A stretch of 64,000 nt of DNA from Polycladomyces zharkentensis (GTDB lineage Bacteria; Bacillota; Bacilli; Thermoactinomycetales; JIR-001), in the NCBI RefSeq assembly GCF_016938855.1, contig NZ_JAFHAP010000004.1, positions 124,001 to 188,000 on the forward strand, in the 5' to 3' direction. This document shows, piece by piece, positions 1 through 64,000 of this stretch. The translations under genes were made by a program, and so were the position numbers. Position 1 is the stretch's first letter. Each line of letters opens with the position of its first letter. The notes under the pieces are model-generated. The model ran no database searches. It had not been told where the DNA came from and saw only the letters and a list, made by a program, of their open reading frames with translations.

Positions 1-337
1 TGATGTAGTCATCCAAAAAGCCGAGAATCCCGTAACCCAACGTGGCAAATACAAGGAAAAACAAGTCCGGATTAATCACATTCTCCACGATGTTGTTGCC
101 GAACGGGAGTGCTGCACTGAACGGAATGGCAGTCAGCACGATCGCCGTCAAAAACATGACGCCGCCCATGGTGGGCGTTCCCGCTTTTTTCATGTGTGCC
201 TGCGGTCCTTCCTCGCGGATGCTCTGACCGAATTTCAACCGCCGCAAAACCGGAATCACCATCGGTCCGAGCAGGATCGTGATCCCCAGCGCCACTGCCA
301 GCGGAATCAGAAAAAGGCGAATGTCCATCGTATCCAT
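1..337 (-). CDS. mraY: Phospho-N-acetylmuramoyl-pentapeptide-transferase, N-terminal part
   Basis: Partial: the reading frame runs off the left edge without a stop. MraY is the membrane enzyme that moves phospho-MurNAc-pentapeptide onto undecaprenyl phosphate to make lipid I. The translation starts MDTMDIRLFLIPLAVALG, a first membrane helix, and carries the MraY signature HMKKAGTPTMGG near residue 50 and the LDDY aspartate pair near residue 108. It begins 1 nt after the murF stop codon, so the two are almost certainly co-transcribed and coupled. A second in-frame ATG lies 9 nt downstream. Confidence 0.93.
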   Translation of the reverse strand, partial: MDTMDIRLFLIPLAVALGITILLGPMVIPVLRRLKFGQSIREEGPQAHMKKAGTPTMGGVMFLTAIVLTAIPFSAALPFGNNIVENVINPDLFFLVFATLGYGILGFLDDYI

Positions 338-338
338 T

Positions 339-1733
339 TTAGTCTCTTTTCTCCCCTTTTGTTAAATCTTTCACAACCTCATCCAATTTGACGGCCCTGG
401 ATGCTTTCGCCAACAGGATCACATTCGGTCCACCCTGTTCCTGCAAGGTTTGAGCCGCTTCCGTTCGTGTCCCGAAATGGCGTACCGGGATGGTGGGATT
501 GGCTGATGTCACCCCTTCGCCGATCCACCGGGCTTTCTCTCCCAACGTATAGACGCGGGACACCCCTTTTTCCGCGGCATACCGCCCGATTTCACGGTGA
601 TACGCCGCTTCCTGAGCACCGATTTCCATCATGTCGCCCAAGAGTACCCACTTCTCTTTCCCCTCATCCAGCTCCAGAAGCAGGTCGATTGCGGCTCTCA
701 TGGAAGTCGGGCTGGCATTGTACGTGTCATCGATGATCAGCATTCCCTTGTCCGTCTTCCGCATCTCCAGGCGCATCCCTGTCAATTGCGCCTCAGCCAG
801 TCCCCGGCCGATCTCTTCTTCACTCAAGCCCAACAACCGGCCGACGGCGGCCGCCATCAGCGCATTGACAGCATTGTGCCTTCCCAGGAGCGGAATGGAA
901 AAGCGCGCTCCCATCCGTGCGGATGTGAAAGAAATGCCGGACAGCCCGTTCAAGCTGATCGATTCAGGACGATCGTCATTGGTGTCCCCCCAGCCGATTT
1001 TTATCACTTGGCGCGAATCCTGCCTCACTCGCTCCAACAACAACGGTTCATCCCCGTGAATCACCCAGGTACCGTTCGGAGCCAGTCCCTCGCCAATCTC
1101 GCATTTGGCATCGGCGATGGCGGCACGACTGCCCAGGTGTTCCAGATGCGACTCACCGATGTTGGTGACCACGGCCACATCCGGTTTGGCCATCCGTGAC
1201 AGGAGCGCAATTTCACCCTTGTGGTTCATGCCCATTTCCACGACGGCCGCTTTCGCCTCCTTTGGCAAGGACAACAAGGTCAAGGGCACACCGATGTGGT
1301 TGTTCAGGTTGCCCTGTGTTTTGTGTACACGATGGCGTACCGACAGTACCGATGCGATCAGGTCTTTGGTGGTCGTCTTCCCGTTGCTGCCGGTCACGGC
1401 GACGACCGGAATCGACCACGTATCCCGATATGCCGATGCCATCGCCTGCAACGCTTCCAGGGTGTCTGCCACCAAAATAAACGGTACTTCTGCCGTTTCG
1501 GGTACAGGCCGATCCTGCTGCCACAAACAGGCGGCCGCTCCCTTGTCCACCGCATCCCGCCAAAAATCGTGCCCGTCAAACCGTTCTCCCACCAGCGGCA
1601 CGTACAACTGATTCGGCTTAAGTGTACGGGTGTCGGTCGACACCCCCTTGAACAAGAGCCGACGGTCGGACACACTCCCCACCAGACGACCGTTCGTCAC
1701 TTTGGACGCCCATTCACACGTTTGTTCGATCAT
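339..1733 (-). CDS. murF: UDP-N-acetylmuramoyl-tripeptide--D-alanyl-D-alanine ligase
   Basis: Adds D-Ala-D-Ala to UDP-MurNAc-tripeptide in the cytoplasm, using ATP. The Mur ligase P-loop reads VTGSNGKTTTKD near residue 110, and the central and C-terminal Mur ligase domains are complete at about 464 residues. The ATG at 1733 is chosen because it follows GGGAGGAACAAGC; an upstream GTG at 1754 lies inside that ribosome binding site. The murE stop (1751) precedes it by 17 nt. In Bacillus subtilis murF sits elsewhere beside ddl; here it is inside the dcw cluster between murE and mraY, as in many other bacteria. Confidence 0.95.
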   Translation of the reverse strand: MIEQTCEWASKVTNGRLVGSVSDRRLLFKGVSTDTRTLKPNQLYVPLVGERFDGHDFWRDAVDKGAAACLWQQDRPVPETAEVPFILVADTLEALQAMASAYRDTWSIPVVAVTGSNGKTTTKDLIASVLSVRHRVHKTQGNLNNHIGVPLTLLSLPKEAKAAVVEMGMNHKGEIALLSRMAKPDVAVVTNIGESHLEHLGSRAAIADAKCEIGEGLAPNGTWVIHGDEPLLLERVRQDSRQVIKIGWGDTNDDRPESISLNGLSGISFTSARMGARFSIPLLGRHNAVNALMAAAVGRLLGLSEEEIGRGLAEAQLTGMRLEMRKTDKGMLIIDDTYNASPTSMRAAIDLLLELDEGKEKWVLLGDMMEIGAQEAAYHREIGRYAAEKGVSRVYTLGEKARWIGEGVTSANPTIPVRHFGTRTEAAQTLQEQGGPNVILLAKASRAVKLDEVVKDLTKGEKRD

Positions 1734-1750
1734 GCTTGTTCCTCCCGCTC

Positions 1751-3223
1751 TCACGAACGCAGCGCTTCTCTGGCCACTTCCCGATCATCAAAATCATGGC
1801 GCACGCCGTTGATCTCCTGATAAGTTTCATGCCCTTTCCCCGCGATCAACACGACATCACCCGGACGCGCCCGACGGATCGCTTCGAAGATGGCCTCCCG
1901 GCGGTCGACGATCACATCGTACCGGTCTTTCGCCATCTCTTTCACGCCCTCCACCATGTCCGCAAGTATCGCCTCCGGATCTTCGGTACGGGGGTTGTCC
2001 GACGTAAACAGGGCGACATCCGCATAAGTGGCAGCGATCTTTGCCATGATGGGACGCTTGGTCCGGTCGCGATCACCGCCGCACCCCACCACGCAGTATA
2101 CGTTTCCTTCGGCAAATTCACGAATCGTTTTCAGCACGTTTTCCAAACTGTCCGGTGTGTGCGCGTAATCCACCAACACGGTGAACGGCTGACCTTCGTC
2201 CACCTTTTCAAACCGACCGTTGACACCGGAAACAGTTTCCAGACTCCGCTTGATGTGTTCGAGCGGAATCCCCTCGGCCAATGCTGTTGCCGCAGCGGCA
2301 AGCGCATTGTAGACGTTGAATTTGCCCACCAATTGCAAGTGGAGATCGATATCGCCGCGAAACGTGCGCAACACGAAACGCGTACCGTCCGCACCCTGGC
2401 GAATCTGTTCGGCGCGCACGTCGGCGGCCTGTTCGATGCCGTATGTGATCACCTGCGCCGGGGTAATGCGGGCGAAGTAAGCGGAAGCTTCATCATCCAC
2501 ATTCAAAATCGCGTACCGGTTGTCCGCCGGATCATCTTCGTACCGGTTGCCCAGCTGGCTGAACAACAAGCCTTTGGCCGCCCTGTACTCTTCCATCGTT
2601 TTGTGATAGTCCAAATGATCCTGCGTCAGGTTGGTGAACACGGCAGAATGAAATTCACATCCCCTGGTTCTTCCCAAATCCAAAGCATGAGACGATGCCT
2701 CGATCACCGCGTAGGCACATCCGGCATCCCGCATCATGCGGAATCCTTTTTGCAGTTCAACAACATCCGGCGTCGTGTTTTGAACCGGGTAAGTGCGGTC
2801 GCCGATCTGCATGTGGATGGTGCCGATCATACCGGCCGGGGTGCCGAAATCGTTCAAGATGCGCTGAATCAGATGTACGGTGGTCGTTTTTCCGTTGGTA
2901 CCGGTCACCCCGATCAACTTCAATTCCCGGGTCGGGTGTCGGTAAAACGCAGCCGCCAGCACGGCCATCGCCCGACGGGTATCAGGTACACGCACCACCG
3001 CAGCGGGTACGTCGACGTCCTCCTCCACCAACACGGCAACGGCTCCCTGTTCCACCGCTTGGCGGACAAAGCGGTGACCGTCCACGGTAAACCCGCGCAA
3101 GGCCACAAACAGGTGGCCGGGGCGTACCCTGCGGGAATCCGTCTCGATCCCCGTGATCTCGATGTCGGCATTTCCGACCACTTTCGCGATGACGAGCGGC
3201 CGGAGCAACTCTTTTAATTTCAT
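1751..3223 (-). CDS. murE: UDP-MurNAc-L-Ala-D-Glu:meso-diaminopimelate ligase
   Basis: Adds the third amino acid to the peptidoglycan stem peptide. The P-loop is VTGTNGKTTTVH, and the motif DNPRTEDP matches the DNPR signature of enzymes that add meso-diaminopimelate rather than lysine, so the wall is predicted to be A1gamma type. The start at 3223 (MKLKELLRPL) follows GGAGGAGGAGCGGCTTG; an upstream extension of the frame to 3328 covers a hairpin and lacks Mur homology, so it is rejected. About 490 residues, the usual length. Confidence 0.95.
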   Translation of the reverse strand: MKLKELLRPLVIAKVVGNADIEITGIETDSRRVRPGHLFVALRGFTVDGHRFVRQAVEQGAVAVLVEEDVDVPAAVVRVPDTRRAMAVLAAAFYRHPTRELKLIGVTGTNGKTTTVHLIQRILNDFGTPAGMIGTIHMQIGDRTYPVQNTTPDVVELQKGFRMMRDAGCAYAVIEASSHALDLGRTRGCEFHSAVFTNLTQDHLDYHKTMEEYRAAKGLLFSQLGNRYEDDPADNRYAILNVDDEASAYFARITPAQVITYGIEQAADVRAEQIRQGADGTRFVLRTFRGDIDLHLQLVGKFNVYNALAAAATALAEGIPLEHIKRSLETVSGVNGRFEKVDEGQPFTVLVDYAHTPDSLENVLKTIREFAEGNVYCVVGCGGDRDRTKRPIMAKIAATYADVALFTSDNPRTEDPEAILADMVEGVKEMAKDRYDVIVDRREAIFEAIRRARPGDVVLIAGKGHETYQEINGVRHDFDDREVAREALRS

Positions 3224-3289
3224 CAAGCCGCTCCTCCTCCGATTTTTCCAGATGAAATGAAACAACCCTGAAAAAAGAAAAAGACACGA

Positions 3290-3320
3290 GAAATGCCAGG
3301 TAAGTTCCTGGCATGATGAT
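3290..3320 (-). terminator. Hairpin between spoVD and murE, possible attenuator
   Basis: On the minus strand the 8 bp stem ATGCCAGG / CCTGGCAT with a 6 nt loop is followed by a pyrimidine-rich tail ending in TTTTTCTTTTTT. It sits between the spoVD stop and the murE ribosome binding site, so it could weaken read-through from the spoVD unit into murE. The stem is modest and the T run is not immediate, so full termination is doubtful. Confidence 0.4.
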
Positions 3321-3337
3321 TTTTGCACATCCCTATT

Positions 3338-5266
3338 TTAATCCCCTTTTCCCGATTTGTCACCCAAGTAGATACGGATCGGTGTACCCTTTTTGACCCG
3401 TTGTCCCGGTTGCGGGAGTTGATCCACCACGTATGTTCCGCGCCCTGTCGTCAGAAGGGGGAAGGAATACAAACTGTTGCGGATCTGGCTTACGTTTTCC
3501 CCGATCAAATCGGGGACTTCCACATAGGAAACCGAAGTAGGCGTATTTTCAGGAGAGACTTGGTTTTTCCGTTTGGGAACGCCCAAATATCTCAGACCAT
3601 CATCCAAAATGCGTCCCACGATCGGTGCAGCGACCACTCCGCCAAACTGGATGCCTTTCGGATTGTCCACCGCCACGTAAACGACCAGTCGGGGATCATC
3701 GGCCGGGGCAAACCCGATGAAGGACACGATGTGATTGTTTTGCAGATATCGCCCGTCAGGTCCCACCTTTTGCGCGGTTCCCGTTTTCCCGCCGACGCGG
3801 TAGCCGTCAACGAACGCCTTTCTCCCCGTTCCCCTGGCGACGACATATTCCAGTGCCTCTCTCACCTTGCGTGAGGTTTCTTCGGAGATGACGCGTTCTT
3901 TCTTGCCGGGTTCCTCCCGTTCCACCACCCGGCTCGTTTCCGGGTCCAACCATGCCTTGGCCAGATGGGGCACCACTTTGTAACCGCCGTTAATCGCCGC
4001 GGAAACAGCAGCCACCTGCTGAATCGGCGTCACTGAAACTCCTTGGCCGAATGCGGTGGTCGCCACTTCCACCGGCCCTGCCCGTTCGGGGGAAAAGAGG
4101 ATACCCTTAGCTTCTCCGTTCAGATCGATTCCCGTTTTTTGACCAAATCCGAATTTGCGGATGTAGGAAAAGAGCTTCTCTTCCCCCAGCCGTTGCCCCA
4201 TATTGACAAAGCCGGGGTTGCAGGAGTTTTCCACCACTTCCAAAAAGGTTTGGTGCCCGTGCCCGCCATGCTTCCAGCAACGCAGCCGGGCACCGCTCAC
4301 ATTGATAAAACCGGGATCAGTGAACCCTTCCGTCAAGCTGACCTTTTTCTCTTCCAACGCCGCAGCCAGCGTGATGATTTTGAAAGTGGACCCGGGTTCA
4401 AATGTTTTCCAGATCGGTAAGTTGCGGTTATAAACCATCGGATCGGCATCCCGATAATGAGCGGGATTGAATGTGGGCCTGCTGGCCATGCCCAACACTT
4501 CGCCCGTACGCGGGTCCATCGCAATGGCCAGGACGTTTTCCGGTTGATATTGTACCATCGCCTGGTCCATTTCCCGCTCCAACACGCTCTGAATATAGTA
4601 ATCGATGGTGGTGACCAGATCCATGCCATCTTTGGGTGGCGTGAACGATTCAACCCCGCCCGGCAATTTTTCATGCCGTGCGTTGGCCTTGAAGGAAACG
4701 TACCCTCTCACCCCGCTGAGACGTTTGTCGTATTCCAATTCCAAGCCGGCCAGCCCCTGATTGTCGATACCGGCAAATCCCAGCACATGGGCGGCCATTG
4801 CGCCATATGGATAATGGCGCTTGCTGTCTTCCGTCACGGCAATCCCCGGCAGGCGCAGCGCCTGTATGTCCCGTGCCGCGTCTTCCGAGATTTTGCGCCC
4901 TTCTTTGATCCAAACGGTGAGCGAACGCTTGGTGATTTGTCGATAGATGCTCTCTTCGGGCGCTTTCAGGACCCGCGCCAACAAGCGGGCGGTTTCCGCC
5001 GGATCCTTCACTTGGGCCGGAATCGCCATAACTGACGGTGTGCTGACATTGTAAGCCAACACTTTTCCCTGTCGATCCAAAATGCGCCCCCGTTTCGCCT
5101 CAAACGGAATGTTTCGGTTCCACAACTGTTCCGCCCGCTCCGTCAACCAATCTCCTTTGACAAGTTGTACATAGGCCAAACGTCCCAACAATCCCGCAAA
5201 CAAAACGATCACCACGATCAATGCCGCAAACAGCCGGCGGCGGACCATCGCGCTGGAGATGCGCAA
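3338..5266 (-). CDS. spoVD: Sporulation-specific penicillin-binding protein SpoVD (class B transpeptidase)
   Basis: Class B PBP, 642 residues: a membrane anchor at about 8-30, a dimerisation domain, and a transpeptidase domain with STFK (Ser293), SCN (348-350) and KTG (494-496). A single PASTA domain ends the protein (about residues 575-640, starting VEVPDLIGENV). Length, PASTA domain and position after pbpB match SpoVD, which makes spore cortex in B. subtilis. Start: TTG at 5266 preceded by GGGGAGGGGAACGGA; the first ATG is 18 nt further in with no ribosome binding site. Confidence 0.9.
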   Translation of the reverse strand: MRISSAMVRRRLFAALIVVIVLFAGLLGRLAYVQLVKGDWLTERAEQLWNRNIPFEAKRGRILDRQGKVLAYNVSTPSVMAIPAQVKDPAETARLLARVLKAPEESIYRQITKRSLTVWIKEGRKISEDAARDIQALRLPGIAVTEDSKRHYPYGAMAAHVLGFAGIDNQGLAGLELEYDKRLSGVRGYVSFKANARHEKLPGGVESFTPPKDGMDLVTTIDYYIQSVLEREMDQAMVQYQPENVLAIAMDPRTGEVLGMASRPTFNPAHYRDADPMVYNRNLPIWKTFEPGSTFKIITLAAALEEKKVSLTEGFTDPGFINVSGARLRCWKHGGHGHQTFLEVVENSCNPGFVNMGQRLGEEKLFSYIRKFGFGQKTGIDLNGEAKGILFSPERAGPVEVATTAFGQGVSVTPIQQVAAVSAAINGGYKVVPHLAKAWLDPETSRVVEREEPGKKERVISEETSRKVREALEYVVARGTGRKAFVDGYRVGGKTGTAQKVGPDGRYLQNNHIVSFIGFAPADDPRLVVYVAVDNPKGIQFGGVVAAPIVGRILDDGLRYLGVPKRKNQVSPENTPTSVSYVEVPDLIGENVSQIRNSLYSFPLLTTGRGTYVVDQLPQPGQRVKKGTPIRIYLGDKSGKGD

Positions 5267-5512
5267 TCCGTTCCCCTCCCCGAACAGGATGTCCTATGAG
5301 ACAACCTATTCCCGGAAAGGGAAGAACATGACAAGAAGCCATGTCGAATCCTCTTCAACATGGCTGTCAATGCAAGAGATCGTTTTCTCACTACTTTGGC
5401 TTTCTCCCCGCTAGAGAAGCAAAAACAGTGCGCTTTGAGGCGAGGGGCGGGCGCGGGTCACGCCACTCCGTTTGAAGGGAATGACACGCAACGGAAACCC
5501 GTCCCCCACCGA
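5267..5512. other. 246 bp gap between pbpB and spoVD with hairpin
   Basis: Unusually long for this otherwise tight cluster. It contains an inverted repeat (AGCCATGT ... ACATGGCT, about 5337-5366) that could end part of the pbpB transcript, and presumably the spoVD promoter. In B. subtilis spoVD has its own SigE promoter; I could not pick out a convincing SigE -35/-10 pair by eye. Confidence 0.4.
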
Positions 5513-7276
5513 TTAAGAAGCGGTTTTGGTCTTCGTACGGGGCGGGATGTGCAACACTTGGAACGCCTTTTGGAACACTTCTTTGGCGATCGGCGCGGCC
5601 ACGGCGCCGCCCGTGGCACCACCGGAAACGATCGGAGCGTCAATTGCGACGTAGATCACTACTTTGGGATGATCAGCCGGTGCAAATCCGATAAAGGAGA
5701 CGAGGTATTCTCCCGGAATGTAACCGCCATGGGAAGAGGGTTTCTGCGCCGTTCCTGTTTTTCCGGCGATGTCATAGCCGGGCAGATCCGCTTGTTTACC
5801 GGTGCCGTACTGCACCACCCCGCGCAACAGTTGCCTCACTTGTGCGGCGGTCCTGCCAGTGACGACGTTTCGGCTCCGCGGTTGGATCATTTGCATCCTT
5901 CCTTGTCGGCCGGGATCTTGGATCGCCCTGACCACATGCGGCTGAACCCATTTTCCGCCGTTGGCAATCGCCGATACCGCCGCCACTTGTTGAATGGGCG
6001 TCACGGCGATTCCCTGTCCGAACGCGGTAGTGGCCAATTCCGACGGATACAGCGACCGACCGTAGAAAATACCCCGCTCCTCGGCCGGCAAATCGATCCC
6101 TGTTTTCCGTCCTGTCCGATCGGTAATGCGGCCGAACCCGAACTTGTCGATATATGTTTCCAAACGATCGACTCCCAAAGCCTGCCCCAATTTGACAAAC
6201 GCCACGTTACTCGACAGGTACACTCCTTGACGGAATGGGATGTTCCCCCAGCCTGTCTCATTCCAATCCCGGATCACCCGGTCCTTTACCTGGATCGAAC
6301 CGGAGGAAAAGATGGCGTCGGGATGAAACAAGCCCTCCTCAATGGCAGCCGCCAACGTCACGATCTTAAACGTGGAACCGGGTTCAAACTGATTGCTGAC
6401 CGCCAGATTGGTCGAATTGACCCCTGGTTTCCATGTTTTGGCATATTTACTCGGATCAAATGTGGGACGATTGGCCATCGCCAGAATCTCGCCGGTGTTC
6501 GGATCAGCCACGATAGCGGTCGCCGTTTTGGCTTGATATTTTCGCATCGCTTGTTCCAAAATTCGCTCCACTTCGTATTGCAAGCGATTATCGATGGTAA
6601 GCATCAGATTTTTCCCGTCCCGTGGCGGTTGAAACGTTTCAACCCCACCTGAAAGCTTCCATCCGTTGGCGTCTTTTTGGAACGACCAGGTTCCGGGCTG
6701 ACCGCGAAGTAATGAGTCATAACGCTGTTCAACGCCGCCCGTCGCTTGATTGTCCATATTGACAAACCCCAGTACGTGCGCCGCCAAAGGACCTTCCATG
6801 TAGACGCGCATCGTTGCAGGATACGAGTAAATCCCATCCAGATCCAACTTCATGATCTGATCGCGTGTTTGTGGGGATACTTTATAGTTGTTGCCGTCCC
6901 GCAATTCGACCTGACCTTTTTTCTTGGACAGTTTGGCCACCAGTTTATCCTCGGGAATACCCAACAGTGGAGATAATTTCTTGGCATAGGCGCGGGGATC
7001 TTTCACCAAACTCACGTCTGCGGCAATGACATAGGCGGGCATGGATTGAACCAGCACGTTGCCGTTGCGGTCCATGATGGTTCCGCGGCGAGGTTCAAGC
7101 ACCTTGTTGATTCGCCAGTTGGCTTCCGCCTTTCTGCGAAGATCGGTAGCATCCACGGTTTGAATCCAGAACAGTCTCCCGATGACGACCATGAACATCA
7201 GGATAAGGAAAAGCCCGATCACCAGAGAACGCAACTGGCTGTTTTTGTTTTTTTCCATCTGTTTCTTCGTTTTCAC
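5513..7276 (-). CDS. pbpB: Penicillin-binding protein 2B, septal transpeptidase
   Basis: FtsI-type class B PBP that crosslinks septal peptidoglycan together with FtsW. N-terminal membrane segment at about 17-38, then the transpeptidase domain with STFK (Ser301), SSN (355-357) and KTG (506-508). 587 residues; unlike B. subtilis PBP2B it ends without PASTA domains. The GTG start overlaps the ftsL stop by 4 nt (GTGA), implying translational coupling; an ATG six codons in is the alternative start. Confidence 0.92.
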   Translation of the reverse strand: MKTKKQMEKNKNSQLRSLVIGLFLILMFMVVIGRLFWIQTVDATDLRRKAEANWRINKVLEPRRGTIMDRNGNVLVQSMPAYVIAADVSLVKDPRAYAKKLSPLLGIPEDKLVAKLSKKKGQVELRDGNNYKVSPQTRDQIMKLDLDGIYSYPATMRVYMEGPLAAHVLGFVNMDNQATGGVEQRYDSLLRGQPGTWSFQKDANGWKLSGGVETFQPPRDGKNLMLTIDNRLQYEVERILEQAMRKYQAKTATAIVADPNTGEILAMANRPTFDPSKYAKTWKPGVNSTNLAVSNQFEPGSTFKIVTLAAAIEEGLFHPDAIFSSGSIQVKDRVIRDWNETGWGNIPFRQGVYLSSNVAFVKLGQALGVDRLETYIDKFGFGRITDRTGRKTGIDLPAEERGIFYGRSLYPSELATTAFGQGIAVTPIQQVAAVSAIANGGKWVQPHVVRAIQDPGRQGRMQMIQPRSRNVVTGRTAAQVRQLLRGVVQYGTGKQADLPGYDIAGKTGTAQKPSSHGGYIPGEYLVSFIGFAPADHPKVVIYVAIDAPIVSGGATGGAVAAPIAKEVFQKAFQVLHIPPRTKTKTAS

Positions 7277-7686
7277 CCCTCATCGTTGACCGGTTTCTGT
7301 TGCCGGGCGGAGGAAGATTGACCTGGAACGGGCAACGTCTTGTAAGACTTCGCCCGCTTCATGCCTTTTTGTTTTGCATATTCGCGGGCGCGTTCCCCGC
7401 TGGACAATTGTTTTTGTTGGATTTCCAGCTGTTGGTTCGTCTCCTGCAATTCCCGGATTTGGCGATCCATCTGTTGAGCGGATATATTGAGCGCCGTCAG
7501 TTCGGCGTATTTGGAGAGGATAACAGAGGCAAGTGCGACGCAAACCATCACACTCAACAAATAGAGGAGCTTCTCGCCGGTGGTCAATCCGTGCGCCCGC
7601 TCCGTTCGGGGGCGTTTGGACTGCCGGGTGCTCTGCCGGCGATTCTCCACAACGGCCATTGCGACGTTTCCCCGATATTTTTTCAT
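7273..7686 (-). CDS. ftsL: Cell division protein FtsL
   Basis: Small bitopic divisome protein, about 137 residues: a basic cytoplasmic tail, one membrane helix (LLYLLSVMVCVALASVIL, about 47-64), then a coiled-coil leucine-zipper region typical of FtsL, which pairs with DivIC. Start at 7686 (MKKYRGNVAM) follows TAGGAGGGTCAACG; a longer upstream frame only overlaps rsmH. Identified by position between rsmH and pbpB as well as topology. Confidence 0.88.
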   Translation of the reverse strand: MKKYRGNVAMAVVENRRQSTRQSKRPRTERAHGLTTGEKLLYLLSVMVCVALASVILSKYAELTALNISAQQMDRQIRELQETNQQLEIQQKQLSSGERAREYAKQKGMKRAKSYKTLPVPGQSSSARQQKPVNDEG

Positions 7687-7697
7687 CGTTGACCCTC

Positions 7698-8630
7698 CTA
7701 TAATTTCTCCGCGATGCGCAGTTTGGCTGACCGGGCTCGCGGATTTTCTCTGATCTCTTCTTCCGACGGCAGGATGGGTTTTTTGGTGATCACACGCAGG
7801 ACCGGTTGTTGACCGCAGACGCAAACCGGAAAATCCGGCGGACAAACGCAACGTTTTTCTTTCTCTTGAAACGTGCGTTTACAGATCCGGTCTTCCAACG
7901 AATGAAAGGTGATCACGGCTACCCTCCCCCCGGGGTTCAAGCCGTCAATCGCCTGCTGCAAGGCCGATTGAAAGGCGTTCAGCTCGTCATTGACCGCGAT
8001 GCGAATCGCCTGAAACGAACGACGCGCCGGATGTGGCCCCGTTCGACGTGCCGGTGCGGGGATGGCATCCTTGATGATGTCCGCCAACTCTCCCGTCGTC
8101 TCGATCGGGGAAACCCTTCGATGGTTGACGATCATCCGGGCGATCCGCCGGGCGAACCGCTCCTCTCCGTATTGAGACAAAATGCGCGCCAACTCCGCTT
8201 CGGGCCAAGTGTTGACCACTTCCCGGGCGGTCAGAGGCGCTTCGGGGTCCATCCGCATGTCCAACGGCGCGTCATGGTGGTAGCTGAATCCTCGTTCACC
8301 TTTGTCCAACTGCGGCGAAGAAACACCGAGGTCGAACAAGATACCGTCCACTCGCTCCAATCCCAGCGATGCCAATATTTCTTTCAGTCGCCGGAAATTG
8401 CTCTTGATCAAGTGGACCCTGCATCCCACGTCGCGCAGTCGTTCATGCGCCGCTTGCAAAGCGGCATCATCCTGATCAATTCCAATCACGGTACCGGCAG
8501 GGCCGAGATGTTCCGCAATCAGGCGTGTATGTCCCGCTCCCCCCAGCGTACAGTCGACATACACCCCGTCCGGCCGAACATTCAGCCCCTCCACCGCTTC
8601 GTGTTTGAGCACGGTCTCATGTTGAAACAC
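7698..8630 (-). CDS. rsmH: 16S rRNA (cytosine1402-N4)-methyltransferase
   Basis: RsmH/MraW, 310 residues, methylates N4 of C1402 in 16S rRNA using SAM. The SAM-binding motif reads [11 protein letters not shown] (about 26-36), with [10 protein letters not shown] downstream; further conserved blocks are [12 protein letters not shown] and [13 protein letters not shown]. Start is a GTG preceded by AAAGGATGAACAACT; the nearby ATG is out of frame. Follows mraZ by 19 nt. Confidence 0.95.
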
Positions 8631-8649
8631 AGTTGTTCATCCTTTTCTC

Positions 8650-9087
8650 CTACAATTCCAGATTGAAATCTACGAGCTTTTCCGCGATTTCGTTGAACGA
8701 ATCCTCAGAGGCCGCGTAGTAAGCTTCCCACGATTCTCCACTCCAGATTTCCACTCGGTTGGAAACGCCGATGACGACACACTCTTTTTCCAATTTGGCA
8801 TACTGACGAAGATTGACAGGAAGAGTTACCCGCCCCTGCTTGTCCAACTCGGCTTCAATCGCGCCGGAGAAGAAAAAGCGGGTAAACGCGCGCGCATCCG
8901 CACGGGTAAACGGCAGCGACTTCAGTTTCTCCTCTAGTTGTTTCCACTCCGTCCGAGGGTATGCAAAAAGACAGTTGTCCAATCCACGGGTGATCACAAA
9001 CGGCGCGCCCAGCTCTTCGCGAAATTTCGACGGGATGATCAAACGGCCTTTTTCGTCGATGGCATGCCGGTATTCACCCATGAACAT
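8650..9087 (-). CDS. mraZ: Transcriptional regulator MraZ
   Basis: 145 residues with two SpoVT/AbrB-like MraZ repeats: the first begins [21 protein letters not shown], the second contains [13 protein letters not shown]. MraZ binds repeated GTGG boxes in its own promoter and adjusts dcw expression. First gene of the cluster; start follows GGGGAGGACGGGTCC. Its likely operator is directly upstream (see 9120-9143). Confidence 0.96.
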
Positions 9088-9119
9088 GGACCCGTCCTCC
9101 CCTCGCTACCCCCTTCCCT

Positions 9120-9160
9120 CCACTTCCCCCCACTTTCCACCACATTGTAAATTATACCAC
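9120..9160 (-). promoter_or_regulatory. mraZ promoter with three MraZ boxes
   Basis: Minus strand: an extended -10 TGGTATAAT (TATAAT at 9156-9151), then three GTGG boxes at 9143-9140, 9133-9130 and 9123-9120, spaced exactly 10 bp with purine-rich spacers. The 10 bp phased repeat is the known MraZ-binding arrangement. The boxes cover the predicted transcription start, so binding by MraZ would block or retune initiation. Confidence 0.8.
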
Positions 9161-9169
9161 GAGCATACT

Positions 9170-9201
9170 AAAAAATCCTGCGCCTCAGCGCAGGATTTTT
9201 T
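9170..9201 (-). terminator. Intrinsic terminator of ahcY
   Basis: 14 bp inverted repeat AAAAAATCCTGCGC / GCGCAGGATTTTTT with a 4 nt loop, just past the ahcY stop. It is symmetric, so it could work on either strand, but only minus-strand genes flank it. It isolates ahcY from the mraZ promoter. Confidence 0.9.
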
Positions 9202-9228
9202 GATAACAATTCAATTTTTTGTCATCCC

Positions 9229-10488
9229 TTACACTTTCCAACTGGCCAGATACTCTTCTTGGGCTTCGGTCAGATCGTCGATTTGCACACCCAAGGATTC
9301 CAGTTTGTAACGGGCTACCTGTTCGTCCAGGTGATACGGAACGTCAATGACATGACGACCGATTTTTTCATGGTTGTCATGGACGTAAAGCAGGCACAAG
9401 GCTTGCAGGGCAAACGTCATGTCCATGATCTCCGCCGGATGTCCGTCACCTGCAACCAGGTTGACCAATCGGCCTTCCCCGAGCAGGTAGAGCTTCCGCC
9501 CGTCTTGCATCACGAATTCCTCGATGTCTTTGCGCACCACGCGCTTGCTGACCGCTTGCTCTTCCAGCGCAACTTTGTCGATCTCCACATCGAAGTGACC
9601 GGCATTGGCCAAGATGGCTCCGTTTTTCAACAGCGGATAATGATCACCGGTGATCACGGCGCGGTTGCCGGTTACCGTCACGAAGATGTCGCCGTGTTTG
9701 GCCGCTTCCATCATCGGCATCACGGTGAAGCCGTCCATATGCGCTTCAGTCGCTTTGATCGCATCCACCTCGGTGACGATCACGCGGGCACCCAACCCTT
9801 TGGCACGCATGGCCACCCCGCGGCCGCACCAGCCGTACCCCACGACGACAACGGTTTTACCGGCTACGACAAGGTTGGTTGTGCGCATGATGCCGTCCCA
9901 CACGGATTGTCCGGTACCGTACCGGTTGTCGAACAGGAATTTGGAATAAGCGTCGTTTACCGCCACCATCGGGAATTTCAACTCACCCGCTTTTTCCAAT
10001 GCGCGCAGGCGCAGGATACCGGTGGTCGTCTCTTCGCATCCACCTTTGATTTGATCGAGCAGATCCGGACGTTCGGCGTGCAGGATGCCCACCAGATCCC
10101 CGCCGTCGTCGATAATCAGATCCGGACGGGTTTCCAAGGTGCGAATCAGATGCTCCTTGTACTCTTCCGGTGTCGGGTTGTATCTGGCAAACACTTGAAT
10201 GCCCGATTCCACCAATGCCGCACACACGTCGTCCTGCGTCGACAACGGGTTGCTGCCGGTGATCGTCACTTCCGCACCGGCGTCCCGGATCACTTCCGCC
10301 AGGTTGGCCGTTTTGGCTTCCAAATGAAGCGAGATCGCCACTTTTTGACCGGCCAGCGGCTTTTCAGCGATGAATTTTTCGCGAATCCGGTTTAACACCG
10401 GCATGTGTTCACGCGCCCAATCGATTTTGAGACGACCTTGAGGCGCCAAGCTCAAATCTTTCACCATACTCGTTTCTCGTACATTCAT
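9229..10488 (-). CDS. ahcY: Adenosylhomocysteinase
   Basis: Hydrolyses S-adenosylhomocysteine to adenosine and homocysteine with NAD. 419 residues; recognisable blocks are the N-terminal [20 protein letters not shown] and NDAYSK, and the NAD-binding [13 protein letters not shown]. Many Bacillus use the Pfs/LuxS route instead. Placed between bshC and mraZ, where Bacillus has no extra gene, and has its own terminator. The start region offers two in-frame starts (10488 and 10467); 10488 follows GGAGGACTGTTTC and is preferred. Confidence 0.95.
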
Positions 10489-10731
10489 GAAACAGTCCTC
10501 CTTACATCATTCGATATGGATATATCTATGTGTCATTCAGCCGTCCCGCCTCCCATTGACCGACTTCCAGTCCGCCGTATGGTTACAAGACGGTGAAACC
10601 CTTTAACCAAGTTATGTTAATCGCTCGTATCCCGCCCCCGCTCCCCATCCCAACCTCCTGAATTGGCTCAGCCGGAAGGCGACGATTGCCAGTCACAACT
10701 GTTTGTCAACAATGTACTTGCTGTATTCCTT

Positions 10732-12366
10732 TCACAAGTATACCAGCCAATGTCGATCCGCTGCGGGGAGGGGCTGTTCCACCAGCCACTCCAACCATTC
10801 CAAACCGTATTGATTCCAGAAGTAGACGATGTTATACACCCGTTCCTGCCATTTGCCTCCGGGGAGCAACATCCGCCCCAAATGATCCCACTGACGCAGG
10901 TCGACGGCATGTCGCCGCTCCATCGCCCGGATTGTTTTCTTCTTCAGGTACTGGATCTGTTCGTGCACTTTTTTCCTGTTTTTCTCTCCCAGGGAAACCA
11001 AATCCTTTCCGAGGGAACCGATTTCTGCGATCAACGGCTCGTAGATCCGGTCGATGGCCGTTTGCACCTCAGTAAACAGCGCCTCCACATCCACTGTCTG
11101 TTGCGCGAGCAACCATGCCCGCTTTTTCTCCTCCAGATGATCGACAACGTCTTCCCACGTCAGGGAGAAACGGGACAGATATTTGGCCGACGCCCGGTCC
11201 ACCAACGTAAAGTGCCTTCTGGGCACCAACGGCGGCATTTCCATCCCGTAACGCTCAAACAGCGGCTTGAGCAATCCCCAGTAGGCGATCTCACTTGGCC
11301 CGACCACCACGGCCAGAGTGGGGAACAAAAACTCCTGCATCAACGGGCGGGTAATCACGTTGTTGCTCAATTGCTCCGGATTCGTACATGCGATATCCAA
11401 CAACGCCTCTGCCGTCCATCGATGGGCACCATCCTTGGTGACAAACTGCCCATTGTCCAGATAGAGTGCCTCCCGGTTTCCGTTCACGTGCAAAAACAGA
11501 TGAGCTTGATTGCCATTGACATCCACTTGTGACGGATAACCGGCAGCTTCAACGGCCTCTTTCTGGCGCCAGGCGGTGACGGCCAACCCCTCCCGATCCC
11601 GGATCAACTCTTCAAAAAACGGCTTTTCCAATCGCCGGAGTCCGGGGTCGGCTGAATCGACGAGCAACAATCCCCACCGTCCGAACAGTTCATGCATCAA
11701 TCTGGCAAAATACCGGCTCCATTGGACCCGGTTACCGTCCAACCGATGCAAACGGGACAATACCTCCCGTTTGTACTCGGTGTCAGGAAGCAAGCGGGAC
11801 AGTTGGTCCAACCATTCCCGCAATGCGGCGCCCTCAATCTCGATCCGTCCGACGGACGGCCGCCCTTCCACGGAAACGTGCAACCGGTGTCTCCGGTAGG
11901 GATGGTGCTCATCCAGCGAAGGGAGAGTAATGTGATCCACTTCATTCACGTCGTGGTCTTCTCCGGCTATCCAAAAAACAGGGATCACGGGTCGCCCCAA
12001 ACGTTCTTCCTCCTGTCGGGCCAGTTGAATCAACGTGACCGCCTTGTAAATCGTATACAACGGTCCCGTCAACAGGCCGGCCTGCTGGCCACCGATCACC
12101 ACCAGGCTGTCAGGATCGGTCAACCGTTTCCAGTTTCGTTCCACAGCCGGATGGATCTCCTCATCCCCGTGATACGACCGCAGCACATCGACCAACGCTT
12201 GCCGCGAAACCGGCCGCGAACGGCTCAATATCCGTTCTGCCCGCAAGCGAAATGATGATTCCGCAAAGGGGTCATACCCGTAGAAAGGGCGAACGGAAGG
12301 AGAACATTTCATATAATCTGCCACCATTGGGTGATCCGGCTTAAACTGGATGCCTTGCGTTCTCAT
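10732..12366 (-). CDS. bshC: Bacillithiol biosynthesis cysteine-adding enzyme
   Basis: Putative cysteine ligase for the last step of bacillithiol synthesis (cysteine onto glucosaminyl malate). 544 residues, starting MRTQGIQFKPDHP; the hallmark GGQQAGLLTGPLYTIYKA is at about 96-113, and FWIAGEDHD follows. Start at 12366 has AGGGGTATCGA in front; an upstream ATG at 12435 has no ribosome binding site. The bshC-mraZ neighbourhood matches B. subtilis yllA-yllB, with ahcY inserted here. Confidence 0.93.
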   Translation of the reverse strand: MRTQGIQFKPDHPMVADYMKCSPSVRPFYGYDPFAESSFRLRAERILSRSRPVSRQALVDVLRSYHGDEEIHPAVERNWKRLTDPDSLVVIGGQQAGLLTGPLYTIYKAVTLIQLARQEEERLGRPVIPVFWIAGEDHDVNEVDHITLPSLDEHHPYRRHRLHVSVEGRPSVGRIEIEGAALREWLDQLSRLLPDTEYKREVLSRLHRLDGNRVQWSRYFARLMHELFGRWGLLLVDSADPGLRRLEKPFFEELIRDREGLAVTAWRQKEAVEAAGYPSQVDVNGNQAHLFLHVNGNREALYLDNGQFVTKDGAHRWTAEALLDIACTNPEQLSNNVITRPLMQEFLFPTLAVVVGPSEIAYWGLLKPLFERYGMEMPPLVPRRHFTLVDRASAKYLSRFSLTWEDVVDHLEEKKRAWLLAQQTVDVEALFTEVQTAIDRIYEPLIAEIGSLGKDLVSLGEKNRKKVHEQIQYLKKKTIRAMERRHAVDLRQWDHLGRMLLPGGKWQERVYNIVYFWNQYGLEWLEWLVEQPLPAADRHWLVYL

Positions 12367-12441
12367 TCGATACCCCTTTTCTCTCCTTTGACTGCTTCCA
12401 AGTATATCACGAATGCTGCTGCCGGTAACCACCATCCGTGA

Positions 12442-13830
12442 TCAACCGGCCGATTTCGTCCGCTCTTCCGGCTTTCGGGGCAGAAGAAAGGTGGACAAAA
12501 AACCGATCGCCGAAACACCTGCCGCCAACTCCATCGCACGCGGATAGTGCGGATACAACGATCCGATATGACGGTACCAGATGTCCGGATCCACCGGCCC
12601 CAACACATACGCCAGTGCAATCAAACCCAGTGCCCCACCCGCTGCACGCGACATGCCGGCGGCGACCAATCCGACCCGAACTTGCCGCGAGGGCAGCCAT
12701 TGCAACAACAACAGGTGAAGCGGCGCACTCAGCGTGAACCCCAACCCCGCCCCCCAACACACCAGTGCGACCCATACCGTCCACGGTGCCAGGATGCGGG
12801 CCAGCAACCAATCGGCGATAAACAACAGCACGAATCCCAACGTAAAATTGGCATGGCATCCTTTGCGGGATACCCACCAGCGCGACAACGGCACGGAGCC
12901 GCTGGCGGAAGCCGCGATCAACGCCAAGCTCCACCCTTCTGCATTCCCGATTTGCGGCATCAAAAAACCTATCCATCCCGGAATCAACACCACGGATGAC
13001 CAACAGAAGCCCGTCAGAAAGACGAACACATGAAACAGCAACAATCGGCGATCCTGCCAGATCGTCGGTGTAAAAAACGGTGCCCCGACCTGCTTCTCCA
13101 CCATAAACAGCGGGACCACCATCCCCAACGCCATGATCCACAGCGGCAACACCTGAGGCGCGATGACCGCCTGCCAACCTTCATCCGGGTTCATCATCGC
13201 CATGGCCGCCATCGCAAAAAACAGCATCAATCCGAAAAAGGTGACACCGATGATATCCAACGGTTGCGAATGTCGACCGTATCCCGGTGCGGATCGCGGA
13301 GCCGCCCAAAACAGTGTGATCACCAGCGGAATGGGCAGAATAAACAGCCACCGCCAGTGAAAAATGCTGGCCGTCCACCCGGATAAGAGGGGCAGGACAA
13401 CCAGCACGCCCGCCAACAGCAAAGTGAGTCCGATGCGGATATACGGACGGCTTTTTTGCATCCACCGCCGGATCGCAACAGCAAACAGAGGAACCATGCC
13501 ACCCGATCCCAACGCTTGCAGCATGCGCCCGGTCAAGAGCAAAAACCAAGACGAGCTTATGCTCACGACGAACGAACCGACCGCGTACAAAAACAGGGCC
13601 AACAGCCACAGACGCTCACGCGTCTGACGAACGGGCCACAGTTCCATCACCGGCAATGCAATGGAAAACACAGCCAAATATACAGCGACCATCCATACAG
13701 CCCACCGGGGTGTCAGATCAAAGTCGGCCGCGATAGACGATAGTACGGGTGTCACGATCTCAATGTCCAGTGTGCTAAGGAAGATCGCGATCACATATGT
13801 ATCCACGATGCGCGTTTTCGCTGTCGGCAT
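12442..13830 (-). CDS. Major facilitator superfamily transporter (drug efflux type)
   Basis: 462 residues with repeated hydrophobic segments. The first helix contains STLDIEIVTPVLSSIA, similar to motif D1 of DHA2-type efflux proteins, and LLLTGRMLQALGSGGMVPL resembles motif C. Substrate cannot be told from sequence. It is not part of the Bacillus ylb-mra order, so it is likely a lineage-specific insertion between panE and bshC. Confidence 0.8.
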   Translation of the reverse strand: MPTAKTRIVDTYVIAIFLSTLDIEIVTPVLSSIAADFDLTPRWAVWMVAVYLAVFSIALPVMELWPVRQTRERLWLLALFLYAVGSFVVSISSSWFLLLTGRMLQALGSGGMVPLFAVAIRRWMQKSRPYIRIGLTLLLAGVLVVLPLLSGWTASIFHWRWLFILPIPLVITLFWAAPRSAPGYGRHSQPLDIIGVTFFGLMLFFAMAAMAMMNPDEGWQAVIAPQVLPLWIMALGMVVPLFMVEKQVGAPFFTPTIWQDRRLLLFHVFVFLTGFCWSSVVLIPGWIGFLMPQIGNAEGWSLALIAASASGSVPLSRWWVSRKGCHANFTLGFVLLFIADWLLARILAPWTVWVALVCWGAGLGFTLSAPLHLLLLQWLPSRQVRVGLVAAGMSRAAGGALGLIALAYVLGPVDPDIWYRHIGSLYPHYPRAMELAAGVSAIGFLSTFLLPRKPEERTKSAG

Positions 13831-14073
13831 GGTGAAGATCGCCCCCTGTGTTGCCCCTGCCGATCCCCAACTTCCTTATATTGAAATGAATGTTCGCTCT
13901 CATTTGATGACTTGATGATGCCAGAGTTGTGTACAGTCTGATGGGATTGCCCTTGCATCCGGTTTCCGCGATCCTCCACACCTTTTTTCGGGTGGATTGA
14001 GGTATTTTGACTGCATTATCCATTTCTTATGATATCATACGATGAATGGAAATGGAAAATCGATATCGGGCCG

Positions 14074-15006
14074 CTATCGACGGTTTATTGCTTCTTTGGC
14101 ATGGACCAATCGCATCAGGGTTTCATGAATGGGTGTCTGGATCCCGCGGGCTTTTCCTTCCTTGACGATCCCCCCGTTGATCCAGTCCACCTCCGTCATA
14201 TGCCCCCGCATCAAATCCTGATACATCGAGGAACGGTTGGTGGCTGTCTTTTCACAAACCTCCGCTACCTCATGAAAAACATCGTCAGCCTCCCACCGAT
14301 ACCCCATCGCCCGCACAACCGCAACACCCTCCTCCAGCGCAGCCCGGATCAACGCCCTGGCGTCCGGCAAACGGAACAGTTCACCGTTTTCCACTTCCAG
14401 CAAAGCTGTCAACGGATTGATCACACTGTTGATCATTAATTTCTTCCATATGCGGGGTTGAATATCAGCCTCCAACACAACCGGACACCACCGGTGATCC
14501 ACCTGAGCGATGAGCGACCGCAACAAAGCCGGATGGTCCTCTTGTTTTCCCAGAAGCGGTCCGATCCACGTCTGCCCGGCGCCGGTATGACGGACAGTTG
14601 TCATATCCTCTCGCCAAGCTCCTTCGGTGGTAACTGCTCCATAAACCGGTTGGGTATGACGGGTTTTCTTCACGACGGCGTCGTGGCCCACACCGTTCTG
14701 CCAGCAGACGATCACCCCATCCTGTGCGCAGACGGACAGTGCCTGATAAAATGCCGAGGTGAAATCGCGTTGTTTTACCATTAACATGATGACATCAAAC
14801 GAGGCGGTCACTCTGTCTGATTCCACCGCCTGCACCGGCATCCGCCGTGCCTTTCCGTCCAGTCCGATGACACGAATTCCTTCACTTCGGACAGCATCGG
14901 CCTGTTTCCGTGTTCGCGTCACCAATACCGTCTCCGAATACAATGCAGCCAGTCGCGCCGCCCACAACAGCCCCAACGCCCCGCCACCCCACACGCCGAT
15001 GCGCAT
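14074..15006 (-). CDS. panE: 2-dehydropantoate 2-reductase family (PanE/YlbQ)
   Basis: NADPH-dependent ketopantoate reductase type protein, 310 residues. Rossmann motif VWGGGALGLLWAARL at residues 5-19, and the C-terminal signature SSMYQDLMRG with TEVDWINGG. The lysine in RIWKKLMINS matches the catalytic Lys position. Position between ylbP and bshC corresponds to B. subtilis ylbQ. Start follows GGAGGGGAGGGC. Confidence 0.88.
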   Translation of the reverse strand: MRIGVWGGGALGLLWAARLAALYSETVLVTRTRKQADAVRSEGIRVIGLDGKARRMPVQAVESDRVTASFDVIMLMVKQRDFTSAFYQALSVCAQDGVIVCWQNGVGHDAVVKKTRHTQPVYGAVTTEGAWREDMTTVRHTGAGQTWIGPLLGKQEDHPALLRSLIAQVDHRWCPVVLEADIQPRIWKKLMINSVINPLTALLEVENGELFRLPDARALIRAALEEGVAVVRAMGYRWEADDVFHEVAEVCEKTATNRSSMYQDLMRGHMTEVDWINGGIVKEGKARGIQTPIHETLMRLVHAKEAINRR

Positions 15007-15176
15007 GCCCTCCCCTCCTTTCGATTAACCGATTGATTCACGGAAGACTGAAGACGCATCACCGTCTCCCTTTTCCCCCGCATCTCCGCCAATCATTATT
15101 TTTTCATTTTACTATCAGGGAACATGCTTGACCATCCTACTCAATGTCTAATTTCTCCAGCCGTGATGGGGACCAC

Positions 15177-15203
15177 AAAAAAAGCCGCCCAAACCTAGGG
15201 CGG
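15177..15203 (-). terminator. Intrinsic terminator of the yngE operon
   Basis: Minus strand: CCGCCC / GGGCGG stem followed by CTTTTTTT. It lies about 200 nt beyond the yngE stop, with the M repeat in between. Confidence 0.85.
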
Positions 15204-15300
15204 ACAGGAGTAACAAAATCTGCAGGCTCCGATCCCGTCTCCGCTTCGTAGCAACACAGCTAGAATGTGTCTGGTCAATCCGTTAGGGGGCAACGCTTTC

Positions 15301-15369
15301 CAAATGAGCGACCTTTGAGCCCGAAAGAGAGCGAGAGGGAAAACGGTACACCCAGAGTTGTGAGTGGTT
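15301..15369 (-). repeat. M-family dispersed repeat, copy 1
   Basis: Read on the minus strand: CCGTTTTCCCTCTCGCTC, then GGGCTCAAAGGTCGCTC. These blocks also occur at 63103-63158, and partly at 57084-57152 and 34318-34374. Located in the 3' flank of yngE, upstream of its terminator. Confidence 0.75.
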
Positions 15370-15405
15370 AAAATCCCACCTCTCTGATGGACGTATTCCA
15401 AACGT

Positions 15406-16941
15406 TTATACCGGATAAACCGGGTGCTTGCGTTCGCTGAACGTCATTTCCTTATCAGCGTACGCTTCCAAACGGTCGATCAACTCCTCACGCAATCGGT
15501 CCGGTTCGATGATGCCGTCGATGATCAATTCGGAAGCCAAGCGGTAGATGTCGATGTCCTTCTTGTACTCTTCCCGTTTCTGCATGATGAATCGGGTCCG
15601 CTCCGGCTCCTCCAATTCGGCGATCTTGTTGCTGTACACCGCATTGACCGCCGCTTCCGGACCCATTACCGCGATCTGTGCAGTGGGAAGGGCCAGACAG
15701 CAATCCGGCTCAAAAGCGGGACCTGCCATCGCGTATAAACCGGCACCGTAGGCCTTGCGCACAATGATCGAAATTTTCGGCACAGTCGCTTCCGACATTG
15801 CCGCGATCATTTTGGCTCCGTGACGGATGATACCGGCCCGTTCCACCTGTGTGCCGATCATAAATCCGGGGACATCAGCCAGAAAGACAAGCGGGATGTG
15901 AAATGCGTCGCACAGCGTGATGAACCGCGCCGCTTTATCGGCCGAATCAACGAACAACACACCGCCTTTGACCTTGGATTGGTTGGCGACGATGCCCACG
16001 ACACGACCGTTGATACGCGCAAATCCGGTGATCAGTTCCCGGGCGAACAGCTTTTTCATCTCGAAAAACGAATCCTCATCCACGAGGGTTTCAATCAGCT
16101 CCATCATATCAAACGGTGTGTTTTGGTTATCGGGTACAATCTCGGATACCGGCCGACCTTTCCCGGAAGGAGATTTCGGTTGGGCCGCCGGCGGTTTTTG
16201 CGTATAATTGGCCGGGAAATAGCTCAGATAGCGACGAGCCGCCGCGATGGCTTCCGCTTCATCGGCGGCCAATACATCTCCGCAACCGCTGACGGTGCAG
16301 TGCATCCGGGCGCCGCCCATTTCTTCCAACGTCACTTTCTCTCCGATTACCATTTCGGCCATCCGCGGCGAACCCAGATACATGCTGGCGTTTTGATCGA
16401 CCATGATCACCACGTCGCAAAATGCCGGGATATACGCTCCCCCTGCGGCAGACGGACCGAACAGAACGCAGACTTGCGGAATCTTTCCTGACAGTTTCAC
16501 CTGGTTGTAAAAGATCCGGCCCGCTCCCCTCCTGCCCGGAAACATCTCGATCTGGTCGGTGATCCGGGCGCCGGCGGAATCGACCAGGTAAATCATCGGG
16601 ATGCGCAACCGTTCGGCAGTTTCCTGGATGCGGATGATTTTTTCCACCGTGCGGGCGCCCCATGACCCGGCCTTTACCGTGGCGTCATTGGCCATCACGC
16701 AAACCCTTTGACCGTTCACCTTGCCGATTACCGTCACCACGCCGTCGGCAGGAAGCGATTCGTCCAGGCAATTGGCAAACAATCCGTCTTCCAGCTGAAA
16801 ATCGTCGTCAAACAGCAACTCCAACCGTTTACGGACAAACAGTTTGTTTTGCCGGGACAGTCTTTCGTGATATTTGGCGGCGCCTCCCTGTTTGATCTTC
16901 TCCGCACGCTGTGCCAGCGTCTCCACCGTGGTCGTTTGCAT
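15406..16941 (-). CDS. yngE: Acyl-CoA carboxylase, carboxyltransferase subunit (YngE-like)
   Basis: 511-residue biotin-dependent carboxyltransferase of the propionyl/methylcrotonyl-CoA carboxylase beta family. Shows GSAGARITDQ-like LVDSAGARITDQ, GPSAAGGAYIPAFCD and a C-terminal AYGAGLYAMAG acyl-CoA binding region. With biotin carboxylase (19204), biotin carrier (18995), enoyl-CoA hydratase (16972) and HMG-CoA lyase (17748) it forms a B. subtilis yngHGFE-like operon; in leucine breakdown it would carboxylate 3-methylcrotonyl-CoA. Last gene of the operon. Substrate not proven. Confidence 0.88.
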   Translation of the reverse strand: MQTTTVETLAQRAEKIKQGGAAKYHERLSRQNKLFVRKRLELLFDDDFQLEDGLFANCLDESLPADGVVTVIGKVNGQRVCVMANDATVKAGSWGARTVEKIIRIQETAERLRIPMIYLVDSAGARITDQIEMFPGRRGAGRIFYNQVKLSGKIPQVCVLFGPSAAGGAYIPAFCDVVIMVDQNASMYLGSPRMAEMVIGEKVTLEEMGGARMHCTVSGCGDVLAADEAEAIAAARRYLSYFPANYTQKPPAAQPKSPSGKGRPVSEIVPDNQNTPFDMMELIETLVDEDSFFEMKKLFARELITGFARINGRVVGIVANQSKVKGGVLFVDSADKAARFITLCDAFHIPLVFLADVPGFMIGTQVERAGIIRHGAKMIAAMSEATVPKISIIVRKAYGAGLYAMAGPAFEPDCCLALPTAQIAVMGPEAAVNAVYSNKIAELEEPERTRFIMQKREEYKKDIDIYRLASELIIDGIIEPDRLREELIDRLEAYADKEMTFSERKHPVYPV

Positions 16942-16971
16942 CGTATGGTTCCTCCTCCCAACGACGAGAGA

Positions 16972-17748
16972 TTACTCACCCAGATAAATGGGCTTTCTTT
17001 TTTCTTTGAAAGCCTGCAGACCCTCCAACCGGTCTTTGGTCGGGATCAGCACTTCGTACGCTTTGGTTTCGAAGGCCAATCCGGACGCCAAATCCATCTC
17101 GAAACCGTAATCGATCGCCATTTTCGCCTGCGCCAAGGCCAGCGGCGCTTGTTGGTTGATTTTCTCGGCCATCTCCAAAGCTGCCGACAACGTATTCCCT
17201 TTTTCAACTACCCGATTGACGAGACCGATCGCTTCCGCTTCCTTTGCCGAAATCCGGCTGGCCGTGAAGATCAACTCTTTGGCTTTGGCCTTGCCCACAA
17301 TGCGTGGCAGTCGCTGTGTTCCGCCCGCGCCCGGGATGATCCCGAGAGAGGTCTCCGTCAAACCGAACACAGCCCTCTCGTCCGCCACACGGAGGTCACA
17401 CGCCAGTGCCAACTCCATCCCACCGCCCAGCGCCACTCCGTTCACTGCGGCGATTACCGGCTTGGGCAGTCGTTCCACCATCAGAAATGTCTCACGAATC
17501 AGATGAATGTAACGCCGAACCTGATCTTCCGACATCGTGCGCCGTTCTTTCAGATCCGCACCGGAACAGAAGGCTTTCTCCCCCGCCCCGGTGATCACCA
17601 CCACGCGAGTGGCTTTGGAATGATGCAACTCCTGGAGAATCCGGTTCAGCTCCTGCAATGTCGGATAGTTCAGCGCGTTGTACACTTCGGGTCGATTCAG
17701 CGTCAAAACGGAGATGCCTTCTCTCCGTTCCCACTCGACCAGGCTCAT
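16972..17748 (-). CDS. yngF: Enoyl-CoA hydratase/isomerase (YngF-like, methylglutaconyl-CoA hydratase)
   Basis: 258-residue crotonase. Oxyanion-hole segments AFCSGADLKE and NGVALGGGMELALACD are visible, with the catalytic-region glutamates in LTETSLGIIPGAGGTQRL. The ATG at 17748 overlaps the yngG stop (TGATG) and follows AAGGGGGAAGCG, so translation is coupled. In the leucine pathway it would hydrate 3-methylglutaconyl-CoA to HMG-CoA, between the carboxylase and the lyase encoded on either side. Confidence 0.9.
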   Translation of the reverse strand: MSLVEWERREGISVLTLNRPEVYNALNYPTLQELNRILQELHHSKATRVVVITGAGEKAFCSGADLKERRTMSEDQVRRYIHLIRETFLMVERLPKPVIAAVNGVALGGGMELALACDLRVADERAVFGLTETSLGIIPGAGGTQRLPRIVGKAKAKELIFTASRISAKEAEAIGLVNRVVEKGNTLSAALEMAEKINQQAPLALAQAKMAIDYGFEMDLASGLAFETKAYEVLIPTKDRLEGLQAFKEKRKPIYLGE

Positions 17749-18665
17749 CACGCTTCCCCCTTCCCTGCCGACGACCACTCTGCGATCACGCTCTGCAACA
17801 CCTTGGAGGACAATGGTCGACCCATCTCTTTTTGCACGTCAATACTGACCCGACAGAGCGCTTCCAGGTCGATGCCCGTTTCGATGCCTTCTTGTTCCAA
17901 AAAATATACCAAATCTTCCGTGGCCACATTTCCCGACGCTCCCGGCGCATACGGGCAGCCTCCCAGACCGCCGAACGCACTATCCAAGGTGCGGATTCCC
18001 ATTTCAAGCGACACGTACGCATTGATCAGTGCCGTTCCCCGCGTGTCGTGATAATGCCCCGCCAAGCGTTCCGCCGGGATGTGCCGGAGCAGGACTTCCA
18101 ACGTTTCTTTCACCTTTTTGGGTGTGGCCACCCCGATCGTGTCTCCGAGGGAGATTTCGTAGACTCCCATTTCGAGCAGGCGTTCGCACACCCGCACCAC
18201 TTGCGAAACCGGGACGTCACCCTCGTAGGGACACCCGAACACCGTTGACACATACCCCCGCACCCGCTTGCCCGCCGCTTGGGCCCGTTCCACCACTTCC
18301 GCCAGCACCGGGTAGGTTTCGTCAATCGATTTGTTGATGTTTTTCCGGTTGTGGGTTTCACTGGCGGAGAGAAAAACGGCATATTCGTCGATCGGGGTGG
18401 TCAAAGCCCGTTCCAAGCCTTTGACGTTGGGAATCAGCGCACGGTACCGAACGTCTCGTCCCCTCGGCAGACGGGATGCCAACTCCGCCGCATCGGCCAT
18501 TTGGGGAATCCAGCGGGGATGAACGAATGAAGTGGCTTCAATTTCCTTGACCCCCGCCCGGATCAACCCCTCGGCGATGCGGCACTTCACGTCGACGGAC
18601 AGCATGACCGATTCATTTTGCAGTCCGTCCCGCAGCCCCACTTCCACGATGGTCACCCGTGTCAC
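17748..18665 (-). CDS. yngG: Hydroxymethylglutaryl-CoA lyase (YngG-like)
   Basis: Splits HMG-CoA into acetyl-CoA and acetoacetate. About 305 residues, a DRE-TIM barrel: metal-binding VEVGLRDGLQNE at the start, GDTIGVATP in the middle, and the catalytic-cysteine signature GGLGGCPYAPGASGN. The start is a GTG at 18665 with GGGAGGTGATCCC in front; the ATG at 18698 lies too far upstream and its frame adds only the ribosome binding site. Separated from the biotin carrier gene by a 329 bp repeat-containing gap. Confidence 0.93.
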   Translation of the reverse strand: MTRVTIVEVGLRDGLQNESVMLSVDVKCRIAEGLIRAGVKEIEATSFVHPRWIPQMADAAELASRLPRGRDVRYRALIPNVKGLERALTTPIDEYAVFLSASETHNRKNINKSIDETYPVLAEVVERAQAAGKRVRGYVSTVFGCPYEGDVPVSQVVRVCERLLEMGVYEISLGDTIGVATPKKVKETLEVLLRHIPAERLAGHYHDTRGTALINAYVSLEMGIRTLDSAFGGLGGCPYAPGASGNVATEDLVYFLEQEGIETGIDLEALCRVSIDVQKEMGRPLSSKVLQSVIAEWSSAGKGEA

Positions 18666-18994
18666 GGGATCACCTCCCATTCCCTGAACCCAGGACATGT
18701 GTGAATATTGGTTCCAAAAAGCACCTCCTCCAAGTCTGCTGACAAAGTTCCGCAGACAGCCGCCTCTTTCCTACAGCCCGTACCTTAAACTCAGGACACG
18801 GGCAAAGTACGCTCCGCGGAAATGATCCACGAATATGGCGCTTTCCGAATCGTTTCCCGGAAAGAACCGGGCAGTCGCTTGTCTGGAAACGTTGCCGCCT
18901 GGCCGAATAACCGGGACAGGCCAGAGTCGCTCGAGACAGGTATCTCGTAGAAAATCTGATATCTCTCGCATCGATAATGACCAAGCGCCCCCGG
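18666..18994. other. Intra-operon gap with an M-end-like sequence
   Basis: No gene. At 18738 the sequence TCTGCTGACAAAG matches the left end of the M elements at 49281 and 63060. A hairpin GCCCGTACC ... GGACACGGGC follows, then a segment resembling one at 30240-30275. It interrupts a metabolic operon, so either read-through or a second promoter must serve yngGFE. Confidence 0.5.
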
Positions 18995-19207
18995 TCACTC
19001 CAGCTCTACCAACACATCTCCTTCGCCCACAAAGGAGCCGATCTCCACGGGAACGGATTTCACTTTCCCGTCGGCTTCGGCTGCAATCGGGATCTCCATT
19101 TTCATCGATTCCAGAATGACGACGTCCTGACCCGATTTCACTTCGTCCCCCGGTTTCACCAATACCTGCAATACGGTCCCCGCCATGTTCGCCTGAATCG
19201 TTTTCAT
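18995..19207 (-). CDS. yngHB: Biotin carboxyl carrier protein, short (YngHB-like)
   Basis: 70-residue biotinyl domain with the biotinylation motif ESMKME (Lys near residue 36) and the surrounding beta-barrel pattern GTVLQVLVKPGDEV and FVGEGDVLVELE. Carries CO2 from the biotin carboxylase to the carboxyltransferase. The ATG overlaps the stop of the carboxylase gene by 4 nt. Confidence 0.94.
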   Translation of the reverse strand: MKTIQANMAGTVLQVLVKPGDEVKSGQDVVILESMKMEIPIAAEADGKVKSVPVEIGSFVGEGDVLVELE

Positions 19208-20562
19208 CGTCTGATGCCTCCATCCATTTGAAAATGTTGCAGCAACTGCGTATCATACCGTCCCTCAACAAACTCAGGGTGATCCAACAACGCACGCAAC
19301 AAGGGCAAATTGGTTCGGATCCCTTCAACCCGGAACATTTCCAACGCCGCGCGGCTTTTTTCCAACACCGTTTCCCGCGTCGGTCCGCCCACGATCAGTT
19401 TGGCGATCATCGGATCGTAAAACGGGGTCACCACATTGCCCGCTTCCACACCCGCATCCACGCGGATGCCCTCCCCCTCCGGCACCGTCATCGCATGGAT
19501 CGTTCCCGGCGACGGCAGGAAGGTCGTCGGGTCCTCGGCATATATCCGATATTCCACTGCATGCCCCCGGGCCTTGATCTCCTGTTGCCTCAACGGGAGC
19601 GGTTTCCCTTCTGCAATATCCAGTTGCCAATCCACCAGATCCTGACCCGTCACCATCTCAGTCACCGGATGTTCCACCTGAAGGCGCGTATTCATCTCGA
19701 GAAAATAGATGCGTTCCTGCTCATCAACCAGAAACTCCACCGTACCGACTCCGGTATATCCAACCGCCTTTGCGGCCCGCACGGCTGCATCGCTCAGCCG
19801 CTCCCGCGTTTCGGGCCGGATGGACGGGGAAAGGCACTCTTCCACCACTTTTTGGTTCCGACGCTGAACGGAACACTCCCGCTCAAACAGGTGAACCGTA
19901 TTTCCCTGTGAATCGGCGGCCACCTGCACTTCCACATGGCGTGGTCGTTCGATCAACCGCTCCAAAAACACGGCGGAATCGCCGAAATACGCTTTGGCTT
20001 TGGCCTGCACGGTGGCAAACGCTTTCTTCAATTCATCCGGTGTTCGGCATACTTGCATGCCGATTCCGCCACCACCTGCGCTCGCTTTGATCATCACGGG
20101 ATACCCGATGCGCTCTGCTTCTGCCAGCGCTTCCTCCTCCCCGCTGACGCCTCCCTCCGTTCCGGGAACGACGGGGACGCCGGCCTCGGCCATCGTGCGA
20201 CGCGCCGTCACTTTGTCGCCCATTCGTTCGATCACGTCCGGCCGCGGTCCAATCAATACCAGACCCGCCTCCTCCACTTTTCGCGCAAAGGTCGCATTTT
20301 CGGAAAGCAAACCGTAACCGGGATGAATCGCATCGGCTCCCGTCTTTTTTGCCGCTTGGATGATGGCATCTATATTCAGATAACTTTGCGCCACCGGAGG
20401 CGGACCGATGGCAACCGCCACGTCGGCCTCCCGAACAAAGGGCATGTCTTGATCTGCCTCGGAATATACCGCAACGACGCGAATACCGCGCGCACGGCAA
20501 GTTCGGGCGATTCTTCTGGCAATCTCTCCACGATTGGCGATGAGAATGGTTTTGATTCCCAT
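19204..20562 (-). CDS. yngH: Biotin carboxylase subunit (YngH-like)
   Basis: 452 residues, ATP-grasp. Charges the biotin carrier encoded next to it. N-terminal IANRGEIARRI, ATP-binding glycine loop KASAGGGGIGMQ, and active-site FLEMNTRLQVEHPVTE with biotin-interacting RIYAED. First gene of the operon as visible here; the acyl-CoA synthetase and dehydrogenase (yngI, yngJ) that precede it in B. subtilis are absent. Start follows AGAGGTGGATT. Confidence 0.94.
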   Translation of the reverse strand: MGIKTILIANRGEIARRIARTCRARGIRVVAVYSEADQDMPFVREADVAVAIGPPPVAQSYLNIDAIIQAAKKTGADAIHPGYGLLSENATFARKVEEAGLVLIGPRPDVIERMGDKVTARRTMAEAGVPVVPGTEGGVSGEEEALAEAERIGYPVMIKASAGGGGIGMQVCRTPDELKKAFATVQAKAKAYFGDSAVFLERLIERPRHVEVQVAADSQGNTVHLFERECSVQRRNQKVVEECLSPSIRPETRERLSDAAVRAAKAVGYTGVGTVEFLVDEQERIYFLEMNTRLQVEHPVTEMVTGQDLVDWQLDIAEGKPLPLRQQEIKARGHAVEYRIYAEDPTTFLPSPGTIHAMTVPEGEGIRVDAGVEAGNVVTPFYDPMIAKLIVGGPTRETVLEKSRAALEMFRVEGIRTNLPLLRALLDHPEFVEGRYDTQLLQHFQMDGGIRR

Positions 20563-20772
20563 AATCCACCTCTTGTGTTTTTGTTTGTGCTTTCATCACT
20601 GAAGGCGGGGGATGGAATTTTCTCTTCATTACCACTATACCGAAAAGTGAATCCCTTTCACAACATCGGATTGTGTTTGACGGGATTCCCATTTCGTCGT
20701 TCCCCTTGGAATCGTGTATAATGAGGAGGAAAGCGGATCGATTTCAGGAGGGGAAAGGAGGCGTCCGCCACG

Positions 20773-21246
20773 ATGAGCCATTACAAAGTGGAACGGCTCA
20801 AAATCAATTACAAAACACTGGAAGAATTCCAAAAGTTCCGTGAGTACGGGTTGCAAGAATTGTCCATGTTGGAAGATTTGCAAGCCAACATCATCGAGAA
20901 CGACAGCAATTCCCCATTTTACGGCATTTACTTGGACGGCAACCTGATCGCCCGTGCCAGTTTGTACCGTATTGACGCCAAATACGACCGTTATTTTGAT
21001 CCGCCGCAAGATTACTATGAGTTGTGGAAGTTGGAAGTACTTCCCCAGTATCGAAATCAAGGATGCGGTACAGCACTGGTGGAACATGCCAAAAGCCTGG
21101 GTTTGCCGATTAAAACCAACGCCCGTTGTCGATCTGACGAATTTTGGAAAAAGATGGGATTTTCGCCGGTTAAATACGATCCCGTACGCGATCGGGGAGA
21201 AAACCCTTATGTCTGGACACCACCCGGTGTCAGCCTCAAGGAATGA
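20773..21246 (+). CDS. ylbP: N-acetyltransferase, YlbP family
   Basis: 157-residue GNAT protein. The acetyl-CoA loop reads LPQYRNQGCGTAL, preceded by the beta-4 strand YELWKLEVL. Only plus-strand gene in this stretch, divergent from yngH. Position between rsfA and panE equals the B. subtilis ylbO-ylbP-ylbQ order. Acceptor substrate unknown. Start follows AAAGGAGGCGTCCGCCACG. Confidence 0.85.
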   Translation: MSHYKVERLKINYKTLEEFQKFREYGLQELSMLEDLQANIIENDSNSPFYGIYLDGNLIARASLYRIDAKYDRYFDPPQDYYELWKLEVLPQYRNQGCGTALVEHAKSLGLPIKTNARCRSDEFWKKMGFSPVKYDPVRDRGENPYVWTPPGVSLKE

Positions 21247-21315
21247 CGAAACGAATCCCACACGATTCCCGCTCAGGGATGCAGATACTTCGAGGGAACC
21301 AGCCGTCGTTTCCAG

Positions 21316-21360
21316 GTAAAAAGGAAATGGGACCGTTTTCATCCGAAACGGTCCCCCGTC
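21316..21360. terminator. Bidirectional terminator between ylbP and rsfA
   Basis: GGGACCGTTT / AAACGGTCCC stem with a 7 nt loop. On the minus strand it is followed by ATTTCCTTTTT; on the plus strand a weaker tract GGGACTTTTGCC follows. It would end both convergent genes. Confidence 0.7.
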
Positions 21361-21508
21361 GGGACTTTTGCCAACGCTCTCGAAAAACGTCTCCCAGCCG
21401 ACCGATCATACGTAAGAAAGAAACGGAGGCGGGAGACGGCTTTCCCTCTTCGCATTCCAGGTTTGATGACAAAGTCCGTGCTTGATTTCCCAAGGTGCAA
21501 CAACCCGT

Positions 21509-22129
21509 TTATTTGTCGATCCGCTCCAAATTCCCGTTTTCGTCCATTTTAAACTTGGTTTTCAGCTTTTCGTCGTCCTCTTCCTCCAACAGTGCCAACT
21601 TCCTCGCCCTGTCCATGATTTGTATCAGGGCTTTGTAATCGTCGTTGACAACTTGGTAGTCGCTCTGGACGTGGTTGAGTTGGCTCTTCATCTCATCGTT
21701 TTCTTTTGACAACTGCTGAATCCGTTCTTCCCGCTCCTTGATTTCCTTCTCCAACTGTTTGTGTTGACGCCTTAACTCAGCCACTTCGTTTTTGTGCATA
21801 CGCAGAAAACGAATGATGGAATCCAGGGACATCAGATGATCTTCCCCGTGATCCAATTGCTCGCTCAACACGCGTACGCGCGATATGCGCCCTTTTTCTT
21901 TGTTTCGTTTTTGCCGCTGCGATTTGGCAATTTGAATGGCCGCCTCATACTTTTTTCTCACAAAGCTGTTCCAGCGAAATCCGCAAGCCGCCGGCGTCCG
22001 TCCCAACTTTTCCGCCACTTCTTCAAAAGCGGCCAACTGTGTGCTTCCCTCACGAATATGACGCAACGTCACCTCTGCCAGAACAAGATCGTCGTCCGGT
22101 GTCCATGCGTCTTGTCTTTTCACCACCAT
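21509..22129 (-). CDS. rsfA: RsfA-like prespore regulator (Myb/SANT domain)
   Basis: 206 residues. N-terminal Myb-like DNA-binding domain ([16 protein letters not shown] ... [17 protein letters not shown], about 8-60), then a long coiled coil rich in E, K, Q (about 105-185). Matches RsfA/YlbO, which modulates SigF-dependent genes in the prespore. Keeps its Bacillus position next to ylbP, though here it is convergent with it. Start follows GGGAGGGTTATC. Confidence 0.88.
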
Positions 22130-22265
22130 GATAACCCTCCCTGATCAGGCTTTCCACAAATCAATTTGTTCTATCTGTATGCGTTTGGTATAAAACGTAG
22201 TATATGTAACTAGTAAATTTTATAACCGAATTGTCCATTTGGTATACATGCCGTCCGCAGACATG

Positions 22266-22289
22266 AGAAAAACCGCCCGTGACGGGCGG
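22266..22289 (-). terminator. Intrinsic terminator downstream of enoyl-CoA hydratase gene
   Basis: Minus strand CCGCCCGTCACGGGCGG followed by TTTTTCTC: 7 bp GC stem, tight loop. About 260 nt past the stop codon at 22550, with an R repeat between. Confidence 0.85.
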
Positions 22290-22437
22290 CAAGTCCGAAA
22301 GTTCACGAACAACCGTATACCGTGTCAAGCTCCCCCGGTCCAGTGAAGCTTGATCCATGCACGTGGAGCAACCAAACACTCCTTGGAGTCGCTTGGCTGG
22401 ATGAGACTTCAGTCTTCGCAACCCGCTCCACACGGCC

Positions 22438-22515
22438 AACTCCCTTTGGCCTCCGTGGACGTCTCGTTTCATCCGGCGTGGTACCCCATCCATCCACGAT
22501 GGGATCGTCCAAACG
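22438..22515 (-). repeat. R-family dispersed repeat, copy 1
   Basis: Core shared with 37404-37500, 53049-53150 and 56690-56795. Plus-strand landmarks: CTCCCTTTGGCCTCCGTGG, TTTCATCCGGCGTGG and CATCCATCCACGATGG. Strand given is that of the terminator that follows it. Confidence 0.8.
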
Positions 22516-22549
22516 CACCTCTTGAAAACTGATCCCCGAGATGGATCAC

Positions 22550-23317
22550 TTACAATCGACCGGTCCGGCGCAAAAAAGCTTCAACAGCCTGATGGTGTAC
22601 ATCCGACTCCCACAGTCGGGAACACGTCCGGCTCTCCCACTTTGTCAAATCCAGCCGGTCAGCGCCGTCGCGCACCCGGTTGGCCAATTCCATATACGCC
22701 TCGATAACCGGCAACGGCGTGCGGGCGATGGTTTCCGCGAACCGTTGGACTTCCTCTTCCAGCTGTTCCGACGGGACCACCCGATCCACCAACCCGTACT
22801 GAAACGCCTGTGTGCTGTCGATGCGCTCCCCTGTCAAAAGCAGCGCCAAAGCGCGGCTTCGACCCACCAGGCGAATCAAACGCGAACCTCCTCCCCATCC
22901 GGTCGTAATCCCCAAACCAGCTTGAATAAACCCGAACTGTGCAGTATCCGACGCAAATCGGAAATCACAGCTGACCGCGATCTCACATCCGCCGCCCACC
23001 GCCGCTCCACCGACCGCAGCGATCGTCGGTTTTCCCAATTGCTCCAAAACATCCAGCAGGCTTCCCATCTGCGCATGTACCGGTTGAATCGCATCCGCTG
23101 TCTTCAGTTTGTGAAACTCCGTCAAATCGCCGCCTGAAACGAATGCTCGTTCATCTCCCGTGAGTACCAACACTTTCACGCCGGAATCCGATTTCCACTT
23201 TGCCAACACATCTTCCAGCTCCTGCATCATTTGCAGGTTGACCGCATTGCGCACTTCGGGGCGATGAAACCGAATCCAACCGACGCCATTCTTTTGTTCG
23301 GTGATCAATGTCTGCAT
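22550..23317 (-). CDS. Enoyl-CoA hydratase/isomerase family protein
   Basis: 255-residue crotonase-fold protein, distinct from the one at 16972. Oxyanion-hole segments AFVSGGDLTEF and GGAAVGGGCEIAVSCD are present. The catalytic-region glutamates are not conserved in the usual form (FGFIQAGLGITTGWGGG), so it may be an isomerase or act on an unusual acyl-CoA. Monocistronic, with a repeat and a terminator behind it; divergent from DUF2626. Confidence 0.85.
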   Translation of the reverse strand: MQTLITEQKNGVGWIRFHRPEVRNAVNLQMMQELEDVLAKWKSDSGVKVLVLTGDERAFVSGGDLTEFHKLKTADAIQPVHAQMGSLLDVLEQLGKPTIAAVGGAAVGGGCEIAVSCDFRFASDTAQFGFIQAGLGITTGWGGGSRLIRLVGRSRALALLLTGERIDSTQAFQYGLVDRVVPSEQLEEEVQRFAETIARTPLPVIEAYMELANRVRDGADRLDLTKWESRTCSRLWESDVHHQAVEAFLRRTGRL

Positions 23318-23507
23318 GATCTCATCCCCTGTCTGTTTGCTCCTATCCCAGTCATCACGGGATGTATCCGCTTTTAAAAAACGCTCACTTCGTATATAAT
23401 AACCTCTGTGGTATGATGGTTCCGATCAGTGACAACGTCCCGTATTTGATCACAGGTTTAACGGGCACGCGTCCAGAACGTACTGAATCGCAGAAGGAGT
23501 GGGAAAA

Positions 23508-23741
23508 ATGGATCGGATGTTCCGGGTACTCGGGTTCTGGTGCCTGGTGATGGGCATCATGTTCTTGGCCGGTGACATGAACGCATTGGCGCTGCTCTTT
23601 TTCGCCCAAACCGTCCTGTTCGTCGTGCTGGGCTTCATGGGTCTCACCGAACGGACTTACATGTATCTGTTCTGTGGCTATATGGTCGTCGCCTTTATCG
23701 GCATGGTCACCTATTCATTCTTCTTCATGCCGCAAGGTTGA
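23508..23741 (+). CDS. DUF2626 family membrane protein (YqgY-like)
   Basis: 77 residues, starting MDRMFRVLGFW after GAAGGAGTGGGAAAA; three hydrophobic segments with the conserved GFMGLTERTYMYLF turn. Small integral membrane protein of unknown role, conserved in Bacillales. An in-frame GTG 9 nt upstream falls inside the ribosome binding site and is rejected. Confidence 0.82.
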   Translation: MDRMFRVLGFWCLVMGIMFLAGDMNALALLFFAQTVLFVVLGFMGLTERTYMYLFCGYMVVAFIGMVTYSFFFMPQG

Positions 23742-23761
23742 CGCGCCTGCACACCAAACCT

Positions 23762-23784
23762 GCTCCCGAACCGGGGGCTTTTTT
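23762..23784 (+). terminator. Terminator of the DUF2626 gene
   Basis: GCTCCCG / CGGGGGC stem, AAC loop, then TTTTTT. It abuts the stop codon of the convergent methyltransferase gene. Confidence 0.8.
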
Positions 23785-24914
23785 CATTTCCCGGCATGCA
23801 GGCTTTCCGCCACCCCATCGATCTTGACCCCTTTTGCTTGAATCAGCACGCGGAATCGTTCCCCCATCCCCTCGGAAAGGACGAGATGACGGATGGCCCG
23901 GTTCCGACGGGCGGATGCACTGAACGGGTCCGGGTCATGGAGTTCGGTCAGCAGGCGTAAAATGCCGGCGTTGACCAGAAAACGCGATTGCGGACCGTAC
24001 CAGACCGTCTCCAATCCCGCCTTCCTTCCCCATCGCATCAAATCATCAAAATTGACGTCGGCGGTGATGTCCGATTCGCCGGGGGCATCATACAAGCGTC
24101 GATGCACATGATGCCGGGAATAACAGCGAATCGTTCCTTCCGGCCGATGGGGTCCGCGCACTTCTTCATCCCGACCGCCATAATCGAAGGTGACGACAAA
24201 CCCTTCCCGCAAATTTGCGGCCACTTGATTCAACCATGCCCGCGCCCGGGTGTTGACCTCTGTTTCCGTTCCGTCCGGCCACGATTTCTCCCATTGCCCC
24301 ACGTACCGGAGCAATGCGGGATCGGTGATCGGACGCGTGAGTTCATGCAGGCGGCGCTTTTCATCCCAGGAGACGTGAATTTCCCGCCACTGTCCATTTT
24401 CTTTGCGCAACCGATGCACCGGAAATGCATCGATCAGTTCGTTACTGAGCACGACGCAAGGAACGGCGCGCAATACAGACTCCGGCCGTTCCACCCACAT
24501 GATCTTTGATCCGAAGCGTGCCAGCCGCTCCCGTTGCCGGCGCCGATGATCGGCACTTGTCTCCACCATGACATAGGTAAGAAAAGAAAATGCGGTCGAT
24601 GCGCTCAGGCCTTCCAGCAATTGTTCCGCCCAGCGGCCGTCCCCTCCGCCGAATTCGACAACCGCCCAAGATCCTGTCGTGCCAAAAGAGCGGTGCATGG
24701 TTTCCAGCACACCGCTCATGACACGCCCAAACACGTCCCCCACCATCGGACTGGTGTAATAATCTCCGCGCTTGCCCCATTTTGGCCGTTTTTGATGATA
24801 ATAACCCCAAAGCGGATGATACAACGCCAGCTCCATAAACCGGATAAATGGGATCGAACCGCCGGGGGCACGCTTGATTTCCTCCACCAATATCTTTTCC
24901 AGAGGCCGCATCAT
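23784..24914 (-). CDS. SAM-dependent methyltransferase, MidA/NDUFAF7 family (COG1565)
   Basis: About 376 residues. SAM motif VVEFGGGDGRWAEQLL and family signature SNELIDAFPVHRL, as in MidA, the bacterial relative of the arginine methyltransferase NDUFAF7. Bacterial substrate unknown. Last gene of an apparent operon: ResA-like, rhodanese, cysteine synthase, this gene. Start uncertain among TTG 24920, ATG 24914 and ATG 24911; GAGGGATTGTGG favours 24914. Confidence 0.8.
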   Translation of the reverse strand: MMRPLEKILVEEIKRAPGGSIPFIRFMELALYHPLWGYYHQKRPKWGKRGDYYTSPMVGDVFGRVMSGVLETMHRSFGTTGSWAVVEFGGGDGRWAEQLLEGLSASTAFSFLTYVMVETSADHRRRQRERLARFGSKIMWVERPESVLRAVPCVVLSNELIDAFPVHRLRKENGQWREIHVSWDEKRRLHELTRPITDPALLRYVGQWEKSWPDGTETEVNTRARAWLNQVAANLREGFVVTFDYGGRDEEVRGPHRPEGTIRCYSRHHVHRRLYDAPGESDITADVNFDDLMRWGRKAGLETVWYGPQSRFLVNAGILRLLTELHDPDPFSASARRNRAIRHLVLSEGMGERFRVLIQAKGVKIDGVAESLHAGK

Positions 24915-24924
24915 CCACAATCCC

Positions 24925-25899
24925 TCATTCCGAGGCGAACAGGTCGGTGCTCAAGTACCGTTCACCGGTATCCGGGGCGATGCAGACAACCCGTTTGCCT
25001 CTGCCCAACCGTCTGGCCACTTGCAATGCAGTCCATACCGATGCGCCGGAGGAAGGTCCCACCAGGATGCCTTCCAGCCGGGCCAGTTTCCGGGCCGTTT
25101 CTGCCGCATCCTCGTCTGTTACGTGGAAAATCTCGTCATAAATGTCCTGATTCAAAATCGGGGGGATGAAACCGGGACTCGTTCCCGGAATCTTGTGCGG
25201 CCCCGGTTGACCGCCGGCCAACACGGGCGATCCCTTCGGCTCGACCACGGCAATATACAAGTTGGGGTAATGCTGTTTCAACACTTCACCCGTACCGGTA
25301 ATGGTCCCTCCGGTTCCCGCCGTCGCCACGAACGCATCGAGGTGATCCCCCATCTGCTCGATAATCTCCCGCGCAGTTGTCCGTCGATGGACTTCGGGAT
25401 TGGCTTCATTCTCAAACTGAAGCGGCATAAACGCACCGGGCGTTTTCTCCAAAATTTCTTTGGCAACACGGATCGCACCGGGCATCCGTTCATGGCCGGG
25501 CGAGAGGACCACCTCCGCCCCGTACGCCTTCAAAATGTTGATCCGTTCCTGACTCATCGTATCCGGCATCACCAGGATGGTCCGATATCCGCGCGCGGCT
25601 CCCACCAGAGCCAGCCCGATACCGGTATTGCCGCTGGTGGGTTCGACAATGGTGGCACCCGGTTTCAGTTTTCCCGCCTCTTCGGCAGCCCGGATCATGC
25701 TGTATGCGGTGCGATCTTTCACACTGCCGCCGGGGTTGAACTTCTCCAGCTTCACGTATACCTCGGCATCATCGGGCGAGGGGAGGCGATTGAGCCGGAC
25801 CAACGGCGTCTTCCCGATCAGATCGGTAATATTGTCCACAGCCCGGGGAAACGGTCCCTTCAACCTCGTTTTCACTCCGTTGTCACCGGTCCGGTCCAT
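24925..25899 (-). CDS. cysK: Cysteine synthase (O-acetylserine sulfhydrylase)
   Basis: PLP enzyme making cysteine from O-acetylserine and sulfide. PLP-lysine motif NPGGSVKDR, substrate loop PTSGNTGIGLA, phosphate-cradle GTGGTITGTG. Two starts are possible: ATG 25899 with GGGAGGCATGTTGGA in front (chosen), or GTG 25875 overlapping the rhodanese stop as GTGA. Neighbouring rhodanese and ResA-like genes suggest a thiol/sulfane-sulfur role rather than only bulk assimilation. A cystathionine beta-synthase-like member cannot be excluded. Confidence 0.88.
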   Translation of the reverse strand: MDRTGDNGVKTRLKGPFPRAVDNITDLIGKTPLVRLNRLPSPDDAEVYVKLEKFNPGGSVKDRTAYSMIRAAEEAGKLKPGATIVEPTSGNTGIGLALVGAARGYRTILVMPDTMSQERINILKAYGAEVVLSPGHERMPGAIRVAKEILEKTPGAFMPLQFENEANPEVHRRTTAREIIEQMGDHLDAFVATAGTGGTITGTGEVLKQHYPNLYIAVVEPKGSPVLAGGQPGPHKIPGTSPGFIPPILNQDIYDEIFHVTDEDAAETARKLARLEGILVGPSSGASVWTALQVARRLGRGKRVVCIAPDTGERYLSTDLFASE

Positions 25900-26201
25900 T
25901 CCAACATGCCTCCCTCCAGGTTGAACAATCGGCGAAATCCTTTGTCGGCCAAAACATGAGCGGCGATGACGCTACGTCTGCCACTTCTGCAAACCAGCAA
26001 AATATCCCGGTCTTTAACCGATTCCAGCTCGTGCGCCCGTTCTTCCATTTCATCGTGGGGAATGTGAATCGCCCCCGGAATGTGCCCGGATTGAAACTCC
26101 TCGTCTGTCCGGACGTCAACGACCACAAACCGTTCCCTCTCACGCGCAAAGGTTTGGCTCAACTCCTCAGCCGCAATATCCTGATACACTTTCTCGCTCA
26201 T
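25872..26201 (-). CDS. Single-domain rhodanese
   Basis: 109-residue cytoplasmic sulfurtransferase domain. Active-site loop CRSGRRS (Cys near residue 71), preceded by VVDVRTDEEFQSGHIPGAIHIP. Lies between ResA-like and cysK genes on one transcript; its product could feed sulfane sulfur to or from CysK. Confidence 0.92.
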   Translation of the reverse strand: MSEKVYQDIAAEELSQTFARERERFVVVDVRTDEEFQSGHIPGAIHIPHDEMEERAHELESVKDRDILLVCRSGRRSVIAAHVLADKGFRRLFNLEGGMLEWTGPVTTE

Positions 26202-26226
26202 GCTGTTTCCCCCTCCATCAAAAAGC

Positions 26227-26763
26227 TTATTTGTCCTGGGACATCACTTGCTGAACAATCAACCGGGCAAAGCCCGTATCCATCGGTCGAACCACTTTTT
26301 TCCGAATCCGACCATCCGGTCCGATGAGAAACGAGGTGGGAATCGGTCCCACATGATAGCGTTCCGTCACACTCCGATCAGCGTCGAGTACGATCGGAAA
26401 CGTAACCCCTTGCTGACGGACAAAACCACCTACCGTCACCTTCGTCTCGGCGATATTGACCCCCAGGACGACCCAGCCCTGATCGCGAAATGCGCGGTAC
26501 GTCTCCTCCAATGCGGGCATTTCCTCCCGACAGGGCGGACACCACGTGGCCCAGAAATTGAGCAGAACATACCGACCGCGATAATCGCTCAGCTTGACGG
26601 GCTTTCCGTCCAAAGAAATCAACTGAAAATCCGGTGCGGGATCACCGACTTCCGGTGCATCATCGTCTTTCTGATTCACCGTCTGATAGATGGCAAATCC
26701 GATCATCACCGCCATGATCAGAAGCAGGATGCGCCGGGTCCAAAATCTGGCCTGTTCATTCAT
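26227..26763 (-). CDS. resA: ResA-like membrane-anchored thiol-disulfide oxidoreductase
   Basis: 178 residues: one N-terminal membrane anchor (about 10-26) then an extracytoplasmic thioredoxin fold with WATWCPPCREEMP (CPPC) and the cis-proline loop GPIPTSFLI. ResA reduces apocytochrome c heme-binding cysteines in B. subtilis, fed by CcdA. A CcdA is encoded at 28746 with a second protein of this family, so the paralogues may divide this work. Exact assignment to ResA is by family only. Confidence 0.85.
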   Translation of the reverse strand: MNEQARFWTRRILLLIMAVMIGFAIYQTVNQKDDDAPEVGDPAPDFQLISLDGKPVKLSDYRGRYVLLNFWATWCPPCREEMPALEETYRAFRDQGWVVLGVNIAETKVTVGGFVRQQGVTFPIVLDADRSVTERYHVGPIPTSFLIGPDGRIRKKVVRPMDTGFARLIVQQVMSQDK

Positions 26764-27052
26764 TCAATCACCCACTCGTTGCAACATCTTGCGCGGGTAT
26801 CGCAAGCAACCCGATTGTATCGAATTTGCCGCTTCCCCACAAGGAATGACCTGTTACGGCTCGGTTTGTCCTTTTGATGCAAACATTTTCCACTCTATCG
26901 CCGGAAAAATGTATTGTTGAAACGGACATCTCCCGTCTATAATACCTCTTGGAAGAACCACAAAGAACCGGACAGATCCCCAGGAGCGAACCGGTTCGAA
27001 CAGTATTCCGTCGCCATCCACCTCCCGGCCATAGTGAAAGGAGATCCGTGTT

Positions 27053-27364
27053 ATGCTGGAACTGACCCGATCCGCCGCGCGCCAACTCCATGCATTGCTT
27101 AAGGAGCAAGGCTTGAATCCGCAAGAAGTATACCTTCGTCTTACGCACTCCGGGGTCGCTTGCGGCGGCAGGTTTGGATTTCAAGTGGAAACTTCCCCGC
27201 AAAAAAAGGATCAAGTCATCGAACGAGAGGGCTTGCGTTTTTTAGTAGGGGAAACCGATCGACTGTTGTTTCGCGAAGCACATATCGATTATTCTCCTTC
27301 GCTCTTGCGAGGCGGTTTCCACATACGAACCCGTGGGGGTTTTTTCGGCGACACATCCTCCTGA
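27053..27364 (+). CDS. HesB/IscA-like protein with a single cysteine
   Basis: 103 residues. The N-terminal LELTRSAARQLHALLKEQG and SGVACGGRFGFQVE follow the HesB fold, but only Cys38 is present; the C-terminal Cys-x-Cys that binds iron-sulfur clusters in A-type carriers is missing. Probably a divergent, non-carrier member. Promoter: TATAAT at about 26938 with TTGTTG 18 nt upstream. Start follows AAAGGAGATCCGTGTT. Confidence 0.65.
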   Translation: MLELTRSAARQLHALLKEQGLNPQEVYLRLTHSGVACGGRFGFQVETSPQKKDQVIEREGLRFLVGETDRLLFREAHIDYSPSLLRGGFHIRTRGGFFGDTSS

Positions 27365-27393
27365 CGATTCGATTCAAACGGATGGGGAGCGGC

Positions 27394-27660
27394 CTAGCGG
27401 CTTTTCACCAACAATTGAATCGCTTCTTTCACCACTTTTTTCGCTCCTGCTTCATCACCTTTCTCCAACTCCTCCCGGATGCACCGTTCCATGTTGGAGC
27501 TGACAATCACCGCGATGGCACGGTCGACGGCGGAACGCACCGCCGACAACTGGGCGACCACATCCTTGCATGGTACATCTTCTTCCATCATGCGCAATAC
27601 GCCGCGCACCTGACCTTCGATCCGTTTCAAACGGTTTCGCATCTCCGTCGTGTATTCCAT
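27394..27660 (-). CDS. cstR: CstR-type persulfide-responsive repressor (CsoR family)
   Basis: 88 residues, starting MEYTTEMRNRLKRIEGQVRGV. It keeps the two conserved cysteines (DVPCKDVV and MERCIREE), but the His of copper-sensing CsoR is replaced: SSNMERC instead of H-x-x-x-C. That pattern fits CstR, which senses persulfides rather than Cu(I), and the adjacent upstream gene is a rhodanese. A CsoR-type palindrome precedes the operon (28173-28192). The longer frame to 27774 overlaps the rhodanese gene and is rejected. Confidence 0.78.
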   Translation of the reverse strand: MEYTTEMRNRLKRIEGQVRGVLRMMEEDVPCKDVVAQLSAVRSAVDRAIAVIVSSNMERCIREELEKGDEAGAKKVVKEAIQLLVKSR

Positions 27661-27709
27661 GGTTCGATCACCTCCTGTTCTTCGAGCCGTCCACCGGAAC
27701 GCGGCACCG

Positions 27710-28087
27710 TCAGCCATCGGTCTTTTCATACGGCCATTCCAAAAGTCCGCCACGCAAAAGATACACTTGCTCAAATCCCTGTTTTTTCAGCATCCGTGCG
27801 GCGATACCACTGCGATTGCCGCTCCGGCAGTAGAGAAGGACCGGATGGTCCTTCGACAGTTTGGGGAGATGCTCCGACAACCGGCCGACGGGGACATTGA
27901 TCGCTCCCGGAATATGCGCTTCCCGATACTCATCCGGCTCCCGGACATCGATCAGCTGTCCTTCCCCGCGCTGAATCGCTTCATAAAACGCGCGGGGCTC
28001 CAATATTTTCACCCCGTGCGATTTCATCCCCATCAACCAGATAAAGACGGCCAATGCGATGAACACGACCCATACCCATCCGGTCAA
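27710..28087 (-). CDS. Membrane-anchored rhodanese
   Basis: About 125 residues: one N-terminal helix (WVWVVFIALAVFIWLMG) then a rhodanese domain with active-site loop CRSGNRS and LIDVREPDEYREAHIPGAI. Start is probably TTG 28087 (GGAGGGATGGCA in front); ATGs at 28093 and 28108 lack usable spacing. Co-transcribed with cstR 49 nt downstream; together they resemble cst/sulfide-detoxification units. Confidence 0.85.
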   Translation of the reverse strand: MTGWVWVVFIALAVFIWLMGMKSHGVKILEPRAFYEAIQRGEGQLIDVREPDEYREAHIPGAINVPVGRLSEHLPKLSKDHPVLLYCRSGNRSGIAARMLKKQGFEQVYLLRGGLLEWPYEKTDG

Positions 28088-28172
28088 TGCCATCCCTCCG
28101 TGCTTCATCGAAGCATATCAAGATTTCGGACCCATTATCCACCACACTACAGCACCGCCCAAGCGTTCATAC

Positions 28173-28192
28173 ATATACCCCTATTCGTATAT
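28173..28192 (-). promoter_or_regulatory. Palindromic CsoR/CstR-type operator
   Basis: ATATAC-CCCTATTC-GTATAT: 6 bp perfect arms around an 8 nt centre containing CCC. Similar in form to the site in the copA promoter (ATACC ... GGTAT at 33529). It lies about 90 nt upstream of the rhodanese start, where the promoter is expected. Confidence 0.6.
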
Positions 28193-28409
28193 TAATGAAG
28201 CATCTGGATTCCCGTCAATGAAGACTCCGGAATGCCGCCGGTATGAAGAAAAAGGGCTTGCTCCCACTCCCCGGAAAAACTCCCGGTATCATCGCCGGGG
28301 ATTGTGAGAGGAGACTATTTCCAACCCGAAGCTGCTGTGTCATAAATGAAGGGAGGCCGCCCGCACAGAGGCTGACCTCCCACTTTTTCAGCTCGTTTCC
28401 TGTTGTTCT

Positions 28410-28712
28410 TTCTGTATGGAACGAATATGGACCTCGTTGAAACGGCCCCACCATTCGGGATCACTGATGGACACGGCGGGAACTGGCCGTAATCCGGTTT
28501 TTTTGCTTCCCGCAGCATTTCTTTGTGCATTTTTTCAATTGCGGAACCCGCTCCGCTCCAGTCCCGCGGAAGCGACAATGTCCGCGAACCTCCGCATCCC
28601 CGATATCCTTCCCGTTCCCCCGGAACGCTTGGAAAACCGCCTGACATACTCGTCGCCATTCCTCGTTTCTTTGCAAATCGGAAAAGACACGGATTTGTAC
28701 GGACGTGATCAA
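28410..28712 (-). pseudogene. Possible frameshifted small gene downstream of ccdA
   Basis: A TTG at 28712 with AAAGGAGCGG in front opens a frame reading ITSVQIRVFSDLQRNEEW. A plausible coding pattern then moves to a second frame after a run of five G (near 28620), with AIEKMHKEMLREAKK, and to a third after a run of seven A (near 28500), with SISDPEWWGRFNEVHIRS and a stop near 28410. Either a decayed gene of about 100 codons, sequencing errors in homopolymers, or chance. Product not recognised. Confidence 0.35.
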
Positions 28713-28745
28713 CCGCTCCTTTGAGCCGATTGAAAATCCCGCTTT

Positions 28746-29456
28746 TCACACCCCGACAAAGCCGCCGAACAGCTGGATCAGCCAAGTGGTAATCCGGGAC
28801 ATCTGGTTGAAATACAACAACACCCCCAAAACCACCATCACGCCCCCGCCCACTTTCATGATGCGTGCGGAGTGACGCAGAATCCACCGTGTCCGGCCCA
28901 GGAACATCGCCATGACAAAAAACGGGATGGCGAACCCGAGCGTGTAGGCGGTAATGTATCCGAGCCCCGCACCGGGGTCGGAAGCGGATAATGTTAATAC
29001 CGATGCCAAAATGGGACCGACACACGGTGTCCAGCCCGCGGCAAAACCGATTCCAATCAACGTCGAGCCGAGATAACCCATTTTCCGCCGCGAAATTTCC
29101 AGCCGTTTTTCCCGCATGAGAAAAGCGGGCTGAAAGATCCCCATCAAAAACAGGCCCATCACGGCGATCAGCACACCGCCCAGCATGCGGATCGTCTCTT
29201 TGTACGATTCGAACAACCGCCCCAGCCACGTCGCCGAAAAGCCGAGGACGTAAAAAATAATGGAAAATCCCAAGATGAAAAACAAGGTGTGCAACACGAC
29301 CGACCGCCGGACATCCGCCGTTCGTTTTTCTCTCAGCTCACTGACCGAGATCCCCGTGATGTAGGACAGGTACGACGGATACAACGGAAGACAACAGGGG
29401 GAGATGAACGAAAGCACACCCGCTCCGAACGCCAGCCACCACGACAATTCCGACAT
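28746..29456 (-). CDS. ccdA: Cytochrome c biogenesis protein CcdA
   Basis: 236 residues, six predicted membrane helices. Conserved cysteines in the helix-1 motif SFISPCCLPLYPSYLSYITG and in the second half, AAGWTPCVGPIL. Passes electrons from cytoplasmic thioredoxin to extracytoplasmic ResA/TlpA-type proteins. Start at 29456 follows GGAGGGATGAGT and lies 2 nt after the stop of the TlpA-like gene, so the pair is one unit. Confidence 0.92.
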   Translation of the reverse strand: MSELSWWLAFGAGVLSFISPCCLPLYPSYLSYITGISVSELREKRTADVRRSVVLHTLFFILGFSIIFYVLGFSATWLGRLFESYKETIRMLGGVLIAVMGLFLMGIFQPAFLMREKRLEISRRKMGYLGSTLIGIGFAAGWTPCVGPILASVLTLSASDPGAGLGYITAYTLGFAIPFFVMAMFLGRTRWILRHSARIMKVGGGVMVVLGVLLYFNQMSRITTWLIQLFGGFVGV

Positions 29457-29458
29457 AC

Positions 29459-30073
29459 TCATCCCTCCGGTTGGATCAGCGAATCCAGCACGTTCGTCAC
29501 TTCCTTCTGGGTTACGGCACCTGTTTTGTTCCACACGATGACACCGTTGGCATCCACGATATAGGTGGTCGGAATAGCCAGGATCGAATAGATTTCCGCC
29601 ACTTCTCCCGTTTCATCCTTCAGCACGGGGAAGGTCAGCTTGTGCTGCCGGAGATATTGGGCGACGCGTTCTTCATTTGTTTCCTCTCTGGTGAGATTCA
29701 CCATGAAAAAGTCCACACGATTCCCGTAACGCTTGTACATGGACTGCAAAATCGGCATCTCCTCACGGCATGGCGGGCACCACGTCGCCCAAAAGTTGAT
29801 CAATGCGGGCTTGCCGTTCCGTTTGGCCAGATCCATCGTCTGCCCGTTCAACGTTTGCAAGGCAAAAACGGGAGCGGTATCCCCTTTTTGCAAACCCGTA
29901 TCCTTTTGGGGAGTCGTTGGTGTTACCTCTGCCTGATTCCTGGGGGGCGTTGACGACTGTACCATCCTCTCGGAACGATCCTGTTTTCCACCGTACCAAA
30001 CGGCCCCGATCAACGCTGCAACGATCAACAGCCCGATCAGGCCGTTTTGCCAAGCTTGAGGTTGTCCTTTCAA
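29459..30073 (-). CDS. TlpA/ResA-like thiol-disulfide oxidoreductase
   Basis: About 204 residues: N-terminal membrane anchor (about 11-28), a low-complexity linker, then a thioredoxin fold with WATWCPPCREEMP and cis-Pro AIPTTYIV. Start is TTG 30073 with AAGGAGGTGAAGCCG in front; the GTG 9 nt upstream is inside that site. Direct partner of CcdA downstream. Either cytochrome c maturation or another exported thiol substrate. Confidence 0.87.
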   Translation of the reverse strand: MKGQPQAWQNGLIGLLIVAALIGAVWYGGKQDRSERMVQSSTPPRNQAEVTPTTPQKDTGLQKGDTAPVFALQTLNGQTMDLAKRNGKPALINFWATWCPPCREEMPILQSMYKRYGNRVDFFMVNLTREETNEERVAQYLRQHKLTFPVLKDETGEVAEIYSILAIPTTYIVDANGVIVWNKTGAVTQKEVTNVLDSLIQPEG

Positions 30074-30414
30074 CGGCTTCACCTCCTTATCTCACCAGGG
30101 CGTGTCAGAAACGGATACGACCGAAAGTGCGTCTTTTCCCTTTTCGTCCCCGATTCACAAGGGGAATCCGATCCATACCATCGTCCGCACCACTTTTCCG
30201 GCTCATTTACCTGGCCCCTGCAAGTAAAAAACCGGCAGCGCAGACGGGCATAGTACGCTTCGCTCAGAGGAAATCCCGGACTTTCCCCGGGACATCCCCT
30301 GTTACCAGTATATCGCAGGAATCTACGTAACTTGCCCGAAAAGGGGAGAACAAGAAAAAAGGGGGAGCATCCCCCGAACCTTACACACAAAGACCGGCGA
30401 GAATACTTCATCCG
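30074..30414. other. Intergenic region between tlpA-like gene and copZ
   Basis: No gene. Contains the copZ-side terminator (30353-30377). Further left is a stretch in which CGGGCATAGTACGCTTCGCT (about 30246) resembles CGGGCAAAGTACGCTCCGC at 18803, perhaps a degenerate relative of the repeat families. Confidence 0.5.
30353..30377 (-). terminator. Intrinsic terminator of the copA-csoR-copZ operon
   Basis: Minus strand GGGGGATGCTCCCCC followed by TTTTTTCTTG, about 40 nt past the copZ stop. Confidence 0.88.
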
Positions 30415-30621
30415 TCACACGACATCATAGCCCTGGTCTTCGATCGCTTCTTTCATTTGCGCCACCGTCGCCCGGTTCTCATCGTACCAAACGGTGACGT
30501 TTTTCTCGTTGAGATTGACTTCCGCCCGCTCTACTCCCGTCAATTTTTTGAGTGCGCCTTCGACAGCCTGTTTGCAGTGATCGCACGACATACCTTCCAC
30601 TTGGAGCGTAACCGTTTGCAT
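30415..30621 (-). CDS. copZ: Copper chaperone CopZ
   Basis: 68-residue single HMA domain with the Cu(I)-binding motif MSCDHC (Cys13, Cys16). Delivers copper to CopA. Third gene after copA and csoR, 13 nt from csoR. Confidence 0.95.
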   Translation of the reverse strand: MQTVTLQVEGMSCDHCKQAVEGALKKLTGVERAEVNLNEKNVTVWYDENRATVAQMKEAIEDQGYDVV

Positions 30622-30634
30622 CGTCAGATCCTCC

Positions 30635-30961
30635 TCACTTTTTCATCAGTTTGTGAACAGTGGTCAACAATTCTTCGATCACCGCGAGATCGCCTTCCTG
30701 AATCCGCTCGACCACACAGCTTTTCATATGTCCTTCCAACAACAGCTTGCTCACGCCGTTCAAAGCGGATTGGATCGCCGCAATCTGATTCAGCACATCA
30801 TCACAATAGGTGTCGTTCTCGATCATGCGGCGTACCCCCCGCACCTGCCCCTCAATGCGGTTCAAACGGGTGATGAGATTGTTTTTGAATGTTTCCGTAT
30901 GATGACTGTTCCGTGACGGCTTCGACACGTGGGGTTCCCGGCTCGCATCCGTCCTGTCCAT
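30635..30961 (-). CDS. csoR: Copper-sensing repressor CsoR
   Basis: 108 residues, all-helical. Has the complete Cu(I) ligand set: Cys in TYCDDVLNQ, and His and Cys in EGHMKSC (H-x-x-x-C). This separates it from the CstR-type paralogue at 27394. Predicted to bind the palindrome in the copA promoter and release on Cu(I). Lies between copA and copZ; a second ACTATACTATACCCC segment just upstream (30988-31002) may allow separate expression. Confidence 0.95.
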   Translation of the reverse strand: MDRTDASREPHVSKPSRNSHHTETFKNNLITRLNRIEGQVRGVRRMIENDTYCDDVLNQIAAIQSALNGVSKLLLEGHMKSCVVERIQEGDLAVIEELLTTVHKLMKK

Positions 30962-30993
30962 CTCATCGATCTCCTTTCTCCATTTTCACTATA

Positions 30994-33438
30994 CTATACC
31001 CCCTCCCCCCTTGGAAAGAAGAGAGCATCGCCAAGAGAAGGCCGTTTTGCCCGTTGCAGGCGAAGCGCGTTCAGTACGACTGACACCGAGCTGAAGGCCA
31101 TTGCCGCTCCCGCCAGCCAGGGTGCCAACCATCCGGCAGCGGCCACCGGAATGCCGACGGCATTGTAGACCAAGGCCCAAAACAGGTTTTGCCGGATGTT
31201 CCTCACCGTCAAACGGCTGATGACGAGCGCATCGACGATGCCGTTCAGGTCACCGCGCATCAATGTGATATCCGCTGCTTCCATGGCCACGTCGGTACCC
31301 GTCCCGATCGCCATACCCACGTCCGCTGCCGCCAAAGCGGGAGCATCGTTGATACCGTCGCCCACCATGGCCACTTTTTTCCCTTCCGCCTGCAACTGTT
31401 TGACCGTTTCCGCTTTTCCTTCGGGCAACACTTCCGCGATGACCCGTCCGATCCCCACTTCATGGGCAATGGCTTGAGCGGTACGTGCATTGTCTCCCGT
31501 GAGCAGAACCACTTCCAGTCCCATCGCCTTCAGGCGTGCAATCGCTTGTCGGGAAGAGGGTTTCACCGGATCGGCCACTGCGAGCGCACCGGCATATTTA
31601 CCGTCAATTGCCGTCAGGATGGCCGTTTTCCCTTTTTCCTCCCACTTTTGCAACATGGGTTCCGCCGCGGAAAAATCCACATCGTGCCGTTCCATCCATT
31701 GACGATTGCCGATCCACACATCGTGCCCGCTCACTTGGGCACGAATCCCGTGACCGGGCACGGCTTCAAAGAATTCCACTGCCGGAAGCCCCTCTCCTTG
31801 TTCATCGACACCGGCCACCACCGCTTGGGCCAGCGGGTGTTCCGACCTCTTCTCCGCCGCGGCCACCAGGCGCAACCATTCGTGTTTGTCCCACGGCTCC
31901 TCCGCTATCGCATCCGTCAATACCGGTTTTCCCTCCGTAACCGTACCCGTTTTGTCCAACACCACCGTTTGAACGCGGTGGGCCGTTTCCAGATGCTCGC
32001 CGCTTTTGAACAAAACCCCCCATTCTGCGGCTCGTCCCGATCCCGCCATGATCGAAGTGGGTGTGGCCAATCCCAATGCGCAGGGGCAAGCGATGACCAG
32101 CACTGCGATCGCTTTTTCCAGGGCGGAGGCGAATAGACCCGGTTCCAACCAAACGTACCACAAACCAAACGTGACCAACGCAATTCCGACGACAATCGGC
32201 ACAAACACGCCCGAGACGGCGTCAGCGATGCGCTGGATGGGTGCCTTGGCCGCTTGGGCTTCTTCCACCACCCGGATGATCTGTGCCAGCACCGTGTCTT
32301 TCCCGACTTGCGTGGCCCGCAAAGTCAACGCGCCATTTCCGTTGACCGTACCGCCGATCACCTGATCCCCTTTCGTTTTCTTTACGGGAATACTTTCTCC
32401 CGTCAACATCGACTCATCCACGGAGGAGGCGCCTTCCGTCACTTCGCCATCCACCGGTACCTGCTCTCCCGGCTTGATGAGCACTTGATCGCCAACCTTC
32501 ACTTCGGCAGCGGGAATGCGCAGTTCCTTTCCATCCCGGATGACCGTCGCCATTTTCGGCTGCAGATTCATCAATTTGCGGATCGCTTCCGACGTATGCC
32601 CCTTGGCCCGGGCTTCCAACCACTTGCCGAGGAGAATCAAGGTGATCAGCACAGCACTCGTTTCATAGTACAACTCGGCATGACCGCCTCCCATGGTGCG
32701 AAGTGTCTGAATCAGACTGTAAAAATAAGCGGCCGACGTACCGAGAGCGACCAGCACATCCATGTTGGCACTGCGGTTGCGCAATGCTTTGTATGCTCCT
32801 TTGTAAAACTGCCATCCGATCCCCAGTTGGATCGGTGTGGCCAGAATCAGTTGAACCCATGGATTCATCAACAGCTCCGGTACCCACAGGAAAGAGAGAA
32901 ATGCGAAATGTCCCGCCATCGCCCACAACAACGGCAGCGACAGCAGCGCAGACCAGATAAATTGACGTTTGCGCCGGATCATGTCCGACTGCCGATGGTC
33001 ACGGTCTTCCGGTTGTTCCGAACGGAGTCTGGCCTGATAACCCAGCTGTTCCACTTTTCGGATCAAATCATCCGTGTTCACCGATTCGGGGGAATAGGTC
33101 ACCCGCGCCGTCTCTGTCGCCAGGTTGACATGGGCTTCCCACACGCCCGGTATGCGGGACAACCCTTTTTCAATGCGGGCGGCACACGCAGCGCATGTCA
33201 TTCCCGTGATAGCCAGATCGACGGACTCCTTTACCGTCCCGTAACCCAACGCTTCGATTTTTTCCTCGATTTTCCCCACATCCAGCTGTCCCGGATCATA
33301 ATGGATCGTCGCTTGTTCCGTTACCAGATTGACGTTGGCATCCTTTATCCCTTCCAGGCGTTTCAACCCTTTTTCAATCCGATTGGCGCATGCGGCGCAT
33401 GTCATTCCCGTAATTCGCACCACGACTTGCTTTTCCAC
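30994..33438 (-). CDS. copA: Copper-exporting P1B-type ATPase
   Basis: About 814 residues. Two N-terminal HMA domains, each with GMTCAAC (near residues 12 and 79), eight membrane helices, transport motif CPC in [11 protein letters not shown], phosphorylation site DKTGT (near 495) and hinge [10 protein letters not shown]. Exports Cu(I). Probable start is GTG 33438, 8 nt after GAGG; an ATG 6 nt upstream is too close to it. First gene of the copper operon. Confidence 0.96.
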
Positions 33439-33520
33439 GTTCATCACCTCAACAGGATACCGGGAATCCGTATCCTCGATCGGTTATATCCCCTTGTGTT
33501 GTCCCTGTAATCTTAATCGT

Positions 33521-33550
33521 ATTATACTATACCTCCCTATGGTATGTAAA
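33521..33550 (-). promoter_or_regulatory. copA promoter with CsoR-type operator
   Basis: Minus strand -35 TTTACA (33550-33545), 18 nt spacer, -10 TATAAT (33526-33521). The spacer is occupied by ATACC-TCCCTAT-GGTAT (33529-33545), perfect 5 bp arms around a C-rich centre, the usual form of CsoR operators. CsoR bound here would hide the promoter. Confidence 0.8.
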
Positions 33551-33669
33551 GAAAAGTGAGATGACATGGATACTCTTTCGTTCTCCTTCACCAATTCCGT
33601 TACAATGGAAACGGGATATCAAACCTATTATTACGGATGTATGTAAATGGATGGAAAAAGGGAGATACG

Positions 33670-34245
33670 ATGGTTTCATACTGGGTGGATCGATTTATCG
33701 ACTGGGGATGGTGGGCTGTTCTGGTCAGCATCGCGGTCAACGGCGGTATCAATTTGATCGGGTTTCTGCCTTCCGTCGCGATTACTGCGGCCAATACACT
33801 CGTTTGGGGTCCCTGGCTGGGGGGAATCGTGTCGTGGTTGGGGGAAATGCTGGGCTCAGCTGCTGCTTTTTTTCTGTATCGATTTGGGGTGAAAAAAGCG
33901 GGCCTCACCCGGCACCGGGATTGGAAATGGGTTCGTTCTCTCAACCGGATGACCCGACAGCAGCAACTGCTTTCCCTGATCCTGATACGGATCACCCCGT
34001 TCGTCCCATCCGGGTTGGTCAACATGGCAACTGCCCTGACCACCATTCCCGTGTGGATCTTTTTGTCAGCGACCGCCGTGGGAAAAATCCCATCCATCTC
34101 ACTTGAGGTGCTGATCAGTTATGACTTGATCCACGTGGAATCCAACTATTTCCGATTGGGCATCACATTGATCGTACTGACACTGGGATTCTACATTTGG
34201 AAACGGGGACGTCGGCCGAAGGTCCCACCAAACGAAGCCAAATGA
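33670..34245 (+). CDS. VTT (DedA/TVP38-type) membrane protein
   Basis: 191 residues with the SNARE-associated/VTT domain pattern: re-entrant segments around PSVAITAANTLVWGPWLGG and FVPSGLVNMATALTTIP, several helices and a short basic C-tail. Members act as lipid scramblases or flippases; substrate unknown. Start at 33670 follows GGGAGATACG; the upstream frame lacks a ribosome binding site. Divergent from copA. Confidence 0.8.
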   Translation: MVSYWVDRFIDWGWWAVLVSIAVNGGINLIGFLPSVAITAANTLVWGPWLGGIVSWLGEMLGSAAAFFLYRFGVKKAGLTRHRDWKWVRSLNRMTRQQQLLSLILIRITPFVPSGLVNMATALTTIPVWIFLSATAVGKIPSISLEVLISYDLIHVESNYFRLGITLIVLTLGFYIWKRGRRPKVPPNEAK

Positions 34246-34448
34246 TCAACATGTACAGACTGCCGACAGATTTTCGCAAACAACGTTTGTTCTGTATCCT
34301 TCGTTTAGAGGGTGAGCCTGCTTCCCTTTCGCTCCCTTGCGTTTCAAGGCGTTTGCGGGAAACAGGCCAACCCGTTCCTCTCAAGAATGACCGAACCAGC
34401 TATGTCGCTTGGCCGGGAGGCGTCTTTCGACCCCCATGTTTTGCTTGA
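34246..34448. repeat. Convergent gap with degenerate M-family copy (34318-34374)
   Basis: Plus strand: CTTCCCTTTCGCTCCCTTGC then TTTCAAGGCGTTTGCGGGAAACAGGCCAACCC. It parallels the M core (TTCCCTCTCGCTCC ... CTCAAAGGTCGCTCGTGGGAAAACGGCCACCC) with several changes. No gene or clear terminator in this gap. Confidence 0.55.
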
Positions 34449-35081
34449 TTAACCCATCATCCCCGTCACAAACGGATTGGACGCCTGCTCACGGCCAATC
34501 GAGGTGGCAGGACCATGTCCGGGATAGACTTGTGTCTCCTCCGGCATTTCCATCAGCACATCGTGTATGGAGCGCATCAATGTTTCATAATTGCCACCCG
34601 GAAGGTCAGTACGACCGATCGATCCGGCAAACAAGACGTCGCCGCTGAACACCTGATCATCCAAATGAAACGTCACACTGCCCGGTGAATGACCCGGTGT
34701 ATGGTAGACGCGGAATTCCCTGCTAATCAATTTCAATGTTTCCCCGCCTTCCAACAAATAATCCGCCGGGTTACAGCGAATCAGCTCCAATCCCGGAAAC
34801 AAGCTGGAGCCGTTTTTTTGCGGATCGGTCAACCAATCCGCTTCCGCACGATGCAAATAGACCGGTGCACCCGTTGCCGCGCGTACGGCTTCCACTCCGC
34901 CGATATGGTCAAAATGCGCATGGGTCAACAAAATCGCCCGCACTTTCAATTGTTCCGCCTGCACCCATTCCAGCACCGGATCGGGACCCATGCCCGGATC
35001 GATCACCACTGCTTCCGATTCTTCGTACAACACATAGCAATTGGTGGCTACGGGACCGAGCGTAAAGGAACGAACGTTCAT
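34449..35081 (-). CDS. MBL-fold metallohydrolase (glyoxalase II-like, YqgX type)
   Basis: 210 residues. Metal motif THAHFDHIGG, further ligands in HTPGHSPGSV, GDVLFAGSIGRTD and YPGHGP. This short form lacks the C-terminal HAGH domain of true glyoxalase II, like B. subtilis YqgX. Substrate not known; in a bacillithiol-using cell, acyl-bacillithiol hydrolysis is possible. Confidence 0.88.
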   Translation of the reverse strand: MNVRSFTLGPVATNCYVLYEESEAVVIDPGMGPDPVLEWVQAEQLKVRAILLTHAHFDHIGGVEAVRAATGAPVYLHRAEADWLTDPQKNGSSLFPGLELIRCNPADYLLEGGETLKLISREFRVYHTPGHSPGSVTFHLDDQVFSGDVLFAGSIGRTDLPGGNYETLMRSIHDVLMEMPEETQVYPGHGPATSIGREQASNPFVTGMMG

Positions 35082-35339
35082 TTTCCTCCCCCTTCCCCAT
35101 GGATGGACTTATTCTATTATTTTATCCCGAATTGTCGGAGCAGACACGTTTTACCATGAAAAATGACAAGAAAGACCGGCCAAGCCCGTTTGCCGGCACA
35201 TGGGCAACTTCCCTTATTTACGATATCGATACCGGCCTCGTTCGAAAACCATGTTCCTTTACGGGTGCATACATCGGATCTGGTTTCTGCGGATACACTA
35301 ACGACAACCGATCACGCTCACGGAAAGGAAGGAACACCA

Positions 35340-35915
35340 TTGATCCGTCTGTTGTTCATCATGTGTACGTTCGGTCTTTTGACCTTCGGATGTCAGCCGG
35401 CCAATAAGCCGCCGGCCAACCAAGCGGCACCGCCGCCCAACATCCCCGAAACCATCCGTGTCAAACAAACGGCGCCGGAATCCGGCCGGCCCGCCAATCC
35501 GCAAGCGATCGCCCGCAGATTGACGCAGATAGCCACCAGCCAGCCGCAGGTACGCGGAGCTACGGCCGTCGTTGCAGGGCGGTATACAGTTGTGGGCATT
35601 GATGTCGATCCCGCATTGGATCGCGGGCGCGTTGGCACCATCAAATATTCTGTCGCCCAGGCTCTTCGTAAAGACCCCTATGGTGCGCATGCGCTGGTTA
35701 CCGCCGATGTGGATCTGGTGCAACGATTGCGCGAATTGAGCGAAGACGTTCGCCAGGGTCGACCGGCCGTCGGAGTGGCGCAGGAGTTGGCCGAAATCGT
35801 CAACCGTTTGATGCCGCAACCGTCCAAAACCGTTCCCAAACGGGAACAGCAGAACACCAAGATCAATCAGGAAAAAATCGATCAATCTCCGTCCGCGCCT
35901 TCCCCCAGGCGGTGA
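35340..35915 (+). CDS. YhcN/YlaJ-family sporulation lipoprotein
   Basis: About 191 residues. Lipoprotein signal LLFIMCTFGLLTFGC with a lipobox-like LTFGC, then a proline-rich linker and a YhcN/YlaJ domain (GRYTVVGIDVDP ... VTADVDLVQRLRELSEDV). Start is TTG 35340 with GGAAGGAACACCA in front; the longer frame upstream has no ribosome binding site. Proteins of this family are found in the spore membrane or cortex and affect germination. Confidence 0.8.
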   Translation: MIRLLFIMCTFGLLTFGCQPANKPPANQAAPPPNIPETIRVKQTAPESGRPANPQAIARRLTQIATSQPQVRGATAVVAGRYTVVGIDVDPALDRGRVGTIKYSVAQALRKDPYGAHALVTADVDLVQRLRELSEDVRQGRPAVGVAQELAEIVNRLMPQPSKTVPKREQQNTKINQEKIDQSPSAPSPRR

Positions 35916-35988
35916 GGGAGATTTCCCATTCAAAAAATGGACCGTTCCGTCGAGCAACCCGAAGCACCGGACACGGTCCTTTTCCCTC

Positions 35989-36297
35989 TCACAAACGGAA
36001 TATCAGGTAATCAAACAGCAGGTAAGACAGGACGGGGATGACCACACTGATCAGGATCAATGTCCGCGGCGGGCGCTTCACCTGCATCACTGCATTGATC
36101 ACGGCATGGACCATCAGTAAAATCACCATCGCCGCCGCCAACATGCCCGCCACCATCCATCCCGACGGTCTGGACGCTTGGTCCATGAATGCGTGTACCT
36201 CTTGGAAAAACGCCCACATGCTCACCACCGGACCGATGGTGACAAACGCCACCACGTTCACCAGCCAAAACACGATGTTTCCCCAACGGCGTGCCAA
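35989..36297 (-). CDS. Small membrane protein of unknown function
   Basis: 102 residues, three predicted helices (NIVFWLVNVVAFVTIGPVV; WMVAGMLAAAMVILLMVHAV; LILISVVIPVLSYLLFDYL). TTG start with GAGGGGGAGACGAG in front, 17 nt after the next gene's stop, so co-transcribed with it. No family recognised. Confidence 0.65.
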   Translation of the reverse strand: MARRWGNIVFWLVNVVAFVTIGPVVSMWAFFQEVHAFMDQASRPSGWMVAGMLAAAMVILLMVHAVINAVMQVKRPPRTLILISVVIPVLSYLLFDYLIFRL

Positions 36298-36313
36298 CTC
36301 GTCTCCCCCTCAA

Positions 36314-36778
36314 TCAAGATTCTCCGTCGTTTTTCAACGCACTCATCACTTGGTTGTCCAACTTAGCTGCAGCGTCTTCGTCGTAGGTTTTTATATAGGT
36401 GGGTTCTTGATCGATTTTGGCTCCGTAAAACATCACATCACGCACCGCTGTCACGTTCACTTCCACTTTGGCCAGTTTGATCTGAACATTGGCCATCGGC
36501 TTCTCCACCACACGCGCTTTTCCCTCGATCGCATAAGTGGAACCGGCGCCGATCAGCGTGATACTCACATCCGGGTTGACCTCGATGTTTTCCACGATAC
36601 GGGAACGCTGACCCACTGCAAACCGGATTTGGTTCGGATTGGGCGCGTATACCCAGGATACGGCGTGGACGCTGGGCGCTTTCGTTTCCACGTCCACAGT
36701 GGCCAACAACACATATTGTTCCTTCTGCAACTTGGCCAGCAACGCTTCAGGCAATGCATTCGCCACCTGATCCGACAT
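36314..36778 (-). CDS. Pyridoxamine 5'-phosphate oxidase-like flavin-binding fold protein
   Basis: 154 residues with the split-barrel pattern: LLATVDVETKAPSVHAVSWVY, RSRIVENIEVNPDVSITLIG and YAIEGKARVVEKPM. A general stress or FMN/F420-binding role is possible; key active-site residues of PdxH are not evident. Precedes the small membrane protein in one unit. Confidence 0.72.
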   Translation of the reverse strand: MSDQVANALPEALLAKLQKEQYVLLATVDVETKAPSVHAVSWVYAPNPNQIRFAVGQRSRIVENIEVNPDVSITLIGAGSTYAIEGKARVVEKPMANVQIKLAKVEVNVTAVRDVMFYGAKIDQEPTYIKTYDEDAAAKLDNQVMSALKNDGES

Positions 36779-36971
36779 CTGTATCTCCTCCTTGCTTCCT
36801 TATTCGCTGTAGCTGATCGCACCGGCGGAGAATGTTTCGAGGCCCCCAACCGGATTTTCATTTCCCCTACTTGAACATGCCGCTTGTGCGGGATTGTATA
36901 CGATGCTGGACGACATCAGCATACACGAGAAAAAAGCTGGTAACAACCCTCATCATCCTTTTCTCGACATG

Positions 36972-37000
36972 TAAAAACAGCTGCCGTCGGGCAGCTGTGA
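36972..37000 (-). terminator. Terminator of the 40-residue acidic peptide gene
   Basis: Minus strand ACAGCTGCC / GGCAGCTGT stem with CGAC loop followed by TTTTA. About 30 nt past the stop at 37028. Confidence 0.85.
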
Positions 37001-37027
37001 GTTATCGCCGGAACCCTATCTTTTTCA

Positions 37028-37150
37028 TCAATCATCCCATTCGACTTCGATCCCGTCATCACCGATTTCGATCTCAACCCCACCAATCTCGAGCTCCAGT
37101 TCACCGTCTTCCAATTCAATTTCCATGCCTTTTTCTTTGTTCGGGTCCAT
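37028..37150 (-). CDS. 40-residue highly acidic protein, unknown
   Basis: Below usual length limits but well framed: ATG at 37150 with AAAGGAATGATTGATC in front and a strong terminator right after the stop. Composition is extreme, with alternating E/I/L and E/D blocks (MEIELEDGELELE, GGVEIEIGDDGIEVEW), giving an amphipathic beta pattern with a very low pI. No family recognised. It could bind a basic partner or metal ions; that is speculation. Confidence 0.65.
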   Translation of the reverse strand: MDPNKEKGMEIELEDGELELEIGGVEIEIGDDGIEVEWDD

Positions 37151-37299
37151 GATCAATCATTCCTTTCTTCCTGCATTCGAAGACTCCGACAAATAGTATA
37201 TACGAAACAATCATGATATTCAGTTACAATTTGTTATCAACCATGATGGCTTTCAACATTTCCTGGGTTGAAGAACCGAAAATATGATACACTGTCCAT

Positions 37300-37348
37300 G
37301 AAAACAAAAATGGGCCCGTCAGTTTGCGAAAGGATGACAAACGGGCCT
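37300..37348 (-). terminator. Terminator-like hairpin next to R repeat copy 2
   Basis: Minus strand GGCCCGTTTGTCATC ... CAAACTGACGGGCC followed by CATTTTTGTTTTC. No gene ends here on the minus strand; the only thing upstream on that strand is the R repeat, which suggests the repeat itself is transcribed. Confidence 0.6.
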
Positions 37349-37403
37349 GATTGCGGTTGGTACGTGACTGGGACCCCGCGGCTCCAAGAACCAGAGGCAG
37401 CAG

Positions 37404-37605
37404 GCACTCCTTTTGGTCACCATGGGCTTCTCTCTTCACCCGGCATGGCAACCCCCATCCATGATGGCTTTGTCCAAGCTTGGGTGATTTTCGTTTCACG
37501 TTTTACCTGCATAATTGTTTTAAGTGTTTTCGCACTACTCAACCTGATTTCACCAAAACCCTTTGGACTTGCGAGAGGGCTGAAGCCCTCCCTCGTCCGG
37601 CGCTC
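37404..37605 (-). repeat. R-family dispersed repeat, copy 2
   Basis: Core 37404-37500 with CACTCCTTTTGGTCACCATGG, TTCACCCGGCATGGCAACCC and CTTTGTCCAAGCTTGGGTGA. The right part continues with GGACTTGCGAGAGGGCTGAAG (near 37565) and is shared with copy 4 (56848). Fills a 573 bp gap between divergent genes. Confidence 0.8.
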
Positions 37606-37723
37606 GCTGTCATCCCGACCCTGAAGGGCCGGGTATTGCCACTCACTCATTATCAATAAGGGTTCTAAAAAAAGCTTCCCTTTTAGTAGTATACTAGTGT
37701 GGAAGGAAGGGGAAGATCGAACC

Positions 37724-38068
37724 ATGAAGCGGCAAAAAACCGTCACCTACCACCCCGATCTGATAGAGCGGGTGGAAAAACTGGCCGATCAAACGGAGCG
37801 CCTCAACAGCCGGCTGGACCGGATCACCTTGTGGATGGAACAATCCCGCCTGCAGGATCTGCTGTTAAACTACACCCAGCCGCAACGCGTGTTTTGGCTC
37901 AATCTGCTGGCCGGACTGAGCAGGGGACTCGGTCTCACACTGGGGACGGCGATCGTGATCAGTTTACTCAGCATTCTGCTGTCAGAACTCTCTCATATTC
38001 CCTATATCAGCGACACCATCCAGCAATTGAAAAAGATCGTGGACCATTCTTCCCCGCACACCCGTTGA
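37724..38068 (+). CDS. DUF5665-family membrane protein
   Basis: 114 residues starting MKRQKTVTYHPDL after GGAAGGGGAAGATCGAACC. Coiled-coil N-terminus, then the conserved block NYTQPQRVFWLNLLAGLSRG and a helix LGTAIVISLLSILL. Unknown function, common in Firmicutes. Followed by ylaI. Confidence 0.78.
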   Translation: MKRQKTVTYHPDLIERVEKLADQTERLNSRLDRITLWMEQSRLQDLLLNYTQPQRVFWLNLLAGLSRGLGLTLGTAIVISLLSILLSELSHIPYISDTIQQLKKIVDHSSPHTR

Positions 38069-38099
38069 CGGGAGAGGAAAGGAAAAGGAGACAAGGATC

Positions 38100-38273
38100 A
38101 TGAAAGTGATTTGTATTTTATGTGAACAGCCGTTTGTACCGACCAAGCTGCAAGAGAAAAAGATCCGCAAACACCCGCACAAAATCATCATCTGTTCGGA
38201 CTGCTACGAACGGGTGGGGAAAAAAGCCCTTGAACGCCGGGAAAAATCGGGGGCTTCCCCGACTACTGATTGA
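38100..38273 (+). CDS. ylaI: YlaI-like small zinc-finger-type protein (DUF2197)
   Basis: 57 residues: CILCEQPF near the start and CSDCYERV near residue 32, a paired C-x-x-C treble-clef-like zinc site, then a basic tail. Start follows AAGGAGACAAGGATC. Matches B. subtilis YlaI in size and cysteine layout; other yla-type genes (YlaH-like 38957, YlaJ-like 35340) are nearby. Confidence 0.78.
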   Translation: MKVICILCEQPFVPTKLQEKKIRKHPHKIIICSDCYERVGKKALERREKSGASPTTD

Positions 38274-38535
38274 ATTTGGGTTCTGACTCGATAAACGACA
38301 GCAATTGCTCCACCGCTTCCCGTTCAAAGCGTTGTTCGCTCGTCTGCCCGTCCTTTTCAAACCGGACAAGGTAATGATCCCCTTCCAAGGTGACGCCCGT
38401 CACCTCCACGCCATGGTCTTCCCGCAACATCTGTGCAAAAAACTCCACCGTGTCCTTGGCGGAACGATCCGCCGGACGAGCGTCCCACACCACCTTGATC
38501 TGCAACCAATTGAACAAGGCATCCATCAACTGCAT
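38263..38535 (-). CDS. Hypothetical protein, about 90 residues
   Basis: Soluble alpha/beta pattern: LMDALFNWLQIKVVWDARP, HGVEVTGVTLEGDHYLV, and a helical C-terminus. ATG 38535 follows GGAGAACAG; an ATG at 38526 would overlap the upstream stop as TGATG. Last gene of a unit with the two preceding minus-strand genes; the end overlaps the ylaI end by 11 nt on the other strand. No family recognised. Confidence 0.65.
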   Translation of the reverse strand: MQLMDALFNWLQIKVVWDARPADRSAKDTVEFFAQMLREDHGVEVTGVTLEGDHYLVRFEKDGQTSEQRFEREAVEQLLSFIESEPKFNQ

Positions 38536-38957
38536 CTGTTCTCCGTCACCCTCTTTCCTTCCGGTTCCACCAACAATCCCGTTCGAAACCCCCGACTCCA
38601 CCATTGAACCAATGTTGCCCCCAATGCATGTCCGTCGAAATGACGGGCAAGCGCCAGCGCGGCATCCCCTCCCAACAGCGATTCTGCCCACCGGCACGCA
38701 CAACCGGACGGGGACCAAGGATTTCCGTTCAGTACGATCGGACCGTCCGCTTCCAGCCGTTGTGGCAACCGTCCGCATGTATCTTGCTCCTGTTGAACCA
38801 TACGGGTGATTTTCATCGGCAAAATCAGGCGCGGGTGTGCCGCGCGGGCGATCCTGATCAACTGCTCCGCCGCCGTTTGATCCAATCGGATACGTTCTTC
38901 TCCCAATGTCAACGGTGTGAGTCGTGTGACCGGCACCAGCCAATAGCGTGCAGTCAT
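38526..38957 (-). CDS. Hypothetical protein, about 143 residues
   Basis: Starts MTARYWLVPVTRLTPLTLG after GGGAGAATCACTG, 1 nt overlap region with the YlaH-like gene end. Mixed hydrophilic sequence with FDGHALGATLVQWW near the end. The longer upstream frame overlaps the YlaH-like gene and is rejected. Function unknown. Confidence 0.65.
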   Translation of the reverse strand: MTARYWLVPVTRLTPLTLGEERIRLDQTAAEQLIRIARAAHPRLILPMKITRMVQQEQDTCGRLPQRLEADGPIVLNGNPWSPSGCACRWAESLLGGDAALALARHFDGHALGATLVQWWSRGFRTGLLVEPEGKRVTENRCS

Positions 38958-39253
38958 CAGTGATTCTCCCGGTGATGACGTTCGGAATTTTGTTTGGCCG
39001 TCATCGCCATGCGGATCCGTGCCACGATCATCAGGACTACGGTGCCGATCAGAATGGGGATGATCGGAAACCCGAGGAGATGAAAAACCAACAACAGAAA
39101 ACATCCCGCCACCAGTGCCAGATAAACGATCAACTGTTTCAGCAGCGGGAGGGGTCTGGCGAATACGACTTTGTACACGATCGCCGTCAGAACGAGAATC
39201 ACTCCGTACGCGCCCCAAAACGATTGATGCAACCACGCGTTGATCGCCGCCAT
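38957..39253 (-). CDS. ylaH: YlaH-like membrane protein
   Basis: 98 residues, three helices. The conserved stretch FWGAYGVILVLTAIVYKVVF, then LPLLKQLIVYLALVAG, fits the YlaH-like family. Start at 39253 follows AAGGGGGACCATC. Directly follows nfo, whose end it overlaps in the alternative upstream frame. Confidence 0.75.
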   Translation of the reverse strand: MAAINAWLHQSFWGAYGVILVLTAIVYKVVFARPLPLLKQLIVYLALVAGCFLLLVFHLLGFPIIPILIGTVVLMIVARIRMAMTAKQNSERHHRENH

Positions 39254-39267
39254 GATGGTCCCCCTTC

Positions 39268-40113
39268 TCAAGCCCCGATGGCCTGTTCCTTCAGCTCGTG
39301 CAAGTAACGGATTTCATCCGCATATTCCGCTTCGTCTTCCACCGGCGTCTCCAAGATGATCGGCAATCCTTCAAACCGGTCGCAATGCAGAAACAGGGCC
39401 AATGCGGCGGAACCGATTTCACCCTTTCCGATTTTTTCGTGCCGATCCTTCCGGCTGTTGAACGGTGCCTTGCTGTCGTTGAAATGAATGGCCACCAGAT
39501 GATCCAGATAGCCGGTTTGTTCCATCGTTTCCACCAACTGATCAAACGTCTCTTCCGACCAGACACCCGCTGCAAACGCATGACACGTGTCGAAGCAGAA
39601 GCCGATTTTCTCCGGATGATCGGTCGCCTCCCGAATGGTCACCAAATCCTCGATGGTCAGACCCAATTCCGATCCCTGACCGGCGGTGTTTTCCAACAAC
39701 AGTTTCACCGGTCCGTCATACTCGGACAAAATGAGGTTCAGCGTTTCGATCATCCGCTTCGTGCCATATTCCACGCCTTCGCCCACATGCTTGCCGCAGT
39801 GGACGACCGCCCCGATGGCCCCGTACGCTTCGGCAATCCGCAAATCCTCGCGAATGGAGCGGATTGTCACCTCGTGCAAATCCGCTTTGGGTGTGGACAA
39901 ATTGGTGATGTACGGCGTGTGCGCCACCAATGTGATGTCGGCTTCACGGCAAAATCGGACACCCGCTTCGGCATCTTTGACGTCCACTTTTTTGGGACGA
40001 AGTCCGCGCGGATTTTTCGTAAACACCTGAAAAGCAGTCGCACCCAGCTCTTTCGCCCGTTGCGACGCTTTCAAAAATCCTTTGGCCACACTGATGTGAC
40101 AACCGATTTTCAT
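39268..40113 (-). CDS. nfo: Endonuclease IV (AP endonuclease)
   Basis: 281-residue TIM-barrel nuclease that cuts abasic sites, needing three zinc ions. Starts KIGCHISVAKGF; metal-binding blocks HCGKHVGEG, LLENTAGQG, FCFDTCHAFAAG, AIHFNDSKAP and ILETPVEDE are all intact. A HhH-GPD glycosylase gene nearby (41337) suggests a base-excision repair cluster. Confidence 0.95.
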   Translation of the reverse strand: MKIGCHISVAKGFLKASQRAKELGATAFQVFTKNPRGLRPKKVDVKDAEAGVRFCREADITLVAHTPYITNLSTPKADLHEVTIRSIREDLRIAEAYGAIGAVVHCGKHVGEGVEYGTKRMIETLNLILSEYDGPVKLLLENTAGQGSELGLTIEDLVTIREATDHPEKIGFCFDTCHAFAAGVWSEETFDQLVETMEQTGYLDHLVAIHFNDSKAPFNSRKDRHEKIGKGEIGSAALALFLHCDRFEGLPIILETPVEDEAEYADEIRYLHELKEQAIGA

Positions 40114-40132
40114 CTCATTCGCCTCCCGAAAC

Positions 40133-40164
40133 CAAAAAAGCGCCTGCTAACCATTGCGGGCGCC
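40133..40164 (-). terminator. Intrinsic terminator of the GDPD gene
   Basis: Minus strand GGCGCCCGC / GCAGGCGC stem followed by TTTTTT, directly upstream of nfo. Confidence 0.85.
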
Positions 40165-40203
40165 ATGAACCTCTTTCATCATACCATTTTTGCAATTCCA
40201 CCT

Positions 40204-40932
40204 TCAACTTTTCATGGGCCGGCCATCCAGTACTTGACGACATCGTTCAGGGTAATTGGTGATAATGCCGTCCACACCCCATGCAATGAATTGTTGCATC
40301 ATTTCGGGATCATCCACCGTGTATGGCCGTACGGCAATTCCCGCCGATTGGCACCCTTTTACCACCGTTTCATCGATCGCACGCCAATCCGGATGGATCG
40401 CATGCACTCCCAGATATCGGGCATAGACCCACGGCTCGAACAAGCCCGATTCATACAATGCCGCCAAGGAAAGCTCCGGTCTCATCCCGCGCAACATGCG
40501 CAAACTGTTATGATTGAACGACGACAGAATGACGCGTTCGGCCATGCGGAACCGATCGATACACGCCAACACCGCGGTTTCCAACCCCGGATACCGAACC
40601 CAACCGTTTTTCAACTCGATGTTGATGATCATGTCCGTGTTGGATAACAAGTCCAACACGTCTTCCAACAGCGGGATTCGTTCCGATGAGAAACGGGGGT
40701 TCCACCATGATCCCGCATCCAATCGCCGCAATGTTTCCCATTCATGGTCTTTCACCCAGCCCGAGCCGTTCGTGGTGCGATCCAACGTCTCGTCATGGAT
40801 CACCACGACCCGGCCGTCCCTGGTGAGTTGTACGTCCAGCTCCACCCCGCCCGCACCCGCTTTGACCGCCAGTTCAAACGCGGCCATGGTATTCTCCGGC
40901 GCCGCCGCGGAGCTTCCGCGATGGGCAAACAC
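40204..40932 (-). CDS. Glycerophosphodiester phosphodiesterase
   Basis: 242 residues, GDPD TIM barrel: FAHRGSSAAAPENT at the N-terminus, VELDVQLTRDG and VVIHDETLDRTTNGSG. Hydrolyses glycerophosphodiesters to glycerol 3-phosphate. Start is unclear: the GTG at 40932 has its GGAGG 20 nt away, whereas an in-frame ATC at 40944 sits 8 nt after AAAGGAGG and would give a more typical N-terminus (EPLVFAHRG). Confidence 0.92.
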   Translation of the reverse strand: MFAHRGSSAAAPENTMAAFELAVKAGAGGVELDVQLTRDGRVVVIHDETLDRTTNGSGWVKDHEWETLRRLDAGSWWNPRFSSERIPLLEDVLDLLSNTDMIINIELKNGWVRYPGLETAVLACIDRFRMAERVILSSFNHNSLRMLRGMRPELSLAALYESGLFEPWVYARYLGVHAIHPDWRAIDETVVKGCQSAGIAVRPYTVDDPEMMQQFIAWGVDGIITNYPERCRQVLDGRPMKS

Positions 40933-40982
40933 GAGGGGTTCGATATGCGATTCCTCCTTTGATTCGGATGATCCACATGGTT

Positions 40983-41294
40983 CTATAAGCGAATGTGCAT
41001 CAGATAGATCTGGCCATCGCTTTGCACCGTAAACGAATCCCTTGAAGGATCGTAGTCGATTTTCACCCGCGGATCAAAATAAGCTTCGCTGTCTTGATCA
41101 TACACCAATGTGAACCCGTCAAAAGGAATGTGCACATCCTCCGGTCCGGGATGGTCCCAATTGAACTCATACAATACAGTCGCTCCGCAACCGCAACCCT
41201 CGTCCGTCGCCGAAAGCCGCAACACGGCGGACGACTCTTGCGGTTTTTTGCTTTGGATTGCCTGTACCGCTTCTTTGCTGATCAACACCTGCAT
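40983..41294 (-). CDS. HesB-like iron-sulfur biosynthesis domain protein (YqkB type)
   Basis: 103 residues; LISKEAVQAIQSKK then LSATDEGCGCGATVLYEF, a short C-G-C motif in the first half and none at the C-terminus. This layout matches the YqkB-like branch rather than IscA/SufA carriers. Start follows GGGAGAACCATC. Confidence 0.75.
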   Translation of the reverse strand: MQVLISKEAVQAIQSKKPQESSAVLRLSATDEGCGCGATVLYEFNWDHPGPEDVHIPFDGFTLVYDQDSEAYFDPRVKIDYDPSRDSFTVQSDGQIYLMHIRL

Positions 41295-41336
41295 GATGGT
41301 TCTCCCACTCCCTGCTCCATATTGCCCATGGAGGTA

Positions 41337-42023
41337 TTACGCACTGCGGGATTGATGTTGTGCACAATTCCCGCGGATGGGACAGGTTGTGCAACCGGGG
41401 ACGTTCTTTTTGCAGTGTTCCTTGCCCAATTCCACCAACAAGGCGTGGAACAACTGCAACGCCGGCACATCGGTGAGTGACTCCAGAACCTCCGCCCGAA
41501 CGGTTTCATAAGTGGGCGGCGGACCGCCAAACCAGCGGGCGGCGATGCGCCGGGTGTACGCGTCACCGATGAACGTTTTTTTCTCCAGCATGTACAGCAG
41601 CAACATATCCGCCGTCTCCGAACCGATTCCCCGAATCCCCAGCAACTGCACCCGCAGGATGGAAGCGGATTGTTTCTTGGCCCTCTCCCATCCTCCAACG
41701 GTGTTCAGCCACGTGTACAGTCCTCGTAACGCGGCCGATTTGGCACGGTAAAATCCCGCCGGACGAATCGCCTCCCACAATGTGTCGTCGGATGCCTGGA
41801 GTAAAGCTGAAGGTGTGGTCATGCCCCGTGAACACAGCCCATCGATCGCGAGACACGCATTATGCCACGAGGTGTTTTGCACCAACACGCACCCGGCACT
41901 TTTGAAAAAGGGATCGGTCACTTCCCACCATCCATCCACGGTCAGATTCGGTCTCCACTTGCGCAATGCTTCAAAAAGCATAACCCAGTCCCGCTTCAGC
42001 TTCTCTCCCTCCTTCGTCGTCAA
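41337..42023 (-). CDS. Endonuclease III-like HhH-GPD DNA glycosylase
   Basis: Up to 228 residues. Helix-hairpin-helix LLGIRGIGSETADMLL, catalytic-type Asp in FIGDAYTRRI, and a C-terminal 4Fe-4S site C-x6-C-x2-C-x5-C (HCKKNVPGCTTCPIRGNC). The Lys of bifunctional Nth (GxGxKTA) is Ser here (GIGSETAD), so it is predicted to be a monofunctional glycosylase without lyase activity. TTG start overlaps the FAH stop; a CTG 24 nt inside follows GGAGGGAGAGAAG and is an alternative. Confidence 0.85.
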   Translation of the reverse strand: MTTKEGEKLKRDWVMLFEALRKWRPNLTVDGWWEVTDPFFKSAGCVLVQNTSWHNACLAIDGLCSRGMTTPSALLQASDDTLWEAIRPAGFYRAKSAALRGLYTWLNTVGGWERAKKQSASILRVQLLGIRGIGSETADMLLLYMLEKKTFIGDAYTRRIAARWFGGPPPTYETVRAEVLESLTDVPALQLFHALLVELGKEHCKKNVPGCTTCPIRGNCAQHQSRSA

Positions 42024-42796
42024 AGCGCCATGTGCTCCAACGGTCCCAATACACGGTTGGCGAGCACACCGATCCCTTCCACTTCCACCTCCACTTGATC
42101 CCCCGGTGAAAGCGGACCGACACCGCTCGGCGTCCCGGTCAGAATCACGTCACCGGGTTCCAGCGGAAAAACCGACGAAATGTGTGCGATTAACTCCGGG
42201 ACGGAATGGATCAGATCGGACGTTCTCCCCTTTTGCCGGACATCACCGTTGACGCGGCAGACCACTTCCAGATCGGACGGGTCCAGTTCCGTCTCGATGA
42301 CCGGGCCGAGCGGTTTGAATGAGTCGAATGACTTGGCGCGAGTAAATTGTCCGTCCTTCTTCTGCAGGACCCGATTGGAAACATCGTTGGCACAAGTATA
42401 CCCCAATATATAATTCGTCGCACGTTCTGCAGGGATGTTCTTGCCTCTTTTTCCGATCACCACGGCGAGTTCCGCCTCATGGTCGATTCGGTCATCCACA
42501 TTGGGCAACACAATCGACGCCTCCGGTCCGATCACCGCGGTGGGGGAGATCATGAACATCATCGGCTCATCCGGAAGAGGCTTGCCGGTCTCCTCCGCGT
42601 GTGCGGCATAGTTGAGACCGATACCGATCAGTTTGTTGGGAATGAGCGGCGCTAACAATTGGACATCCTCTACCGCAACCGGCTCACCCGTTTCCTTCCA
42701 TGTTTCATACAGAGAGCCTGTGATCGGGTGAATCGCATTCCCGCGCACGATGCCGTGCCGGATCTGTTTTTGGTAAAGGTATCGGACGAGTTTCAT
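42020..42796 (-). CDS. Fumarylacetoacetate hydrolase family protein
   Basis: 258 residues. FAH fold: IGIGLNYAAHAEETG, metal ligands in DHEAELAVVIGKRG, and GDVILTGTPSGVGPLSPGD. Such enzymes hydrolyse or decarboxylate 2-oxo acids (acylpyruvase or oxaloacetate decarboxylase-like); the substrate is not given by context. Start at 42796 follows GGGGGAAACGTC. Confidence 0.9.
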   Translation of the reverse strand: MKLVRYLYQKQIRHGIVRGNAIHPITGSLYETWKETGEPVAVEDVQLLAPLIPNKLIGIGLNYAAHAEETGKPLPDEPMMFMISPTAVIGPEASIVLPNVDDRIDHEAELAVVIGKRGKNIPAERATNYILGYTCANDVSNRVLQKKDGQFTRAKSFDSFKPLGPVIETELDPSDLEVVCRVNGDVRQKGRTSDLIHSVPELIAHISSVFPLEPGDVILTGTPSGVGPLSPGDQVEVEVEGIGVLANRVLGPLEHMAL

Positions 42797-42901
42797 GACG
42801 TTTCCCCCTTTTTTGGACATAGAAAAAAGTGCATCCCCACAGGAGATACACGGATATTCTTCGACAAAGGCCTGAAATGTTCCTTTTCAGCTGACGTTCC
42901 T

Positions 42902-43132
42902 TCACAAAGCCTCCAACATCATCATTTCACGACGAAGTTCACGCAAGCGCGCCTTGCATTGATCGATCCGGTGGGGATCGTTTTCAACCATTGCCTCGTG
43001 CAACAGGGCCAGTTCGTAATCCAACTCCATTCTCAGGACCGGTATACGCTTCTCGGGTTCCCGGCATTTGAACGCTCGGATCACTTCTTCCACGGTTACG
43101 CTGCACCCCTTCTCTCGCTTGTGTCTTCCCAT
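42902..43132 (-). CDS. Hypothetical small helical protein
   Basis: About 76 residues, MGRHKREKGCSVTVEEVI, then a charged helical region (VLRMELDYELALLHEAM; CKARLRELRREMMMLEAL), probably coiled coil. ATG 43132 follows GGGGTGGGATCTC. Unknown function. Confidence 0.6.
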   Translation of the reverse strand: MGRHKREKGCSVTVEEVIRAFKCREPEKRIPVLRMELDYELALLHEAMVENDPHRIDQCKARLRELRREMMMLEAL

Positions 43133-43454
43133 GAGATCCCACCCCGTTTTTGATGAAGGAAACGCCATCGGTGCCTCATTATGTTGGGACGGAAGGGAAT
43201 CTGGCTACAGGATGCCCTTCCAATCTAGGAAATAAACCTATCGGTCCGATCCGGTTTCGATTTCACCCATCCAACTTGTTACCTACAACGTACGCAGGTT
43301 CTCCAAATTCGGTCACGGTTCTCCACTGATATGATTCATTTTTTATAATTTTCACTCAATATACGCAGGCCGTTTTGTGCTATCAACATTGTGTTATGAT
43401 GGAGAATAAGCTTGACTTTCTATGAATGAATCCACGGATGGTGAATGAACATTG
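43133..43454. other. Intergenic region upstream of UPF0637 gene
   Basis: No gene. AT-richer on the right, where TATGATGG (about 43395) could be part of the promoter of the plus-strand gene. Nothing else recognised. Confidence 0.4.
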
Positions 43455-44087
43455 ATGTTTCCCGGATTTACCGATCACGATTTTGACGTGTTTGCCATAC
43501 CCGGGCTGGAGCCGAGAATGGAGGCATTGAGAGCGCAAATCCGGCCCAAATTGGCGGCGATCGGAGAAGCGGTGGCCCCGTTGTTGGAGCAAATGATCGG
43601 CGAACCCTGTTACGTGCATGTGGCGAAGCACGCCCGCCGCACCGTCAACCCGCCGGATGAAACATGGGTGGCCTGGTCAACCAGCAAACGCGGTTACAAA
43701 GCGTATCCCCATTTCCAAGTCGGTCTGAGGCAATCGCAAGCGTTCATCATGTTTGCCTTGATTGAGGAATGCAAAAGCAAAAGCGCGTTTGCACGCAGCC
43801 TTCTGGAGCAACTGGATGAGGTGTGGCCGACGGTACCGGACGGATTTGTCATATCGGAAGACCATACGCGCCCGGAAACCACAGCGAAGCGTGATTTGGG
43901 GCGGGATGGAATACGCCGTGTATTGGAGCGGTTGGAAAAGGTGAAAAAAGCGGAGTTTCTGTGCGGTGTCCTGCTGGACCGTCACGATCCGGTCGTTCAG
44001 GACGGCCAAGCGTTTCTCCGTTCGGTGCAAACGACGTTTCAACAGCTTATGCCGCTGTACCGTTTGGCGGAAACGGCCGGGCACTGA
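43455..44087 (+). CDS. UPF0637/DUF1054 family protein (YktB-like)
   Basis: About 210 residues, MFPGFTDHDFDVFAIPGLE ... KHARRTVNPPDETWVAWS and GYKAYPHFQVGL, the typical blocks of this Firmicutes family of unknown function. A TTG 3 nt upstream is the alternative start. Confidence 0.85.
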   Translation: MFPGFTDHDFDVFAIPGLEPRMEALRAQIRPKLAAIGEAVAPLLEQMIGEPCYVHVAKHARRTVNPPDETWVAWSTSKRGYKAYPHFQVGLRQSQAFIMFALIEECKSKSAFARSLLEQLDEVWPTVPDGFVISEDHTRPETTAKRDLGRDGIRRVLERLEKVKKAEFLCGVLLDRHDPVVQDGQAFLRSVQTTFQQLMPLYRLAETAGH

Positions 44088-44580
44088 ATGGAGATGCCGG
44101 GTTGTCAAACGCCTCAAAACAAAAAATCCTGGTTGCAGTCCAAATTCGCGGGTTCCGATTTCCCGTCTGAAATGGAACCCGCTTCATGAAAAGAGGGTGG
44201 CCTGAATTCCGTGAGCGATGTTGCGTCACAGCAGCAAACGGGAATGGCTCACCCTGCTTTTGCGCCCACACTTTCCCAATCCCCCCGATTCGTGGAACAG
44301 GACAAAAAACATCCACCTGACAGCGGTGGATCATCCGTTGCTGATTCATTGACTTTCTCCGATCTCAGGAAACCGCTTGCTCCACACGACTCACCCGCTG
44401 GCTCCCCGCTTATACCTGGCGTGGCAGCCTGCAAATGAACGATTTTTTCCTACAGACCGTTGATTTTGTATTATAACAGTAATATAATATATCTGAACAT
44501 TATATAACAGGCCCTGTTTTCAAAAATAAAAAACCGCTCCGTTCGCGGAGCGGAAAATCCAATCATCATCCCCCCGGATG
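44088..44580. repeat. Intergenic region with structured repeat-like hairpins
   Basis: No gene. Holds a hairpin GGGTTCCGATTT ... AAATGGAACCC (44152-44181) and a long imperfect inverted repeat from AGGGTGGCC (44193) to GGCTCACCCT (44259), whose interior resembles the M core. Further right is a segment GCTTATACCTGGCGTGGCAGCC (44409) resembling the R core, then an AT-rich stretch (44461-44510). Confidence 0.45.
44525..44556 (-). terminator. Intrinsic terminator of korAB
   Basis: Minus strand CCGCTCCG-CGAA-CGGAGCGG followed by TTTTTTATTTTTG, about 25 nt past the korB stop. Confidence 0.92.
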
Positions 44581-45444
44581 TCAACGGAACGACTGCAACA
44601 GGGCCTGTTGTTCCTCTTTCGGCAAACGCAGATCCAACTTGGCGGCGGCGACATCGCTGGCTCCCGACATCACTTCGTGGTATACCGGTCGCTTTTGTTT
44701 GTACAGGATGCCGGTCACCGTCCCTTTCGTTTCGGCCAACACGCGAAGGGCGTGATCGACGTCTTCCGGTTGATAATCCTCCAACTCATCCACGTTGACC
44801 AATTGTTCTTTGAACCATTCATACGTATTGACTTTGTTGAAGGTGACGCACGGGCTGAAACAGTTGACCAGCGCAAATCCTTTATGGCTGATTGCCTCTT
44901 TGAAAATATGGGTCATCTGTTTCACGTCGCCGGAAAACGCCTGGGCCACGAAGCTGGCACCGTTCACGATCGCCGTTTCCACTGCTTTGACCGGCTCTTC
45001 GGCGGCACCTTGCGGCGAGGTTTTGGAACGGAAACCCCGATCACTGGTCGGTGAAGTTTGACCGGTGGTCAACCCATAAATGTGGTTGTCCATCACGATG
45101 TAGGTAATGTCGATATTGCGGCGGACCGTGTGGACAAAATGACCCATGCCAATGCCGTAGCCATCCCCGTCTCCACCGGCGGCGATTACCGTCAGATCCT
45201 GGTTGGCCAGTTTCACACCGGTAGCCGTGGGCAAAGACCTTCCGTGCAAGCTGTGAAAACCGTAGCTGTTGAAGTATTGGGATATTTTCCCCGAACATCC
45301 GATTCCGGACACCAAGGCTACTTGTTCCGGCTCCAATCCCAACTCGGCTACAGCTTTCTGCAGAGCGGCCAAGACAGTGAAATCCCCGCAACCCGGACAC
45401 CACGTCGGCTTGTTTTTCGTTCGGAAGTCCTTCATGGTTGCCAT
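44581..45444 (-). CDS. korB: 2-oxoacid:ferredoxin oxidoreductase, beta subunit
   Basis: 287 residues; TPP-binding subunit. N-terminal cluster-ligand motif WCPGCGDF, another Cys in GIGCSGK, and the TPP motif GGDGDGYGIGMGH with DNHIYGLTTGQ. Oxidises 2-oxoglutarate (or a related oxoacid) to the acyl-CoA with ferredoxin. Starts 1 nt after the alpha stop region. Confidence 0.92.
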   Translation of the reverse strand: MATMKDFRTKNKPTWCPGCGDFTVLAALQKAVAELGLEPEQVALVSGIGCSGKISQYFNSYGFHSLHGRSLPTATGVKLANQDLTVIAAGGDGDGYGIGMGHFVHTVRRNIDITYIVMDNHIYGLTTGQTSPTSDRGFRSKTSPQGAAEEPVKAVETAIVNGASFVAQAFSGDVKQMTHIFKEAISHKGFALVNCFSPCVTFNKVNTYEWFKEQLVNVDELEDYQPEDVDHALRVLAETKGTVTGILYKQKRPVYHEVMSGASDVAAAKLDLRLPKEEQQALLQSFR

Positions 45445-45445
45445 C

Positions 45446-47209
45446 TTACAACCCCACCTCCTGCTTCAGTTTGCAATGCGCCAAAATCTCCTCCACCGTA
45501 AACGGATCCCCGCTGAATTTCAGGCAGGAATGGATTTTGTCATGGAACCCGACACGTGCGCGGATCAGCTCCGCGAGTTGTCCTGTGGCATTGTTTTCCA
45601 CGACGACAATTCGTTCCGCGCCGGACAGATACCGTTTGACCAGCGCATCCGGGAACGGTTTGACCACCTTGATCTGCAGGTGACCCACCTTTGCTCCATT
45701 TTCCCGCAATTGCTTGACCGCTTCTCCGATCTGCGCACGGGTGGAGCCGAAACCGACCAGCGTCAACTCCGTCGTTTCCGGGCCGTCGTATTCCACACCC
45801 AAAGCGGACGGGTCGAAGGCATCCAATTTGCGCATCCGTTTGGCCATTTGTTGGACGCGGGTTTCCGGATCTTCGATCTCCTCATTGGCTCCCTCATCGT
45901 GTTCGTTGCTCATCGCCACAAACCGACCGTTTTTCTGCCCGGGAATCGAACGTTTGGAAATCCCCGACTCTGTAACAGCGTAACGGCGGTATTCGCCGGG
46001 TGCCAATGCCAGCAACTCTTCGTCCGAAATCAATTCGCCCCGGTCGATGGTCACTTTTTCAAAATCGATGGCACCGACCGGCACCGATTGTTTGGACATT
46101 CCCAGATACAAATCGGTGGCCACAATCACCGGGCATTGGTATTTCTCCGCCAGGTTGAATGCCTCAGCCGTGTAATAGAAACACTCCTCCACCGTCGAAG
46201 GCGTCAGCACGATGCGCGGAATTTCCCCATGCGAACCGTAGACCAGTTCATTCAGGTCGGACTGCTCTGTTTTGGTCGGCAACCCGGTTCCCGGACCGCC
46301 CCGCATGACATCCACGATCACCAGAGGCGTTTCCGAAATCCCCGCCAGGCCGATTGCTTCCTGCATCAGTGAAAGTCCCGGACCCGAGGTGGACGTCATC
46401 GCGCGTACACCGGCGTAGTTGGCTCCGATCGCCATGATGCAGGCGGCGATTTCATCTTCGGCCTGCAATACTTTTCCGCCGTATTTGGGGAAATGAGCCA
46501 ATGCGGTGTACATGATCTCCGTGGCGGGCGTGATGGGATACGCTGCCAAAAACCGGCACCCCGCGGCCAACGCCCCCAGTCCCACGGCTTCGTTTCCGGA
46601 GATGAACAAATGACCGCCGCCGTCATCAGCCGGTTGCGGATTGGGCAACTTTTTCAGCACGCCGTACCGGTCCATGGCAAATTCAAATCCGGCTCGGACA
46701 GCCGCTTTGTTGCTCTCTACCACGGATTCCCCTTTTTTTCCGAATCGCTCTTCGATCAGCGAGTCAAATGCGTCCGCCGACAATCCGACGATCGCCGCGG
46801 AGACCCCGCTGGCCACCATGTTTTTCATAATCGGGCTTCCCAGCTCTTTGGCCATGTCCGTCACGGGAACGGGGCACAGTTTTACCTGAAGTCCGTCCGG
46901 AATGACAGGGGACTTCAACTTTCCGGAATCATAGATCAATACGCCATCTTCCGTCAATTCATGAGCGTTTTCATCGATGGTCCGTTGATCGAATGCGACC
47001 AAAATGTCCAGATCGTCCCCATGATATCCCACGGGGCTTTCCGCCACCCTCACTTTGTAGTTGGTATGGCCCCCCTTGATGAGCGACATAAAATGACGGT
47101 ACGCAAACAGATAATAACCCATACGATTGAGTGCGGTGGCAAAAATGTCCCCGGTACTGTCAATCCCTTCCCCTTGGGCACCGCCCACTTTCCATGTCAA
47201 GGTCGCCAT
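45446..47209 (-). CDS. korA: 2-oxoacid:ferredoxin oxidoreductase, fused gamma-alpha subunit
   Basis: About 587 residues. N-terminal gamma domain (WKVGGAQGEGIDSTGDIF) fused to the alpha domain with ISGNEAVGLGALAAG, YPITPATE and TSTSGPGLSLMQEAIG. With KorB it forms the two-subunit enzyme found in aerobic Bacillales, an alternative to oxoglutarate dehydrogenase. Start ATG 47209 follows AAAGGGGTGAATACA. Confidence 0.93.
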   Translation of the reverse strand: MATLTWKVGGAQGEGIDSTGDIFATALNRMGYYLFAYRHFMSLIKGGHTNYKVRVAESPVGYHGDDLDILVAFDQRTIDENAHELTEDGVLIYDSGKLKSPVIPDGLQVKLCPVPVTDMAKELGSPIMKNMVASGVSAAIVGLSADAFDSLIEERFGKKGESVVESNKAAVRAGFEFAMDRYGVLKKLPNPQPADDGGGHLFISGNEAVGLGALAAGCRFLAAYPITPATEIMYTALAHFPKYGGKVLQAEDEIAACIMAIGANYAGVRAMTSTSGPGLSLMQEAIGLAGISETPLVIVDVMRGGPGTGLPTKTEQSDLNELVYGSHGEIPRIVLTPSTVEECFYYTAEAFNLAEKYQCPVIVATDLYLGMSKQSVPVGAIDFEKVTIDRGELISDEELLALAPGEYRRYAVTESGISKRSIPGQKNGRFVAMSNEHDEGANEEIEDPETRVQQMAKRMRKLDAFDPSALGVEYDGPETTELTLVGFGSTRAQIGEAVKQLRENGAKVGHLQIKVVKPFPDALVKRYLSGAERIVVVENNATGQLAELIRARVGFHDKIHSCLKFSGDPFTVEEILAHCKLKQEVGL

Positions 47210-47428
47210 TGTATTCACCCCTTTACATGTTTATACAATCCGGGCACAAAAAACGCTCCGTCGCTTGAACTCTCCACCACCCCCTACAGACAGTTTTATT
47301 ATTGATGCTACTGAAAAAGCTCAGAAATTGCAAGCCGAATCGAAAAAGTAATTTTTCTCCATTATTTTGGCGAAAAAACCCACCAACCGAAACCGGTTCC
47401 AAATCCGAACACTTCGGCATCACACGGA

Positions 47429-47665
47429 TCAACCCGCAGAGCGACGCCTCGCCGGATGGTTCTTTTGACAAAATCCTGCGTGCGGTATCCAATCCCCTAC
47501 CCGGTACACCCAATGACCGGGTTGATGAGCAGTGTGTCCTTCCCATTCAAGCAGATGATCCGATCCTTGTACTTTGGTTGGGGTGATCACTCCTTCGTCG
47601 CAATCTTCACACTTCAGCACCCAAGGGTTTCGATACCGACGGAAAAAATTCCTCCCATCCTTCAT
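47429..47665 (-). CDS. Possible small protein with a C-x-x-C motif
   Basis: 78 codons; VLKCEDCDEGVITPTKV then an aromatic-rich stretch (GHWVYRVGDWIPHAGFCQKN). ATG is preceded only by GAAGAGAGAAA. Its pattern looks more protein-like than the overlapping frames, but there is no family match by eye. It fills most of the gap between korA and speA, divergent from speA. Confidence 0.4.
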   Translation of the reverse strand: MKDGRNFFRRYRNPWVLKCEDCDEGVITPTKVQGSDHLLEWEGHTAHQPGHWVYRVGDWIPHAGFCQKNHPARRRSAG

Positions 47666-47740
47666 TTTCTCTCTTCAGTTTGCGTTCTGTTTTTGTTATA
47701 CTTGCCGAGTGAATCTTTATGTAAAGAGAGGCATGCAACC

Positions 47741-49198
47741 ATGATGCCCAGACAGTATCAAACACCGCTGTTTACCAAGCTGAAAGAACACGCGGCAAAG
47801 AATCCGATCCAATTTCACATACCCGGACACAAAAAAGGGCATGGCATGGACCCCGAATTTCGCGATTTCATCGGTCCCAACGCGCTCTCCATCGATTTGA
47901 TCAACATTGCGCCCCTGGATGATCTGCACCATCCGCACGGTGTGATCCAGGAAGCGCAGGAATTGGCGGCGGAGGCGTTTGGGGCGGATTACACATTTTT
48001 CTCCGTTCAGGGAACCAGTGGTGCCATTATGACGATGGTGATGTCCGTCTGCACACCGGGAGACAAAATCATCGTCCCGCGCAACGTTCACAAATCCGTG
48101 CTGTCCGCCATCATTCTCGCCGGCGGCCATCCGGTATTCGTGCATCCGGCCATGGACGATCAGTTGGGCATCGCGCACGGTGTCACCGCCCGTGATGTGG
48201 AAAAAGCCCTCCGCGCCCATCCGGATGCCAAAGCGGTGTTGTTAATCAACCCGACCTATTACGGTATAGCCGGCAATTTGGCCGAAATCGTCGATCTGGT
48301 TCACCGTTGGAACATTCCGGTGCTGGTGGACGAAGCGCATGGGATTCATACGCATTTCCACGAACGGCTCCCCATGTCCGCGATGCAGGCCGGGGCAGAC
48401 ATGGCCGCCACCAGTATGCACAAACTGGGAGGATCGCTGACGCAAAGCTCGGTCCTCAACGTCAAGGGCGAGCGTATCAATCCCAATCGGGTGCAATCCA
48501 TCATCAGCATGCTGACGACCACATCCACATCGTATTTGCTCTTGGCTTCGTTGGATGCGGGGCGGCGTTTTTTGGCCACGCAAGGTCACGCTCAATTCGA
48601 GCGGGCATTGATGTTGGCCGATCAGGCGCGCAAACGGATCAACGAAATCCCGGGCATCGTCTGTGTCGGCCGGGAAATCCTCGGATCCGACGCCACATAC
48701 GATATGGACGAGACCAAGCTGACCATCCATCTCAAACATTTGGGCATTACCGGTTATGAAGCGGAAAAATGGTTGCGTCAGAACTGGAATATCGAAGTGG
48801 AACTGAGCGATCTGTACAACATCCTGTGCCTCGTCACCCCCGGCGATTCAGAAGAGACGATCGGCTTGCTGGTAGAGGGGCTGCAGGATTTGTCCCGGCA
48901 TTTTTATTCGCCCGACCGGAAAAACGGCGGTCCGATCCGCCTGCCGGATATCCCGGAGTTGGCAGTATCACCGCGGGACGCGTTTTATGCGGAAACGGTC
49001 GCCGTCCCGCTGGAGGAGTCGGTCGGTCGCATCATTGCCGAATTCATCATGATTTATCCGCCGGGAATCCCGGTATTGTTGCCCGGTGAACGCATCACGC
49101 AACAAAACATCGATTACATCCGCGAACATATGCAAGTGGGATTGCCCGTCCAGGGTCCCGAAGATCCCGATATCCGAATGGTACGCGTGATCCGCTAA
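47741..49198 (+). CDS. speA: Arginine decarboxylase (Orn/Lys/Arg decarboxylase family)
   Basis: 485 residues, PLP-dependent fold I. PFHIPGHKKG-like FHIPGHKKGHGMDPEF, DDLHHPHG, and the PLP-lysine motif in TSMHKLGGSLTQSS. First step of polyamine synthesis in B. subtilis (agmatine route). Start at ATG 47741 after GAGAGGCATGCAACC; the long upstream frame to 47456 is not coding. Lysine decarboxylase activity cannot be excluded, but the neighbouring SR1P gene supports speA. Confidence 0.9.
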   Translation: MMPRQYQTPLFTKLKEHAAKNPIQFHIPGHKKGHGMDPEFRDFIGPNALSIDLINIAPLDDLHHPHGVIQEAQELAAEAFGADYTFFSVQGTSGAIMTMVMSVCTPGDKIIVPRNVHKSVLSAIILAGGHPVFVHPAMDDQLGIAHGVTARDVEKALRAHPDAKAVLLINPTYYGIAGNLAEIVDLVHRWNIPVLVDEAHGIHTHFHERLPMSAMQAGADMAATSMHKLGGSLTQSSVLNVKGERINPNRVQSIISMLTTTSTSYLLLASLDAGRRFLATQGHAQFERALMLADQARKRINEIPGIVCVGREILGSDATYDMDETKLTIHLKHLGITGYEAEKWLRQNWNIEVELSDLYNILCLVTPGDSEETIGLLVEGLQDLSRHFYSPDRKNGGPIRLPDIPELAVSPRDAFYAETVAVPLEESVGRIIAEFIMIYPPGIPVLLPGERITQQNIDYIREHMQVGLPVQGPEDPDIRMVRVIR

Positions 49199-49230
49199 AA
49201 ACCCGCCCATCCTCATGGGTGGGTTTTTAG
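49197..49230 (+). terminator. Intrinsic terminator of speA
   Basis: AAAACCCGCCCAT-CCTC-ATGGGTGGGTTTTTAG, overlapping the stop codon end. Confidence 0.92.
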
Positions 49231-49244
49231 CACCTTGAATCGCA

Positions 49245-49280
49245 CAAAAAAGCAAACACCACCCGTCAGAGGGGTGGTGA
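49245..49280 (-). terminator. Minus-strand terminator downstream of SR1P-like gene
   Basis: Minus strand CACCACCC-CTCTGAC-GGGTGGTG then TTTGCTTTTTTG. A near copy of the stem without the T tail is at 49566-49588 on the other side of the M element. Confidence 0.8.
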
Positions 49281-49565
49281 GTCTGCTGACAAAACGGTCC
49301 GACGTATGATCAGATTTCCCGGCTCTCTCCCCCTGCACCCTGCAAGGAAGCCGAACAAGGCCGTTGCAAACCGGAGACACAGGAATGCGGGCAAGCCTCA
49401 CTTTACTTCAAGTAGGTACTTGCCCGCGAATCAATTCCCGTTCTTCGAGGTTAGGGCCAGTAGCTCACCCGGAAAAACGTTGCGTTCATTTGCCGGACGC
49501 TTTCCGCAATTCCCGTCGAGTACAAAGGTTCAGAGCGGAAAGCGTGGACTTCGCCAACAACCTGA
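49281..49565. repeat. M-family element, copy 2
   Basis: Left end GTCTGCTGACAAAACGG, right end TCGCCAACAACCTGACC, matching the ends of the 63057-63255 element (ACTGCTGACAAAGTG; TTGTCAATAACCTCAAG). The interior is mostly different, with a long inverted repeat around CGGGCAAG ... CTTGCCCG (49389-49426). Confidence 0.55.
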
Positions 49566-49623
49566 CCACCTGTTCCGAGGGGTGGTGAATCCAACGGCTG
49601 TGCCTGTCGGTTTTGTATTTTGG

Positions 49624-49764
49624 TCATGCGGTTTGCGATACTCTGCGTTGTTCGCGCTGTTTTTCCTCACCGCATCCAGGACATTTGCCGTACAACACAC
49701 CGGCTTTCTCGGCTTCCGTGAAGGCGATGATCTTGTCGCACTGTTGGCAGACAATCACTTCCAT
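49624..49764 (-). CDS. SR1P-like peptide (GapA-binding peptide family)
   Basis: 46 residues beginning MEVIVCQQCDKIIAFTEAE and ending in a basic tail, with paired C-x-x-C motifs (VCQQC, KCPGC). The N-terminal IVCQxC...I..xExEK..xLYG layout matches B. subtilis SR1P (IVCQDC ... LYGTC), the peptide encoded by the dual-function RNA SR1, which binds GapA and stimulates RNase J1. In B. subtilis SR1 also lies next to speA. Start follows AGGGGGATTTTTC; promoter at 49818-49846. Confidence 0.82.
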   Translation of the reverse strand: MEVIVCQQCDKIIAFTEAEKAGVLYGKCPGCGEEKQREQRRVSQTA

Positions 49765-49817
49765 GAAAAATCCCCCTCACGCGGAAATGTAACCGCTTCA
49801 ATTAATATGTCACTATT

Positions 49818-49846
49818 AGTATAATATGATGTCATATTTATGTCAA
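49818..49846 (-). promoter_or_regulatory. Promoter of the SR1-like gene with CcpN-like site
   Basis: Minus strand TTGACA (49846-49841), 17 nt spacer, TATACT (49823-49818), close to SigA consensus. On the plus strand GATGTCATATT (49828-49838), inside the spacer, matches the CcpN operator consensus as I recall it (TRTGHYATAYW) at 10 of 11 positions. CcpN represses sr1 under glycolytic conditions in B. subtilis. Confidence 0.65.
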
Positions 49847-50005
49847 TGCACACCGAATAATTGGGCTTATTTCACCAAAAATAAAACCGCGAGGTACGGG
49901 ATTGAGAAACACTTTCTCCCGTTATACCTCGCGGTCGGTTTCACTCCTGCAATGAGCGGCGGTATATGGTGGATCAACCAAATCGGACATGACTGTCATC
50001 TCCGT

Positions 50006-50308
50006 TTAATACTCAGACTCGGCTTCCAAGGTGAGTCCGGGAAGATTGTTACTGAAAAAGACAGCCAATTCCTCTGCTTCTTCTTTGGACCTCAGATTGT
50101 ACACCTTTTGCAGGTATTCCAGATTCTCCACATCATCCTGTGACAACAGAGAGGAGCGTCCCGTCTGCATACAAACGACCAATGGCTTTCCGAAAAACAT
50201 GTTGGTGTACACGATCCCGAAATCATAACGACCGTTTTCCGAAACAAACCCCACAAAACGCACCTTGGCTTGTTCAGCTTCATCATACAGCCGTTCATAG
50301 AGACTCAC
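50006..50308 (-). CDS. DUF3055 family protein
   Basis: 100 residues: YERLYDEAEQAKVRFVGFVS, YDFGIVYTNMFFGKPLVV and LEYLQKVYNLRSKEEAEEL, as in this Bacillales family of unknown function. GTG start with GGAGGAGATCTGT in front. Upstream an AATATC-GT-GATATT palindrome (50410-50423) lies in the promoter region. Confidence 0.78.
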   Translation of the reverse strand: MSLYERLYDEAEQAKVRFVGFVSENGRYDFGIVYTNMFFGKPLVVCMQTGRSSLLSQDDVENLEYLQKVYNLRSKEEAEELAVFFSNNLPGLTLEAESEY

Positions 50309-50586
50309 ACAGATCTCCTCCTTTGCAAAAGTTTGTACGCCAAAAGGAAGCCATATCCTTTATATTATGATTTCGCCACCGGAATGATACCCGGAATGAT
50401 CCCTCGAGGAATATCGTGATATTTCGGCACAAAGAAAGGGTTAGGGATGTATTACCCGTTTCTCGTAGTCTTCAAACCCTGTCAAGCCTTCTCTCATAGA
50501 GACGGGTACAAGTTGAAGTGATGGGCGTGAGGACCGCTGATGGGGTCTGATCTACGCAGTGAAACCCGGCGGCGATCAAAACGTGA

Positions 50587-51027
50587 TCATGAATTGCACT
50601 CTTCCGACTTCGACTCAAACAAAGAAGCCAGTTCACAGAAAAACGCGATATCCTCCTCATCGATCTGATCGCTCGGCTCACCGACCACCACCAGTTCACC
50701 AATCAAGTGATGGCCACGATAAAACGGGACGAACACTTCGGTGCGCTTGCCCCTCTGTTCCCGGACGACACCGCCCCGGGCGGCTGCCAAGCTGTGAAGC
50801 CCTTCGCCGAAACGAACCCGGCAGGGATACGGATTGGCTCCTGCATAGCCCAGACATTCAAACATGTACGATTTGGTGAGGTAAATGCCGACAAATCGAT
50901 ATGCCGCCACTTTTTCATATAAACAATCGATGACAAAATGATACAGTTCTTCGATGCCTCCGTCCATTTTGTCCGACATGACACCGATTTCTGAGCGGAG
51001 TTCATCCAACAGGTCCGATTTTCGCAT
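50587..51027 (-). CDS. GAF-domain protein
   Basis: About 146 residues. GAF pattern: FVGIYLTKSYMFECLGYAG, FGEGLHSLAAARGG, FVPFYRGHHLIGELVVVGE and the terminal SDQIDEEDIAFFCELASLF. Small single-domain GAF proteins may bind a nucleotide or reduce free methionine sulfoxide; the cysteine spacing of the latter is not clear here. Start ATG 51027 or GTG 51033. Confidence 0.75.
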   Translation of the reverse strand: MRKSDLLDELRSEIGVMSDKMDGGIEELYHFVIDCLYEKVAAYRFVGIYLTKSYMFECLGYAGANPYPCRVRFGEGLHSLAAARGGVVREQRGKRTEVFVPFYRGHHLIGELVVVGEPSDQIDEEDIAFFCELASLFESKSEECNS

Positions 51028-51273
51028 GCACATCTATCCCCCATCGGACACTGAAAGTTAGATATTAGTGTATCATAAGGAAGTGTGCAAGACAACATAT
51101 TTTCACAATATTTTATAGTTTTATTACGAATCGACCAACATCGGTTTTCTTTCTTGAATAAGCCCGGCCCGGAGTGGCACGATTCTGATTTGTTTGTGAA
51201 AACATCCCGGAACGTGCTAAGATGATTATGTTGCAGGTGACGGAGAAAACCCCATATCGCAGAGGTGACATGC

Positions 51274-51675
51274 ATGAACCAAGTGGCGACGATCCGCCTG
51301 GTGGAAGGTTCGATTCAATCGGAAATCGAGTTGCATCAGGTGAAGGAGCATCTGGAACGATACCGGAAGATGAGCGCCTATACCGGTCAGCAGTTGGACT
51401 GGGACTACGCCGCCGCTGCGTTTCCGTACCGGATCGAGGAAAAATCCAAAGATGGACGGTCGTGGTTGGTGTTGACGGGAACCGATCCCAACCTGTACAA
51501 ACATCTGGTAATCGGAGTGGCAGAACCGGACCGGATCCAAATCATTCTCCCAGCCGATTCGACTCATGGAGACAAAGCCAAAGCAAACGAATTGTCCCGG
51601 TATCTCGCCCGTTCCCTGAAAGCGGAACTGTACCTGTTCAATGGACGGGTCATGTATTTCAACCCCAGAAAATAG
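51274..51675 (+). CDS. DUF1885-like protein
   Basis: About 133 residues: ATIRLVEGSIQSEIELHQVKEH, YTGQQLDWDYAAAAFPY, and ADSTHGDKAKANELSRYLAR ... LYLFNGRVMYFNPR. The HGDK..KANE and LFNGR blocks fit DUF1885. Unknown function. Start ATG 51274 follows AGAGGTGACATGC. Confidence 0.7.
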   Translation: MNQVATIRLVEGSIQSEIELHQVKEHLERYRKMSAYTGQQLDWDYAAAAFPYRIEEKSKDGRSWLVLTGTDPNLYKHLVIGVAEPDRIQIILPADSTHGDKAKANELSRYLARSLKAELYLFNGRVMYFNPRK

Positions 51676-51730
51676 CGCCTGAAAACCCATCATTTTCCTC
51701 TCCTCATTTGTTTGTTCCGTGGTAAAATAA

Positions 51731-51742
51731 GAACAAACGTTC
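51731..51742 (+). promoter_or_regulatory. LexA (DinR) box upstream of dinB
   Basis: GAAC-AAAC-GTTC, matching the Gram-positive SOS box core GAAC-N4-GTTC, just downstream of a -10-like TAAAAT (51723-51728) and 16 nt before the dinB start. Indicates SOS control. Confidence 0.82.
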
Positions 51743-51758
51743 GTGAGGAGGGAGCGAG

Positions 51759-52979
51759 ATGACTGCCCGACGCACCGTATTGTTGGCCGATATGAATGCC
51801 TTTTACGCCAGCGTGGAGCAGATGCGCAACCCGAATCTGCGCGGACGCCCCGTCATTGTCTGCGGCGATCCGGCCCGTCGGCGCGGTATTGTCCTGGCCG
51901 CTTCATACGAAGCAAAAAAATACGGTGTGAAAACCGGGATGGCCGTCCATCAGGCCAAGGAGCTGTGCCCCCATGCCTGCTTGGTCCCACCGCGTATGGA
52001 ACGGTATTTGCAGGTTTCGGTACGGATCGTCGAAATTCTGAAACAGTTTTCACCGCTGGTCGAACCTTTTTCGATAGATGAGGCATTTGTGGAAACCACC
52101 GGATGTGAAGCCCTTTTTGGTGACGGAGAGACGACGGCCCGGCTGATCAAGGAACGCATCTTTCGGGAAACGGGTCTCCGTTGCTCCATCGGAGTCGGGC
52201 CCAACAAGCTGATGGCCAAGATGGCTGCGGGGTTGGAAAAGCCGGACGGATTGACCGTTCTGACGATGGAGGATCTCCCCCGCCGCATCTGGCCCTTGCC
52301 GGTAATCGAGCTGTTCGGCGTCGGGCCGCGCATGGAGCGGCATTTTCACCGGATGGGGATCCGGACGATCGGTGATTTGGCCCATGCCGATCCGGAACTG
52401 CTGCAACACCGTTTCGGCGTGATCGGGCGCGTGTTGCACCAATCAGCCAACGGCATCGATCACAGCCCGGTCGATCCCCATTCATTGGATGAAAACAAAT
52501 CGATCGGACATCAGTTCACCTTGCCCCGGGATTATGAGACCGAATCGGATATTCGCGTCGTCTTGCGGGAGCTGGCGGAGGAAGTTGCCGGTCGGGTGCG
52601 TCGGGCGGGCGCCATCGGACGAACGGTGTCACTCACCTTGAAGGGGATGGACTTCACCTCCGTTCACCGTTCGTATACCTTGCCGGAACCCACCAACATC
52701 GGGCGGGTGATTTTTGAAGGAGCCATGCATCTGTTTCGCCGGCATTGGAACCATGCTCCCGTTCGGCTGGTGGGGATCAGCCTGGGCAACTTGGAACCGG
52801 AACGCAGCCTGCAGCTGGACCTGTTCGGGCGTACGGCCAAAGACCAGCAGCTGGCCGATGCGATCGACCGCATTCGGGAACGGTTTGGCACGACGAGTAT
52901 TTTGTACGCCCGTTCACTCACGCCCGCCAGTGTTTTCTACGACCGAGCGGGCAAAATCGGTGGCCACTGCAAATCATGA
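51759..52979 (+). CDS. dinB: DNA polymerase IV (Y family)
   Basis: 406 residues. Catalytic carboxylates in LLADMNAFYASVEQ and FSIDEAFVETTG; SIGVGPNKLMAKMAAGLEKP follows, then a HhH region, little finger domain, and a C-terminal beta-clamp motif QLDLFG. Error-prone bypass synthesis. Start follows GAGGAGGGAGCGAG; a LexA box is upstream. Confidence 0.95.
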   Translation: MTARRTVLLADMNAFYASVEQMRNPNLRGRPVIVCGDPARRRGIVLAASYEAKKYGVKTGMAVHQAKELCPHACLVPPRMERYLQVSVRIVEILKQFSPLVEPFSIDEAFVETTGCEALFGDGETTARLIKERIFRETGLRCSIGVGPNKLMAKMAAGLEKPDGLTVLTMEDLPRRIWPLPVIELFGVGPRMERHFHRMGIRTIGDLAHADPELLQHRFGVIGRVLHQSANGIDHSPVDPHSLDENKSIGHQFTLPRDYETESDIRVVLRELAEEVAGRVRRAGAIGRTVSLTLKGMDFTSVHRSYTLPEPTNIGRVIFEGAMHLFRRHWNHAPVRLVGISLGNLEPERSLQLDLFGRTAKDQQLADAIDRIRERFGTTSILYARSLTPASVFYDRAGKIGGHCKS

Positions 52980-52982
52980 AAA

Positions 52983-53017
52983 CAAAAAAAGCGCACCCTT
53001 TTTCATTGCGGGTGCAG
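52983..53017 (-). terminator. Terminator left of R repeat copy 3 (PAP2 gene)
   Basis: Minus strand GCACCC-GCAATGAAAAA-GGGTGC then GCTTTTTTTG. It would end PAP2 transcripts after they pass through the R repeat. Confidence 0.8.
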
Positions 53018-53048
53018 CGTAGGAGCGAAATTGCTCGGAACTCACCGG

Positions 53049-53260
53049 AGGCACTTCCTTGGCCGCCGTGGATTTCTCGCTTCATCCGGCGTGGAACCCA
53101 CATCCATCCACGATGGCTTTGTCCAAGCCCGGGTGATTTTCGCTTCACGAGTTTTTGCGCGCATCGTAGTTTGAAGTGGTTTTCTCTTTATCAACGCACA
53201 AGCCGCTTTGAACCGGAGCCGTTTGCCCGCGACCGGTCCGCTGCGCTTTCCGTAGTTCGC
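53049..53260 (-). repeat. R-family dispersed repeat, copy 3
   Basis: Core 53049-53150: GGCACTTCCTTGGCCGCCGTGG, TTCATCCGGCGTGGAACCC, GGCTTTGTCCAAGCCCGGGTGA. Sits between the PAP2 stop (53279) and the terminator at 52983-53017. Confidence 0.82.
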
Positions 53261-53278
53261 TCACTCAAACCGAATACC

Positions 53279-53833
53279 TCAGCCCGCGCCCAGCAACGCA
53301 CAGGCACCCAATGCGAATCCCGTACCCAACACGGCCCCCATCACCACATCCGTCGGATAATGGAGTGCGAGATACATCCGGGAAAGACCGATCAGACAGG
53401 CCAACGGCAACCAAATCGCCGCCGACCATGGTGCATGGAGCACAAACACGGTGGCGATGGAAAACGCGGCCGTCGTATGCCCGGAAGGAAAGGAATAGTC
53501 CGTCAAGGCATCGGGAAACGCATACAACTCACTCAATCGCAAATGAGGGCGGATGCGGGGAAGATAATGTTTGCAGGCCCGTACGGCCAAGTGGCTGCCC
53601 GCCAGAGCAGCGAATCCCTCCACCGCCCATTGCTTCATCGGAGAGGAAGTGAACAACCACCAAACAACCAAAAACGTGATCGTGCAAAAAGCACCACCCA
53701 AATGAGTCAACCGGCACATCAGCCAGTCCATCATCCGAGACTTCCACTGGCGGTTGACATAACACACCAACCAAACATCCATCCGCTGAATCCGATGGAC
53801 CAGACGTTGCATCTGTCGCCCAACCCCCGTCAA
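53279..53833 (-). CDS. PAP2-family phosphatase (membrane)
   Basis: 184 residues, several helices. Phosphatase motifs: KHYLPRIRP (first), SFPSGHTTAAF (PSGH), and SRMYLALHYPTDV. Probably an undecaprenyl or phosphatidylglycerol pyrophosphatase. TTG start 53833 after AGGAACACGC, or ATG 53812. Confidence 0.85.
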   Translation of the reverse strand: MTGVGRQMQRLVHRIQRMDVWLVCYVNRQWKSRMMDWLMCRLTHLGGAFCTITFLVVWWLFTSSPMKQWAVEGFAALAGSHLAVRACKHYLPRIRPHLRLSELYAFPDALTDYSFPSGHTTAAFSIATVFVLHAPWSAAIWLPLACLIGLSRMYLALHYPTDVVMGAVLGTGFALGACALLGAG

Positions 53834-53909
53834 GCGTGTTCCTATTCAGCCTAAACGACGCAGATGAAGAAACGATGAACAGCATGTGAACATTTCATGG
53901 AGAGCATAT

Positions 53910-55028
53910 TCAGTGGTTGAACACGCGCTCCAGGATGTACCGGCGTTCAGCCGGTGTGAAATACTTCCAAAACCAGTCCCCGTAAATCAAGAGATCCAGA
54001 TGCAAGTGAAGATCATTGCCGTTGTGTTCCACTCCCGAATGCGTGCCCGAATTTCCGACATAGCCGATCAGTTGACCTTTTTTCACATGTTGTCCCACGT
54101 AGAGGCCATCCGCAATCCGGCTCAAATGCGCATAACGGGACATCACGCCTTTGTCATGCTGAATCCAAACCGTCCGGCCCCGCATCTTGTCCAAAATGTA
54201 CTGTGGAGTCTGCCCATCGTTTTGCTCGCCGATCCGCAACAAACGCTCCCGCTCGGCATCGGACATCTCGCGATAATCCTTGTCCGCCCTGACCACGATT
54301 CCGTCCGCCACCGCGTAGACGGGTGTCCGGGAATCGATCGTCACCCCGCACGCATAACCATACCAGTCGAGTCCTTCGTGTACGCCGTTACGATACCTTC
54401 GCGGCGCCCCCGGCAAGTGCGATTCGCGCTCACTTACTTTGGCTCCCCGGATGGGTGTTTGCAGGAAAGACAAATATTGAACCATTTGGTCGGGCGAAAA
54501 CGATGCGCTCGGATCTTTCATCGGAGCCGACTGAACCGGCACCGCATCCATTACACTGATCAAAGCAGTGTTTCGTTGGAAGCGGATGGTTTTTCCCAAG
54601 CCATCCCTCAGAGCGGACGAGGGAATCCACACCTCATTCCCCCACACTTGGGGCCGCTCCGTCATCGGCAGGTAGATCCCGTTGCGATTCAACACGGGTG
54701 CCGATCGCAACATCTCCAACACCGTATTGCCTTCACGGATGGTGATGATGCCTTCCTTGGCTTGGTAAGAGACTTGGATATGTAGCCGTTTCAAGTCGTT
54801 CAAACGAAAATAGACCGTTCCATCCACAGACCGGAACGGCAGAGCAACTTCGGAGGAGGAGCGATTGGCTTTGGAAGCGGGTAACCGAAACGCCGAGGAA
54901 TGTTCTTCCACCTGTTGATGCCATTCCCGCAACCATGTACGCCAACCCGCGTCGTCCCCCTGCTGTGTGAACACGATCAACAGCACCGCCAACAATGCGG
55001 CTGCGATGAGGACGATTGGTCTTCCCAT
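53910..55028 (-). CDS. M23-family peptidase with stalk-like N-terminal domain
   Basis: 372 residues: N-terminal signal anchor ([16 protein letters not shown]), a copper-amine-oxidase-like beta domain ([15 protein letters not shown], about 68-160), then an M23 LytM domain with HEGLDW (H-x3-D), [10 protein letters not shown] and the HLHLD zinc motif. Likely cuts or remodels wall peptide bridges outside the membrane. The zinc site looks intact, suggesting an active enzyme. Confidence 0.85.
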
Positions 55029-55095
55029 GACGGTCTCCCTCTACTGTTTTTCGAAAAGATCCCCTACATGGACAATCCCATTGTATCACACGACT

Positions 55096-55126
55096 CACCC
55101 CCACTATCAAGAATGGGGGTTTTTTT
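55096..55126 (+). terminator. Terminator-like hairpin, plus orientation
   Basis: ACCCCCA ... TGGGGGT followed by a run of T on the plus strand. No plus-strand gene ends nearby, so it may block antisense transcription into the tRNA genes. Role unclear. Confidence 0.5.
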
Positions 55127-55134
55127 CACATAAT

Positions 55135-55163
55135 AGAAAAACACCTCATATAGAGGTGTTTTT
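55135..55163 (-). terminator. Terminator of the tRNA operon
   Basis: Minus strand AAAACACCTC-TATAT-GAGGTGTTTTT, directly after the CCA end of tRNA-Val. Confidence 0.9.
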
Positions 55164-55238
55164 GGTGGGCAGTATAGGAATCGAACCTACGACCTCTTCC
55201 GTGTCAAGGAAGCGCTCTCCCTCTGAGCTAACTGCCCA
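55163..55238 (-). tRNA. tRNA-Val (GAC)
   Basis: 76 nt cloverleaf with encoded CCA. Anticodon stem-loop CTTCC-TTGACAC-GGAAG gives anticodon GAC; T arm GGTTCGATTCC. Last tRNA of the four-gene minus-strand cluster. Confidence 0.93.
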
Positions 55239-55255
55239 AGTGAAGGTATTCGTAT

Positions 55256-55331
<76 letters not shown>

Positions 55332-55339
55332 ATTGAGAA

Positions 55340-55416
55340 TGGCGGAGCTGACGGGACTCGAACCCGCGACCTCCGGCGTGACAGGCCGGCGTGAACTCCA
55401 ACTTCACCACAGCTCC
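55340..55416 (-). tRNA. tRNA-Asp (GTC)
   Basis: 77 nt. Acceptor GGAGCTG / CAGCTCC, discriminator G, encoded CCA; anticodon stem-loop CCGGC-CTGTCAC-GCCGG gives GTC. Confidence 0.93.
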
Positions 55417-55421
55417 GTATT

Positions 55422-55497
<76 letters not shown>

Positions 55498-55577
55498 TCG
55501 CTCTTTTCATTCATGCCGTTTTCGCTGACGACAACTATAACTATACAACAGGCTCGAGAGGAATGCAAGAGGTTTTT

Positions 55578-55772
55578 TTATTTTTTTTTCCGAACCTCAG
55601 TTCTGTCCCACAAGTAGCGTACGCCGTAACGGCCACGCTTCGATTGAAACACTTCGACCTCGGCAGGGCTGTCGTAACCGTAGACCCACCAATCCTCCTG
55701 GATACGGGCAGCCAAACAACGTGCCTGAAATCGCGTGTCATACAATTTGGCCCAATAAATCCAGCAAGACAT
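55578..55772 (-). CDS. Small hypothetical protein upstream of tRNA cluster
   Basis: 64 residues, MSCWIYWAKLYDTRF, tryptophan- and arginine-rich with a KKK tail. Good ribosome binding site GGAGGGAACACCG. The overlapping 95-codon frame has no such site. A second short frame just upstream (55829-55942) starts after the similar sequence GGAGGGAACATC. Function unknown. Confidence 0.58.
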   Translation of the reverse strand: MSCWIYWAKLYDTRFQARCLAARIQEDWWVYGYDSPAEVEVFQSKRGRYGVRYLWDRTEVRKKK

Positions 55773-55828
55773 CGGTGTTCCCTCCTGCGGAAGAATTCAC
55801 TCGATATTGTGCCTAAACCAAGCTGCAT

Positions 55829-55942
55829 TCATGCCAAAAGGGCAATGGCACATTTTTTCCGCGGATGAAGCGAAGACTCGTCTTGGCGCATAAGATATAG
55901 CACAAACGGTTCCCCCGTTTGTTTAGCCATCTGATCTGCCAT
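55829..55942 (-). CDS. Possible 37-residue protein
   Basis: MADQMAKQTGEPFVLYLMR, ending with a basic/hydrophobic tail. The GGAGGG is 13 nt from the ATG, so the start is uncertain. Probably same unit as the 64-residue protein. Weak call. Confidence 0.35.
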   Translation of the reverse strand: MADQMAKQTGEPFVLYLMRQDESSLHPRKKCAIALLA

Positions 55943-56052
55943 TGGACAGATGTTCCCTCCTCTAATCCAACCCGAGTGCCGGAAGGCGCTTGGGTCTTTT
56001 TGATGCGAAACAAAAAAGGCCCGCGCTTTTTCGCGCGGGACAGACTGTTCCT

Positions 56053-56583
56053 TCAATTGGATGGTGATACAACCGCTTTTTCCTCTTCATCGCGCAGCCG
56101 GTGAGCCAGCCGGCTGGATGCGGCGGCCGCCACGCTGGCGACCAAATCGTCAATAAACGTGTGGACAGGACCTGATCCATCTTTCTTTGTATCCAGTTGT
56201 TTGATCAATCCGATTTTTTGTTTGTCGAGATGGCCAAACGTGGTGACAGCGATGCTTCCATATCCCAGCACCGACCCAAGGGCCAGCGTTTCATCACATC
56301 CGAACAATCCCTCATCCGTTCTCACCAAGGTTTGAAGGGGTTCTGACAACATTCCCTTTTCCGCCAACATGTCCAATTCCGTTCCCACGAGAATGGCATG
56401 CTGGATCTCCCGTTTTTCCAATACAGCCTGTACACTTTGCACACACAGATCGAGCGTCAGATTTTCGTTGTAGGGAGCTTGCATCTGATATACAATTTCG
56501 GCAATCCCTTCGATGGTGACGCCGCGTTGTTGCAGTCGTTCCATCGCCGCCTGTTTCACTTCCCGGCTGTGAACACGCTTCAC
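56053..56583 (-). CDS. yutG: Phosphatidylglycerophosphatase A-like protein (YutG)
   Basis: About 176 residues: helical N-terminus (MERLQQRGVTIEGIAEIVYQMQ), LDMLAEKGMLSEPLQTLVRTDEGLFGCDE, and a PgpA-type core HTFIDDLVASVAAAASSRL. YutG-type short PgpA domain, soluble-looking; phosphatase activity inferred only. Start GTG 56583 after AGGAGGGTTACCGGATC; the longer frame upstream runs into the R repeat and is rejected. Confidence 0.85.
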   Translation of the reverse strand: MKRVHSREVKQAAMERLQQRGVTIEGIAEIVYQMQAPYNENLTLDLCVQSVQAVLEKREIQHAILVGTELDMLAEKGMLSEPLQTLVRTDEGLFGCDETLALGSVLGYGSIAVTTFGHLDKQKIGLIKQLDTKKDGSGPVHTFIDDLVASVAAAASSRLAHRLRDEEEKAVVSPSN

Positions 56584-56689
56584 GATCCGGTAACCCTCCT
56601 CTCCTGCTCCCACGCGGGAGCCTATGTCTATCATAACACACACCGGAGTGCGTTGCCCCACACAGCTGAAGCGAGCTGAAGCGCCAGGG

Positions 56690-56890
56690 GACATTCCCTT
56701 TGGTCGCCGTGGGATTGTCGCTTCATCCGGCGTGGCAACCCACATCCATCCACAATGGCTTCATCCAAGCCTGGACGGTTTCGTTTCAAGCGTTTTAGCA
56801 GTTTTGCGTGTTTTCACACTGATGACTAGATTGTACCAAAGTCCTGTCGGACTTGCGAGAAGACAGAAGCCCTCCCTCATCCTCGCATCC
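56690..56890. repeat. R-family dispersed repeat, copy 4
   Basis: Core ACATTCCCTTTGGTCGCCGTGG, TTCATCCGGCGTGGCAACCC, CATCCATCCACAATGG; right part GTCGGACTTGCGAGAAGACAG (56844) shared with copy 2. Unlike copies 1-3, no terminator is seen on its left. Confidence 0.8.
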
Positions 56891-57083
56891 CAACTCTTCA
56901 GGTGCCGGTTTCCCGCTCGCGTTTGATAAACGGGTACGCGCGAAATCTTTCTTTCACCGCCCTTCATCAGCGGCAGGAAAAGGGGGTATAATGAAAATAC
57001 AACGTATTGCACGTCCACTCGTCGTTTCTATTCGTGGGAAATTTCGGAAAGAAATACACCCCGGTGCTTGAAGAACGCATTTT

Positions 57084-57152
57084 GGGTGGCCTTTTCCCAC
57101 TCGCTCCTCCAATGATACCCTCAAAGGTCGCTTGCAGGAAAACGGTCACCCT
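57084..57152. repeat. M-family hairpin, copy 3
   Basis: GGGTGGCCTTTTCCCACTCG ... CTCAAAGGTCGCTTGCAGG then AAAACGGTCACCC: the arms GGTGGCC(G)TTTTCC and GGAAAACGGTCACC pair, making a large hairpin. Lies in the 5' flank of yjcG. Confidence 0.7.
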
Positions 57153-57224
57153 TCACCAGGTTCTCTGAATCCGGCGAAACCTCAGCCTGCACGGCGAAGA
57201 CAGCGTCAAAAGGAGGGAGTTCAT

Positions 57225-57734
57225 ATGAAATATGGCATCGCGATATTCCCGCAAAAACACGTCCAAGATTTTGCAAACTCCTACCGCAAACGATATGACC
57301 CGCACTATACCCTCATCCCGCCACACATCACGTTGAAAGAAGCGTTTGAAATGAATGAGTCCGAACTGGACAAAGCCGTCGACCATTTGGAAAAGGTGGC
57401 CGAAGAGTCTCAGCCTTTTGAAATCCGATTTCATAAAGTAAGTCACTTTCATCCGACAAACAACGTCATCTACTTGGCCGTAAACAATGATGAACCGCTC
57501 CGCACGCTGCATGAAAAAGTCAACTCCGGTATACTGTATCACCCCCATCGCTACCCGTTCACTCCTCACTTGACCATCGGACAGGATATGTCTACCGACG
57601 AATTGCACGACGTCTATGGGAGCCTGCGGATGTGCTCATTGGATCTACATACCGAAGTGGACCGTTTTCACCTGTTGTATCAGCTTGAAAACGGTTCCTG
57701 GAGCGTATATCAAAGCTTTCTTTTGAAAGGGTAA
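57225..57734 (+). CDS. yjcG: 2H phosphoesterase / RNA ligase-like protein (YjcG)
   Basis: 169 residues, starting MKYGIAIFPQKHV after AAAGGAGGGAGTTCAT. Two H-x-T motifs, PPHITL (about 41) and TPHLTI (about 114), define the 2H phosphoesterase fold. RNA or cyclic phosphate substrate unknown. Followed by a GNAT gene as in the B. subtilis yjcF-yjcG pair. Confidence 0.9.
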   Translation: MKYGIAIFPQKHVQDFANSYRKRYDPHYTLIPPHITLKEAFEMNESELDKAVDHLEKVAEESQPFEIRFHKVSHFHPTNNVIYLAVNNDEPLRTLHEKVNSGILYHPHRYPFTPHLTIGQDMSTDELHDVYGSLRMCSLDLHTEVDRFHLLYQLENGSWSVYQSFLLKG

Positions 57735-57888
57735 AACATCCGGAGTCGCTCACGGGAAAACCGGAGACCCGCCCCTCCAACAAAGGGTGGCCGTTTCCCC
57801 CGAGCGACCATTGAGCGCAGCGATTCCGGAGCGAGAGAGTAATCGGCGAACGAAACACGCATGGTTACAACATTTGTCATCAACCTCG
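57735..57888. repeat. M-family element, copy 4 (rearranged)
   Basis: Contains GGGTGGCCGTTTCCCCCGAGCG, then GAGCGCAGCGATTCCGGAGCGAGAG (core in reverse), and ends with TTTGTCATCAACCTCGAA, the M right end. Sits between the yjcG stop and its terminator. Confidence 0.6.
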
Positions 57889-57918
57889 AAAGGGCGAATG
57901 CCCTGTTTTTCTTTTTTT
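57889..57918 (+). terminator. Terminator downstream of yjcG
   Basis: AGGGC-GAAT-GCCCT then GTTTTTCTTTTTTT, about 160 nt past the stop with the M element between. Confidence 0.78.
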
Positions 57919-57990
57919 ATCTGATTTTTCCTGTTGCATGCGGTGGGAGATCGGGAATACCAATAATGAGTGCAAAGGAGGCATTGCAAC

Positions 57991-58434
57991 TTGAAACAGG
58001 CCGAAACCGACATCAAAGAAGCGCAAACACCTGAAGAACTCGCGGAAGTACAACGTATCCGTCGCCAGGTGTTCGTCCACGAACAACAGATGCCCGACAT
58101 CATGGAAAAGGATCGGCATGATGATTTCGCCATCCAACTGCTGGCTTATGATGAAGACCGGCCGGTCGGCACTTTGCGCCTTCGCTGGCTGGACCCGAAA
58201 ACGGCCAAAATCGAACGCGTGGCGGTGCTTCCCGAACTTCGCGGCACCGGAATCGGCCGTTCCATGCTGGAGTCCGTTGAAGCTTACGCGAAGCGGAAAG
58301 GAGCCGAACACTTGGTGTTGAGTGCACAATTGCACGCCCGGCCGTTCTATGAAAAATTGGGCTACCATACCGAAGGAAAACCTTATGAAGAGATGGGCGT
58401 CAAACACATTTGGATGAACAAAAAACTGGCGTGA
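57991..58434 (+). CDS. yjcF: GNAT acetyltransferase (YjcF-like)
   Basis: About 147 residues. Acetyl-CoA loop LPELRGTGIGRSML, preceded by IERVAVL, and C-terminal HARPFYEKLGYHTEG, the typical YjcF/ElaA-like arrangement. TTG start 57991 with AAAGGAGGCATTGCAAC in front; the upstream GTG is within that site. Substrate unknown. Confidence 0.87.
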   Translation: MKQAETDIKEAQTPEELAEVQRIRRQVFVHEQQMPDIMEKDRHDDFAIQLLAYDEDRPVGTLRLRWLDPKTAKIERVAVLPELRGTGIGRSMLESVEAYAKRKGAEHLVLSAQLHARPFYEKLGYHTEGKPYEEMGVKHIWMNKKLA

Positions 58435-58529
58435 CACTCGACGGGAAAGACAGGCCCCGCCAACGTGCCCGGATGCAGCTGCACGGCATCAGCATGAACG
58501 AGGTCGCCGGCCAATTTGATCATTCGCAC

Positions 58530-59375
58530 TCATTTTCGCTTCCTTGCGGCCGATTTGAGCCGTTCCACCTGTTCATAGGCCACCGTCTTGGTACCGATCG
58601 GTGCATGAAACATTGAGCCGTGCCGTTCACCATGAAAATCAGATCCGGCGGTAACAATCAACCCGTGCCGTTCCGCCATCTCCAGGTAGCGTTCAGTGCA
58701 CTCCTCATCATGATCGGGATGGTACACTTCCAACCCCGCCAAGCCGTGGACGATGATCTCCTCCACCAACGCGTCGTTTTCATACAATCCCGGGTGAGCC
58801 AATACGGGAACGCCGCCGGCTTCCTTGATCAATTCGATCGCTTCAAACGGGGTAATCCGTTTCGTGGTGACATAGGCGGCTCCATCTTTCCCCAAATACC
58901 GATCAAACGCCTCATCCATCGAGCGAACAACCCCCTTGTCCACCAATATTTCGGCAATATGGGGTCGCCCTACATTCTTTTCGGATATGGCGCCTCTCTT
59001 CTTGGCCTGCACTTCTTCCCACGTGATCGCAATGCCCAATTCGTTCAACTTTTCGATGATTTTGCGGTTGCGCTCTTCCCGGGTGTTCCGGAGGGACTGC
59101 AACCGCTGCAAAAACCATTCCTGTTCCGTATCCACGAAATACCCCAACACATGGACATCCTGCCCGTTCGCTAACGTGCTGATCTCGATTCCGGGTACCA
59201 GCTCCATTCCCAGATTGGCCGCCGCGGCTGCCGCTTGAGCCACTCCACCCACGGTATCGTGATCCGTGATCGCAATGGCCCGAAGTCCCGCTTTTTTGGC
59301 CAACCGTACAACCGCTTCCGGAGAATACAGCCCGTCCGATGCTGTCGTATGAATGTGCAAATCCACACGCGCCAT
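58530..59375 (-). CDS. PHP-domain phosphoesterase
   Basis: 281 residues. DLHIHTTASDGLYSPE, AITDHDTVGG, GIEIST and GSDFHG give the complete PHP metal sites. Similar to 3',5'-nucleoside bisphosphate phosphatases (TrpH/RnmV-like activities). Starts 3 nt after the upstream gene's stop. Confidence 0.9.
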   Translation of the reverse strand: MARVDLHIHTTASDGLYSPEAVVRLAKKAGLRAIAITDHDTVGGVAQAAAAAANLGMELVPGIEISTLANGQDVHVLGYFVDTEQEWFLQRLQSLRNTREERNRKIIEKLNELGIAITWEEVQAKKRGAISEKNVGRPHIAEILVDKGVVRSMDEAFDRYLGKDGAAYVTTKRITPFEAIELIKEAGGVPVLAHPGLYENDALVEEIIVHGLAGLEVYHPDHDEECTERYLEMAERHGLIVTAGSDFHGERHGSMFHAPIGTKTVAYEQVERLKSAARKRK

Positions 59376-59378
59376 GAC

Positions 59379-60074
59379 TCAATCACTTCCTCCCGATTCC
59401 AATTGACCCAACCATCCCAAGCCGTGCCGTTGCATGAATACACGCCATGGGAGATGGGGGTGATGTTTTTTTGTATGAGTGTAAACCCGTTCCAAAAAAC
59501 CCCGCACATCGTCCGATTCTTCTTGCGACATCACCCGTATCGGTCCGACGGGCAAATGATGGACACCCACTTTGACCGGTCGGGCGATCACAGACACCCC
59601 TTCCCGCCATCCCTCGGTCGGCCAATAACGAGGGTCGGCCGTCAACGGCGGCAAGTCCGAAACCATTTCTTTCAGAATCCAGTCTTCTCCCGCGCGTGTC
59701 ACGGAAAATATGGAGTAATAAGAAGCAATCAGTGTACTCACCCAGATCAATCGGCTCTTTTTGTCCAACCATGCTCCACCGCCGGCGTCAAGATACTCTT
59801 GGATCAGGCGGCGTTGGCGGATATTCAGATAATCCAACGCATACCAGATACGAAATACCTGTTCGGCCAACCCGGACATCGCTGCCGGCTGATCCGGTTT
59901 TCGACCGGTCAGTTGTTGAAAAATATGGCGGGCACGCACTTTTTCACGCAACAGCGTACGTTTTTCCGCAAATGCCAACACATCGTCCAACAGCCGGTAA
60001 AACTGCCTTTCTTTTTGCCGCTGGCGGACTCTTCTCCACCGCAAAAAATCTACATGGTGCTCCTCTCTAGGCAA
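59379..60074 (-). CDS. Hypothetical protein upstream of the PHP gene
   Basis: About 231 residues, basic N-terminus (DFLRWRRVRQRQKERQFYR), mostly helical, with YYSIFSVTRAGEDWILKEM and an unusual His-rich tail (YTHTKKHHPHLPW). TTG start 60074 with AGGGGAGGGGATCGTTT in front. Co-transcribed with the PHP gene. Resembles YjbA-like uncharacterised proteins in size only; family not assigned. Confidence 0.65.
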   Translation of the reverse strand: MPREEHHVDFLRWRRVRQRQKERQFYRLLDDVLAFAEKRTLLREKVRARHIFQQLTGRKPDQPAAMSGLAEQVFRIWYALDYLNIRQRRLIQEYLDAGGGAWLDKKSRLIWVSTLIASYYSIFSVTRAGEDWILKEMVSDLPPLTADPRYWPTEGWREGVSVIARPVKVGVHHLPVGPIRVMSQEESDDVRGFLERVYTHTKKHHPHLPWRVFMQRHGLGWLGQLESGGSD

Positions 60075-60184
60075 AAAACGATCCCCTCCCCTTCTCATCA
60101 TACCCTACTTTGTTCCCTCACAGGATGAAACGGATTTCGCATTTTTTCCTCCATCATTCATTTTTCCTTCAATCAATGGCGCAA

Positions 60185-60219
60185 CAAAAAAAGCGGCCCG
60201 CTCCCCTCGGCCGCTTTTT
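60185..60219 (-). terminator. Terminator of the SEC-C gene
   Basis: Minus strand AAAGCGGCC-GAGGGGAGCG-GGCCGCTTTTTTTG, touching the stop codon region. Confidence 0.88.
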
Positions 60220-61664
60220 CACCTTTCTTCCATCGTTTTCTCCACCGATTGATCCCAATCGTCCAACAACACCGGATATACCGCTTCCACGCGGTGAAGT
60301 GATCCATCGTTTGCGACTGTTCCTCTCAACCAAAACCGGTATTCCGCCCAGTTCGGTGGAAAGCCCCGCAAATTGAGCGGCAACCACTTTTTCCCTACCA
60401 GCAACACGGGGCCGGACGGCGGAACGGCCAACAAATAGGTTCCCGTCATGGCCGTTTCTTCGGCTGTTTGATTTTGAACCCCGTGTTGCACCAGCCATTT
60501 TCTCACTTCAAACGCCAAGGGCAACGACTGGATCAAGGAAGGATACACCCTGCGATAGGCGGCATAGACGGTTTCGATTCCTTCGCCATCCAACCAGCGG
60601 AAGAGATGTTTGATCGTGTTGAGAAAAATCTTGGCCTTCACCGCATTGCCGCCAACACGGTCGACATACCAGACACCGCAAAAATGGGCGAGAATATCCT
60701 CATTGAACCGGGACCAGGTGAAGGATTTTCCGAAATACAGGGAAATGTATTCCACCAAGTACTCAAGCGAGCGTGCAAACAACGCCTGGGTACGCGGTTG
60801 ATACTCGGAGACCGCATTCATAAAAAACAGCTCCAAATGCTGGGTGACCAAATCCGGCAGCCCTTTTTCTTCTTCTTTCAATGACGGCAGAGAAGGCAGG
60901 GCACGGACTTCAGCAGTTGGAGCCGCTTCATCCCGGGAAGCCTGTGCTTGACTGGAAAGCTGGTCCCATTCCTTGGCTCGATGTATGGCCCAACCCAAGA
61001 CATGCAACCCGTTTTGCCGCCAGAACTCCCGCGCTCCCGCCGGATCCCGGGGGACTTGTTTTTCCAGATGCATCAAGATCTCCCCTCTCATCTGTTGTCT
61101 AAACATGGTGTAGGGACCAAACAATTCGTAGCGATTTCCCAATCGAGAGAGGCGTCCGATCAATACATCACCTTTATGTAAAGGCTCAAACACCTTGGTT
61201 ACATAGGTTCCCTCACCGAGGATCGGTTGGAGCACCACTTCCTGATCTCCGGTGTGACATACCTCGTAGCATCCGAGATGAACATCTCGCAACTGATCGG
61301 CCACCTCCAGCCGATCCGTTTGCAGTTTCGCCGCCTCTCTCCATGCATCGATCGGTCGACGGCCGTCGACACACGGTGCGTCCAGCATCAACCAAAATCG
61401 ATAAGCAAGTGTATATTTCGAAGGGAGAGGTTTGGCGGATGGAAAACGCAGAATCTCTTTAAAGCGTTTCTTCCATTTTCTCTCCTCTTCCCTCGAAACG
61501 TGTCGTTCAAACCATTCCTTCAGATCCTTGAGGATTTCGTTTTTGATCTGGATTTCCCGCTTCTCACGAAGTTGTTCGGCCGCCTGAATGGCCACGACAC
61601 GTTCACAACATTTTTTGTATTTTTTTCCACTCCCGCAGGGGCATGGATCATTTCGACCAACCAT
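60219..61664 (-). CDS. SEC-C motif protein with an integrase-like helical region
   Basis: 481 residues. SEC-C zinc motif at residues 7-20 (CPCGSGKKYKKCC), a charged helical linker, a central beta-rich part with GDVLIGRLSRLGNRYELFGP (about 165-184), then residues 270-360 resembling a SAM-like core-binding domain of tyrosine recombinases (LVEYISLYFGKSFTWSRFN; HLFRWLDGEGIE). No catalytic recombinase domain follows; the C-terminus is unassigned. Function unknown. Confidence 0.75.
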   Translation of the reverse strand: MVGRNDPCPCGSGKKYKKCCERVVAIQAAEQLREKREIQIKNEILKDLKEWFERHVSREEERKWKKRFKEILRFPSAKPLPSKYTLAYRFWLMLDAPCVDGRRPIDAWREAAKLQTDRLEVADQLRDVHLGCYEVCHTGDQEVVLQPILGEGTYVTKVFEPLHKGDVLIGRLSRLGNRYELFGPYTMFRQQMRGEILMHLEKQVPRDPAGAREFWRQNGLHVLGWAIHRAKEWDQLSSQAQASRDEAAPTAEVRALPSLPSLKEEEKGLPDLVTQHLELFFMNAVSEYQPRTQALFARSLEYLVEYISLYFGKSFTWSRFNEDILAHFCGVWYVDRVGGNAVKAKIFLNTIKHLFRWLDGEGIETVYAAYRRVYPSLIQSLPLAFEVRKWLVQHGVQNQTAEETAMTGTYLLAVPPSGPVLLVGKKWLPLNLRGFPPNWAEYRFWLRGTVANDGSLHRVEAVYPVLLDDWDQSVEKTMEER

Positions 61665-61801
61665 GGTTCACACTCCAAAAGGATATTCCTTACATTCAGT
61701 ATATCTGAAATGGACACAAGAGACAAAAGAAAATTGCAAAAAAATCCATGAAATGAATGTACAGGGAAGAATTGAAGTCCCCTCGCGACAATGTTCTCCA
61801 T

Positions 61802-61836
61802 AAAAAGAAAACCTGCAGCAACTTCGCCGCAGGTTT
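61802..61836 (-). terminator. Terminator of the 3D-domain gene
   Basis: Minus strand AAACCTGC ... GCAGGTTT stem then TCTTTTTA. Confidence 0.8.
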
Positions 61837-61842
61837 CTGCGT

Positions 61843-62865
61843 CTAATCTTTTAGAATGTAAATCGTCACATTTCGACGACCCCATTGGATTGCCTCCTGC
61901 TCCGACTCGAAATACAGATCGATAATGTTCCCTTTGACGGCACCGCCAGTATCCTCGGCCACGCCCACACCGTAGCCCGGGATATACATCTTGGTCCCCA
62001 GCGGAATCACATCCGGGTCAACTGCGATCGTTCCGCGGCGAGGCGTGGTGCCGGTCGCGGTTTTGGCGTTGCCGCTGGAAGTGTATCCGGTCGCTTCCAC
62101 ATCCATCGTTTTGGTATACTCCATACCGGCAATTTTGGACGAACCGCGTTCTTCGGCCACTTGCGTATCCTCTTTTTGTTCTTGGTCTTTTGGTATCTCC
62201 GTTCCAGTCCCGACGGCGACAAGCATATGTACAGGGAGAATTTCTTCGATTAAGCGTTCGTCCGTTACCAAAGGTTTGCCGTTTTTGTAGATCAACGCCA
62301 CTTCGTAAATCCTTTTTCCTTTGACCCCTTGTTTCAGCACTTGCTCTTTACCTTTTTCCAATTTGGGGTCTTCTTTTTTCACCGTCTTGTACGGCGTGAC
62401 CTCCACTTTCTTTTTGATCCGTTTCTCGATCCGGTCTACGACCAGCAACATGTTGTCGGTGATTTTGGCATTCAGCGGGGCATTTACCTGATCCCACCGA
62501 TTAAGCTGAATGTGGCGCTCCGCCAAAAATTGTCCCACCGTGCGTTGCCGCGTCGTATAGGTTCCCGTTTTTTCGCCGCCAACCTGCAGTTGGACCCTGC
62601 ATTGGCACAACAGTTGAACCTTTGCATTGTCGGACAGCGTTCGGTTCCACGGAATACTGGGAATATATTTCTTTTTCAGTTTTTGGATGTCATACCCTTC
62701 ACTTTCCAATGCTTCTTCCAATGTGCCCCCCATCACACTGGTGACCAAGGGGTGATCTTTATCGCTGAAGGTGATGGTCACATCTTCTTGCATCGCATAG
62801 ACCAGTGTTCCGGAAAGGAGCAGGATGGACACAATCCCGATTCCGATCAGTAGGATCTTTTTCAT
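61843..62865 (-). CDS. YabE-like wall-binding protein (DUF348, G5 and 3D domains)
   Basis: 340 residues. N-terminal signal/anchor (ILLIGIGIVSILLLSGTLVYA), two DUF348-type repeats (about 30-145), a G5 domain (about 150-225), then a 3D domain with ATGYTSSGNAKTATGTTPRRG, IAVDPDVIPLGTKMYIPG and DTGGAVKGNIIDLYF, containing the conserved aspartates. Related to resuscitation-promoting lytic enzymes such as YabE; probable muralytic exoenzyme. Confidence 0.9.
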   Translation of the reverse strand: MKKILLIGIGIVSILLLSGTLVYAMQEDVTITFSDKDHPLVTSVMGGTLEEALESEGYDIQKLKKKYIPSIPWNRTLSDNAKVQLLCQCRVQLQVGGEKTGTYTTRQRTVGQFLAERHIQLNRWDQVNAPLNAKITDNMLLVVDRIEKRIKKKVEVTPYKTVKKEDPKLEKGKEQVLKQGVKGKRIYEVALIYKNGKPLVTDERLIEEILPVHMLVAVGTGTEIPKDQEQKEDTQVAEERGSSKIAGMEYTKTMDVEATGYTSSGNAKTATGTTPRRGTIAVDPDVIPLGTKMYIPGYGVGVAEDTGGAVKGNIIDLYFESEQEAIQWGRRNVTIYILKD

Positions 62866-63029
62866 CCAACGCCTCCTTCACTGAAAAATACCGAAAAACA
62901 CGTTTACTATTATAGCAGATACGGATGATGTCCAGCCATGAAAATTTTCCCCGCGATTTTCCATCTCTCACTGTTACGGCCGAAAAACGAACGATCTCTC
63001 ACCGATCCTTCAAAATGCACCTGATGGAA

Positions 63030-63056
63030 CACAAAAATCCCGCCCATACGGGCGGG
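63030..63056 (-). terminator. Terminator left of M element copy 5
   Basis: Minus strand CCCGCCC-GTAT-GGGCGGG followed by ATTTTTGTG. The same 22 nt stem sequence recurs at 63279-63300 without the T tail. Confidence 0.85.
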
Positions 63057-63255
63057 TTGAGACTGCTGACAAAGTGTTGAACCACTCCGAATTCCGGGTG
63101 CACCGTTTTCCCTCTCGCTCCTGTTTCGCTGGCTCAAAGGTCGCTCGTGGGAAAACGGCCACCCTATTTTTAGGTAGCGGGTACGAATTTCCCGTTGAGC
63201 GACTTTAGCTGCCGCTTCGGAGCGGCACGGCCGCGGAGTTTGTCAATAACCTCAA
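63057..63255. repeat. M-family element, copy 5 (most complete)
   Basis: About 199 bp with imperfect terminal inverted repeats: TTGAGACTGCTGACAAAGTG at the left, AGTTTGTCAATAACCTCAA at the right. Inside is a large hairpin CCGTTTTCCC ... GGGAAAACGG (63103-63158) and a second one around AGCTGCCGCTTCGGAGCGGC. No open frame of note: MITE-like. Confidence 0.72.
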
Positions 63256-63579
63256 GCCTACTTTAACTGAGCAGGCTTTCCCGCCCATACGGGCGGGTTG
63301 TCCACAACGCAGACGGGACGTTTTCTTCCTACGAGAAGTGCACTCGGTCCACACAAGACCGCAGGCGATTCATTCGGACTGTCTGGTGAATCCCCTGCTC
63401 CATCTGCGGCCCGGACGGAAGCGAATCATGACCGCTCCGACACGAAGTGACAGGCCGCGAAGCAGACTTCGATTAGAGGAAATGGGCCGCAATTCCATTC
63501 CGGCGCTTGCCGGGTCTTCGCTCAGCCGAGTCTTTACTTACCGGGAAAACTTGCGCGGAAATGACCGGACACACCCTGG

Positions 63580-64000
63580 TCAGCCAACTCTGGCGTATCC
63601 AAGCGAAGTACTTTCCGTCCCTTCTTGGCCATAGGAGCGAGGAAGCTCCGACGGCGGAATCGGCGATTCTTCATACTCCGATTTCTTTTCCAACGGCTTC
63701 GGCTGGTTCGGCGGCACTTTTTCCGATTCCGGTATCTGCCGTGGCGCTTCCGGTACCGGGTGCGGCTGGTTACGAATTTCTTCCGGACCGTAGATCGACA
63801 CCGTCAACCTGCCGTACCGTGCATGCGTCACGATCAGTACCGGCTGATTCAGTTGATTTTGAAACCGGAAATCGGCTCCACCCCACGAGACAGTTGCATC
63901 CCGTCCGACCGGAACATAAGTGACCTCTTTACTGTGGCTCACTCGCTGGATAATACGCAATCCCGCTTGGTCAACGGCGTTGAACAAGGTACTGGACGTT
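63580..64000 (-). CDS. VanW-family protein, C-terminal part
   Basis: Partial; the frame continues past the right edge. The VanW domain end is clear: TSSTLFNAVDQAGLRIIQR, HSKEVTYVPVGRDATVSWGG and DFRFQNQLNQPVLI, as in YoaR-like wall proteins. It is followed by a proline- and glutamate-rich tail (IPESEKVPPNQPKPLEKK). Role unknown; such proteins are often secreted and carry G5 domains. Confidence 0.85.
   Translation of the reverse strand, partial: TSSTLFNAVDQAGLRIIQRVSHSKEVTYVPVGRDATVSWGGADFRFQNQLNQPVLIVTHARYGRLTVSIYGPEEIRNQPHPVPEAPRQIPESEKVPPNQPKPLEKKSEYEESPIPPSELPRSYGQEGTESTSLGYARVG

Follow-up and report, generated by a model that had tools for sequence, protein, structure and literature searches.

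The DNA beside speA in the window (the whole 64,000-nt stretch analysed here) carries an SR1-type gene whose 3' end appears to have been rebuilt by mobile DNA. According to the reading we prefer, with a probability of about 0.83, a small element, E2, inserted at the terminator of this gene and duplicated its hairpin; the downstream copy now ends transcription, a second repeat, E1, lies nested within E2, and the transcript would reach 566 nt. What seems new here is the remodelling of the 3' end of an SR1P gene, together with a small IS1182-type element apparently able to duplicate terminators, though the latter may already be published. The features on which this reading is based are collected in Table 1.

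Table 1. Features of the SR1 locus and its surroundings (positions within the window)
Feature	Position	Strand	Evidence and remarks
speA (Orn/Lys/Arg decarboxylase), convergent with sr1P	47747..49198	+	ORF; Pfam PF01276, 355.7 bits, and PF03711
Right (downstream) terminator hairpin copy with T-rich tail, predicted present SR1 terminator	49246..49280	-	-14.2 kcal/mol
E2 insertion at SR1	49279..49564	-	left end CAGGTTGTTGGCGAAG within 49546-49564; right end CCGTTTTGTCAGCAGACTC at 49279-49297
Core of the E1 repeat, inside E2; limits approximate	49295..49500	+	genome matches, copy alignment, sister comparison
Left (upstream) terminator hairpin copy, no T-tract	49565..49588	-	direct repeat of 49258-49280; -7.7 kcal/mol
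sr1P, 46 codons and stop	49624..49764	-	Pfam PF13790, 8.8e-11, 42.3 bits (cut-off 26); 91% identical in two congeners
Match to Rfam antisense_SR1 (RF02376)	49674..49811	-	33.8 bits, E 1.3e-4; gathering score 45
cre-like palindrome TTGAAGCGGTTACA in leader	49788..49801	-	12/14
Second CcpN-like site, transcript start	49804..49814	-	10/11; register common to seven relatives
Sigma-A type promoter TTGACA-17-TATACT	49818..49846	-	11/12; identical hexamers in both sister species
CcpN-like site in promoter spacer, GATGTCATATT (plus strand)	49828..49838	+	10/11

The SR1P gene, its RNA and its regulators

A 46-codon gene with VCQQC and KCPGC motifs, convergent with speA, had been proposed from the bare sequence, and both parts of this proposal were borne out. 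The frame is present, its product (MEVIVCQQCDKIIAFTEAEKAGVLYGKCPGCGEEKQREQRRVSQTA) exceeds the curated cut-off of the Pfam SR1P family, and the decarboxylase gene ends at 49198, its start being an inferred one in a frame open from 47456. Judged by homology, the frame encodes SR1P, and its membership of this peptide family is secure. A genome search recovered SR1P in 49 of 61 genomes, the window's own included, and 12 gave none. These genomes hold 52 SR1P places, 51 of which were analysed; the one left out, in G022, scores 22.9 bits and falls below the cut-off, and among the 51 retained one locus (L078, 24.8 bits) is also under the Pfam threshold. The first CxxC pair is kept in all 51 loci and the second, as CX2-4C, in 48, and a convergent speA lies within the flanking DNA examined in 34 of the 51, in one case at 1.35 kb. 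Residues L24 and Y25 are invariant in an alignment of 17 SR1P sequences, and the peptides of both sister species are identical to each other. Related peptides also occur, as named matches, in Thermoactinomyces, Laceyella, Kroppenstedtia and Paludifilum records. In the part of a 2021 paper available to us, SR1 homologues are reported solely in Bacillus and Geobacillus (PMC8501984), and our literature search found no paper joining Thermoactinomycetaceae and SR1P; the present matches place the peptide outside those two genera.

The RNA itself is recognised in part by the Rfam model of SR1. Indeed, the alignment starts exactly at the predicted +1, 49811, and spans the first 138 nt, whereas the 3' half of the model found no match at the window's SR1 gene. 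The score remains under the gathering score of the full-length model, which was reached by 4 of the 20 other SR1P loci scanned. We regard the locus as truly related to the small RNA gene SR1 of Bacillus. A single native SR1 3' domain was considered for the 3' region and ruled out by the unmatched half of the model. The inserted repeat was also compared with known Rfam families; besides SR1, the region 49150-50000 gave two matches only, with E values of 0.55 and 1.3.

The search for partner genes was successful throughout, since ccpN, gapA, gapB and ahrC are all present in the genome. The ccpN gene is a full-length match to the NCBIfam equivalog NF053704 (347.6 bits, cut-off 260) and adjoins the PPPase gene, gapA belongs to a cggR-gapA-pgk cluster, and the gapB promoter carries two perfect 11/11 matches to the CcpN consensus (L147:1425-1469); the names pgk and nrdR were assigned by eye from ORF lists. 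In the known SR1/SR1P system, the peptide binds GapA and has a stimulatory effect on RNase J1. By homology, the peptide encoded here would bind GapA under gluconeogenic conditions.

The locus thus resembles B. subtilis SR1/SR1P in its peptide family, its speA neighbour, its promoter type and the 5' half of the RNA model, as well as in having ccpN, gapA, gapB and ahrC in the same genome. It differs in length (205 nt for B. subtilis SR1 against a predicted 566 nt here), in the repeat DNA that makes up its 3' half and in a weaker CcpN match. The original prediction held that the whole circuit is kept here; this is true of the regulator genes and does not extend to the 3' half of the RNA or to the strength of the CcpN operator.

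Promoter and candidate operators

The near-consensus promoter proposed earlier was found at 49846-49818 on the minus strand and sets the predicted start of the SR1 transcript at about 49811. This sigma-A promoter would drive an mRNA for SR1P with its two cysteine pairs. The consensus of the CcpN operator is taken as TRTGHYATAYW and that of the cre site as TGWNANCGNTNWCA. Scored against these two consensus sequences and set against shuffles that ignore common descent although related SR1 loci are non-independent samples, CcpN-like sites of at least 10/11 are present in 43 of the 51 SR1 promoters (14.1, sd 2.9 and maximum 20, in 60 shuffle rounds), and cre-like palindromes in 26 of the 51 leaders at 12/14 or better (3.4 in shuffles, maximum 8) and in 15 at 13/14 or better (0.25, maximum 2).

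For CcpN, 36 of the 51 loci place their site at one common register in the spacer, and the spacer site of the window is displaced from it by 3 nt. Shuffling alone yields one or more 10/11 matches in about 28% of promoter regions (a mean of 14.1 of 51), and in the SR1 promoters of the sister species (L061 and L062) no CcpN match attains 10/11. The operator announced for the spacer is present at 10/11; taken singly, such a match is near chance. Compared with most other genera, the CcpN operator at the window's SR1 gene is the weaker one, as far as matches to the consensus can tell.

The cre-like palindrome starts 15-16 nt past the -10 box in 21 of the 26 loci that reach 12/14. Lying just downstream of the predicted start, it may allow CcpA to act as a roadblock. 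The arrangement differs from that in B. subtilis, where, in the part of the source available to us, CcpA binds about 260 bp upstream of SR1 and has a minor effect (PMC7430163).

In this genus, SR1 would be under the control of CcpN, perhaps joined by CcpA. On another reading, CcpN control of SR1 was lost or weakened in the genus, and CcpA became the main catabolite regulator through the leader palindrome, or SR1P became constitutive. The sister promoters devoid of a 10/11 CcpN match speak for such a change, and so does the cre-like site, which scores 12/14 in all three congeners and is enriched over the 51 loci. Against it stand the full-length ccpN gene, the two perfect sites in front of gapB and the second 10/11 site of the window, which is retained in register; moreover, the dependence among related loci and the assumed consensus sequences temper the enrichment itself. 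A loss of CcpN control is possible, though we think it unlikely; it concerns control only and would be compatible with the insertion of E2 at the terminator.

The duplicated terminator hairpin and the nested repeats

On the SR1 strand, the region downstream of sr1P reads, in order, TCACCACCCCTCGGAACAGGTGGT (49588-49565), the left end of E2, the nested E1, the right end of E2, TCACCACCCCTCTGACGGGTGGT (49280-49258) and TTTGCTTTTTT. A terminator beyond the inserted DNA had been proposed, and a hairpin with a T-rich tail is indeed found there, the hairpin proper occupying 49279-49257 on the minus strand. The earlier view that an inserted "M element" lengthens the transcript also agrees with the repeat DNA between frame and terminator and with the longer predicted RNA; the single element, however, has to be replaced by two, E1 inside E2.

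The two hairpin copies are not equivalent. In the sister species, the left copies fold at 0.0 and -0.7 kcal/mol and the right copies at -17.2 and -15.7 kcal/mol, and weak or unfolded left copies beside strong right ones fit a transcript that now terminates at the downstream copy alone. The upstream copy would have lost its T-tract context and be decaying, and the downstream copy, which retains the T-tract, would be the present terminator. Since hairpin and T-tract are kept together downstream, termination would have been preserved and E2 would have become a new 3' UTR. The SR1 transcript is accordingly predicted to end at the right hairpin after about 566 nt. Of the 48 other SR1 loci scanned, 45 have a predicted terminator, at a median of 28 nt past the SR1P stop and within 89 nt in 39 of the 45, with the reservation that the scan returned none in 3 of the 48 and skipped nearer terminators in some far cases (L075, for instance, by eye). 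The corresponding distance is 344 nt in the window and 211 and 195 nt in the two congeners.

Alternatively, the long 3' end could be native to SR1 and serve, as it does in B. subtilis, for antisense pairing with the mRNA of ahrC (or kinA), the repeats being incidental. The genome does contain ahrC, and the best SR1-ahrC duplex reaches -26.0 on an in-house scale built on assumed stacking energies, but 17.5% of 40 shuffles were equally good, in a test without power, as the strong control G055, whose SR1 scores 194.8 bits with the Rfam model, failed as well (62.5%). The share of shuffles that did as well as the real pair ranged from 20 to 100% in five other genomes, and in the sister species the best ahrC pairing sites lie elsewhere, with 100% and 97.5% of the shuffles as good. 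The unmatched Rfam 3' half and the short distance from stop to terminator in most other loci speak against a native antisense domain, which we consider very improbable; the shuffle test, being weak, bears little on the pairing.

Insertion of E2 at the SR1 terminator is better understood from the other copies of this element. E2 is a non-autonomous repeat of roughly 200 bp with tens of copies; strong matches are confined to the window's genus, and short weak ones appear in 2 of the 58 other genomes. Its right-end motif, TTTTGTCARCAGTCTC, occurs with at most two mismatches 41, 37 and 47 times in the three genomes of the genus, as against 1, 5 and 2 times for the reversed control. Left-end matches number 57 against 51 for the control in G002, and 69 against 39 and 65 against 44 in the others; being barely or less than twofold above control, the left-end motif alone is weak.

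The right ends show a clear association with terminators. Right ends with no more than one mismatch number 54; a scan of every one at spacings of 0-8 nt showed 21 abutting a hairpin with a T-tract, in each case at 0-2 nt, while 0.9% of 1884 random positions did so; a hairpin alone lies next to 30 of the 54 (13.9% at random). Similarly, 6 of 9 left ends directly follow a hairpin (9.8% of 2700 positions), these nine having been taken from at least 18 exact ones for the lack of a listed right end nearby, and hairpins beside some of them having been noticed before the count was made. Flanking direct repeats reach a score of 14 at 5 of 54 E2 sites, SR1 included, and at 0 of 155 swapped-flank controls; at a score of 12, the counts are 9 of 54 and 3 of 155. 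The hairpins on the two sides copy each other at SR1, L190, L195 and a locus at 63 kb, and at L105, which also scores 14 or more, the left end of E2 is missing next to the left hairpin copy.

Comparison of filled and empty sites gives the direction of the change. At L195 and at the queC locus, E2 is present in the window's genome and a single hairpin in both sisters; at the ileS locus, two genomes are filled and the third keeps one hairpin (all by eye, as were the gene names queC and ileS). Among four insertion loci, three were usable and gave five empty sites with a single hairpin, L190 not being comparable. Single hairpins at the empty sites of sister genomes indicate that insertion duplicates the hairpin. 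The duplicated hairpin and the filled and empty sites can be read off the aligned genomes, and the manner in which the inserted DNA arrived is a reconstruction in which we have fair confidence.

It could be argued that the two hairpins do not reflect a target duplication, either because a terminator came in with the element or because the resemblance is coincidental. Near-palindromic GC-rich hairpins are easily alike, and 49 of the 54 E2 sites have no flanking repeat scoring 14 or more. However, the hairpin differs between loci and matches within a locus (22/22 at 63 kb), the empty sites of the sisters carry the hairpin of the given locus once, and none of the swapped flanks attains a score of 14. 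We give very little credence to either possibility. Since most E2 sites score below 14 for duplication, and 33 of 54 lack a predicted terminator, either E2 would only favour terminators or numerous copies would have decayed.

A second copy of E2 occupies 63038-63302 of the window, with CAACCCGCCCGTATGGGCGGGA on both sides (22/22) and 26 extra nucleotides between the left copy and the left end; the gene that precedes it has a VanW-like sequence. By eye, this copy is adjoined at about 63375-63590 by a repeat similar to E1, its ends being GTCTGGT...ACCGGACAC.

E1 gave at least 31 matches in its own genome, itself included, 40 of the 64 candidates having been scored, and many of the 30 aligned copies have ends similar to GTGTCTGGT and ACCAGACAC. 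It is, by eye, a structured dispersed repeat, often with CTAG or CTGG at the junction. The E1 core is absent from the aligned SR1 loci of both sister species. In the window's species, its presence within E2 would account for the predicted 566-nt transcript.

E2 itself is probably older at this site. The SR1 loci of both sisters align with it, G001 keeping a recognisable right end and G002 a core match of 61 nt (E 4.8e-5). All three congeners appear filled, so that the empty state of SR1 is deduced from other genera. In our reconstruction, E2 inserted at the intrinsic terminator of SR1 in an ancestor of the genus, this timing being inferred, and duplicated the hairpin there. The two sisters have the same SR1P peptide, yet their inserts share no more than 81% identity over 190 nt; this speaks against the inserted RNA being strongly constrained. 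It would seem that peptide and promoter are maintained and the 3' end of the RNA is left free to vary, a point relevant to how one function of a dual-function RNA might be lost.

A comparable arrangement is seen outside the genus. The SR1 locus of G004, which belongs to another family, has an insert between CGTGCCCATGGTTTAAACCA and CGTGCCCATGGTTCATACCATG; the ends of this insert, TTGATGACAAA and TTTGTCAGCAA, are similar to those of E2, whereas G019, a congener of G004, has a single SR1 terminator. A direct-repeat scan of the SR1 loci, with a spacing limit too short to flag the window itself, returned a score of 17 for L067 and 12-16 for seven other loci; in view of the latter, a score of 17 alone would not carry the case of G004, which is carried by the matching ends and the hairpin. 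Terminator-homing elements might recurrently rebuild the SR1 3' end, with an element-derived structured region replacing the base-pairing one in at least two lineages; SR1 would then be mainly an SR1P mRNA whose acquired 3' UTR possibly controls stability or targets. We consider such recurrence rather doubtful.

Relation of E2 to IS1182-type and other elements

When the listed left and right ends were compared in a search for an autonomous E2 (nine of at least 18 exact left ends), a broken IS in L231 of G002 was found alone, with no active partner. Its left end is identical over 15 nt to the left end of the E2 family (AGGTTGTTGACAAAG), and its right end, TTTGTCA(T/G)CA(A/G)TCTC, is similar to that of E2. 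Relative to these ends, the window copy of E2 has two changes on the left and one on the right. The transposase of the L231 element is frame-shifted, with DUF772 and DDE_Tnp_1_6 matches in its fragments, and the element is bordered on each side by the same 20-nt hairpin. We take the architecture DUF772 plus DDE_Tnp_1_6 to be that of IS1182-type elements. On the basis of the matching ends, E2 would be a small non-autonomous element of IS1182 type.

Group IIC introns insert beside terminators and encode a ribozyme; they share with E2 the terminator-adjacent insertion and differ in the ribozyme and in the lack of a hairpin duplication, since to our knowledge they leave none.

Closer in kind is IS1272/TnSha1 of Staphylococcus, a member of the IS1182 family. 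It is reported to insert at hairpins, including several confirmed transcriptional terminators, to show little preference for particular sequences, and to make blunt partial deletions without target duplication (PMC4923244). E2 likewise inserts at hairpins and terminators, but it duplicates the whole hairpin at several sites, where IS1272, as far as that text goes, deletes part of it. Terminator duplication would thus offer a simple route to long bacterial 3' ends that departs from the partial-deletion mode: where a small element enters a terminator and the hairpin is copied, transcription can still be stopped, and the element ends up as 3' UTR.

Some members of the IS1202 family resemble E2 in their long target duplications, of 16-27 bp, and differ in their TGT...ACA ends; in the available portion of the paper, the authors had not found the targets of the long-duplication members, and terminators are nowhere mentioned (PMC10132070). 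The pneumococcal SPRITE, BOX and RUP are described as small repeats, scattered over the genome, which can be inserted in each other, as E1 lies in E2, with the difference that SPRITE itself carries terminator-like sequence (PMC10969869).

Finally, short palindromes such as GACTGCTGAC..TTTGTCAGCAGTC were observed in L106, L098, L092 and L101, with the appearance of two E2-type ends joined together.
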